Shown here: piece by piece, positions 1 through 44,150 of the stretch
Numbering within the stretch: the first letter of the stretch is position 1
Layout of the letters: each line of letters opens with the position of its first letter
Source of the DNA: Planctomycetota bacterium
Lineage (GTDB): Bacteria; Planctomycetota; Planctomycetia; Gemmatales; Gemmataceae
Reading direction: 5' to 3'
NCBI GenBank assembly: GCA_021324515.1
Contig: JAJPIY010000240.1
Coordinates: 1 to 44,150, forward strand
DNA: 44,150 bases
Translations under genes and position numbers: made by a program
Notes under the pieces: generated by a model
What the model was told of the DNA's origin: nothing
Databases searched by the model: none
What the model saw: the letters and a program-made list of their open reading frames with translations, nothing else

Positions 1-1191
1 ACGATCCTCACGGCGCCGGCGAAAATTCGCCTTGTCGTCGTCAAGGTGATGACCAGTGAACCCGGGCTGTATGGGCTCGGCTGTGCTACTTTCACGCAGC
101 GGCCGCGTGTTGTCGAGACTGCTGTGGACAAGTACCTCAAGCCGTTCCTTCTCGGCAAAGATCCGCTGCAAATCGAAGACATCTGGCAAGCCTCGTTTGT
201 GTCGTCCTATTGGCGCAACGGCCCGGTGTTGAACAACGCCATCAGCGGCGTGGACATGGCCTTGTGGGACATTCTCGGCAAACGGGCCGGCATGCCGGTC
301 TATCAACTGCTCGGCGGCAAGTGCCGCAAGGCCGTCGATGTGTATCGTCATGCCGGCGGCGCCACTTTCCAGGAAGTCGAGAAGAACGTCCGTCGATTCA
401 TGGAACAGGGCTATCGCTACGTTCGCGCCCAGGTCGCCATCCCCGGCTATGCGACTTATGGCAGTACACTCAAGTCCGACACGACGAGCAGCCGTCGCCC
501 GCACGTTTGGGAGCCGAGTTACTACGTCCGCACCGTGCCGCGCCTTTTCGAACACCTCCGCAAGCAACTCGGCGACGAAGTCGAGCTGCTGCACGATGTG
601 CATGAACGGGTGCCGCCCATCCTCGCCCTACGCTTGGCCAAGGACCTCGAACCCTATCGCCTGTTTTTCCTCGAAGATCCGTTCAGCCCCGAGGACGTCG
701 GCTACTTCACGCATTTGCGGCAGCAAACGACGACTCCAATTGCGATGGGCGAACTCTTCAATAATCCCAACGAATGGCTGCCGCTGGTATCCGGCCGATT
801 AATCGATTTTATTCGTATCCACATCTCGCAAGTGGGTGGATTGTCGATGGCTCGCAAGATCACGGCCCTGTGTGAGTTCTTTGCCGTCCGCACGGCCTGG
901 CACGGCCCCGGCGACGTTTCGCCCGTCGGCCATGCCGCCAACGTCCATCTCGATCTGGCAGTCCCTAATTTCGGCATTCAAGAGGCCCGCGACTTTACCC
1001 AGGCGGAGCAGGACGTGTTCCCCGGTTGCCCAACGCTCAAAGACGGATACTACTGGGCCAACGACAAACCGGGCCTGGGCATCGACCTCGATGAGAAGTT
1101 GGCGGCCAAGTTCCCCATCAACGATGATCCGCCCTTCGACATGCAATGGGGCAACCTTCGCCGCCGCGACGGCGCTGTAACGAAGCCGTGA
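1..1191 (+). CDS. Mandelate racemase/muconate lactonizing enzyme family protein, ManD/RspA-like (5' end outside window)
   Basis: Frame 1 is open from base 1 (TILTAPAKIRLVVVKVMTSEPGLYGLGCATFTQRP...), so the gene starts upstream of the window. Enolase-superfamily features: LLHDVHERVPP, FFLEDPFSPED, MGELFNNPNEW, DFIRIHISQVGG, AWHGPGDVSPVGHAAN. Confidence 0.85.
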   Translation, partial: TILTAPAKIRLVVVKVMTSEPGLYGLGCATFTQRPRVVETAVDKYLKPFLLGKDPLQIEDIWQASFVSSYWRNGPVLNNAISGVDMALWDILGKRAGMPVYQLLGGKCRKAVDVYRHAGGATFQEVEKNVRRFMEQGYRYVRAQVAIPGYATYGSTLKSDTTSSRRPHVWEPSYYVRTVPRLFEHLRKQLGDEVELLHDVHERVPPILALRLAKDLEPYRLFFLEDPFSPEDVGYFTHLRQQTTTPIAMGELFNNPNEWLPLVSGRLIDFIRIHISQVGGLSMARKITALCEFFAVRTAWHGPGDVSPVGHAANVHLDLAVPNFGIQEARDFTQAEQDVFPGCPTLKDGYYWANDKPGLGIDLDEKLAAKFPINDDPPFDMQWGNLRRRDGAVTKP

Positions 1192-1213
1192 ATTTATACT
1201 GCCCTCGGTTGAA

Positions 1214-1281
1214 TGTGAGCCGCTCTCCCTTCTGTGAGCCGCTCTCCCTTCTGTGAGCCGCCGGGTTTAACCCGGCGGCTC
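1214..1281. repeat. Two 19-bp tandem units (tgtgagccgctctcccttc) plus a partial third running into a perfect palindrome GAGCCGCCGGGTT-T-AACCCGGCGGCTC (1255-1281); possible bidirectional terminator
   Basis: Direct reading: units at 1214 and 1233, third start at 1252. The 13-bp perfect arms sit between convergent genes. Confidence 0.75.
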
Positions 1282-1406
1282 AAAGTATAATCGCCAAGGC
1301 GCCGAGAGGAAAAAGAGCGCAAAAAGGGAAAAACATCGTCTCAAAATATTTTCCTTCCTATGTGCTCTCGGTGTCTTTGATGCCTTGGCGGCCATTTTCT
1401 CCTTAC

Positions 1407-2246
1407 TTACAGACAGAGATCGTCGCGGACTTTCTTGCCCTGTTGCAAGAGCGATTCGAGTGCGGCCCGGTCGCCTTGGTGAAGGGCCTCTCGGAAGCAC
1501 CGCAATTGCTCTTCGAAACGGTCCAGGGCGGTCAACAGATGTGTCTGATTGGTGCGGAAGATGGCTGACCACAGGTCTGGTTGTCCAGCAGCAAGGCGGG
1601 TCGTATCGCGGAAGCCGGTAGCAGTCAGATCATACCATTCCGGCGGCAGAATGCCGGCCAACGCAGCGGAGAGCAGATGTGGCAGATGACTGGTAAGGGC
1701 CAGAGCACGGTCGTGTTCATCAGCGTCCATCACTTGCACCCGCGCTCCCAGCGACCTCCAGAAAGCGCAAATTCGTGACAAGGCGTTGTCCGTTGTTCCA
1801 GGGGGCGGAGTGACAATCACCAGCCTTCCCTCCAGCAGATGGGCGCTGGCATGGGCCAGTCCGTGTTTCTCCGAGCCGGCAAGAGGATGGCTGCCGACAA
1901 ACTCGACGCCGGAGGGCAATCGACCATTCACGTCTCGGAGAATGGCCGCTTTCGTGCTGCCGGTGTCGCTCAGCAGCGTACTGGGGCGACAATGGGCCGA
2001 CACTTCAACCGCCTGAGCAGCGATCCCGTCAACCGGAGTACAGAACAAAATAAGGTCGGCGTAAGCGGCGGCGGTCAGGTCGGCATGGGCGTCATCAATT
2101 ATGCCATCTCGGAGGGCGCGAGTCCGCGTTTCTGCTTGTCGATCAATGCCGATGATGCGCGTGGCGACGCCCCGCCGCCGCGCTGCTAAAGCGATGGAGC
2201 CGCCGATTAAACCGACGCCGACGATTGCCAAGGTGTTGATGCCCAT
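1407..2246 (-). CDS. tyrA: Prephenate dehydrogenase
   Basis: N-terminal NAD-binding motif IVGVGLIGGSIALAARRRG; FVGSHPLAGSEKHGLAHASAHLLEGR; LTSHLPHLLSAALA, typical of TyrA. Confidence 0.85.
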   Translation of the reverse strand: MGINTLAIVGVGLIGGSIALAARRRGVATRIIGIDRQAETRTRALRDGIIDDAHADLTAAAYADLILFCTPVDGIAAQAVEVSAHCRPSTLLSDTGSTKAAILRDVNGRLPSGVEFVGSHPLAGSEKHGLAHASAHLLEGRLVIVTPPPGTTDNALSRICAFWRSLGARVQVMDADEHDRALALTSHLPHLLSAALAGILPPEWYDLTATGFRDTTRLAAGQPDLWSAIFRTNQTHLLTALDRFEEQLRCFREALHQGDRAALESLLQQGKKVRDDLCL

Positions 2247-2254
2247 GCTGTCCT

Positions 2255-3760
2255 CTAGCGTAGTTGGGTACGCCGGAAACGATCGGCCATTTCACGAGCA
2301 ATGCGGTCGAGGATGGCCTTATCGCGCAAGCCGTGATCGCGGCCCGGATGGATCTCAACAACGGCGTCGCTGCCCAGCCGCGCCAACGATTCTTTCAGCC
2401 GCCGCACCGCACCGTCAAGATAAAACGTGTCTGCACCGCCCGTCCAGATGTGCAGTTTACCAGCCAGTTTGGGGGCCAGCGTTTTCCAATGGCTTTCCAG
2501 GACAATACGGATATCGTAACACTCCCAAGCCTTCGCCGTTTCTGGATCAATCGTGCCGGTGGCGCGGTCCCAGAGCTTGCGCGGCCGGCCGTCGGGGCCG
2601 CGCGGCGAAAACACCGCCTCGAACGAACCCAGCTGTCCGCCGTGGCCCATCACTTCTTCCATGTCGGAAAAGGTGCGGTAAAAGAGGACCGGCTTGCTGT
2701 GCAGTCGAGCGATTGGCCGTTTCTCGCCGCGCGCATCCAAGAAGATATTGGCGTCCGGCTTGGTGAGGTCGATCCCCTGAAAATCGCGGAAATCGACCGG
2801 GTCCGGCGAAGTAGACCAGACGCCGTTGAAATGATCAGGATAGGTGATCTGCAACCAGAGGCTGCTCCACCCTCCGGACGAGTGCCCCGTCACGAAGCGC
2901 GCCTGGCCGGTGCCGATGCCGCGATACTTGGCTTCGAGATACGGAATCAACTCTTCAATGAGGGCGCGGCCGCAGGGGCCGTTGTTGGCCGAATCGGCGA
3001 AGACGTGATGGCCAAAACGGCAGCTCGGATCGAGGACCACGTAAATCATCTCGATACCGGCCACGTTGGTGGCGTCACGTTGCGCAGCGGCGTGAGCAGT
3101 CCAGTGCGTGCCGCCGAAACCGGGGACCTCGTAGACCACCGGATAACGCCGCTGCGGCTCGGTCGTAAACGAACGCGGCAGCACCACGCCGGCCCGCAAA
3201 TGTGTCGAGCGCCCGTGGAAAGCGGTCAACAGCTTGCTCTCGAGGTCCACCAGCTTGACGCGCTCCGTTTCTATGAAAGGGGGCGATTTGTAGACTTGAT
3301 CGATCCGTAATTCGATCGGGCCGGTTGTGGCACCGTCCAGTTCGCGGCGGAGGGTGCGGCTGTAACCGTTGCCCTCGGCGGTGCTGAAGCTGCGTTCGCC
3401 GCGGTCGAAGTCCATGACGGCCTGGATCGAGTACGTCGCTTTCGGCGTCTTGTCCATTGTTGCTGGAAAGCCCAATGACTTCCCATCGAGGACAAGCGGT
3501 TGACCGGGCTGCCAATCCTTCACGTCCTTGGCGAAGAACGGATCAGGATGAAACCAGTCGGGACCGGGGCGCAGCTCCTTCACGTCTTGCTTGAAGAGCA
3601 TGACATAAACGCGGCCGGTGAACGGCTGGGTGGAAACCTGTCGATCGAAAGTAAGGCGGAACTCCAGCGGCCGCGCTTGCGCCAAGGCGGAAACAGGCGT
3701 CAGAACAAGCAGCACAGACGCAAGTCGCACAAGAAGATAACAAATCGGCGAGGGCATCAT
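2255..3760 (-). CDS. Secreted esterase / alpha-beta hydrolase (putative esterase family)
   Basis: Signal-like N-terminus from the internal Met (MMPSPICYLLVRLASVLLVLTPVSALAQA); PVVYEVPGFGGTHW, VTGHSSGGWSSLWL (nucleophile elbow GHSSGG), GRDHGLRD. Only 8 bp from tyrA on the same strand. Confidence 0.75.
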   Translation of the reverse strand: MMPSPICYLLVRLASVLLVLTPVSALAQARPLEFRLTFDRQVSTQPFTGRVYVMLFKQDVKELRPGPDWFHPDPFFAKDVKDWQPGQPLVLDGKSLGFPATMDKTPKATYSIQAVMDFDRGERSFSTAEGNGYSRTLRRELDGATTGPIELRIDQVYKSPPFIETERVKLVDLESKLLTAFHGRSTHLRAGVVLPRSFTTEPQRRYPVVYEVPGFGGTHWTAHAAAQRDATNVAGIEMIYVVLDPSCRFGHHVFADSANNGPCGRALIEELIPYLEAKYRGIGTGQARFVTGHSSGGWSSLWLQITYPDHFNGVWSTSPDPVDFRDFQGIDLTKPDANIFLDARGEKRPIARLHSKPVLFYRTFSDMEEVMGHGGQLGSFEAVFSPRGPDGRPRKLWDRATGTIDPETAKAWECYDIRIVLESHWKTLAPKLAGKLHIWTGGADTFYLDGAVRRLKESLARLGSDAVVEIHPGRDHGLRDKAILDRIAREMADRFRRTQLR

Positions 3761-3853
3761 GAGAAATTCCAAGAGGTCCGAGGTCAGAAAAACGGAGGGT
3801 CTTATTGTAGCTCTCCCAACCGTACCGCAACAGACGAATCCTTTACGTGGTTT

Positions 3854-3996
3854 TGCCACTACATTAAGACGAGCGGGGTTGCGTCCGAATGAGGGGCGAG
3901 CGGGGGGTGTGAACCCCCCGGTAGCACAACCGGGGGGTTCACACCTCCCGCTCGCTGGGACATACGCCCCCTCCTCGTCTCAATAATGTAGTGGCA
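3854..3996. repeat. MITE-like element: about 20-bp terminal inverted repeats enclosing a 27-bp-arm hairpin
   Basis: Left end tgccactacattaagacgag (3854-3873) matches the reverse complement of the right end ctcgtct-caa-taatgtagtggca (3974-3996) except for a 3-nt insertion. Inner arms 3896-3922 and 3929-3955 have one mismatch and a 6-nt loop. Confidence 0.7.
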
Positions 3997-4153
3997 GGAT
4001 CTCCTTTACGCTGGCGCCCCTTCGAGGGAGCCTGGCGTCTTGCAGAGCGGTCCCCATATACGGGTTGAGAACCCTGGCGCTCGCTGATAGGATTATTTCC
4101 GTGGCGATTGGACCAGCCGAATCTTTCTCTCTCCCTGCGGCCACATACCTACT

Positions 4154-5341
4154 TTGGAAATGACGATGAGCAGCAACGGCACGGTACATGATCCCGAAGA
4201 TTATTTCGCCGATACCCGCATGACTTTCGGCGACCACCTGGAAGAGCTGCGCCAACATCTTTGGCGCGCCTTTGCCGGCTTTGTAGTGGCCCTGATGTTT
4301 AGCTTTTTTATCGGCAAATATGCTGTCGATTTCATCACCGCTCCTGTCAAAGAACAGCTGCGCGCCTTTTACAATCGCCGCGTCGAAAAGACGATGAAGG
4401 AACTGCAAAACGATCCTACTCTTCAGAAAATCAACAAGCCGACCGGTTTCACCAAGGTTTATTTTCTCCGCGATCAATTGCAAGCCGCCTTAAAGGGCGC
4501 TCCCCGCGCAGAACTCGAAAAGTTCAAACATCCCATCCTGCGCCGCGATGAGGCAGGCAGCGACGAGGCCTCGATTGTCAGCCGATTAGTAGGCGGCGCA
4601 GGCGACAAGGACCAGCCTGGAGAAGACGAAGAAATAGTCTCCGAAGAAGCCCTCGTTCCCCTCTGGATTGCCTATGGCGAGCCGCTCAAGGCCGCGGGCC
4701 TGCTTCAGGAAGCGACGCGCATCGTCGGCGATTTCGATAGCATGACGACGTTGAACATCATGGAAGCGTTCATGGTATGGTTCAAGGTGTGCCTGGTGTG
4801 CGGCTTCATTCTCGGCAGTCCGTGGATTTTCTGGCAGATCTGGATGTTCGTAGCTGCTGGACTGTATCCGCACGAGAAACGCCTGGTCCACGTGTATCTG
4901 CCGATCAGTCTGGGACTGTTCTTGACAGGCGTCTTGATGTGCGAGTTTCTCGTCATTCCGCGTGCCATCGAAGCGCTGTTGTGGTTCAACGAATGGCTCG
5001 GCTTCAAGCCAGATATGCGGCTGAACGAATGGCTCAGCTTCGCTATCTGGATGCCGTTGATCTTCGGCCTCTCGTTCCAAACGCCGTTGGTCATGATGTT
5101 CTTGGCCAAATTGGGCATTGTCGATACCAATTCCTTCCGCAGCAAACGCCGCATGGCTTGGATGGTCCTCGCCGTTTTTGCGGCCATTATCACGCCGACG
5201 CCAGACGCCTTGACAATGCTATTTTTGTGGCTGCCGATGTGCCTGCTCTTCGAGTTCGGCATCTGGTTGGTCAAGCTGTCCTCGCCGGAAACCGAGCTGG
5301 GAGAAGACGTACCCGATTCGGAAGAATTGATCGAGGTGTGA
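4154..5341 (+). CDS. tatC: Sec-independent (twin-arginine) protein translocase subunit TatC, with an enlarged first periplasmic loop
   Basis: MTFGDHLEELRQHLWRAF N-terminus, LGSPWIFWQIWMFVAAGLYPHEKR, FGLSFQTPLVMMFLAKLGIV, AIITPTPDALTMLFLWLPMCLLFEFGIW. Confidence 0.9.
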   Translation: MEMTMSSNGTVHDPEDYFADTRMTFGDHLEELRQHLWRAFAGFVVALMFSFFIGKYAVDFITAPVKEQLRAFYNRRVEKTMKELQNDPTLQKINKPTGFTKVYFLRDQLQAALKGAPRAELEKFKHPILRRDEAGSDEASIVSRLVGGAGDKDQPGEDEEIVSEEALVPLWIAYGEPLKAAGLLQEATRIVGDFDSMTTLNIMEAFMVWFKVCLVCGFILGSPWIFWQIWMFVAAGLYPHEKRLVHVYLPISLGLFLTGVLMCEFLVIPRAIEALLWFNEWLGFKPDMRLNEWLSFAIWMPLIFGLSFQTPLVMMFLAKLGIVDTNSFRSKRRMAWMVLAVFAAIITPTPDALTMLFLWLPMCLLFEFGIWLVKLSSPETELGEDVPDSEELIEV

Positions 5342-6933
5342 ATATATCTCAAGTCACCTATCCTGTGGCCCTTGTCGGCGCCGGTCCTGGTCATCCAGGC
5401 TTGTTGACGCTGCGCGCCGTGGAATTGCTGGAGCGTGCCGATCTGGTTCTGTATGACCGCCTGGTCCCTGTTCGTCTGCTCGACCATGTCCCGGAAAGCG
5501 CACGGCGGATTTGCGTGGATTCCCTGCACGGGACGCATCCGGAGCGTTGGCCGGAGATCTATCAGCTCATGATCGATGCCGCGCGACAGGGGCAGCGGGT
5601 GGTCCGACTCAAGGGCGGCGATCCATTCGTATTCGGCCGCGGTGGGGAAGAGGCCGAAGCACTGCAGCGGGCCGGCATTCCCTACGAGATAGTCCCCGGC
5701 GTGACGGCAGCGCTGGGAGCGGGCGCGTTCGCCGGCATTCCCTTGACCCATCGTCAGCATGTTAGCGCCGTGGCCTTCGTCACCGGCCATGAAAAGCCAG
5801 ACAAAAAGGATAGTTTTCTCGACTGGGCGGGCCTGGCCCACTTTCCGGGAACCCTGGTGGTGTACATGGGCATGGCGCGATTGGCCTTTATTGTCGAAAG
5901 ACTGATCGCCCACGGCAAGCCGGCCCAAACGCCGGCCGCCGTCGTCCACTGGGCGACGACGGGGCGGCAGCGCACCGTGACAGCGCCTCTGGCCGAATTG
6001 CCGGCGGCCGTGCAGCAGGCCGGCCTCAAGGCGCCGGCGCTGGTCATCATCGGCTCGGTAGTGAACTTGCGAACAGAGTTGGCTTGGTTCGAATCTCGGC
6101 CGCTCTTGGGCAAGCGCATCCTGGTGACACGTCCACGTCACCAAGCGCGCGAGATGATTGCACGACTGGAAGAACTGGGCGCGGTCGTGGCGCTGCTGCC
6201 GGCGGTAGCGATCCGCGAACCAGCTGACTGGGCACCAGTGGATCAGGCCCTTGCCCATCTTTCTACCTATCAATGGCTTGTCTTCACCAGCGCCAACGGT
6301 GTCGAGGCGCTGATGGGCCGCCTGCGCCAGACAGGCCGCGATCTGCGGGCCTTGGCCGGGGTGCGTCTGGCCGTCATTGGCCCCGGCACGGCCGACGCTT
6401 TGCGCCGCTATCACCTGGAGCCCGATTTAGTCCCGGCTGTTTACGATTCGGAGGGACTGGCTGCCGCCTTGAAAGACCATGTTGCTGGTCAGCGCGTGCT
6501 GCTGGCGCGGGCGGACCGCGGCCGAGAAGTCCTGCGCGAACAGCTGAGCAGTGTGGCCCAGGTCGAACAAATCGCTGTGTATTCCCAAGTGGACGCTATC
6601 CAACCCGGTTCCGAAGCTCTGGAGTTAGTGCGGCGCGGAGACATCGATTACATCACGCTGACCAGTTCCAATATCGCTCGTTCGCTGGTCCGCGCTCTTG
6701 ATGAGGAAGCCTTGCAACGGATTCGTTCGGGCGCGGTGCAGCTGGTGAGCATCAGTCCCGTGACCAGCGCGGCGATTCGAGAAAAGGGATTGCCGGTAGC
6801 GGCCGAGGCACGAGAATCCACTACCGAAGGGGTAGTGCAAGCCCTCCTTGCCCTGAGTGGAGGCGTCCACCTCCTGCGGTGTACTCAGGAGACAACCGCT
6901 CCCCGCTCAGAGAAATATGTCCAGGAAAGCTAG
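5338..6933 (+). CDS. Uroporphyrinogen-III C-methyltransferase / uroporphyrinogen-III synthase fusion (CobA-HemD)
   Basis: GTG start overlapping the tatC stop (GTGTGA). VALVGAGPGHPGLLTLRAVELLERADLVLYDRLV, RLKGGDPFVFGRGGEEAEAL, GIPLTHR (SUMT), followed by GKRILVTRPRHQAREMIARLEELGA...FTSANGVEALM...ITLTSSNIARSLV (HemD). Confidence 0.9.
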   Translation: MNISQVTYPVALVGAGPGHPGLLTLRAVELLERADLVLYDRLVPVRLLDHVPESARRICVDSLHGTHPERWPEIYQLMIDAARQGQRVVRLKGGDPFVFGRGGEEAEALQRAGIPYEIVPGVTAALGAGAFAGIPLTHRQHVSAVAFVTGHEKPDKKDSFLDWAGLAHFPGTLVVYMGMARLAFIVERLIAHGKPAQTPAAVVHWATTGRQRTVTAPLAELPAAVQQAGLKAPALVIIGSVVNLRTELAWFESRPLLGKRILVTRPRHQAREMIARLEELGAVVALLPAVAIREPADWAPVDQALAHLSTYQWLVFTSANGVEALMGRLRQTGRDLRALAGVRLAVIGPGTADALRRYHLEPDLVPAVYDSEGLAAALKDHVAGQRVLLARADRGREVLREQLSSVAQVEQIAVYSQVDAIQPGSEALELVRRGDIDYITLTSSNIARSLVRALDEEALQRIRSGAVQLVSISPVTSAAIREKGLPVAAEARESTTEGVVQALLALSGGVHLLRCTQETTAPRSEKYVQES

Positions 6934-7022
6934 TGTCCTGAGTTAGAAATTTGTTGATTTAGTCTTGCGCTTCTGGGTTTGTCATGGTATCTTTGCCTAA
7001 CTCTGCAAAAAGGAGACAGCTC

Positions 7023-7388
7023 ATGATTCGCTTCTCTTGGTTACGTTCGCTTCGACAGTATCCGCCCCGAATTTTGCCCAAGCGACGAGGCATCGCTGTA
7101 CGGCGAAGGGTCCAGCTGTCGCTGGAGGCGCTGGAAGATCGCGTTACGCCTTCGACGGTGCCGGCCTTCACTGGCCTGACCGTCGCCGTCAGCCACTTTT
7201 TGCCGCCGGACCCATGCATTCAGCAATCGCCGGTCTTCGACCTGAACTTCCAACATCCGCCCGATCCCTGTACGCCGCTGGGGGCGTTGCTAGGCGCCTT
7301 CAACCAGGTCCCACCCTCTGCGATGCATTCGCCGGTGTTCGTTGGGGTGGAGGCGTTCCTGTCCGGCGGCGGCTCGACGGCGAGCTAA
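7023..7388 (+). CDS. Short protein with N-terminal LEALEDRVTPS motif (LEPR-XLL-like planctomycete surface protein signal)
   Basis: MIRFSWLRSL...RRRVQLSLEALEDRVTPSTVPAFTG. The same motif, LEALEERWLPS, is in the 11368-12696 protein. The start is preceded by an AGGAG-like sequence (aaaaaggagacagctcATG). Confidence 0.55.
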   Translation: MIRFSWLRSLRQYPPRILPKRRGIAVRRRVQLSLEALEDRVTPSTVPAFTGLTVAVSHFLPPDPCIQQSPVFDLNFQHPPDPCTPLGALLGAFNQVPPSAMHSPVFVGVEAFLSGGGSTAS

Positions 7389-7488
7389 GGTTCCGGTCAA
7401 ATTCTGATGAACGGGAAGCGTGGGCAACGAGACGCAAGGACCGATACCTCGCCGAGCGTTTTCGTGCTCACGCTTCCTACTCCCCCTG

Positions 7489-7542
7489 AGGCGGCGGGGA
7501 TAAACCCCGCTGTAGAGGCGGCGGGGATAAACCCCGCCGCTC
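7489..7542. repeat. 27-bp tandem pair of palindromic units gaggcggcggggataaaccccgc(tgta/cgct)
   Basis: Units at 7489-7515 and 7516-7542. The second contains the perfect hairpin GCGGCGGGG-ataaa-CCCCGCCGC (7518-7540). Confidence 0.75.
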
Positions 7543-7574
7543 GCCTGCACCCACTTGAAACAGGATGCATTCTG

Positions 7575-7640
7575 GCGAGCGAGGTTGCGCCCAGCGTCCC
7601 GGAGGAATTTTTTCGGGGCGCTGACGCAACCCCGCTCGCC
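7575..7640. repeat. Imperfect large hairpin, gcgagcgaggttgcg...cgcaaccccgctcgc family
   Basis: Left arm 7575-7602 and right arm 7614-7639 are reverse complements with a few mismatches; same family as 22170-22233. Confidence 0.7.
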
Positions 7641-7751
7641 TAAATCGAGAGGCACGCCCTGCTAGCCTGGTAAAATCGGGGCTTTTCCTCATTTCCGACA
7701 CGCTCCTTCGTCGATGAAAACGTCAACTCTCGACTGGAACAGGAGAAGGGA

Positions 7752-8975
7752 ATGATCCGTTCCGCTGCCAACGAAGGGACGGCGCCCCGGAGAACAGAAG
7801 GCGTTTTTCATCTGGGGCATCGGCGCTGGCTGGATGGCCTGCGTGGAGTGGCAATCTTGCTGGTCTTGGCGTTTCACCTGGGGCTGTTGCCGGGAGGCTT
7901 TCTCGGCGTTGACATCTTCTTCGTCCTTAGCGGTTTTCTCATCACGTCCTTGTTACTGGAAGAATGGCAGGTCAACGGCTTAATCCGCCTCAAACAATTC
8001 TATCTTCGCCGCGCCTTACGGCTGTTGCCCGCATTTATTTTGTTGCTTGTGCTTTGTGGCTTGTCGATTCCTTGGCTGCCCTCGGCGCGGGAAAGATGGG
8101 CGCGGGTCCGGGAAATAGCGGTGGCGGCTTGCTACGTGAGCAATTGGCACATGCTGCACCAGACCTACATGCCGACTTTGGACCACACCTGGTCGCTGTC
8201 TGTGGAAGAGCAATTTTACCTGCTCTGGCCGACCCTGCTCTACCTCATGTTGCGAGCGAGACTCTCGCGGCGGCGAATTCTGGTGCTCGTCGGCGGTGGT
8301 ATTGGGACGTCGGCACTCCTGCGTATGGGGCTGTATCATTGGTATCAAAACCACGGCGTTGACCGCGGGGCCGCGATCACTCGCCTCTATCGAGGCTTGG
8401 ATACGCGCGCCGACGCCCTCCTGGCCGGCTGCTTGCTCGGTCTGCTCACCGCCTGGAACCTGCTGCCCAAATCTCCGCGTTTCATCCGCTGCATCGGAGC
8501 AGCCTCATTAATCAGCTTCATCTATCTAGGCTATCTGACGAGCTGTCGGCCCCTGGACCATTCTCAGTTTTACCACGGCCTCTTCACCGGCGTGGCCCTG
8601 ATGACGGCCCTTATCCTTGCCCGCCTGTTGGCGGCACCGGCGCCGTTGGCCACTCGCATCCTGGAGGCTGCGCCTCTGGTCGGCACAGGCCGCCTCTCCT
8701 ATGCGCTGTATCTCTTTCATATGCCGATCATTCGCGCTCTCAGGCCGGCTTGTGTGTATTTGGCCCTTGCTACCAGCTCGTACTTGGGTCATACGGTGTT
8801 AGTCTTTCTGGCCGTTGGCTTGTCGTACTTGGCGGCGTTGCTCTCTTACTATCTCCTTGAACGCCCTTGTCTGCAGCTGAAAGATCGTCTCCGGCCCCGC
8901 ATCGCCGTCGATCTGCCCCTTCCGCCCCTACCAAACTCCCCCCAGTTGTCCAACTCGACTCCGGCGGCCGCCTGA
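7752..8975 (+). CDS. Acyltransferase 3 family integral membrane protein (OafA/YrhL-like)
   Basis: [71 protein letters not shown]; many TM segments. Confidence 0.9.
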
Positions 8976-9022
8976 CCACTTCCCCTTGCTCCCCTGGCAA
9001 GTCGGTGGCAGGATATATAACC

Positions 9023-9850
9023 ATGAGCATTTTCAGCCGAGACGAATGTTTGCAACGTCTACGTAGCCAGGTAGCGGCCGGGAAGCCGATCATCGGCGGT
9101 GGGGCGGGCACAGGCTTGTCGGCCAAGTGTGCCGAGGCCGGCGGCATCGATTTGCTTATCATTTACAACTCGGGGCGCTTTCGCATGGCCGGCCGCGGCA
9201 GTCTCAGCGGCATGATGCCCTATGGCGACGCTAATCAGATCGTCATGGAAATGGCCCGCGAAGTGCTGCCGATCGTGCAGCGGACGCCGGTGTTGGCCGG
9301 CGTGTGCGGCACCGATCCGTTTCGCATCATGAAACGCTTCCTCCGCGAAGTGCAGGCGGCGGGTTTCAGCGGCGTGCAGAATTTTCCCACCGTCGGCCTC
9401 TTCGACGGCTCCTTTCGCCAAGGACTTGAAGAGACAGGCATGGGCTTCGATAAGGAAGTGGACATGATCGCCGCCGCCCGCGACATTGGCTTGCTGACGT
9501 GCCCCTACGTGTTCACCGAAGACGAGGCACGGGCGATGACCAAAGCAGGGGCCGACGTGCTCATTCCGCACATGGGCTTGACCACCAAGGGGACCATCGG
9601 GGCCAAGACCGCGCTGACCTTGGAACAAGCCGCCCAGCGCGTGCAGGCGCTCTGTGATGCCGCCAAGAGCATCAATCCCGATGTGTTGGTCCTCTGTCAC
9701 GGCGGGCCGATCGCTGAACCGGAGGATGCCGCTTACGTCCTCCGGCACACGCGCGGCGTCGTCGGCTTCTTTGGGGCTTCGAGCATCGAACGGCTGCCGA
9801 CCGAAATAGCGATCACAGAATGTGTGCGTCGTTTCAAGGCAATTGGATAA
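9023..9850 (+). CDS. Phosphoenolpyruvate hydrolase family (TIM-barrel) protein
   Basis: [84 protein letters not shown]-like ([13 protein letters not shown]); [12 protein letters not shown]. Confidence 0.8.
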
Positions 9851-9859
9851 TTGGTGACC

Positions 9860-11182
9860 TTAATACCGGAAAATAATATCAAATGTCAGAGTGTAATCGT
9901 TGATTTCCTTCTGTTTGAGCAGCGGCCAGGTGATAGCGGCGCCGGCCTGGATGTGTTCGTTGAGCTTGAAACGCAGGCCGGGCGAAATGCCCAAGAAGTC
10001 GCGGCCGCCGACGTTCTTTGATCCGAAATTCACCAGGTCTAAACCCTCAAAACCAAAACCAGGGACGTTGGCGTTGCCGCCGACTGTATAATGGTACCAA
10101 CTCAATTCTAAAAAGGGGAAAAACATATTGGTGTTGGCGATATTATAGTCCCAGTGCAACATCATATAGTAAAATTGAGAGCGTTGCTTGGTCACGGAGA
10201 AATCATAACCCAACGTGCCCATCAAGTTGGTGCTGCCCCAGCCGCAGGGCAAGCAGAAATTCTTGGCCGCTGACAAATACGGCGCCAGTCCCAGTGTGCC
10301 GGTGTTCTGAAATACTTTCGGCGAACCGGCAGGGATTTGAAAGATCAAACCGCCGGCCATCACGGTCTTCCACTCTTCGGAGCGCAAAAAGGTGTATTTA
10401 GGGCCTAGCTCGATCTGAGCGAAACCGGTGTTCTCACTGAACTTGCCCGGCGGTCCGGCGCTGGGATTGAAAGGGTTCAGGGTGATAAAACCCAGCTCGT
10501 TTATGGTCAGCGACAGGCGCTCGGTGACGGCCAAACGTGCTTGCAAGCCGTAGAATTCCTCATTTCCGCCTCGGAAAATCGGGTTCGAGCGCGGGGCCCC
10601 GGCGTAGATGAAGAGCGGTTTCAGTTCCGTCAGCGCCCGCGGGTCCTCGAAGAGAAAGGGATTGGTGACGGGCGAGGCGAAATAGTCGAAAGCATGATCG
10701 CTCTGGAGGAGACAGCGCCCCGTCGCGCTGGCGTCTTCACCGCCTCCGCCCATGATCCATTCCTTACAGCGGTCCCAGAACGAATGCTGCAACGGCTTAT
10801 CGATGACCACGCCTTGGTTCAAAGGCACGTCGCCCGGCGGGGGCGGCGGCGGCACCGGCCCGGAGGCGGGCGGGGCCGGCTCGGGCGGTTGGAGGACCGT
10901 GTGGACCGTAGGGGGCGGCGGATCGGGCGGCGGCGCATTGGTCGGCTCTTGGAACGATACCGGCGCCAGGGAGGAGTGGCTCAGCTCCCGTAGCGGGCGA
11001 GCACGGGCGCTATTGTCCAACGCGCGGGGGCATTCAAGAATGACGACTGGGCCGGGACCGGCTTCGGGAGAAGCCACCGGAATTGTGTTCACGGCCTGCC
11101 ACGGATCGTCCTCGGCGGCAGCGGCCAGAGACGACAACAACACGGCCAAGGTTGCGACCCACCACGGGCTTCGCTTGGTCAT
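9860..11182 (-). CDS. Probable outer-membrane beta-barrel protein with a Pro-rich N-terminal linker
   Basis: Signal peptide MTKRSPWWVATLAVLLSSLAAAAED; Pro-rich PPPDPPPPTVHTVLQPPEPAPPASGPVPPPPPPGD; amphipathic strands; C-terminus YTLTFDIIFRY ends in an aromatic residue. Confidence 0.65.
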   Translation of the reverse strand: MTKRSPWWVATLAVLLSSLAAAAEDDPWQAVNTIPVASPEAGPGPVVILECPRALDNSARARPLRELSHSSLAPVSFQEPTNAPPPDPPPPTVHTVLQPPEPAPPASGPVPPPPPPGDVPLNQGVVIDKPLQHSFWDRCKEWIMGGGGEDASATGRCLLQSDHAFDYFASPVTNPFLFEDPRALTELKPLFIYAGAPRSNPIFRGGNEEFYGLQARLAVTERLSLTINELGFITLNPFNPSAGPPGKFSENTGFAQIELGPKYTFLRSEEWKTVMAGGLIFQIPAGSPKVFQNTGTLGLAPYLSAAKNFCLPCGWGSTNLMGTLGYDFSVTKQRSQFYYMMLHWDYNIANTNMFFPFLELSWYHYTVGGNANVPGFGFEGLDLVNFGSKNVGGRDFLGISPGLRFKLNEHIQAGAAITWPLLKQKEINDYTLTFDIIFRY

Positions 11183-11367
11183 GGTCCCACCCTCTCATCC
11201 TTGAGGCCTCTCACGTTTCGGGTGCTTCCTTGCGCGCGCCGGTCCTTGATTCCATCTTTTCTTCGGCGCCGCCGCTACACGTTCCTCCCAAGAATCAAGG
11301 ATTGAAGATCGAGGAAGGAGGATTGAAAGCCGCAATTTGGTTACAATCCTCAATCCTCAATCTCCCA

Positions 11368-12696
11368 TTATCCCAGCGACTGCCAACCGTCGCCGAGCAA
11401 CTCTCGTTTGCTGAGGACCGGCGGAGGGTCTGTCTGCGTCTGCGGCGGCGGCGCCGGAGAAGGCGGGGGCGACGGGGCGGGGGATGGAGATGGGCTGGGC
11501 GGCGGCGTCAAGGGATTGATATTCGGCCCCGACGGTATCACTAAACCGAAATCGTAGGACATCGCATCGCCGCCCTCGGGCAGCGCCAGCAGTATTTGAT
11601 TGCCGGACACTACGCCGCCGTAGTTGCCCGCTGTCACCGCACCCGCTGTATATCCCGCCGGGATCGGCTGATCGGTCACCGCATAGATACCAGGCTGCAA
11701 GTTGGTGAAGCTGTAATGACCGTTGGCATCCGTAGTAGCGGTCTCCGAGACCTGCTGCTGGGTGAGTGTCACGCCGGTCAACGTCACCGTCACATTGCTG
11801 ACCCCGGGATCCCCCAGAGCATAAGGGGCCGTCTGGTTGGGGGCCACATACACAATGCCATTGATGGCAGCCGGGCCGGTTGGTGTCGTGTTGCAGTCGC
11901 AGTCGCAGTCGCAGGTGCAAGGCGGCGGACTCGGCGGTGGACTTGCCGGCGGCACAGGCGGCGGGGCCGGCGGCGGCGCGGGCGTGTAGGTGTAAATCAC
12001 CGTCACCGTCCCTGAACCTTGTGAAGAGATATGGACTTGTTCGTTGCCTGAGCCGGACACCGTCGAGGACGATTGCGCTGTCTCGGTCAAGGACACATTG
12101 CCATTACCCTCCCAGGCCGACAGATTGTTTGTCAGCGTGATCGTTTGCTGCGCCGACGCCGACTGTTCGCCGAAGTCGTGCCCACTGGAGCCGCCGTAGT
12201 CAAGGACGCCGTCGTAGGCGGACAGCTGGGTGCTGTTGTCGGTAATCGAAGGAGTGACCGATAGCAACGTGCCGCCTGGCCCTTGCAGTGAAAGGTTGCC
12301 GTTGACCTGAGCGTTCACTGTGGCTGGTGCAGCATCGAGGTTCTCAACCTTGACATCGCTGGTGAGCGTGCCATTGAGGATAATCTGGACACTATCGAGA
12401 GTACCTAACGCAGGATTGAATTGGGCTACCGATTGCGTCTGGCTGGCGCCGGTGGTGAACGGGGTGAAAGCGGCCGATACTTGCTGGGTCTGGACCGCCG
12501 TGGAATTGGTCGTGGTAGTTGCGTTCGCGTTCAGGCTGTTATAGCCGGTGCCGAGCAGCGATTGCAAGCTGCCGGTAGTACTGGGCAGCCAACGCTCTTC
12601 CAGCGCCTCAAGAGTGGGCGTCACGTGATGCCTGGTTTTCCAGTGAACAGCGGGGCGTTTGGATCGGCTCAGCAGTCGAAACCAAGAAGCAAACAT
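11368..12696 (-). CDS. Surface/secreted protein with LEPR-XLL-like N-terminal motif, anchor-type beta domain, Pro/Cys-Asp linker and SdrD-B-like domain
   Basis: HHVTPTLEALEERWLPSTTGS; ALGTLDSVQIILNGTLTSDVKVENLDAAPATVNAQVNG; PPPCTCDCDCDCNTTP; GVSNVTVTLTGVTLTQQQVSETATTDANGHYSFTNLQPGIYAVTDQ (SdrD-B-like). Confidence 0.7.
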   Translation of the reverse strand: MFASWFRLLSRSKRPAVHWKTRHHVTPTLEALEERWLPSTTGSLQSLLGTGYNSLNANATTTTNSTAVQTQQVSAAFTPFTTGASQTQSVAQFNPALGTLDSVQIILNGTLTSDVKVENLDAAPATVNAQVNGNLSLQGPGGTLLSVTPSITDNSTQLSAYDGVLDYGGSSGHDFGEQSASAQQTITLTNNLSAWEGNGNVSLTETAQSSSTVSGSGNEQVHISSQGSGTVTVIYTYTPAPPPAPPPVPPASPPPSPPPCTCDCDCDCNTTPTGPAAINGIVYVAPNQTAPYALGDPGVSNVTVTLTGVTLTQQQVSETATTDANGHYSFTNLQPGIYAVTDQPIPAGYTAGAVTAGNYGGVVSGNQILLALPEGGDAMSYDFGLVIPSGPNINPLTPPPSPSPSPAPSPPPSPAPPPQTQTDPPPVLSKRELLGDGWQSLG

Positions 12697-12750
12697 AGCG
12701 AGAAAGCCCTCCTGGCAAGGTGTAAAAACGACTGTTCGCCCCACTGCCGC

Positions 12751-12773
12751 CCGGCAAGGGATGCCCTTGCCGG
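12751..12773. terminator. Perfect short hairpin ccggcaaggg-atg-cccttgccgg upstream of the 12696 start
   Basis: 10-bp arms, 3-nt loop; direct reading. Confidence 0.4.
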
Positions 12774-12930
12774 TGCGGCAAGCGGGTGGGGGTCTGGAGG
12801 TGCAAAATCAAGGTGCGTCTCAATCAGCCTTGTTTTCATCGGCCTGACCGGCGATGGGTAATGAGAAGATACAAGACAGCGAGGGCACGCGAGGCAAGAA
12901 GTGTAGCGGTGGCGCCGGCGGTAACGAGAA

Positions 12931-12991
12931 AGCTGCTTGCGCCCTCGACCCTGCCCCCAATTGGGGAGGCGAACAGAGAGCGCAAGCAGCT
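12931..12991 (-). terminator. Nested hairpin just downstream of the BBP7-like gene; candidate terminator
   Basis: Arms AGCTGCTTGCGC (12931-12942) and GCGCAAGCAGCT (12980-12991) are perfect reverse complements. Inner ccccaattgggg at 12955-12966. About 25 bp past the stop of the minus-strand gene ending at 13016. Confidence 0.5.
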
Positions 12992-13015
12992 AAAGAGATT
13001 GAAATACGCTTTTTA

Positions 13016-14815
13016 TCACCAGCGAATATCGAGGCCCAACGTGAGGCCCTGTGCCCAGAAATTGGAGCCGTTGAAACTGAAGGCCGGCCGATTAGGACCG
13101 CCGGCAACCACAGGTGGGATCAGGTTGGGATTGACGACCGGGTCGATCTGCTCGCCGGGCCGAACTACGCTACTCCAGAACAAGAAATTGTAGCCGACGA
13201 AGCCGCGTATGTGGTTGGTGAACTGATAGCCGAGGTTAACGCCGATTTCTTCGACAAAGCTCACCATGCTGTGGGTGTGCGGCCCGATGTTCGACGACAA
13301 GGCCAGCAGACCGCCTGGCGAGGTCGTGGGGAGGACGCCCGGCGCTGCAGAGGTGGTGGAGCCGGCAATGTTCACGAACTGTTGCGTACCGCCCAGAGCG
13401 ATCCCCTCGCGCACATTGATGCTCCAGCGGCCCAAGCGGTATTCTCCGATAACGCCGATCTGTCCACCGTTGAACAAGTTAGTCGTGCCGAAGCGATCAT
13501 GCACGAGAAAGGTCGCGCCGGCCGGCAGTGACTGGTTGGCCGAACGGTAGATGGCCAGGTTCTCGGTCATGGACAACCCTTCGTTCAGCCCCAACAGGCG
13601 CCAACCAACGAAGCCGTCGATGAACCAGTTGCAGCCGCAGCAGAGGTTGCGGCGCAGGTTGGCTTCGGCGCCATAGAGAAAGAAGGTGTTGACGGCGGTA
13701 AAGGTGCCGGCCAAGCCGGTGGGTGCGGCCACGGCCTCAACATCTTGAGTGCCGGTCAGGGCATTGAAGAATGGACGGGCCAAAAGCGGTACGCCCATCG
13801 ACGAGGCCGTAAAGGTATTGGCATTGCCGCCGAGGAAGAAACCGCCAAGGTCCAATCCCAAACCGTGGTTGTCATTAAACCAGTACCCCCCCCGCAGCCT
13901 GAACCCGGAGTAGGGGTTATTGTTGTAGCCGGTGCCGCCAAACAAGACCTGGGTACCTGGCTGGCCGAGCGCGCCCGGCACGGCATCGACGACCGAACCG
14001 CTGGTCAACAAGGGAGGCAGCATTTGCCCTTTGATGAACCACAGCAAGTATTCGGCCGAGCCATACCAGCGGTTGCCGAAGCAGCAGTCGTTGCCGCAAC
14101 AGCCGCTCCAACATCCACAGCAGCCCTCGCAGCAAGTGGCATCGCAACAACCCGGGGCGCAACAACAACCCGGGGCGCAACAATCATTGCCGCAGCAGCC
14201 GCCGTCCCCGAGGGGAGTGTCCATCGGCCCGGAAACGACTCCCGGCGTAACAACCGTCCCCGGCGTGGTAGTGCTCCCCGGAGGAGAAACGATGGTCCCT
14301 CCTGGCAGACCGGCGTCCACGCCGAAGCTGGTGCCAGGCTGCGTGTTGGGCGTTGGGACCAATGGCGCCGACAAAGCGTCTTGCGACGCCGGCGCCGAGA
14401 CCGGCGGTTGCCGCCATGAGTACGGCACGTCCGGCGGCGGTGCGTTGAGGATCGGCGCAGGCATCGGCAGAGAAGAACTGCTGCCGGCGGGGCCGACCGG
14501 CATCGGCCGACCAAGCGGGAAGCTGCCGCCAGGGCTGAGGGCAAAGGCATCTTCACCGCGGTTGGCAAATAAGCCGGTGGGCTGAATTTTCTGATCGACC
14601 ACGGGACGCTCGTCGCGCAAAGGGATGGGCCGATCCAAACAGACTGCCGGCGCCGCTTCCGGCCCTTCTCGTGGTGGAGCTTTCGGCGACGGCATCTCCA
14701 CGGGCGGATAGGGTTCAATAACGGGGGCCGCCGTCTCTGCCCCAAGGAACGTGCATTGCCCCAGCACCACAACGCCCAGTGACAGGGCCAGACTACGAAG
14801 CCATCGCTGTCTCAT
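13016..14815 (-). CDS. BBP7-family outer-membrane beta-barrel protein with a Cys-rich segment
   Basis: Signal MRQRWLRSLALSLGVVVLGQCTFLGAETA; NRWYGSAEYLLWFIKGQMLPPLLTSG; FRLRGGYWFNDNHGLGLDLGGFFLG; VRPGEQIDPVVNPNLIPP; C-terminal LTLGLDIRW. Confidence 0.85.
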   Translation of the reverse strand: MRQRWLRSLALSLGVVVLGQCTFLGAETAAPVIEPYPPVEMPSPKAPPREGPEAAPAVCLDRPIPLRDERPVVDQKIQPTGLFANRGEDAFALSPGGSFPLGRPMPVGPAGSSSSLPMPAPILNAPPPDVPYSWRQPPVSAPASQDALSAPLVPTPNTQPGTSFGVDAGLPGGTIVSPPGSTTTPGTVVTPGVVSGPMDTPLGDGGCCGNDCCAPGCCCAPGCCDATCCEGCCGCWSGCCGNDCCFGNRWYGSAEYLLWFIKGQMLPPLLTSGSVVDAVPGALGQPGTQVLFGGTGYNNNPYSGFRLRGGYWFNDNHGLGLDLGGFFLGGNANTFTASSMGVPLLARPFFNALTGTQDVEAVAAPTGLAGTFTAVNTFFLYGAEANLRRNLCCGCNWFIDGFVGWRLLGLNEGLSMTENLAIYRSANQSLPAGATFLVHDRFGTTNLFNGGQIGVIGEYRLGRWSINVREGIALGGTQQFVNIAGSTTSAAPGVLPTTSPGGLLALSSNIGPHTHSMVSFVEEIGVNLGYQFTNHIRGFVGYNFLFWSSVVRPGEQIDPVVNPNLIPPVVAGGPNRPAFSFNGSNFWAQGLTLGLDIRW

Positions 14816-15149
14816 GCCAGTGGTCCTCCCTGACTCGGCTGCAAGCTCCCCGCTGCCTGGACGCGGTCGAGACCGCGACGATGGGACCGACTTTCGCCGG
14901 TCAAGGGGGAGAAACGGAATCAAATCCTGTTGCATCCTGCCGGTTGTTATCCAGTCTCCCAGCTTATGAATTCGGTTGCCGCCCTCTCCGGCGAACAGCC
15001 CGACTGGCCCTCTTGGCCAAACGCCGCCTTACCTGGCTAACCCCGTTCCGCACAGCCGGCAAGGTTTACCCCAATACCGCTGTCCGCCGCGCCCCAAGAA
15101 ACGCCCTTGCGGGCGCAGCGGATGGGTGCATGAACAGGTGGAGAAATGG

Positions 15150-16769
15150 TTACTCCAGCCCCGCCCCGCGCAGTTTACGCTTCGCCGCTTGGGCCAGCTT
15201 CGTCCGCGGCGAACGTTTCACCAGCAAACGCAGCACTTTCCCGCCGAATTGTTTTTGCTGTCCGGCCTGCTCTGCAAAGTGAAACCCCAGATAGTACAGA
15301 TCTTCTGGACTCAGCCATTTGATCTTTTCTAACGCCGCTGACAATTCCGCCTCGTAGCCTTGGCAAAGCGTGGCGAACTGTTGCAAGCACGGGTCGCTCG
15401 CCCGCGCTTCCGGCGCCAAATCGTGGGGAGATACTTTCAATCCACAGCATGCCAACTCCAGACGGATCGGAAACCCGCTCGATGGATCGCGGAGCAAGAG
15501 CCGCAAGTACAGCAGGGCGGTTTCATAGGCTTTTTTCTTGCGCCAGTAAAGCGCTCGATCTTCGAGGCGCTGGCGCAGCTCGGTCGCATCTGCTTCGCGG
15601 AGCAGAAACAGAAGTGCATCAGCGCGACGGTCGTTGGATTCAAGATAATCACAGACTTGCGCAAACACCTGTTCCCGCCATTCTGCTGGGTAGGTACGGA
15701 CGAACGGCGCTTGTGCCCGCGCCAACATCCACGCTCTGTCCGGCGAATCTGCTTCCAGCAGGGCCGTCGTCAGTGCTTTCCGCCCCTGTTTCAATTGGGT
15801 CAGCCGCGCCAAGGCGCTGTCGCGCAGCGAACGATCGGGGTGCTGGATCTGTTGCAAAAGCGCTTTGGCCACTTCTGCCGTGTCGCGGTCGCCGATTTTA
15901 TCCAGGGCCAGTTTGCGCACCGCCACGTCGGATGCTTGCAACAGCGTTAGCCATTCTGGCACCGTCCGTTCACTGACCGGCAGGTCTTTGAGGAGCACCA
16001 GCGCCGGCGCCGCCAGACGGAAATCGCTGTCGGCGGCGCAAGCGAACAGCCGTTTAAGCTGTTCTTTGGTGGGCGACGTGGCCCATTTGCCCAGCGCCTG
16101 TAACGCCGCCGTGCGCACCTCCAGCGGATAGGGCGGTACAATGCGTTCCCACAACACTGCTTCGGTGTGCGGATCATCCAGCGCAGCTAGCACGCGCAGC
16201 ACAACTACTTCCGTAGACGCACTTAACGGCTCCTTTTTATTGCTTATTAGCGCTAACAATTGGTCCGCAAGCGCCTTGCGATGCGCCGGTGTCAATGCTG
16301 GCACTTGGGCCAACAGGGAGCGACCGGCAGCCTCCACTACTCCTGGATCGCGGTCAAGCAGCACGGCAACAGCAGCGGTTTCCGCACTGGCCGTACCTGC
16401 CGCTGCCAGTGCCGAAGCGATATAACGCCGCAGGCCCGGCGCTACTTTAGGCATCAGCTCTTGTAAGGCGCGCGTGCCTTTGGCCCCCAGCTTCGCCGCC
16501 GCCTGGGCGGCTTGCTCCGCCTCTTCGCCTCCCTCCTGGATGCGCTCCAGCAAGTGCGGCAGCGCCGCCTCGATGCGCAGCTTGCCTACTGCTTGGATAA
16601 CGTGCATCCGGAGCCGCGCTTCGCTGGCTTTCAATGCCTCGCAGAACACTCGCGCCAATTCAGCGTCTTTACCGCCGATCTCGCTAAGTACCAAAACGGC
16701 GGCGCAGCGCACCTCCAGCGGCTGATCCGGATGCAGCAACCGGAGAACCTTCTTGGTCGTATCGGTCAT
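15150..16769 (-). CDS. HEAT-repeat domain protein
   Basis: Repeated helical units: HPDQPLEVRCAAVLVLSEIGGKDAE, RLRMHVIQAVGKLRIEAALPHLLERI, YPLEVRTAALQALGKW. Confidence 0.75.
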   Translation of the reverse strand: MTDTTKKVLRLLHPDQPLEVRCAAVLVLSEIGGKDAELARVFCEALKASEARLRMHVIQAVGKLRIEAALPHLLERIQEGGEEAEQAAQAAAKLGAKGTRALQELMPKVAPGLRRYIASALAAAGTASAETAAVAVLLDRDPGVVEAAGRSLLAQVPALTPAHRKALADQLLALISNKKEPLSASTEVVVLRVLAALDDPHTEAVLWERIVPPYPLEVRTAALQALGKWATSPTKEQLKRLFACAADSDFRLAAPALVLLKDLPVSERTVPEWLTLLQASDVAVRKLALDKIGDRDTAEVAKALLQQIQHPDRSLRDSALARLTQLKQGRKALTTALLEADSPDRAWMLARAQAPFVRTYPAEWREQVFAQVCDYLESNDRRADALLFLLREADATELRQRLEDRALYWRKKKAYETALLYLRLLLRDPSSGFPIRLELACCGLKVSPHDLAPEARASDPCLQQFATLCQGYEAELSAALEKIKWLSPEDLYYLGFHFAEQAGQQKQFGGKVLRLLVKRSPRTKLAQAAKRKLRGAGLE

Positions 16770-17059
16770 GGCCTTCCCATTGTTTGCACATATTGGTCCC
16801 TGCTCGCAGTTGATTCTATGGCCTTTGCCTTGGAAAAAGTGCCCTCTTGTGGATAGTTTGGCGACTCATGCCGTCCGGCCTTCGGCTGAATCTGATAGAG
16901 CAGAAGAATCAAAAAATGAAAAAATGATAAAATTATGTGGATAAGAAAAAATATTGCGACTCCCTCTCCCTGACAGTTAGAATCAAAACCTCAAAGGAGA
17001 TCGGTCCCACAGGAAGTTTGGGAGGCTGTTCGCATTGGCCGTAGATTCGGACGACTATC

Positions 17060-17878
17060 ATGGCGGAATGCTCGCCTTCCTTGCCCGACCGTTTGCGAGC
17101 CGTTGATTTCGGCTCGGCGCTGGCCTTTCTTTGTTTCAGCGTAGCGCTGTTGTTCACCTCGTTCTATTCGTTAGGCCCCTACATCAAGCCCCTTGCCGGT
17201 CTGGGATTGCTAAGTGGGCTGCTGGGCGGTGTTGTGCCGGCGCTCTGGCGAAAAAAGAATGCCATCCTCCCTTTGTTTATGGTGATCTTGTGTCTACTTG
17301 GGCTGCTTTTTTTAGGGAGTTGGCCAAGTTTTTCTCCTCCGTCTCCCACGCTGCTGAGGATCCCCCTCAAGCAAAACGGGATGGCTGCTTACCAGCCCGT
17401 CGGCGAGGAGGATTGGGTAGATGCTTCCGCCAACGCCCTGAAACGCGGCGACGTGCGCGTAGAAATCGTCTCGGCCCAGATCGGCCCGGTGGAGTTGAAA
17501 ACGAAGTCATCGACCAGGAGATCAGCAGAACGCTTTCTTACCATCCGGTTGCGGGTCAGCTACGAAGGGATTGTTTTTCAACAGACTCCCTATGAGCCGT
17601 GGGCCGATCTTGTGGATTCACCCTCCAAGCATTCGCCGACCCTGACCGATGACCAGGGGCGCACCTATGCCCAGAAGACGTTCGCTCCCAACTGGAAAGT
17701 GGTCGGCCGGGCGGATAGCGATGCGCTCAATCCAGGGCACCAGGTGAAAGAAGTGCTGGTTTATCCGGTCCCATCGGGCAACGTGGGCTATCTGCGGCTG
17801 ATGTTGCCGGCCTCGGCTTTCGGCTTGGCCGGTGTGTTTCGTTTTCAAATCCCCCGGAGCATGATCGCTGGCTTGTAA
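17060..17878 (+). CDS. Membrane-anchored hypothetical protein with a C-terminal beta-rich (DUF4352-like) region
   Basis: Three hydrophobic segments at the N-terminus, then DVRVEIVSAQIGPVEL...RFLTIRLRVSYEG...DDQGRTYAQ...KEVLVYPVPS. Confidence 0.6.
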   Translation: MAECSPSLPDRLRAVDFGSALAFLCFSVALLFTSFYSLGPYIKPLAGLGLLSGLLGGVVPALWRKKNAILPLFMVILCLLGLLFLGSWPSFSPPSPTLLRIPLKQNGMAAYQPVGEEDWVDASANALKRGDVRVEIVSAQIGPVELKTKSSTRRSAERFLTIRLRVSYEGIVFQQTPYEPWADLVDSPSKHSPTLTDDQGRTYAQKTFAPNWKVVGRADSDALNPGHQVKEVLVYPVPSGNVGYLRLMLPASAFGLAGVFRFQIPRSMIAGL

Positions 17879-17908
17879 AGGCGGCGGTCCCTGATTGCGA
17901 GGCATGTC

Positions 17909-18823
17909 GTGCAAACGCAAAAGACGACAACAATGCGGCGCGGTGGTTTCACTCTTATCGAATTGCTCGTGGTCATTGGCATCATCTCGCTCTTGGCGGC
18001 GCTCTTGCTGCCTGCGGTACAGAAAGTGCGCGAGGCCGCCAGCCGCGCCAGTTGCAGCAATAATCTGCACCAGATCGGTCTCGCTTTCATCATGTACCAT
18101 GACAACTATAGCAACCTGCCGCCCAACCGGCTCAGCGACTTGCACGCTACATGGGCCGTCCTGATCCTGCCTTATGTCGAACAAAGCAACCTGTACGCTC
18201 AGTGGGATCTCGTTAAGGTCTATTACGATCAGTCCGACCTGGCCCGGTTGACGCCGGTGCCGACCTACTTTTGTCCTTCGCGACGCACCGCGCAAACCGC
18301 TCCCGGACACAGCATCTCAGGAGACCAAAACGACGACATCGGCCCGACGCTAGGGCCGTTCGTGCCGGGGGCGCTGGGTGATTATGCCACTTGCACCGGC
18401 ACAGATAACTGCGATGGCTGCGACTGCGACGGCCACGTTTATAATGGCGCCTTCCGCGCCGCCATGAACCAATATGGCCAAATGCTCGGCTACCTGTCCT
18501 TTACGGACATTCGGGATGGTCTTAGCAATACCCTTTTCGCAGGCGATAAGCACGTCCATATCCAATACTTCGGTTGCGGCGTGCTCGATTGCTCGCTGTA
18601 CAACGGTGACTACTGGATGTGTTCCAGCCGCTCGGTCGGGCCGAATTATCCCATCGCCCAGAAACCGACTGATACCGTCATCGGCTTCGGCGGCTATCAC
18701 ACAGGCGTCTGTCAATTTCTTTTCGGCGACGGCAGCGTCCGTGCCCTGGCCAACAATGCAGATCCCAACACCCTTGCCCTGTTGGCAAACATTTCGGACG
18801 GACAAGCCATTCCGGAGCTTTGA
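17909..18823 (+). CDS. DUF1559 domain protein with type IV prepilin-like N-terminus
   Basis: [52 protein letters not shown]-terminal [11 protein letters not shown]. Start at GTG 17909 or ATG 17933. Confidence 0.93.
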
Positions 18824-18874
18824 TTCGCACCAACAGGGTTGTCGCGCTGTGTCCACGCCGCTATCGTGGCGTAC

Positions 18875-19270
18875 ATGAAACCCGATCTTTTCCCTCCCAG
18901 CCGCCGGGCCGTTTCACGCATCGCCTCGTTTCGCCATGCCTTCGCCGGCTGGTGGTATGTGCTGCGCACGCAACACAACGCCTGGATTCATGCTGTCGCT
19001 TCCGTCGTTATCCTCGGGGTGGCTTTGTGGGCGGGCTTGGAACGCATCGAGTGGGCGATCCTTATCCTGACCGTTGCCCTGGTATGGGTGGCCGAGTTCG
19101 TCAATACCGCCGTCGAAACGTTGGTCGATCTCTTGTCGCCGGAACTTCATCCCTTAGCCAAGATTGCCAAAGATATTGCGGCCGCATCGGTGCTGATCGC
19201 GGCGCTGGCTGCAGTTGTGGTTGGACTGTTCGTGCTAGGGCCGAAGCTGTGGAGATACCTGTCAGGATAG
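18875..19270 (+). CDS. dgkA: Diacylglycerol kinase / undecaprenol kinase
   Basis: SFRHAFAGWWYVLRTQHNAWIHAVASVVI...EWAILILTVALVWVAEFVNTAVETLVDLLSPELHPLAKIAKDIAAASVLI. Confidence 0.9.
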   Translation: MKPDLFPPSRRAVSRIASFRHAFAGWWYVLRTQHNAWIHAVASVVILGVALWAGLERIEWAILILTVALVWVAEFVNTAVETLVDLLSPELHPLAKIAKDIAAASVLIAALAAVVVGLFVLGPKLWRYLSG

Positions 19271-20209
19271 CGGCGTCAAGAGCGCCATCATAACGGCTTC
19301 GCTGCCGGTAGGGTGCCATTGGTCCCACCATTGCAGAAAACGACGGCGTTCCTGGGGCAAGCGGCGTTGGTGAGAACGCAGCAGCTGCTCGAAGCCGGGT
19401 TGCAAGCGCGGCCAGGCCGTCGGGCAAATCGCTTGCAGACGTGTGCGCAAATCACTCAGCCTCTCCAGGGCAACGTGGCTGTCATTGGCCCGGCCGAGGA
19501 TCTCTTGCAGTTGCTCAATGCGCGGATAGAGGGTCTCGCGGAACGTCGCATCGAAACAGTCTGCAAACACCTCCATCGCATAGCGTAGCCGTTTGCCAGC
19601 GATGCGCACCTGATGGAGTTGGGCGTAATCGCTTAGATCACCGAGGGCGGCTTGCTCTAACTCCTTCAAGCAACTGAACAGCACCGGCCGAGCAAGGTCC
19701 ACAAGGATGGTTGGAGAAGATGGGCCATCAGGAGGCCGAATCGCCTCGATAGTACGAAGGAGAAACGCCTCGAACGTTGGGCCTTCCTTTTGATAGACGG
19801 CTTCCAGCTCGGCATGAGCAGCGGCGCGCTGGCCAAGGGCGTAGCCGACGAGGAAATCCAATCCGCCGCGGTGCTTGGCGTCGGCGTTCTGTTCACGGTG
19901 GAGCAGGTCGGCGAGAAAGACGTCCCAATCGCGGGCAGCACCGGCGGCGCGGCGGATTTTCCTCAAGCGCCGCCGCGCTTTGCGATAGGTCTTTCGCGGC
20001 AGACATTCAGCGAAGATACGTAGTGCCGCGTCGGCCCGGCGCGTGCCCACGCGGAGTTGATGGACATATTCCATGTCCTTGTCCGCTTCCAGGGCGGCGC
20101 GCGGGAGATAATCCCGGACCACCTGCAAGCGCACAAACAAAACATGCCGTGCCGCCTCGGCCAACGGGGTCTCGGGCTTCAGGTCGCTGATCCATTTACC
20201 TTGAGCCAT
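19262..20209 (-). CDS. CHAD domain protein
   Basis: MEYVHQLRVGTRRADAALRIFAECLPRKTYRKARRRLRKIRRAAGAARDWDVFL; YAQLHQVRIAGKRLRYAMEVFAD, the conserved His/Arg helices of CHAD. Confidence 0.88.
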   Translation of the reverse strand: MAQGKWISDLKPETPLAEAARHVLFVRLQVVRDYLPRAALEADKDMEYVHQLRVGTRRADAALRIFAECLPRKTYRKARRRLRKIRRAAGAARDWDVFLADLLHREQNADAKHRGGLDFLVGYALGQRAAAHAELEAVYQKEGPTFEAFLLRTIEAIRPPDGPSSPTILVDLARPVLFSCLKELEQAALGDLSDYAQLHQVRIAGKRLRYAMEVFADCFDATFRETLYPRIEQLQEILGRANDSHVALERLSDLRTRLQAICPTAWPRLQPGFEQLLRSHQRRLPQERRRFLQWWDQWHPTGSEAVMMALLTPLS

Positions 20210-20218
20210 AAACGATCC

Positions 20219-22069
20219 TTAATTACTATAAAGATCTTTAATATTAGCTAATTGCTCTCGTTCGTGCAGCCAGGAGGCGACTTCGGTGGCTTCGGCACAG
20301 ATCTTTTCGATGGAGCGGCCCTCGGCACGCAAGGCTTGGGCCACCTCACCAGGAACCGGGGCATAGGTCGATTCCAACTCGCGACGGATGCGCTGTTCCA
20401 GGCGGCGGCGGAACTCGCTGCGAATCGCCGGCCAGCGCAGGCGCAACACCAGCGTTATCAGGATATGCAGTAGTCCCAGAACAATCAGGACGATGAAGAA
20501 GGGCAAGAGAATGTCCGCGAGGCTGGGCGCTGGACTGGCCGGCGACGGATTAAAGTAGCGCCACAACAGTACGATGAGAGCGGCCAAGAGTACGACAGGC
20601 GGCGCCCAATTGCCCAGCCAGACAACGGCCCCTTGCAGCAGGCGGCGCAAGCCGGTCGGCTTAGACCAGTCGCGCTCGACCTGTTGCAGGACTTCATTAA
20701 GAATGCTGGCGTAGCGCTGGCGCCAATCGAGCGCCGAACGGGCCTCGACCGGTTCGGTTAACACATCGAGCGGAAAGCCCTGGTCATCGGCTGTGACAAG
20801 TAGCTTGTTGGCCAGTGCTTTGCCGCGTGCGTCGAGATCGCGGTTGCCCGCCACGTCGCTGCACACCTTGGCAACCGCCGACAAGTCCCAAGACGCAGGC
20901 GCGCGGGCATTCCTTTGCCCGTGCGGTAGGAAAGGGATGCGCTCGCGCAAGGTGCTGCTGACATACTTGGCACGAGTGAACATATGCAAATACCAACCCA
21001 TGATGCCGTGAAAACGCCGCTGCTCTTCCAGGGCGAAATGGTGTTCCATCTCGCACTGATAGGGTTCGAGTGTATTGAGGAGGACATCGCTGGTGGTGGC
21101 GGCTTCCTCGGCCAAGACCGCACTCCAAGCGGCGCAAGTACGTCCGGCGATACCGATAAGGTCTGGTGGGCTGACGTCAGCTAGCGTGCGCCGCACGTGT
21201 TGGAGGAGTTGGTCCACGCCTCGTGCTTTAATTGCTTCGATCTCCAACCGAGTCAGGCCCATCTCCAGCCATTGCACGAGTTCGGGAAACTGTTCGCCTT
21301 CCGGCAATTCGGACGCTGCTTCCCCCTTATTGACCGTGCGATCGACCCACCGTTGCGCACAGGTGCGGAACAGGCGCGGCGAGGGAAAACCTTCCGCTTG
21401 CAGATCGCGCAGCAAGTCTACATCGGGCCGCACGCCGCTGTCACTTTGCAGCAAACAGCGGTCCCATTTGTTGAGAATAAAAGCGAAGGCGCGGCGCTTG
21501 CGTTGTTGCAGAAACAATTCCCAGCCAAGCCGATCGTGGTATTTCTCCTGCGAGCCGACGTAAAGTACGATGTCAGCTATCGGCAACAGCTGCATCAGCT
21601 TGTCGCGATTGCTGAGGTCGTTGCTGTCGAGGTCCGGCGTATCCACGAGGACTTTTTGTTCCAGTTCTGGCCGATCGTGGGGGACAAGCCGGCAATTCCG
21701 CAATGCGGGATCGAGGCGATCGGGCTTGATCGCTTCGTGATAGTAAACGACCGGATCGCGCGTCGTTGGCCGAGTGAACGATGCCGGGGCGATGGTGTCG
21801 CCAGCCAAGGCGTTGAGCAGTGTTGATTTACCGACACCTGTGCCGCCCATCAGCAGGATGACCAAGAGCGGCCGGTCCATGTCGAGCGCTTCGGCTTGGC
21901 GGTGCAGATCGAGGGCCAACCCTTCCAAGGTGGCGCGGTGGATCGTCGAGAGCGGGTAGCGGTGGGGAGCATCCAGCCAGTTGCGCAGACTGCGTTCAAG
22001 TCCGCGCAGCGCCGGCGACAGCGTTCGCAAGAGAGGAGGCATGTCCGTTTTTGAGACTGCGTCGTTCAT
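20219..22069 (-). CDS. Membrane-associated GTPase (50S-type/dynamin-like P-loop GTPase with C-terminal TM pair)
   Basis: G1 GGTGVGKSTLLNALAG, G3-like VDTPDLDSND, G4 NKWDRC; hydrophobic segments APPVVLLAALIVLLW and ILLPFFIVLIVLGLLHILITLVL. Confidence 0.8.
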   Translation of the reverse strand: MNDAVSKTDMPPLLRTLSPALRGLERSLRNWLDAPHRYPLSTIHRATLEGLALDLHRQAEALDMDRPLLVILLMGGTGVGKSTLLNALAGDTIAPASFTRPTTRDPVVYYHEAIKPDRLDPALRNCRLVPHDRPELEQKVLVDTPDLDSNDLSNRDKLMQLLPIADIVLYVGSQEKYHDRLGWELFLQQRKRRAFAFILNKWDRCLLQSDSGVRPDVDLLRDLQAEGFPSPRLFRTCAQRWVDRTVNKGEAASELPEGEQFPELVQWLEMGLTRLEIEAIKARGVDQLLQHVRRTLADVSPPDLIGIAGRTCAAWSAVLAEEAATTSDVLLNTLEPYQCEMEHHFALEEQRRFHGIMGWYLHMFTRAKYVSSTLRERIPFLPHGQRNARAPASWDLSAVAKVCSDVAGNRDLDARGKALANKLLVTADDQGFPLDVLTEPVEARSALDWRQRYASILNEVLQQVERDWSKPTGLRRLLQGAVVWLGNWAPPVVLLAALIVLLWRYFNPSPASPAPSLADILLPFFIVLIVLGLLHILITLVLRLRWPAIRSEFRRRLEQRIRRELESTYAPVPGEVAQALRAEGRSIEKICAEATEVASWLHEREQLANIKDLYSN

Positions 22070-22169
22070 GGCGTCCGCTTTCGATCCTTACTTTATATTA
22101 ATTTGACTCCGCCGCTGAAGTCGGTACATCGGAATGAAACGGCAATCTCGGCAGCACGCCACGATTGGA

Positions 22170-22274
22170 GCGAGCGGGGTTGCGTAAGCGCCCCGATCCG
22201 CCTTTTTCGGGGCGCTTACGCAACCCCGCTCGCCTGATCCGTCTTCCTCAGGGCGCTTGTGCAACCCCGCTCGC
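22170..22274. repeat. Perfect 27-bp inverted repeat (gcgagcggggttgcgtaagcgccccga / tcggggcgcttacgcaaccccgctcgc) plus a third half-copy
   Basis: Arms 22170-22196 and 22207-22233, loop 10 nt. A further copy agggcgcttgtgcaaccccgctcgcct starts near 22250. Confidence 0.85.
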
Positions 22275-22386
22275 CTAAATTATGCAAAAAGGCAGCGTCT
22301 CCTGTTGGGAACTTCACCTATTCCAGAAAGCCAATACGATTAAAATAGACAAGAGAAGGACAAGTAGGACCGTTGGAGCAGTTATT

Positions 22387-25224
22387 ATGGCGGACAGTAT
22401 GCGAGGAAGCAGTCGAAGTATGGACCGGCCCGACGCGGGCTTCCCTGAGTCGGGCCTCCACAGCGATAGGGAGAACGGCACGCTCACCAATGGAAGCAAC
22501 GGCCACATCGAGGCTACCTTCTGCGACAGCGTGCGGGACATCGATCCGGTCGAAACCAAGGAATGGCTCGATGCTCTCGATGCCGTCCTGCAAACCAGCG
22601 GTGAGGAACGCGGCCAATTTCTGCTCACCCAACTGAAAAACAAAGCCGTCCGCAGCGGCGTGGAGATACCCTTTACGGCCAATACCCCCTACATCAATAC
22701 TATCCCTCTTTCGCGGCAACCGCTCTTTCCCGGCAACCGCGAGTTGGAACGGCGCATCAAAAGCCTGATCCGCTGGAACGCCATGGCCATGGTCGTTCAC
22801 GCCAATAAGGAAGATCCAACCATCGGCGGCCACATCGCTACGTTCGCTTCATCGGCAACTTTGTACGAAATCGGCTTCAACCATTTTTTCAAGGGGCCGG
22901 AACATCCCGACGGCCCCGACCAGGTGTATTTCCAGGGCCACGCCTCGCCCGGCATCTACTCGCGTGCCTTCCTGGAAGGCCGACTCAGCGAAAAGCAACT
23001 GTACAATTTCCGCCGGGAATTGCAGGAAGGCGGCGGTCTGTCGTCGTATCCGCATCCCTGGCTGATGCCGAACTTCTGGCAGTTTCCCACCGTGTCAATG
23101 GGCCTCGGCCCGATCATGAGCATTTATCAGGCGCGTTTTAACCGCTACCTGGAACATCGCGGCCTGAAAAAGACATCGGGACAAAAAGTCTGGGCCTTCC
23201 TCGGCGATGGCGAATGTGACGAGCCAGAAACCCTGGGCGCCATCACCTTGGCCTCACGCGAGAAGCTCGACAACCTCATCTGGGTCATCAACTGCAATTT
23301 ACAGCGGTTGGATGGGCCGGTGCGCGGCAATGGCAAGATCATTCAAGAGTTAGAGGCCACCTTCCGCGGCGCCGGCTGGAATTGTATCAAGGTCATCTGG
23401 GGCAGCGATTGGGACACCCTTTTGGAGCGCGACAAGACCGGCCTGTTGGTACAGCGCATGGGCGAAGTCGTGGACGGCGAATTTCAGAAATACACCGTCG
23501 AAAGCGGCGCCTACATTCGTGAACATTTCTTCGGTAAATATCCCGAATTACTCAAATTGGTCGAGAACCTCTCCGACGAACAGTTGTGCAAGCTCAAGCG
23601 CGGCGGCCATGATCCGGTGAAGGTCTATGCGGCCTACAAGGCGGCGGTGGAGCATCGCGGCCAACCGACGGTCATCCTGGCCCACACCGTCAAGGGCTAC
23701 GGTCTGGGCGAGGCTGGCGAGGGCAAAAACGTTGCTCACCAAGTCAAGAAGTTCGATGCCAAGTATCTCCTGGAGTTCCGCAATCGCTTCGGCTTGAGCG
23801 TCTCCGATGAGACGGTCAACAAGGTTGGGTTCTACAAACCGCCGGAAGACTCCAACGAGATGAAATATCTGCGCAAGCGGCGCAAGGAGTTGGGCGGCTA
23901 TCTGCCGGTGCGCCAGGTTAAATGTCCGCCCTTGAAGGCGCCTCCCGTCGAGTTCGTACAAAACTACACCAAGGGCAGCGGCAACAAGGCGCTGTCCACG
24001 ACCATCGCTTTCGTGGACATGCTCGATCGCTTACTCAAGGACAAGGAGCTGGGCAAGTGGATCGTGCCCATCATTCCCGATGAAGCGCGTACCTTCGGCA
24101 TGGATGGGTTCTTCTCCAAGTACAAAATTTATTCCAACGTCGGCCAGCTATATGAGCCGGTAGACGCTCAGTATCAGGCGGCGGCTTATCGGGAGGCGCA
24201 AGACGGCCAACTCCTCGAAGAAGGCATTACCGAAGCTGGCTCCATGTCGTCGTTCATCGCTGCCGGCACTGCTTATGCCACACACGGCGTCCCGACCATC
24301 CCGTTCTTTATCTACTACTCGATGTTTGGTTTCCAGCGCATCGGCGATCTGATCTGGGCAGCCGCCGATATGCGGACACGCGGCTTCCTGCTCGGCGCCA
24401 CGGCTGGACGCACCACCCTGGCCGGCGAGGGGCTTCAGCACATGGACGGCCACAGCCATGTCTTGGCTTCGACGGTCCCCAACCTGATCTGCTACGATCC
24501 GGCCTACGCCTATGAACTGGCCGTCATCCTCCGCGACGGCATCCGCCGTATGTACGAACATGTGACGGAAGATCATTTCTACTACATCACGCTGTACAAC
24601 GAAAACTACCCGATGGCGGCCATGCCAGGCGATGTGACCGACGGCATTCTCAAGGGGCTTTACAAGTTCCGTGCAGGCCCTTCCCCTTCTCCGCCGCGTT
24701 CTGGGGGAAGCAAAGCGGCGACGCTGCCCAAGGTCCACCTATTCGGCAGTGGGCCGATCCTGTTGCAAACGCTGCGGGCCCAGGAACTGTTGGCTGAGCA
24801 TTTCGGCGTTAACGCCGATGTGTGGAGCGCCACCAGTTACCGCGAGCTGCGCCGCGACGCCTTGGAAGTAGAGCGCTGGAACATGCTGCACCCCGAACAG
24901 CCGCCGCGGCGGAGCTATCTGCAACAACTGCTCAGCAGCGAGCCGAACAGCGTCTTCGTGGCGGCCAGCGATTATATGCGACAGGTGCCAGAGATGATTG
25001 CTCGCTGGGTGCCGGGCGGGCTGTTTGTACTGGGTACCGACGGTTTTGGCCGCAGCGATGCGCGGCCCGCCCTGCGCCGCCACTTTGAGATCGATGCCGA
25101 GTGCATCACTGTGGCCGCCCTGTGGCAGTTGGCCCAGCGCGGCGCCGTTAAGCCGGCGCTGGTGCAACAGGCCATCCAAAAGTTCGGCATTAACCCAGAC
25201 AAAATCAGCCCTATGCGGGCGTAA
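22387..25224 (+). CDS. aceE: Pyruvate dehydrogenase (acetyl-transferring) E1, homodimeric type
   Basis: NTPYINTIPLSRQPLFPGNRELERRIKSLIRWNAMAMV; GGHIATFASSATLYEIGFNHFF; VWAFLGDGECDEPETLGAI; DEARTFGMDGFFSKYKIYSNVGQLYEPVD. Confidence 0.95.
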   Translation: MADSMRGSSRSMDRPDAGFPESGLHSDRENGTLTNGSNGHIEATFCDSVRDIDPVETKEWLDALDAVLQTSGEERGQFLLTQLKNKAVRSGVEIPFTANTPYINTIPLSRQPLFPGNRELERRIKSLIRWNAMAMVVHANKEDPTIGGHIATFASSATLYEIGFNHFFKGPEHPDGPDQVYFQGHASPGIYSRAFLEGRLSEKQLYNFRRELQEGGGLSSYPHPWLMPNFWQFPTVSMGLGPIMSIYQARFNRYLEHRGLKKTSGQKVWAFLGDGECDEPETLGAITLASREKLDNLIWVINCNLQRLDGPVRGNGKIIQELEATFRGAGWNCIKVIWGSDWDTLLERDKTGLLVQRMGEVVDGEFQKYTVESGAYIREHFFGKYPELLKLVENLSDEQLCKLKRGGHDPVKVYAAYKAAVEHRGQPTVILAHTVKGYGLGEAGEGKNVAHQVKKFDAKYLLEFRNRFGLSVSDETVNKVGFYKPPEDSNEMKYLRKRRKELGGYLPVRQVKCPPLKAPPVEFVQNYTKGSGNKALSTTIAFVDMLDRLLKDKELGKWIVPIIPDEARTFGMDGFFSKYKIYSNVGQLYEPVDAQYQAAAYREAQDGQLLEEGITEAGSMSSFIAAGTAYATHGVPTIPFFIYYSMFGFQRIGDLIWAAADMRTRGFLLGATAGRTTLAGEGLQHMDGHSHVLASTVPNLICYDPAYAYELAVILRDGIRRMYEHVTEDHFYYITLYNENYPMAAMPGDVTDGILKGLYKFRAGPSPSPPRSGGSKAATLPKVHLFGSGPILLQTLRAQELLAEHFGVNADVWSATSYRELRRDALEVERWNMLHPEQPPRRSYLQQLLSSEPNSVFVAASDYMRQVPEMIARWVPGGLFVLGTDGFGRSDARPALRRHFEIDAECITVAALWQLAQRGAVKPALVQQAIQKFGINPDKISPMRA

Positions 25225-25306
25225 GCAAAAAACTCCCCCCGCTTTGTCTTTCTCGGGCCTTCTGGGACTCTGGCTGGGATTCGTTTTCTTGTAGGATAGA
25301 AACACG

Positions 25307-26614
25307 ATGGCGAGTGAGATCAAGCTGCAAGCGCTCAAGGAAAACGTTGACACTGTCGAGGTCAACGCCGTCAAGGTGTCGCCGGGCGAGGTGGTGGCCA
25401 AAGACCAGCCGCTCTTGGAAGTGCAAGCCGATAAAGCGGCGCTGGAAGTACCCTCGCCGATGGCTGGCCGCGTCGCCAAGATCCTCGTCAAACCCGGCGA
25501 TCAGATCAGCATCGGCCAGGTATACTGTGTCATCGAAAGCAATGGCGAGCAGCCAGCGGCCGCTCCGGCGGCGAAATCCGAACCTGTGCCAGCTGTTAAA
25601 AAAGAACCGGCGCCGCCCGCGTCTCAGCCCACTCGGTCTGTTGCTGTACCACCGCTGCACAAACCACAGCAGCCAGTCATCGAACGTCCTTCGCCGGCGC
25701 CGCCGCCGGCCCAGGAGAAGATTGTTCCGGCGGGTCCGGCCACCCGCCGCCTGGCCCGCGAGTTAGGCGTTGATTTGCGGCAGGTGCGCGGCAGCGGTCG
25801 GCATGGCCGCGTCGTCGAAGAGGACATCAAGGAGTACGTCCGCCAGCTGGCCTCTGGGGCGGCGATGGCAGCGCCTGTTGCCGGTCCTGGAATTCAGCCG
25901 CCGCCCTTGCCTAATTTCGAGGAATGGGGGCCGGTGGAAGTCCAGCCGCTGGGCGCCGTGCGCCGGGCGACGGCCCGGCAAATGAGCCTGGCCTGGGGCC
26001 TCATCCCTCACGTCACTCAGCATGATCTCGCCGACATCACGGATTTGGAAGCGTTCCGCAAACAGCAGTCCGAAAGCAAGGGACCGAAACTGACCGTGAC
26101 GGCCTTTGTGCTGCGCGCCTGCGCCGTCGCTTTGCGCGAATTTCCGACTTTTAATGCCAGTATTGACATGGCGAACGGCAAGCTAATCCTCAAGCACTAC
26201 TATCACATCGGCGTGGCCGTGGACACCGAGGGCGGTTTGCTGGTGCCGGTGTTGCGCGACGTGGACAAGAAGCATGTCCGCGAATTGGCCGAGGAATTGA
26301 ATGCTGTCGCCCAGCGTGCCCGCGAGCGCAAACTCGATGCGGCGGAACTGAAAGGGGGCACGTTCACTATCACCAATCTCGGCGGCATCGGCGGCACGGC
26401 GTTCACGCCTATCGTCAACTGGCCGGAAGTGGCGATCCTTGGTCTGTCGCGCAGCCGCCTAGAGCCGGTGGTGCGCGGCGGCCAGATCGTGCCGCGTTGG
26501 ATGCTGCCGCTGTCGTTGTCCTATGATCACCGCGTCATCGACGGCGCCGCCGCCGCCCGCTTCACGCGCCGCCTGGCCGAATTGCTGGAAAACCCGCTGA
26601 TGATGTTGCTGTAA
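25307..26614 (+). CDS. aceF: Dihydrolipoamide acetyltransferase (E2) with one lipoyl domain
   Basis: LLEVQADKAALEVPSPMAGRV (lipoyl), ATRRLARELGVDLRQVRGSGRHGRVVEEDIKEYV (peripheral subunit binding), LSLSYDHRVIDGAAAARF (catalytic). Confidence 0.93.
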   Translation: MASEIKLQALKENVDTVEVNAVKVSPGEVVAKDQPLLEVQADKAALEVPSPMAGRVAKILVKPGDQISIGQVYCVIESNGEQPAAAPAAKSEPVPAVKKEPAPPASQPTRSVAVPPLHKPQQPVIERPSPAPPPAQEKIVPAGPATRRLARELGVDLRQVRGSGRHGRVVEEDIKEYVRQLASGAAMAAPVAGPGIQPPPLPNFEEWGPVEVQPLGAVRRATARQMSLAWGLIPHVTQHDLADITDLEAFRKQQSESKGPKLTVTAFVLRACAVALREFPTFNASIDMANGKLILKHYYHIGVAVDTEGGLLVPVLRDVDKKHVRELAEELNAVAQRARERKLDAAELKGGTFTITNLGGIGGTAFTPIVNWPEVAILGLSRSRLEPVVRGGQIVPRWMLPLSLSYDHRVIDGAAAARFTRRLAELLENPLMMLL

Positions 26615-26733
26615 CAGGAGTGTCCTTTCTGTGTTAACACGCGAAGAAGTAAGTCTGTTTTTGGAGAGTTACAATGACTCCCGCCGTACCGCAGTGACTC
26701 TATTGAGTAAGCAGAGCGGAGGCTTCGACTTGC

Positions 26734-28143
26734 ATGGCTGATGTCATCGAAACACAACTGATTGTCTTGGGCGCCGGACCCGGCGGATACCCGGCGGCGT
26801 TTTTGGCCGCTGACAAGGGCATGAAGGTCACGCTTATCGATGCCCGTGAACGGCCCGGCGGCACCTGTTTGCATGTCGGCTGCATTCCTTCCAAGGCGGT
26901 GCTGCACGCCGCCAAGCTCCTCACCGACGCCCGCGACGCCACCCACATCGGCATCGACTTTGGAACGCCGAAAATCGACATCAACGGTGTGCGCGGCCAT
27001 TGGCAGCGAGTGGTCGAGACGCTTACCGGCAATCTCGGCCGCTTGTCGAAAGCGCGCAAAATCGATTACGTCACCGGCCGAGGCCGATTTGTTGATGGCC
27101 GCACCATCGAAGTCGAAGGGCGCGGCCGCTATCGCTTCGAGAACTGCATCGTGGCCACCGGATCGGTGCCGGCGTTGCCACCGAGCCTCCATCTGGCCAG
27201 TTCGCGCCTCATGGATTCGACCGGAGCACTGAAATTGGAAGACGTGCCGCCGCGCTTGCTCGTCGTGGGCGGCGGGTATATCGGCCTAGAGATGGGGTAT
27301 GTTTACGCCGCCCTGGGCAGCAAAGTAACGGTGGTGGAGATGACCGACGGCCTCTTGCCCGGTTGCGACCGCGATCTGGTACTGCCTCTGCACAAGCGGC
27401 TGGAGAAATTATTCGATCGCATTTATCTCAAAACGAAGGTTGCCAAGCTGGAAGAAACGCCCCAAGGCATCCGGGCGACCCTGGAAGGCGAAGGAGTCGT
27501 CGACAAGCAGCCGGTCTTCGAGCGGGTGCTGGTAGCGGTCGGCCGCCGGCCCAATAGCCGCGACATCGGCCTGGACAAAGCGGGCGTCGCCATCGACGAG
27601 AGAGGATTCATCCAAGTCGATGAGCGGCGGCGGACGACGGCAGAGCGCATCTATGCCATCGGCGACGTGGCCGGAGAGCCGATGCTGGCCCACAAAGCGA
27701 CCTATGAAGGCAAAATTGCCGTCGAAGTCATCGCCGGTGAACCGGCTGTTTACGATGCTCGCGCTGTGCCGGCGGTCGTCTTCACCGATCCGGAAGTGGC
27801 CTGGTGCGGCCTGACCGAGACCGAGGCCCAACGTACCAACCGCGAGATCAAGCGCGTGCGCTTTCCGTGGGCCGGCTCCGGCCGGGCCATGACCCTCGAT
27901 CGCACCGAAGGGCTGACCAAATTGATCGTCGATCCAGAGACGGATCGCGTGTTGGGAGTGGGCATTGTCGGTGCCGGCGCCGGCGAGATGATCGCCGAGG
28001 CGATGTTGGCCATCGAGATGGCGGCGTCAGCTCGTGATCTGGCCATGACGATGCATGCTCATCCGACACTGTCGGAAACGATCATGGAAGCAGCCGAATC
28101 GCTGTACGGTTTGGGCGTGCATCAGATGCCAGCGAAGAGATGA
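26734..28143 (+). CDS. lpdA: Dihydrolipoyl dehydrogenase (E3)
   Basis: LIVLGAGPGGYPAAFLAADKGMKVTLIDARERPGGTCLHVGCIPSKAVLHAA; IYAIGDVAGEPMLAHKATYEG; MHAHPTLSETIMEAAE. Confidence 0.95.
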   Translation: MADVIETQLIVLGAGPGGYPAAFLAADKGMKVTLIDARERPGGTCLHVGCIPSKAVLHAAKLLTDARDATHIGIDFGTPKIDINGVRGHWQRVVETLTGNLGRLSKARKIDYVTGRGRFVDGRTIEVEGRGRYRFENCIVATGSVPALPPSLHLASSRLMDSTGALKLEDVPPRLLVVGGGYIGLEMGYVYAALGSKVTVVEMTDGLLPGCDRDLVLPLHKRLEKLFDRIYLKTKVAKLEETPQGIRATLEGEGVVDKQPVFERVLVAVGRRPNSRDIGLDKAGVAIDERGFIQVDERRRTTAERIYAIGDVAGEPMLAHKATYEGKIAVEVIAGEPAVYDARAVPAVVFTDPEVAWCGLTETEAQRTNREIKRVRFPWAGSGRAMTLDRTEGLTKLIVDPETDRVLGVGIVGAGAGEMIAEAMLAIEMAASARDLAMTMHAHPTLSETIMEAAESLYGLGVHQMPAKR

Positions 28144-28159
28144 TTCCTCCAACCTCGTG

Positions 28160-28192
28160 CCGCGTCCGCAAGGACATCTCTTGCGGACGCGG
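28160..28192. terminator. Perfect hairpin CCGCGTCCGCAAG-gacatct-CTTGCGGACGCGG between convergent genes; candidate bidirectional terminator
   Basis: 13-bp perfect arms, 7-nt loop; 16 nt after the lpdA stop. Confidence 0.7.
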
Positions 28193-28208
28193 TAGGCGAT
28201 AAGAAGGT

Positions 28209-30419
28209 TCATTCCGCTCCCTTGCCTTCGCGCACTTCTTGGATGCGCTTCAGCACTTCGTTGCGGCGATCGATACGTTCTTTGTCGTTGGTGTCTTTAG
28301 CACTGTTGCGGGCCAGCAACTTGCCGTCTGGAGCGAGCATCAGTACTTCGATGGCGCTGTCGTCGGTGGTTTTGGAATTGGGGACAGGTAAGCGGCTGCC
28401 GCCCTCAAAATCTACCAGGATCAGATTGTTTTCCGGAGGATCTTGGCCGAAATCCACATCGATGCCGGTGGGCACTTTGCCGCCGGCGCGCGCACTGGGC
28501 TTTTGTACTTCGGCCGGGAGAATAAAGGTGTTCTGCGTGTACTTCCAGATGGGAATGTCGATATTGACCTTTCGGCCTACGTATTCGCCGCGGGCGACAA
28601 AGACGCGATCGGCCACTGCCCATTCCCCGACGGGAATTCGCTCCGTCTCTTTGCGGCTTAGCTGGGTTGCTTCTACCCAGCGATGGAATTGGAAGACTAC
28701 CTGTTCACTGGCGGGGCTTGGGGCGGTGGCCCTGAGTAGACGGTACTGAGCGCTCTCTAACGGAAGCGCCCTTATATCTCTCATGCTCATACCCCGCGCT
28801 TCATCTACCACATAATAGAATGTTTCTTCCGGCACCTTAACAATCTGCGGTAGCTCATACCACTCACTGGATTCCAAGGTTTCTTTTTCCTTGTATTCCG
28901 GCGAAGCTACGTCTGAGCGCTGGTAATTGGGATTGGCCATCTTGATCTTGAGCCGATAGCGATAGAACTTGCCTGGCTCAACATTGACATCCACCACGCG
29001 GACCAGAACGTAGTCGGGGACATAACTCTGTTCGGCGTTGGCCCCACCTGGTTGGGGGGTGGTTTTAAGTTGGGGCTGAGCGGCGTTGTCGCTGGGCAGG
29101 GCTACACGAGGATCAAAGGGATCGCCAAAGTTGGGCTTTTGGAACTTCGGCTGGGCGATTTGATTGGGTTGCGCCTCGCGTAGTTTGTCCAACGTCTCCT
29201 TGATTTTCGGTAGCTCGGCGGCAACGTCCGGATACTTGGTTTTGTTTTCTTCAGCCGGCGGCGCTTCCGGCGGCCGCGCCATGCCGGGGGCCAGCGAGCT
29301 TCTCCCTCCCATCATCATCATCATTCCAGAAAGACCCGGCGCTTTGGCCTGGCTGGCATGAAATTCCCGCAGCAGCGGCATCACCAAACCTTTGCCGTCG
29401 TTGGGCATAACGGAAGCATACTTGGGATCTTCCGACTGGAAGGGGTAATACGTGTGTTGCAGCCACACCTGATACGATTCCTTCAGCTGGGGATCCTGCC
29501 AATTACTTATCGGTTTGCCGTTGGCATCTACTTCCATGCGTTCCACTTCCACGCCGCGGAAGTCAAAGGCCGCCGATTGTTTGTCACCTTCTCCTATTGT
29601 TTCGCTGAGTACGGCATCGATGCTCTTCAGCCGGAGCTTGTGCATGTGTTCTTCCAGCTGTTTTTTGTACGGGAAGCTACCGGCGATGATAGCCATGCGC
29701 AACGGGAGGAGTTGGTGCGCCGTTAACTGCTGTTCGTTCCAATCATCGACGGGAATCCACTTGGCCTCGTATTCAGGATTATTGCCGGCGCCGAGGAGCG
29801 AATTGAGGGCGCCAAGGTTCGGGTTCCCTAATAGGGACTGCTGCCTCTGGAGAAGGGGGTTGTTCGGCATCATGCTTCCCATGCCGCCCGGCATGCTCCT
29901 CTGAAGAGGAGCGAAGGGATTCATTCGCCCAGTATTGCTGGGGGCTGCGACCTTCCGGCCTTTATCTTCAAGGACCAAAATGGACGGCGGTTTCGCGTTG
30001 AAGCGAAATAGATAGGTATCGATGGGCACGGCAGCCACTTTGGCGACGGCTTCTTCGACGTTGTAAATCTTAGGCGGACGCCGCGACTTGTCTTCCTTCA
30101 TGCGCGGCTCAAACCAAGTTCCTGTAGGGTAATTGTCCGGCAACAAGAGGGTCGTATCGAGATCAATTAGCTTGCCCTCGCGGGTTTCGGGCAAGTCGCT
30201 TTCCTTGGGTTGGTTCGTTCGCAGGGCCGTCTCCAATTGTTCTGTGCGTTCATTCAACTCCTTAGCTTTGGCAGCAGGGCTACCACTGAAGAAGCCCTGA
30301 TTGGGCATGAAGAGACTGAGAATCAGCATAAGGACCATCAGCGTGACAGCCACACCGAGGCCGACTTGTTCGCCTTTCTCCAGCAGAAATTGTTTCATAT
30401 CGAATTCTTTACGGCTCAT
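28209..30419 (-). CDS. Large single-pass membrane protein, third gene of pilM-like operon (function unknown)
   Basis: MSRKEFDMKQFLLEKGEQVGLGVAVTLMVLMLILSLFMPN TM segment then a coiled-coil-like AKAKELNERTEQLETALR; Met/Gly/Pro-rich interior. The ORF extends to 30521, but that extension reads through an intercistronic hairpin. Confidence 0.75.
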   Translation of the reverse strand: MSRKEFDMKQFLLEKGEQVGLGVAVTLMVLMLILSLFMPNQGFFSGSPAAKAKELNERTEQLETALRTNQPKESDLPETREGKLIDLDTTLLLPDNYPTGTWFEPRMKEDKSRRPPKIYNVEEAVAKVAAVPIDTYLFRFNAKPPSILVLEDKGRKVAAPSNTGRMNPFAPLQRSMPGGMGSMMPNNPLLQRQQSLLGNPNLGALNSLLGAGNNPEYEAKWIPVDDWNEQQLTAHQLLPLRMAIIAGSFPYKKQLEEHMHKLRLKSIDAVLSETIGEGDKQSAAFDFRGVEVERMEVDANGKPISNWQDPQLKESYQVWLQHTYYPFQSEDPKYASVMPNDGKGLVMPLLREFHASQAKAPGLSGMMMMMGGRSSLAPGMARPPEAPPAEENKTKYPDVAAELPKIKETLDKLREAQPNQIAQPKFQKPNFGDPFDPRVALPSDNAAQPQLKTTPQPGGANAEQSYVPDYVLVRVVDVNVEPGKFYRYRLKIKMANPNYQRSDVASPEYKEKETLESSEWYELPQIVKVPEETFYYVVDEARGMSMRDIRALPLESAQYRLLRATAPSPASEQVVFQFHRWVEATQLSRKETERIPVGEWAVADRVFVARGEYVGRKVNIDIPIWKYTQNTFILPAEVQKPSARAGGKVPTGIDVDFGQDPPENNLILVDFEGGSRLPVPNSKTTDDSAIEVLMLAPDGKLLARNSAKDTNDKERIDRRNEVLKRIQEVREGKGAE

Positions 30420-30469
30420 GGCATTTGTATCCTCTGGCATTCCTCTGCGGAATAGCATTTCGCAATCTT

Positions 30470-30510
30470 CTTGTTGTGCCCGCAAGGAATGTACTTGCGG
30501 GCATAACAAG
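30470..30510. promoter_or_regulatory. Intercistronic hairpin cttgttgtgcccgcaag-gaatgta-cttgcgggcataacaag
   Basis: 17-bp arms with one mismatch and a 7-nt loop, located between two genes of the pilM-like operon. Confidence 0.65.
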
Positions 30511-30517
30511 ATCGTCT

Positions 30518-32704
30518 TCAACTTTTTTTGTTTCCGGCCGGTGGGGGCGGCGGCGGTGCTTTGGGCTGATCAGCGGGTTTATCCGCTTGTTTCGTCTCAG
30601 GCGGCGGCGTGGAGTTGGCACTCGGCGTGGTCGGAGCAGGCGACGGCGTGGCCGGGGCTGTTGCGGGCGGAGCCGCTGGTGACGTCGGGGAGGCTGACGG
30701 TTGCTGGTGGCCTGACTGAGGGGCTGATGTCCCGGACAAGCTAGACTGTTCCGCAGTCGGGGGGGCATCCGGTGCGCGATACAAGGTGGCGATACCATAA
30801 ATGGTCAACTCCACCAAGTTATCGTCGAACGAGTTCGTTTCGGATTGTTTGGCGTCTATTGTGCTGACCGGGAAGTTCCCACCCCGCCGTATGCCACCGG
30901 GCGCGGATAAGTAAGCCGGCGGTCCCGAGGGGCCTGCCATCCCGCCTGAACCAGGCAGCGGGGTCATCATCCTCTGGGGCATCATCCCCTGTTGCATTTG
31001 CCGTTGCATTTGCATTTGCCGTTGCATTTGGATCTGTTGCATCTGCGCAGCTTGCTGCTGGCCTCCTTGTTGCATGCGCATCTGCATTTCCATTTGCATG
31101 CGCATCTGCTCCGGCGTCGGGCCGCCAGCCATACTGGCGCCGGGCATGCCAGCCATGAAGACCCGCGGACTTGCTGTATCCGTACCGTCTTTTTGGTTTT
31201 TTTCGTCCTCGCTCTGGGGCACGTAATCCTTGGCGTGCGTGAACTCGACCTGCGTGATCTGGAAGCGCAACCGCGAGTTGGCTAAGGCCAAAAGTACATC
31301 GTTGATGTGCGTTTGCTCAACGATCAACTGCAAGGCCAAAGGCAGATGACGGCTGGGCGGATTGATTTTCTTGTCCTGGTCTGCGGGTTGCAAATAGCGA
31401 TTGCGTTCGATTTCATTGTTAGGCGTCTTATTGCCGGCCGATGCGGTGCCGGTCATACCCGTTGGTCCGCCCATCATCATCATCATGGGCGCACCGCTGC
31501 TGCTGGGCATACTACCGCCGGGCGGTCCACCACCAGGCGACCCGGCGCCGGGGGGCATACCAGGGCCGCCCGCCGCGCTGGCAGCATTCTTTTCTTCATC
31601 CTCCGGAAGAGCGTCGAGCGCCGCCAAAATGTGATTGGGTTGTAAGGGCCAGATGAACGTCCGACTATCTTGCTTGGCTAACTCAATGGCATTGATACGA
31701 CGAATCGGGCAATTGGTCTGATCGAAGCCTTGGCTGACGACAATCGGATGCTCTTTGACCCATTCCTTGTCCCATTTGATGCCGCTGAGCGGATCGGGAT
31801 AGTTTTCCTCGCTGAACTTTTTCGTTTCGTTCCAGACTACTGGCTCGCCTCGGACCTCGAAGAGCGTATGCACGCTGTCTTGAGCGACGTTGAACCAGAT
31901 GCCCCGGCCTTTGGCGCTGGTGAGCGGCTGAGGATGCCGGCTAGGGTGAATATTCTTGATGGTGCTGTCGCCGCCGATGACAGGTTGGCCTTTGTCGTTC
32001 TTGCGGATATGGAGCGTGATTTCCCAGTTCTTATTGCGGTAGCGATAGCGGGCCTCAACACCTTTGGGCATCGGTTCTGCCTTCTCGTCGATCGCCACTG
32101 GCTGCATGAGGGCCTGGCGAGCCATGGCGTCATAAACGACCACGAGCAGTTCACGCTTGACCCAGAAGTCTTCTTGGGCTAGCCAGATCTCTTCGCGCGT
32201 CGGCGTCTCTTTCCAATCTTTTTTCGGATTGAAGACGTTGTCGAAACCGCCTTTGAACTCTACGGGATTGAGCCACTTGGGCGCGTAAGTACGCAAGTTA
32301 TTGATCTGATTGGGATAGAGTTTATCTCGGTACTCGGCGCGGTCATCTGCGCTGATCGGAACCTGCGGATCGGTCAGGCCGTTATATTTCTTGATCCACT
32401 CCGCAGGCCAATCGTACATGCCCGATTGATAATTCCAGGCATGCGCCCAAATGACACTTTTGTGATCGCTGAAACTCTTGGCCTCCTTCTCCCACGGTGG
32501 CAGGAAAGTGGCCGTGTTGACGGGACCGCTGCTTTGGGCGGTTTTGACAGAATTGGCCGCCTCGTCATATTTCTTCTTAAGCCCTGCGATCTCGTCGGGA
32601 TAGGTGAATTTCATCCACATCACGGCGACGAGCCAGAGGAGAAAATAGCCTCCCAGCAGAAACCAGAACTGGTGCTTGGCAACGGTTTCTTGATCGAGCT
32701 TCAT
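30518..32704 (-). CDS. Large single-pass membrane protein, second gene of pilM-like operon (PilO-like topology, Met/Gln-rich segment)
   Basis: KHQFWFLLGGYFLLWLVAVMWMKFTYPDEIAGLKKKYDEAANSVK (TM plus helix); MRMQMEMQMRMQQGGQQQAAQMQQIQMQRQMQMQRQMQQGMMPQRMM; Pro-rich C-terminus. Confidence 0.75.
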   Translation of the reverse strand: MKLDQETVAKHQFWFLLGGYFLLWLVAVMWMKFTYPDEIAGLKKKYDEAANSVKTAQSSGPVNTATFLPPWEKEAKSFSDHKSVIWAHAWNYQSGMYDWPAEWIKKYNGLTDPQVPISADDRAEYRDKLYPNQINNLRTYAPKWLNPVEFKGGFDNVFNPKKDWKETPTREEIWLAQEDFWVKRELLVVVYDAMARQALMQPVAIDEKAEPMPKGVEARYRYRNKNWEITLHIRKNDKGQPVIGGDSTIKNIHPSRHPQPLTSAKGRGIWFNVAQDSVHTLFEVRGEPVVWNETKKFSEENYPDPLSGIKWDKEWVKEHPIVVSQGFDQTNCPIRRINAIELAKQDSRTFIWPLQPNHILAALDALPEDEEKNAASAAGGPGMPPGAGSPGGGPPGGSMPSSSGAPMMMMMGGPTGMTGTASAGNKTPNNEIERNRYLQPADQDKKINPPSRHLPLALQLIVEQTHINDVLLALANSRLRFQITQVEFTHAKDYVPQSEDEKNQKDGTDTASPRVFMAGMPGASMAGGPTPEQMRMQMEMQMRMQQGGQQQAAQMQQIQMQRQMQMQRQMQQGMMPQRMMTPLPGSGGMAGPSGPPAYLSAPGGIRRGGNFPVSTIDAKQSETNSFDDNLVELTIYGIATLYRAPDAPPTAEQSSLSGTSAPQSGHQQPSASPTSPAAPPATAPATPSPAPTTPSANSTPPPETKQADKPADQPKAPPPPPPAGNKKS

Positions 32705-32816
32705 GTTTTAACCCCCTTGCTGGGGTGGTCATAGGTGATGGTGTGGCAACCCTTTTTCCTCAGCCCGCAGTGCCGGCCCGGTGGCGCTGCGAACGGGTTT
32801 ATCACTACATTCTTCT

Positions 32817-35609
32817 CTAACGTCCCTTTTGACGCCCGCGGCCTCTTTTGGGACGAGAGAACCCAGGCGACGAGTTGGAAGAAGCCGCCGGGGCCACGGC
32901 CCCGCTGCTTGAATCGCCGCTTGTCAAGTTGCGCAGGCGGTCGGAATCGGTTGGCTCCTTCCAGATAAGCAAGATGACGAACTCGGTTCGCTTCAGCCCA
33001 CGATTATTCTCTGAGGGCGGCATGCTACCGTTGGATTGCATTCCGGCTGGCGACGCACCGCTGTATTTCTTCATCATGTCCATCTGGCGGCGCATCCGCT
33101 CGTCACCGCCAGCTCCACCCGGCATAGCAGCGCTGCCCCGCTTGCGCATCATGTCCATTGGTCCTCCCATGCCGGATCCTCCCATGCCGGAGCCTTTTGT
33201 CGCAGGCTCTACACCCAGCGGCGTCCAATCTTTTCGGCTGGGAGTGGTCGAAGCGCTGGGGCCTCCAGACGGACCTCCTGGGCCGGCCATACCGCCCGGA
33301 GGACTGCCGCCGCTGGCGCCGCCGCCTGGAGGGCTGGCGGACGTGCCGGAGGCCGAAGTCATGCCGCTGGGCATGGGGCCGCCAGGCATGGAGCCACCAC
33401 CAGGCATGCCCATGCCGCCAGGCCCCATCCCGCCTGTGTTCACGATGCCCAAGGCCAACTCCTTGACTTCCTCATGCGTGCTCTCATTGAGAATCTCGAA
33501 AGGAGCGTCGGCGGACGACTGGGCCGTCTTGTACAAGACTACATGGCTAATGCGGTTGATGACGGGGCCGAGCGGTTCCAGTTCCTTCTGCTCTGCTCCC
33601 GCAGAGGCACTGGCCCCGCCTGGAGGCGACGCCGGGGCGCCTGGCGGGGCCGCAGTCGGGGTTGCTGCGCCCGCGGGAGCTGTCGCTCCTCCGGCGGCGG
33701 CATCCGCTTTCTTTTCTCGAATGCCCAGCCGCGCGAGGTTTTCTAACAGCGTGTTCTTGATGAAGCTCTCTCCATCGCTATGGTAGGTCCAACCGTGCAG
33801 CTCGATGATCCAGCCGGCCCCCTGGGGAGGTTTTTGGAAGTGGTCCTTGGGGCGGACCCATTCCTCGCGATTTCTTTTCACGCGATCGCTTTTCTTCACC
33901 AGGTCCCAGTAGGTTCCCAAGTTGTCGCAGAAAAAAGCTTGCACCGACTCGATGTTGAACTGAACGAGGTCCTGCACGCTTTGATTCGGCTCGTCGGCGC
34001 CTTCCTTGCTTCCTGAGACAACGCGCTGCGAGAGATACTCTTGATAGGCCTTCGTGGCCTTGGGCACATACTTGGTCTGCACCTCCGGCAGATCGAAGGG
34101 GATGTCGTCCAGTGTGATCGTTTCGGCGACGTTGCCGTCTTCGGCGAGGACTTTGTATTCCAGCTTTTTGCGGATGTCCGGTTGCGGGATAGCGGCGTTG
34201 AGGAACTTGAACAACTCCGGCCAATTGTCGCGTTCGAATTGACCGGCGACAATCGTGCGAACCGCGTCTTCTTCGTCCCGTGCTTTCTTCTTGGCCGCAT
34301 CCAGGGCGCTCTTGGCGGATTGGGCCTTCTTGGCGGCATCGCCGGCGGCAACGACGGCTTTCTCAACCCTTTTATCACCCCAGGTGCGTTTCTCCAGGCC
34401 ATAGCTAAGGGCCATACCAAGACTGCCAAAGAGGAGAGCGGCGGCAGCGGCAGCGGCAAACGGCTTTTTGGCCTTGATGAGACGCTCAATTCGGATCTCG
34501 TTGGGCAGCAGGTTCGTCAACAAGCGCGCCCGTTTGAGTCCTTGCAGGGCCAGCCCATAGGCTACCCCGAACGTCAGGATATTTTCCGTGAACGCCTGCT
34601 GCGCGATCACCTGGTCGCCGTTGATGCGCTCCATCTTGGTCAGCTTTTTGACTTCTAGCTGGAGTTTTTCGCTGAGGAACTTCTGTAAACCCGGCAGACG
34701 GAAGGCGTTGCCCAGGCCGATCATGTATTCGATATGGGCGTCGCGGTGGGTATTGGTGAAATAGCCCAGCGAGCGCTGCACTTCACCGACGAAATCATTG
34801 AGCACCGGCTTAAGGGCCGCCAAAATCTTCTTCAAGTCCGGTGACTTGGTGGCGTTGCGCTTGAGGTGCTCGGCCTTGGCGAAAGTCAGCTTGAGGTCTT
34901 TGGTCAAAGCACGGGTGAAGTGGTTGCCGCCCAACGGAATGGGACGCTGCCAGATGATGCGTTCGCCATCGGTAATGACCAGGTTGCTGCTGTCGGTGCC
35001 GATGTCCAGGGCAACGACGCATTTTTTGTCGCCGCCGCCTTCGCTGGGTTGTTCCGCATCCTTGCCCAGAAGATCGAAAGACACATAATTGCACAGGGCC
35101 AACGGCGCCATCTGCACTACATGGACGTCGATATTAACGTCTTTGAAGTGTTGCAAATAGCGGCCCACCATGTCGCGCTTCATGGCAAACAGACCGATCT
35201 CCGTTTCCATTGCGAAGCCATCGGTGACGGTCCCAGAGCCGATCTTCTGATAATCCCAAACCACTTCATCGAGATTGAAGGGGATCTGCTGCTTGGCCTC
35301 AAAGCGCACAATATCGGCGATCTTCTTTTCCTCAACCGGCGGCAGTTTCACGAAGCGGGCCAATCCACTCTGTCCGGGGACGCTGATGGCCACGATGTCG
35401 CCGCGCAAGTTGTTGCGCGACAAGAACTTGTCCAAGGCTTCCCGAGTGAGTTGGTCGGGGTCCGCGTCCGGTTGACTGAGGATTTTAGGATGTTCGACAT
35501 AATCAAAAGCGGTGGCGACGAGTTGTCCGTCGATTTCTTGTAGGCGGATCGCCTTTAAGCCGCACTGGCCTAGGTCGATGCCCCAAACGCCGATAGGCTG
35601 AACTGCCAT
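32817..35609 (-). CDS. pilM: PilM-like ATPase fused to a PilN-like segment, with Gly/Met/Pro-rich C-terminal region
   Basis: VWGIDLGQCGLKAIRLQEIDG...CVVALDIGTDSSNLVITDGERIIWQRPIPLGGNHFTRAL (actin-like PilM); then TNLLPNEIRIERLIKAKKPFAAAAAAALLFGSLGMALSYGL (PilN-like NLLP motif plus TM) and a coiled coil. Confidence 0.85.
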   Translation of the reverse strand: MAVQPIGVWGIDLGQCGLKAIRLQEIDGQLVATAFDYVEHPKILSQPDADPDQLTREALDKFLSRNNLRGDIVAISVPGQSGLARFVKLPPVEEKKIADIVRFEAKQQIPFNLDEVVWDYQKIGSGTVTDGFAMETEIGLFAMKRDMVGRYLQHFKDVNIDVHVVQMAPLALCNYVSFDLLGKDAEQPSEGGGDKKCVVALDIGTDSSNLVITDGERIIWQRPIPLGGNHFTRALTKDLKLTFAKAEHLKRNATKSPDLKKILAALKPVLNDFVGEVQRSLGYFTNTHRDAHIEYMIGLGNAFRLPGLQKFLSEKLQLEVKKLTKMERINGDQVIAQQAFTENILTFGVAYGLALQGLKRARLLTNLLPNEIRIERLIKAKKPFAAAAAAALLFGSLGMALSYGLEKRTWGDKRVEKAVVAAGDAAKKAQSAKSALDAAKKKARDEEDAVRTIVAGQFERDNWPELFKFLNAAIPQPDIRKKLEYKVLAEDGNVAETITLDDIPFDLPEVQTKYVPKATKAYQEYLSQRVVSGSKEGADEPNQSVQDLVQFNIESVQAFFCDNLGTYWDLVKKSDRVKRNREEWVRPKDHFQKPPQGAGWIIELHGWTYHSDGESFIKNTLLENLARLGIREKKADAAAGGATAPAGAATPTAAPPGAPASPPGGASASAGAEQKELEPLGPVINRISHVVLYKTAQSSADAPFEILNESTHEEVKELALGIVNTGGMGPGGMGMPGGGSMPGGPMPSGMTSASGTSASPPGGGASGGSPPGGMAGPGGPSGGPSASTTPSRKDWTPLGVEPATKGSGMGGSGMGGPMDMMRKRGSAAMPGGAGGDERMRRQMDMMKKYSGASPAGMQSNGSMPPSENNRGLKRTEFVILLIWKEPTDSDRLRNLTSGDSSSGAVAPAASSNSSPGFSRPKRGRGRQKGR

Positions 35610-35771
35610 GATGTCGTATCTCCCGCCGCTGTAGAGCGAATGCACTTCGTGACCGAAACGATGTTGTTACGGTAACATGCGGCGACGCACCCTGTCAACC
35701 GCCCCGCGCCGCCGCGGAATAATCTACATGTAGCATAACAAACGGGAAGGCGATTTGTTGGCGAATACTTC

Positions 35772-37460
35772 TTAGCGCGGCATCAATCGCGGCCAATGCA
35801 GCTCCACGCCGTCGTCCTGAAGACGTTTTTGGAAGTCAGCTAACAGTTTGCCGTTTTTGCGCACCTGCCGCGGCGGTTCTTTGCGTGCCAAGCAGAAAGC
35901 GGCCAAGGCGCCGGCCGCTTCACCGATGTTCCACTCCACCGGATGTAAGCGGTAACAGCCGTTGGTTATGTGCGTTACGCCCACGTTCTTGCACGCCGGC
36001 AACAGGTTTTCCACGCGACATGGCAGCAGTGCCCCGAGCGGAATCTGAAACGGCAGCGAGCTGATGTCAAGATAGTTGTCGCCGCCGCTGCTGGGATGCA
36101 AATCGATGCGATAGCTGCCGATGCCTACGCTGTCGGCGAAGTGTTCTGCGGTCAATGCCTCGCCCTTTTTGCCGGTCAACTTTTGTCGGGCCTCGGTGCC
36201 GACGTGTTGTTCGAGGACCGTGAATTCCGCGCGAATGCGCCGGGCTTCGCGGATGTAGGGATACTTCGCCAGCCCGTCGGCGGTATCCACAACGTCGGGC
36301 CGCAGACGTAACCCCTTCCACCCGACGCCGCCGTCCGGCCGCGGGGCTTGTGTCTGCATCCAGTACAACAGCGAAAGACTTAGCTGTTTGGCGCGGCGAA
36401 GATGGCGGGCCGCCTCCTCCGGCTTCACATTGCATAGATTGCCGAGCCAATAATCGTTCTGCGGCCAATTGATGAGGGAAACATCGCTGCGATGACTACC
36501 GGAACGAAAGTTTCGGCGATCCAGGATGCGGCGATACAGCCAAAGGTTCATCCCCCCCGTTCCTGGACCTGATGGATCGAACGTCACAGCGCGCTCTTGA
36601 AGCGTGATCGGATTGGACATTTTCCAGCTGAGCAGCGGTCCCGGCCAGGCCGGTGCCAGCTTAGGGACATATTTACTCCAGAAATCGTATTCTTTGGGCT
36701 TGGGGATTGTATGGTCTTCGCCGGGCAGATAATCGACGGCGAAGCAGAACGTGAACGCTTGCTGGTTGTCCGGCTGCGCTTGGGCAGGAGCGTGCGGTTC
36801 GCCGGTCTCTTTCTGGGACTCGAACCCTGTGACGAACTCCGTCCCGGTCAACGGCAACAAGTCGCCCAGTTCGGTGGCATCGAGAAAGTAGGCCCCGGTC
36901 AGTATCACGGAACAATCGTTGCGCGTATCGTGGACTTTCACCGCCGTGACGCGGTCGCCCTTGACATCTGCGGCGACAGCTTTGTGACAGAGAAGCAGTT
37001 GCACTCGTCCGCTGCTGATAAAGGGAGCGAGCATTTCTTGTAAAACAGCCAGTGCGACACGCGGTTCGTGACACAAGCGGGAGACGAGACCATTGCCGGG
37101 ATTGAAGAAGACAGCTTCGCGTGCCTCGGCAGTCAGCGGATAATGTCGCCGGTAGTAGGCGCGGACGCCGTTCCGAAAGCGGCGATAGGAGCGTGTACAG
37201 CCGAACGATTCGATCCAGGGGTGTTCGTCGGGCGGCACGGCTTGTTGGGTCAGCTGGCCGCCGATCCAGTCGGTTTCTTCGGTGAGCAGGACGGAGCAGC
37301 CGGCCCGTGCCGCTGCCAATGCCGCCGCGCATCCGCCCACACCGCCGCCGAGAATGACGACATCGGCACGCCTCGCGCGGGCGCGCGGTTCGTTTGCTTG
37401 GAAGGAAGCTGTCAACAACGGCGATAAGGCCGCCGTGGTAAGAAAGCGACGTCGGTCCAT
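35772..37460 (-). CDS. FAD-dependent oxidoreductase with Tat-like signal
   Basis: MDRRRFLTTAALSPLLTASFQA twin-Arg start; ADVVILGGGVGGCAAALAAARAGCSVLLTEETDWIGGQLT; C-terminal LLPACKNVGVTHITNGCYRLHPVEWNIGEAAGALAAFC. Confidence 0.88.
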   Translation of the reverse strand: MDRRRFLTTAALSPLLTASFQANEPRARARRADVVILGGGVGGCAAALAAARAGCSVLLTEETDWIGGQLTQQAVPPDEHPWIESFGCTRSYRRFRNGVRAYYRRHYPLTAEAREAVFFNPGNGLVSRLCHEPRVALAVLQEMLAPFISSGRVQLLLCHKAVAADVKGDRVTAVKVHDTRNDCSVILTGAYFLDATELGDLLPLTGTEFVTGFESQKETGEPHAPAQAQPDNQQAFTFCFAVDYLPGEDHTIPKPKEYDFWSKYVPKLAPAWPGPLLSWKMSNPITLQERAVTFDPSGPGTGGMNLWLYRRILDRRNFRSGSHRSDVSLINWPQNDYWLGNLCNVKPEEAARHLRRAKQLSLSLLYWMQTQAPRPDGGVGWKGLRLRPDVVDTADGLAKYPYIREARRIRAEFTVLEQHVGTEARQKLTGKKGEALTAEHFADSVGIGSYRIDLHPSSGGDNYLDISSLPFQIPLGALLPCRVENLLPACKNVGVTHITNGCYRLHPVEWNIGEAAGALAAFCLARKEPPRQVRKNGKLLADFQKRLQDDGVELHWPRLMPR

Positions 37461-37534
37461 GCCCTGAGTATATCAGACCACAACAAGAAGGGGCAAAGCG
37501 CCGATTTCGGATCTTCGCTCGGACGGATAAAACG

Positions 37535-37569
37535 CCTCCCCCCTTGTGGGGGGAGGGAAAAGTCCGCCA
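37535..37569. repeat. CCTCCCCCC-TTGT-GGGGGGAGG palindrome with extension gggaaaagtccgcca
   Basis: 9-bp perfect arms. 37548-37569 is the exact reverse complement of 38233-38254. Confidence 0.8.
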
Positions 37570-37578
37570 ACTCTTATC

Positions 37579-38169
37579 TCAAATATGACCGGCGAGGGCC
37601 TCGCGCATCATCAAGCGGGCCCGGCGCAGTCGGCTTTTTACTGCCGCCACGCTGAGTTGAAGGGTTGCGCTGATCTCGGCATTGCTTAACTCTTCGAGGT
37701 CAGCCAGAACGTAGACTTCTCGATAAATCTCCGGCAAACGGGCGATAGCTTGTTCAATCAGTTCCCGCCTCTCATCATCGAGAAGCCGCTGATCCGGACA
37801 AGTATGGGCTTCTGAAGGTGCGTAGATCTGCTCGGCGAGGGGGATGTCCGTCTCATGTTCTCGGCGTCGGAGCGATTTTCGGCGATGTTCCAAGGACGCA
37901 TTGACCGTCACGCGGTGCAGCCATGTTGTTAGCCGGCCTTCCCCGCGAAAACTATTGAGCTTGCGCAGGACGCGCAACAACACCTCCTGAGTCACATCTT
38001 CTGCGTCGGTCTCGTTGCCAAGCATACGGCAGGCCAGGTTGTACACCCGAGGAGCGTGGGCGTAAAAAACTTGCGCCGCTGTTGCGGCGTCCGCGTCCTC
38101 GACAGGACGCCTACGCTCCAGAGGCCCCTCATGGTCAGCAATACTCGACCAATAATCAAGAAGCGTCAT
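37579..38169 (-). CDS. ECF-family RNA polymerase sigma-70 factor
   Basis: VYNLACRMLGNETDAEDVTQEVLLRVLRKLNSFRGEGRLTTWLHRVTVNASLEHRRKSLRR; LPEIYREVYVLADLEELSNAEISATLQLSVAAVKSRLRRARLMMREAL. Confidence 0.93.
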   Translation of the reverse strand: MTLLDYWSSIADHEGPLERRRPVEDADAATAAQVFYAHAPRVYNLACRMLGNETDAEDVTQEVLLRVLRKLNSFRGEGRLTTWLHRVTVNASLEHRRKSLRRREHETDIPLAEQIYAPSEAHTCPDQRLLDDERRELIEQAIARLPEIYREVYVLADLEELSNAEISATLQLSVAAVKSRLRRARLMMREALAGHI

Positions 38170-38232
38170 CGGTCCTGCCTCCGGTGTATCACCCAGGGTG
38201 ATTTCACAGGGAGCGATGCTTTTACAAAGGGC

Positions 38233-38457
38233 TGGCGGACTTTTCCCTCCCCCCCCTGTGGGGGAGGGAGTTGTATTTGTTCCCTCCCCCCTTGTGAGGG
38301 AGGGAGTTGTATTTGTTCCCTCCCCCCTTGTGAGGGAGGGAGTTGTATTTGTTCCCTCCCCCCTTGTGGGGGAGGGTTAGGGTGGGGGGTTAGAACTCCT
38401 TGTCTGCATTGTACTTACCCCCCCACCCCAGCCCTCCCCCACAAGGGGGGAGAGAGT
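38233..38457. repeat. Tandem array of about 36-bp GC-rich units (ccctccccccttgtgagggagggagttgtatttgtt) followed by an inverted copy
   Basis: Units start at 38245, 38282, 38318 and 38354. The last unit with its tail (ctccccccttgtgggggagggttagggtggggggt) is near-complementary to 38419-38456 (acccccccaccccagccctcccccacaaggggggagag). Confidence 0.85.
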
Positions 38458-38897
38458 TTTGTCCGTTAGCCCATTACAAAGTATCACTCACCAGGTCCTT
38501 CCCTGCTATCATGACATTCTGGAATTGACTTGCGGGAGTTAGGAGCAACTATCATGCCGCCGCCTGGGCTAAAGAATAGCTTGAGCGAAGTCCAAGACCT
38601 AACGATGAATGATTAAAGGAGTTAAATGCCGTCAGAAAACTCCCAGATTGTGCAATTTCTCGCTTCCGCGGGAGGCGGACGTTTCCAAAAAGAAACATGG
38701 CTGTAAACACATGTTGCCAATCCTTAACAGAAAGACGCTAACTACCAAATCGATGATATTGCGCCCTCCTCTCGTACCGGAGCGCAAACGCCGAAAGGTA
38801 GACCCGCCTTGTCAGGGGCCATTTCCCTGTCCCCTTGTTTTGGATAAACTCATCTCAACTCCGGCAATCTTCCCTCTCTGCACGAAAGGGAGCGACC

Positions 38898-41060
38898 ATG
38901 AGTCAATCTGTGCAACCCGCTCTTGGGTTGGAACTTCTCGACGGCAACATCGCGCTTGTGACCATCGATCAACCCGGCAGCCGCGCCAACACGCTTGGTC
39001 AAGCCGTGCTCGCGGAGTTGGAAGCGATGGTGGTGCGGCTTCGACAACACAGCGACTTGCGTGGTTTGATCTTCCGCAGCGGCAAGCCGGGCATGTTCAT
39101 TGCCGGCGCTGATCTGCGCGAATTAAGCCGCGCGCCGCAAGATCCGGAGGCGGCTCGCCAGCTGGTCCAACGCGGCCTCGATCTCATTGCCGCTTTCGAA
39201 GCCCTGCCGTATCCCACCGTCGCCGCCATCGAGGGCGCCTGCATGGGCGGCGGGCTGGAGCTGGCCCTGGGCCTGGATTATCGCCTGGCCAGCACCCATC
39301 CGAAAACCGAGCTAGGGCTGCCGGAGACCAAGATAGGCCTCATCCCCGGATGGGGGGGAACGCAGCGGCTGACGCGCCTCCTTGGGCCGTCGTTGGCCGC
39401 CGAGATGATCTGCACAGGCGAAGCCGTCAAGGCCGAACGCGCCCGGCAAATCGGCCTGGTTTTCGACGCCGTGCCTTCGGAACGCCTGTACGACGAAGCG
39501 CGGCGTTTGCTGGAAGAAGTAGGCCCTGCCTCACGCCGAGCCGACGAATGGAAAACGCTTCGCAAACGCAAACAGCAGCCTGTCGGATTAAGCGAAGAGC
39601 AGCTGTCGTTCACTTTCGCTGTCGCCCGTGCTCAGATCTTGGCCAAGACCCGCGGACAGTATCCTGCGCCGCTGGCGGCGCTGGAAGCCATCGCCCAGGG
39701 CTGCAATTTGCCGTTGGAAGAAGGGATCAAGAAGGAGACTGAGCAATTCGTGCGGCTGGTGGGCAGTCCGATTTCGCGCAACTTGATCGCTGTATTTTTC
39801 ATGACACAGCGCTTGCAGAAAGATCCTGGCGTCGGCAATGTCGCTGTGCAACCCAAGACCGTGCAGCAAGTCGGCGTCCTTGGCGCCGGCATGATGGGTT
39901 CTGGTATTGCCCTGGCGCACGTCCGTCGCGGTATTCCCACCGTGATGCTCGACAAGGTGCCAGCTGCATTGGAGAAGGGGGTCAATAACATCATCAAGGG
40001 CCTACAAGGGCGCGTTGCTGCCGGCCGTATGTCGTCCGAGGAAGCGGCTGGCGCGCTGGCGCGTCTGAGCACGAGCATGACGCTCAACGCCTTGGCCGAT
40101 CGCGATGTTGTTATCGAAGCCATCACCGAGAACGAGGAAATGAAGGTCCATGTTTATCGTCAATTACACAACGTGCTAGGCCCCGATGCTATCCTCGCCT
40201 CGAACACGTCGGCCATCTCGATCACGCGCATGGCCCAAGCGGTTAAGCGGCCCGAAAACTTCGCGGGTATGCATTTTTTCAATCCGGTTGATCGCATGCA
40301 GCTTGTTGAAGTGGTCCGCGGCGACCAAACCAGTGACGAAACCGTGGCCACGCTTGTTGCCCTGGCCAAACGCATCGGCAAAACGCCGATTGTGGTCCGC
40401 GATTGTCCCGGCTTCCTCGTCAACCGTATTCTGTTTCCCTACTTGAACGAATCGCTGGTGCTGCTGCAAGAGGGGGCCAACCCGCGCGCCATCGACAAAG
40501 CGGCGACGGCATTCGGCATGCCGATGGGGCCGATCACCCTCTATGATCTCGTCGGCCTGGACACGTCGCTGCACGCCGGCAACGTCATCAACACCGCCTT
40601 CGCCGACCGGGCCGCACCAACCCGCATCCTCGCCGAATTGGTCGCCGCCGGCCGTTTGGGCCAGGAATACGGGGCCGGGTTCTACAGCTACGCCAAAGGG
40701 TCACGCGGTGTCGATGACCCGGCGCTCGAGCCGATCCTGGCGAAATGCCGCACCGAGCAACGGCAGATTAGCAATGAAGAGATAACAGATCGTCTCTTTT
40801 TACCGATGGTGACGGAAGCGAGCCGAGTGCTGAGCGAAGGCATCGTGCGCGAGCCGGGCGATGTGGACATGGGGTTGATTTTGGGCATCGGCTTCCCCGC
40901 GTTCCGCGGCGGCATCCTGCGCTGGGCCGACTCGCTGGGGCTGGCCAACGTGCTGGAAAAACTAAGGCCCTACGAGCGCCTCGGAGCGCGTTTCCATCCG
41001 ACCGAGCAGATGCGCAAGCTGGCGGCAGAGGGCAAGGGCTTCTATCCCCCTGAGCCGTGA
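38898..41060 (+). CDS. fadJ: Multifunctional fatty-acid oxidation protein: enoyl-CoA hydratase / 3-hydroxyacyl-CoA dehydrogenase
   Basis: FIAGADLRELSRAP, AAIEGACMGGGLELALGLDYRLAS, GLPETKIGLIPGWGGTQRLTRL; QVGVLGAGMMGSGIALAHVRRGIPTVMLDK; ASNTSAISITRMAQAVKRPENFAGMHFFNPVDRMQLVEVV. Confidence 0.93.
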   Translation: MSQSVQPALGLELLDGNIALVTIDQPGSRANTLGQAVLAELEAMVVRLRQHSDLRGLIFRSGKPGMFIAGADLRELSRAPQDPEAARQLVQRGLDLIAAFEALPYPTVAAIEGACMGGGLELALGLDYRLASTHPKTELGLPETKIGLIPGWGGTQRLTRLLGPSLAAEMICTGEAVKAERARQIGLVFDAVPSERLYDEARRLLEEVGPASRRADEWKTLRKRKQQPVGLSEEQLSFTFAVARAQILAKTRGQYPAPLAALEAIAQGCNLPLEEGIKKETEQFVRLVGSPISRNLIAVFFMTQRLQKDPGVGNVAVQPKTVQQVGVLGAGMMGSGIALAHVRRGIPTVMLDKVPAALEKGVNNIIKGLQGRVAAGRMSSEEAAGALARLSTSMTLNALADRDVVIEAITENEEMKVHVYRQLHNVLGPDAILASNTSAISITRMAQAVKRPENFAGMHFFNPVDRMQLVEVVRGDQTSDETVATLVALAKRIGKTPIVVRDCPGFLVNRILFPYLNESLVLLQEGANPRAIDKAATAFGMPMGPITLYDLVGLDTSLHAGNVINTAFADRAAPTRILAELVAAGRLGQEYGAGFYSYAKGSRGVDDPALEPILAKCRTEQRQISNEEITDRLFLPMVTEASRVLSEGIVREPGDVDMGLILGIGFPAFRGGILRWADSLGLANVLEKLRPYERLGARFHPTEQMRKLAAEGKGFYPPEP

Positions 41061-41145
41061 CCATAGAGCGCGATGGCAACAACGGCCCCTGAAGCGCAGC
41101 CGACAGCTCTGAGGCCCCTATTCATCTGGGAAGGAGAAATAAGAG

Positions 41146-42315
41146 ATGGGAAAAAGCGCCTTTCGCCGAATCGAAAGCGTAGCGGCAATAGGGTTGCTTT
41201 TTTGGGGGCTGATCGAGAGCGGGCGGGGGAGTGGACTGCCGCCGGACGTTCCGACCGTCCTCAAGGCCGAGCCGGCCCCGGAGTGGGAGGCGAAGTTCGC
41301 CGGCAACAAGGGCTGGATCGGCGGCGATGGCGTGTATTCCGCCGTCCTCCCCGCGCGGCGCGTGCTTTGGCTGTTCGGCGACACGCTGCTAGGTGAAGTC
41401 CGAGACGGCCGGCGCGACGGGGCCATCATGGTGAACAACACAATTGGGCTTCAGAACGGTCACGGTAAGGAAGCAGCTATCAACTTCGCCGCCGGACGGA
41501 GCAGAGACGGCAAAGCCGCAGCGTTTTTCGTTCCCGCCGACGGCAGAGGTTGGTTTTGGCCACAAGCTGCTATCTGTACGGGCGGTCGACTCTTTATCTT
41601 CCTGGCCCAGATCGACAAGACAGGTGATCCCGGCGTCTTCGGTTTTCGGCAAGTCGGTCAATGGCTGGCCGTGATCGAAAATCCCGACAAGGAGCCGAAA
41701 ACATGGCGTCCCCGGCAGCACAAGCTGCCGTTCGCTTCCTTCGAGAAGGGCCGCTCACGCTCGTGGGGTTCGGCCGTGTTGGAAGTAGACGACTACCTGT
41801 ACATCTACGGTTGGGAAGAGCGCGGCAAGCAGATCGGTGTGCGCCGGCTGACTGTGGCGCGCGTGCCGACCAAGAAGCTGGACGATTTCACGGCCTGGCG
41901 CTTTCGTACGGCCCAGGGATGGAGCGATCAAGCAGCAGACGTGGTCTCACAGGCAGACGGATTGGCTAGCGAGTTTTCTGTCAGCAAGATGCCTGGCCGC
42001 AAAGGTTATGTGGTTGTATATACCGAGAATGGCCTGAGCGATCGCATCTTGGCGCGTTTCGCCGCTGCCCCGGAAGGACCGTGGTCCGCGCCGCTGCTTC
42101 TGTACCGCTGCCCGGAAATGACCAAGGACAAAGGTTTGTTTTCTTATGCAGCTAAGGCCCATGTGTGGGCGGCTTGTCCCGACGAATTGCTGGTCAGCTA
42201 TTGCGTCAATACTTGGGACTTCGCTCGGCTGTTCCGTGAGGCCAAAGTGTATCGCCCCAAGTTTGTGCGCGTCAGGTTGAGTCCGGCGAAAGAGACGCAA
42301 GGACTGTCCCCCTAA
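41146..42315 (+). CDS. Secreted DUF4185-like (beta-propeller-like) protein
   Basis: Signal-like N-terminus; GGDGVYSAVLPARRVLWLFGDTLLGEV...NNTIGLQ; WPQAAICTGGRLFIFLAQI; RSRSWGSAVLEVDDYLYIYGWE; GPWSAPLLLYRCPE. Confidence 0.65.
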   Translation: MGKSAFRRIESVAAIGLLFWGLIESGRGSGLPPDVPTVLKAEPAPEWEAKFAGNKGWIGGDGVYSAVLPARRVLWLFGDTLLGEVRDGRRDGAIMVNNTIGLQNGHGKEAAINFAAGRSRDGKAAAFFVPADGRGWFWPQAAICTGGRLFIFLAQIDKTGDPGVFGFRQVGQWLAVIENPDKEPKTWRPRQHKLPFASFEKGRSRSWGSAVLEVDDYLYIYGWEERGKQIGVRRLTVARVPTKKLDDFTAWRFRTAQGWSDQAADVVSQADGLASEFSVSKMPGRKGYVVVYTENGLSDRILARFAAAPEGPWSAPLLLYRCPEMTKDKGLFSYAAKAHVWAACPDELLVSYCVNTWDFARLFREAKVYRPKFVRVRLSPAKETQGLSP

Positions 42316-42325
42316 AAAGACCAGA

Positions 42326-42349
42326 AGCCGGTGGCGAAAGCCACCGGCT
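42326..42349. terminator. Hairpin AGCCGGTGGC-GAAA-GCCACCGGCT (GNRA tetraloop) after the DUF4185-like gene
   Basis: Perfect 10-bp arms 11 nt past the stop codon; no U-tract. Confidence 0.6.
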
Positions 42350-42767
42350 CGCAAGAAAGTGCCAAAAAGATATGGGTCGTCGGTGTGCCAATGGGCCGCG
42401 GGAAACAGCCCGAGGGGATGTTTGATTTCAACGATAAGAAGGAAGAGCAAGTATCGTGCCAGAGATGGTCAAGGAAGGACCTATCTCGCCATAAGTTATT
42501 GGTGGAACAGAGCTTGAGATTTCTTGTCCGCGTCCGTGTTCTTCTTCCACCACGACCGATTGTGCAAATTTTACTGCTCGCGCCATGTAATAATGTCTTA
42601 CAACGAATGAGCCGGAGGGGTAAGAGCTGCCAGTCAAGACTCCCTCCCCCTTGTGGAGGACTAGGATGGGAAGTAAGGACCAGCAGACTAAGAAACCAAG
42701 GGGGCTTGCCGAAAGAGGGAGGGCCAATTCGCGAGCGATGGGCTTCTCTGGCGATATACCTCCGCGA

Positions 42768-43055
42768 TCATGCCGGAAACAGCTCGCGGTTGGCGATCAC
42801 TGGGTCCCACGGTCTCAGCACATACTTGAGGAAAATGCCGTTCTGATGGAAAGGATCGCCTTGTAACAGCTTCTCAGCCTCCTCAGCGGAGGCGGCCTCG
42901 TAGACGATAAGCGCACCACTGTCGTCGGTGAACGGTCCAGAGATGGCAAGCTGGCCGCGCTCGCGCAGCGCAGCCAGATATTGTCGGTGGCTTGGCCGAA
43001 TCGAGTGAATTTTCGCTTTGTCGGCACTGTACTCGATGATGGCGGCGTATTTCAT
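42768..43055 (-). CDS. YciI family protein
   Basis: MKYAAIIEYSADKAKIHSIRPSHRQYLAALRERGQLAISGPFTDDSGALIVYEAASAEEAEKLLQGDPFHQNGIF. Confidence 0.85.
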   Translation of the reverse strand: MKYAAIIEYSADKAKIHSIRPSHRQYLAALRERGQLAISGPFTDDSGALIVYEAASAEEAEKLLQGDPFHQNGIFLKYVLRPWDPVIANRELFPA

Positions 43056-43186
43056 GGCGTCCCCGTGGTCTTCTTTGTAACTATGCCCCATAACGGTGCT
43101 TATCGTAAACGGCCGTCGTCATGCTGACAAGCCCTTGGCACCCGCGGAGCGTTTGGCCCCGAATCGTCCTTTTTCAAGAAGGCACC

Positions 43187-44104
43187 TCACGGCGACTCGT
43201 TTGCCCAATCGCGCGGTTTCAGATAGATCTCGTACAACTCGGCCTCGCGCGATCCGGGTTCGGGGTGGTAGTCGTATTCCCAGCGGACGCGCGGCGGCAG
43301 CGACATCAGGATCGATTCGGTGCGTCCGGCCGTTTTCAGACCGAAGATGGTACCGCGGTCGTAGAGCAGATTGAATTCGACGTATCTTCCCCGGCGGTAT
43401 TCTTGAAAGGCCCGTTGCTGCTCCGTATACGGTTCGTTTTTGCGTCGCTGGACGATGGGCAGATATGCCTCCAGAAAATGGTCGCCGCAATCGCGTACAA
43501 ATTGGAACAGGGCCTTGAGGTCGCCTTCGAGGTAATCGAAGAAGATGCCACCGACGCCGCGGGCCTCGCCGCGGTGCGGCAGGAAGAAATACTCATCACA
43601 CCATTTCTTCATCTGAGCATAATTCACCAACGGCTCGTGTTTAGCGCAGACGCGCTGCCAGACCTTGTGAAAGTGGATGACGTCCTCGCGGTAGGGATAA
43701 TAAGGGGTCAGGTCGGCACCGCCGCCGAACCATTGGCGCTCGCCCTTGCTGAGATAGCGGAAATTGGCGTGGACGGTCGGTACCATCGGACTGCGGGGAT
43801 GCAGTACCAGGGAGAGGCCGCAGGCGGTGAATTCGCGGCCTTCACCGGGCACCTGCGGCGCGAACTCTTCGGACAGTTGCCCATGCACATCGGAGAAGTT
43901 GACGCCGCCTTTCTCGAAGACGGCGCCCTCGCTAATGACGCGCGTCCGCCCACCGCCGCCGCCCGGACGCCGCCAGGAATCCTCTTGGAAACGCGCCCCA
44001 CCGTCAAGCTCTTCCAGCGCGGCGACAATACGATCTTGCAGCTCCTGGAAATAACGCGAAGCGCGGCGGTGCATCGATTGGCTCGGCACGATGGTTCCTC
44101 CCAA
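43187..44104 (-). CDS. hemF: Oxygen-dependent coproporphyrinogen-III oxidase
   Basis: [110 protein letters not shown]. Start could be the internal Met at 44074. Confidence 0.95.
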
Positions 44105-44150
44105 CAGCAGAGGGCGACCTATCCACCATTGTACAAACCCGTCCTCGGTG

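Follow-up and report, generated by a model that had tools for sequence, protein, structure and literature searches.

Three adjacent genes on the minus strand of a planctomycete contig most probably encode the inner-membrane platform for alignment and assembly in a type IV pilus-like machine, of the kind represented by the MUL2 locus of Akkermansia (Amuc_1098-1102). The window that we analyzed, 44,150 nt long, comprises one entire contig from a 4.9 Mb draft genome whose nearest named relatives are Gemmataceae and other Planctomycetota. We base this reading on observations of gene content, of synteny and conservation across the phylum, of the relationship between the PilM-like protein and Amuc_1101, of linkage to a secretin gene in relatives, and of pilus motors encoded elsewhere in the same genome.

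The three-gene locus and its PilM-PilN fusion

The open reading frames and sizes given in a preliminary description of this DNA were confirmed for all three genes: a PilM-PilN fusion (P0001; 930 aa) at 32817..35609, P2 (P0002; 728 aa) at 30518..32704, and P3 (736 aa) at 28209..30419. P3 starts at the ATG encoding MSRKEFD, as does its orthologue at locus L061. Because the genes share a strand and are separated by short gaps (112 nt between the fusion and P2; 98 nt between P2 and P3), the arrangement suggests a single operon. A promoter scan performed no better than on shuffled sequence, and terminator-like sites were in excess, but chiefly on the plus strand, not on that of the triplet.

The N-terminal part of P0001 is an actin-like PilM domain (aa 1-360; 34530..35609), matched by PilM_2 (PF11104) over aa 10-356 with E 2e-35 and by TIGR01175 pilM at 148.6 bits, over the cut-off of 133. 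The top Foldseek matches of its predicted structure are likewise PilM structures (5eou, 3jc8, and 2ych), the first of which combines PilN residues 1-12 with PilM, and PilM structures lead the sequence matches too. About five residues past this domain begins the PilN-type docking motif TNLLPNEI (aa 365-372; 34494..34517), the start of the segment TNLLPNEIRIER (aa 365-376), which is followed by a KKP motif and then by a hydrophobic helix with a coiled coil behind it. The transmembrane helix (approximately aa 384-407; 34389..34460) comes after the invariant K381 and P383 of the KKP motif and is delimited by the sequence together with an AlphaFold helix at 370-407; the motif stands directly ahead of the hydrophobic helix, where the preliminary description had placed an NLLP-type peptide. 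Across 71 aligned homologues, T365, L367, P369, R376, K381, and P383 are invariant, N366 (65/71), E371 (65/71), and L368 (69/71) are nearly so, and the form NL[LVM]P recurs in several fusions from deep classes of the phylum. Since it is near-invariant in these homologues, the TNLLPNEI motif is no chance occurrence and is under strong selection.

In the AlphaFold model of P0001 (71-row alignment; mean pLDDT 73), the PilM part is confident, and residues 361-370, which hold most of the motif, form an ordered coil (pLDDT ~92) that leads into helices 370-407 and 413-459. Because the motif segment is predicted to be ordered beside PilM, the peptide could plausibly dock on the PilM groove in cis, or it may dock on a neighboring subunit. 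The ferredoxin-like periplasmic fold of PilN runs alpha-beta-beta-alpha-beta-beta, and the same order is predicted behind the coiled coil in the whole-chain model, mostly at high confidence (H462-473, E552-561, E599-608, H614-629, E687-699, and E873-883), with additional helices and a short hairpin between these elements. The PilN-like periplasmic domain so delimited by element order and composition (approximately aa 455-890; 32940..34247) carries a Gly/Pro/Met-rich insertion around aa 630-870; a Pfam search found no match in P0001 to the PilN family (PF05137). With a PilM_2 domain, an invariant docking motif, and a predicted PilN strand order in one chain, the PilM-PilN fusion first proposed from the letters alone is upheld. 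The fusion principle itself is a known solution, as GspL of type II secretion already joins PilM and PilN in one chain (PMC4471445), and it is also implied by the Amuc_1101 model. The planctomycete protein is also a naturally occurring single-chain PilM-PilN with which to study structurally the coupling of the cytoplasmic ring to the periplasmic cage.

P2 opens with an N-terminal transmembrane segment (KHQFWFLLGGYFLLWL) followed by a helix and closes with a beta-alpha-beta...beta pattern, and P3 combines an N-terminal transmembrane segment (FLLEKGEQVGLGVAVTLMVL) with a beta-alpha-beta segment and an FN3-like stretch (YVLVRVVDVNVEPGKFYRYRL). The single-pass membrane topology earlier described as PilO-like thus stood for both proteins, with the subsequent helix in P2, but the likeness found no counterpart in profiles: neither protein has a confident match in Pfam, NCBIfam, or PDB profiles, where only chance or low-complexity matches appeared. 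PilO (PF04350) and PilP (PF04351) matched none of 57 P2 or 43 P3 members, PilN, PilO, and PilP profiles from split systems (five sequences) matched neither protein, and profile searches detected no homology of either to PilO, PilP, GspM, or GspC. The weak matches comprised Amuc_1100_fam in 2 of the 57 P2 members (best E 0.0089; P0002 itself had no match), T2SSM (GspM) in one short P2 (E 0.016), and fn3 in one short P3 (E 0.11). An HHalign match of P2 to the PilN half, at 94.5% probability, was not counted as homology because the aligned region consists of the transmembrane helix and coiled coil. As no Pfam, NCBIfam, or PDB family matches, the PilO-like character of the two proteins is putative; P2 and P3 are, from gene order, the positional counterparts of Amuc_1100 and Amuc_1099, respectively.

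P2 and P3 are, as first noted, far larger in this genome than classical pilus proteins, and their size proved largely lineage-specific. The median P2 length falls from 646 aa in the loci nearest to the window (L107-L168) to 502 aa in more distant Planctomycetia loci; in other classes P2 measures 283-513 aa, and P3 falls to 419-490 aa in some loci. The surplus is low-complexity Gly/Pro/Met/Gln-rich sequence, with a G+P+M content of 38-56% in three inserts, and both proteins owe their great size mainly to Gly/Pro/Met-rich sequence inserted, in a lineage-specific way, into a shorter ancestral design.

Kinship with the Akkermansia locus and age of the fusion

In Akkermansia, Amuc_1098-1102 form one gene cluster (PMC5332112), in which Amuc_1098 is a PilQ with N-terminal TPR repeats (PMC4960237) and Amuc_1099-1102 carry the name MUL2, a pilus-like locus tied to mucin transport, glycan capture, and attachment (PMC13174399). 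Among NCBIfam models, P0001 matches Amuc_1101_fam best (NF045709; 208.6 bits, E 1.9e-61), ahead of the generic pilM model, and the Amuc_1101_fam alignment extends to aa 477, past the PilM domain, the NLLP peptide, the transmembrane helix, and the coiled coil. Five deep-class fusions showed the same preference, whereas four split PilMs from T2SS-like operons of the same class showed the reverse. The curated Amuc_1101 cut-off lies at 650 bits, P0001 scores 209, and the cut-off was passed in 0 of 294 genomes of the phylum; because none of the planctomycete proteins reaches it, the fusions are, as judged by profile, kin of Amuc_1101 and not members under the NCBI rule. The planctomycete order of fusion, P2, P3, and secretin equals Amuc_1101-1100-1099-1098, with the Akkermansia order read from locus numbering. 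This MUL2-like four-gene order is found in three deep-class loci (L253, L254, and L255) and in those Planctomycetia in which the secretin is linked, the window holding the first three genes only. From profile scores and gene order, we infer common descent of the planctomycete fusions with Amuc_1101, and the kinship with the Akkermansia Amuc_1100 locus that had been suggested at the outset is borne out by the best family match and by the gene order in relatives. The passed TIGR01175 cut-off (148.6 versus 133) would also suit a plain T4aP PilMNOP(Q) set whose divergence in Gemmataceae was one of size only, with no special relation to MUL2. This alternative is nevertheless highly improbable, given the consistent preference for the Amuc_1101 model with an alignment beyond the PilM domain, the opposite preference of split PilMs from the same phylum, and P2 and P3 proteins that match neither PilO nor PilP.

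Nearly all Planctomycetia genomes examined have the triplet, which is also widespread in the phylum. Among 59 relatives spanning eight families of the class Planctomycetia, 58 have PilM-N and 54 have P3, and the order and strand of the triplet were constant in about 27 fetched loci as called by the ORF caller, with no other conserved neighbor gene. A scan of named genomes recovered 555 stretches encoding relatives; from the best 80 of these 555 loci, all 70 long open frames (only frames of at least 600 aa were kept) continue for a long stretch past the PilM domain. The ORF caller produced wrong frames in GC-rich L070, L078, L081, and L257 and in parts of L238, L241, and L252, which were excluded from absence calls. 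With the triplet syntenic through the class Planctomycetia and the fusion reaching deep classes, an arrangement at first called atypical is in fact standard for the phylum.

In the PilM tree, 36 of 36 fusions stand apart from split PilMs with support of 100/100, long branches being involved, and the fusion occurs in all deep lineages sampled, a sample that leans towards fusions as these lineages were chosen from the best Amuc_1101 matches. Because the tree separates all fusions from split PilMs, the fusion is old in the phylum; a recent one-off event was rejected, as all sampled deep lineages have it. Two paralogues with a C-terminal PilM domain behind about 460 aa of other sequence (862 aa, L089 9141-11729, minus strand; 872 aa, L090 7469-10087, plus strand) nest inside the fusion clade; the PilN half is absent from both and appears to have been lost.

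Secretin, motors, and coexisting secretion operons

As the preliminary description had reported, no PilQ, PilB, PilT, or PilD lies near the locus, and none was found within the window. A genome-wide search, which that description had advised, located PilB, PilT, PilC, prepilin peptidases, and three secretins, all on contigs other than that of the triplet. The C17 secretin measures 1574 aa and matches PF00263 (5.6e-23), the PilQ model (6e-22, below its cut-off), GspD (E 4e-19), and Amuc_1098_fam, the last being the best of all models for the L238 secretin. Its orthologues at E <1e-50 occur in 58 of the 59 relatives and are usually 1400-1970 aa long. The secretin gene lies directly downstream of the triplet in four relatives (G044, G053, G056, and G057). 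Besides the deep-class loci with the full order fusion, P2, P3, and secretin, it directly follows P2 in L239 and the fusion gene in L238, L241, and L252, where the genes between were lost by the ORF caller. Deep-class secretins adjoining the triplet carry long N-terminal repeats, and in Gemmataceae the secretin has moved away from the triplet locus. A large repeat-like helical protein follows the secretin in L238 (2-2581), L239 (127-3474), L252 (3-3260), and L255 (2-1840), all on the minus strand; these proteins are about 600-1100 aa long, some being cut by locus ends, and only those of L238 and L239 are alike by BLAST. In the genome of the window, a 1341-aa Ser/Thr kinase fused to 13 WD40 repeats (L017 3682-7707, minus strand) comes directly after the giant secretin and overlaps its stop codon.

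PilT scores 438 bits against a cut-off of 319, two PilB-like ATPases score 641 and 626 bits, slightly below the cut-off of 676, and PilC is represented by a T2SSF pair at C190; these genes apparently belong to a single cluster broken up between contigs C190 and C224. No direct physical link between motors and triplet was found, the motor genes lying on other contigs. A PilT orthologue is present in 57 of the 59 relatives, a few having only a more distant PilT copy. Two PilT frames at contig ends (L013 1-5057 and L014 1-308) differ slightly (LATV/LTTV), which represents either two PilT genes or strain variation at an assembly break. The genome also encodes prepilin peptidases (Peptidase_A24), Tad loci, and 48 N_methyl (prepilin-like) proteins, a very large repertoire set against its single PilM. 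One of the 48 is a 304-aa type IV prepilin-like protein ending in ..GDGSVRAL.. within the window (17909-18823, plus strand).

These components bear on two further readings. In a type II secretion platform, PilM-N would act as GspL, P2 as GspM, and P3 as GspC, and enzymes would be secreted via a short pseudopilus, an idea that fits the PilM+PilN architecture of GspL (PMC4471445), the GspD match of the C17 secretin, and the presence of GspE-like ATPases in the genome. We nevertheless regard it as unlikely. P0001 has no Pfam T2SSL or GspL_C domain, only PilM_2 and FtsA matching at E up to 1, and strict GspL membership was rejected; PilT, a retraction ATPase not used by type II secretion, is nearly universal. 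Furthermore, some Planctomycetia possess T2SS-like operons (L091-L095) with pseudopilins, their own split pilM-pilN-pilO-pilP, and their own secretin, coexisting with the fusion block; a split pilM-pilN-pilO-pilP-secretin operon with pseudopilins is carried in addition to it by G047, G050, G052, G054, and G056. PilN of these split operons begins with the docking motif DFLP, related to NLLP. As one cell holds both a split T2SS-like operon and the fusion block, we argue that the fusion block serves a machine other than type II secretion.

The second reading is a structural tether of the press-stud type, in which recycled pilus parts join the inner to the outer membrane and low-complexity inserts span a wide periplasm. 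The very long Gly/Pro/Met/Gln-rich stretches, with 38-56% G+P+M in three inserts, the secretins of 1400-1970 aa in most relatives, and the description of planctomycete crateriform structures as press-stud contacts between both membranes (PMC5394234) are in keeping with it. Yet a passive tether would have no use for PilM, the part that contacts the ATPases; the genome also encodes PilB, PilT, PilC, and many prepilins, and in Akkermansia the corresponding locus is a pilus-like one for glycan capture (PMC13174399), all of which makes a tether decidedly unlikely.

Proposed machine and comparison with known systems

In the MUL2-type platform that we favor, PilM-N would reach the PilB/PilT motors and PilC through its cytoplasmic actin-like domain and be held in the membrane by its PilN half. 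The NLLP peptide would dock most likely on a PilM groove, either within its own chain or on a neighboring one, and so docked, PilM could not leave the platform. P2 and P3 would complete the periplasmic cage, acting as PilO and PilP/GspC do, and connect it to the giant outer-membrane secretin with its long N-terminal repeats. Some of the 48 prepilin-like proteins would make up filaments, extended and retracted by PilB and PilT from elsewhere in the genome, and glycan capture would be a candidate function of the complex.

Such a platform may have a visible counterpart. P. limnophila and G. obscuriglobus bear pilus-like fibers that emerge from crateriform pits joining both membranes and bind gold-labeled dextran, and the genes for these pits and for planctomycete macromolecule uptake are unknown (PMC5394234). 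A pilus machine that is near-universal, outsized, and membrane-spanning is a natural candidate. We tentatively propose, as a possibility short of an even chance, that the triplet and the giant secretin build the crateriform structures: the secretin and the enlarged periplasmic proteins would form the press-stud, PilB and PilT would extend and retract the dextran-binding fibers, which bring polysaccharides into the swollen periplasm, and the whole would be a planctomycete version of MUL2 inherited since before the phyla split. This link is testable at once because three pilQ-like genes of P. limnophila (Plim_0794, Plim_3284, and Plim_3688) have already been deleted with viability kept (PMC11958385). 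Within the literature searched, Verrucomicrobiota are the only group with a described MUL2-type pilus (PMC13174399), and a phylum-wide planctomycete counterpart with enlarged parts, a secretin, and a link to crateriform pits appears to be new. The triplet and secretin provide named genes that would connect a MUL2-type pilus with crateriform pits and uptake.

Compared with T4aP PilMNOP of Thermus, Pseudomonas, and Myxococcus, the planctomycete system shares the PilM fold, the NLLP peptide, the transmembrane helix with coiled coil, the predicted PilN strand order, and PilB/PilT/PilC in the genome; it differs in having PilM and PilN in one chain, no recognizable PilO or PilP, and no pilQ beside the triplet in this genome. 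With GspL it has in common PilM-like and PilN-like halves in a single polypeptide, but it retains both the NLLP peptide and a complete PilM_2 signature, lacks a Pfam GspL-family match and a pseudopilin operon, and is accompanied by PilT. The crateriform structures with 12-nm dextran-binding fibers of Planctopirus limnophila and Gemmata obscuriglobus occur in the same bacterial groups; these pits join two membranes and carry pilus-like fibers (PMC5394234), and they may be linked to the triplet. From MUL2 it differs in belonging to another phylum, in the much longer P2 and P3 and the far longer, unlinked secretin of Gemmataceae, and in a fusion that scores below the NCBI Amuc_1101 cut-off. Both nevertheless have a PilM-like protein, with the Amuc_1101 model (608 positions) running past the PilM domain, and two uncharacterized proteins between it and a repeat-bearing secretin, in deep-class planctomycetes in the same gene order.
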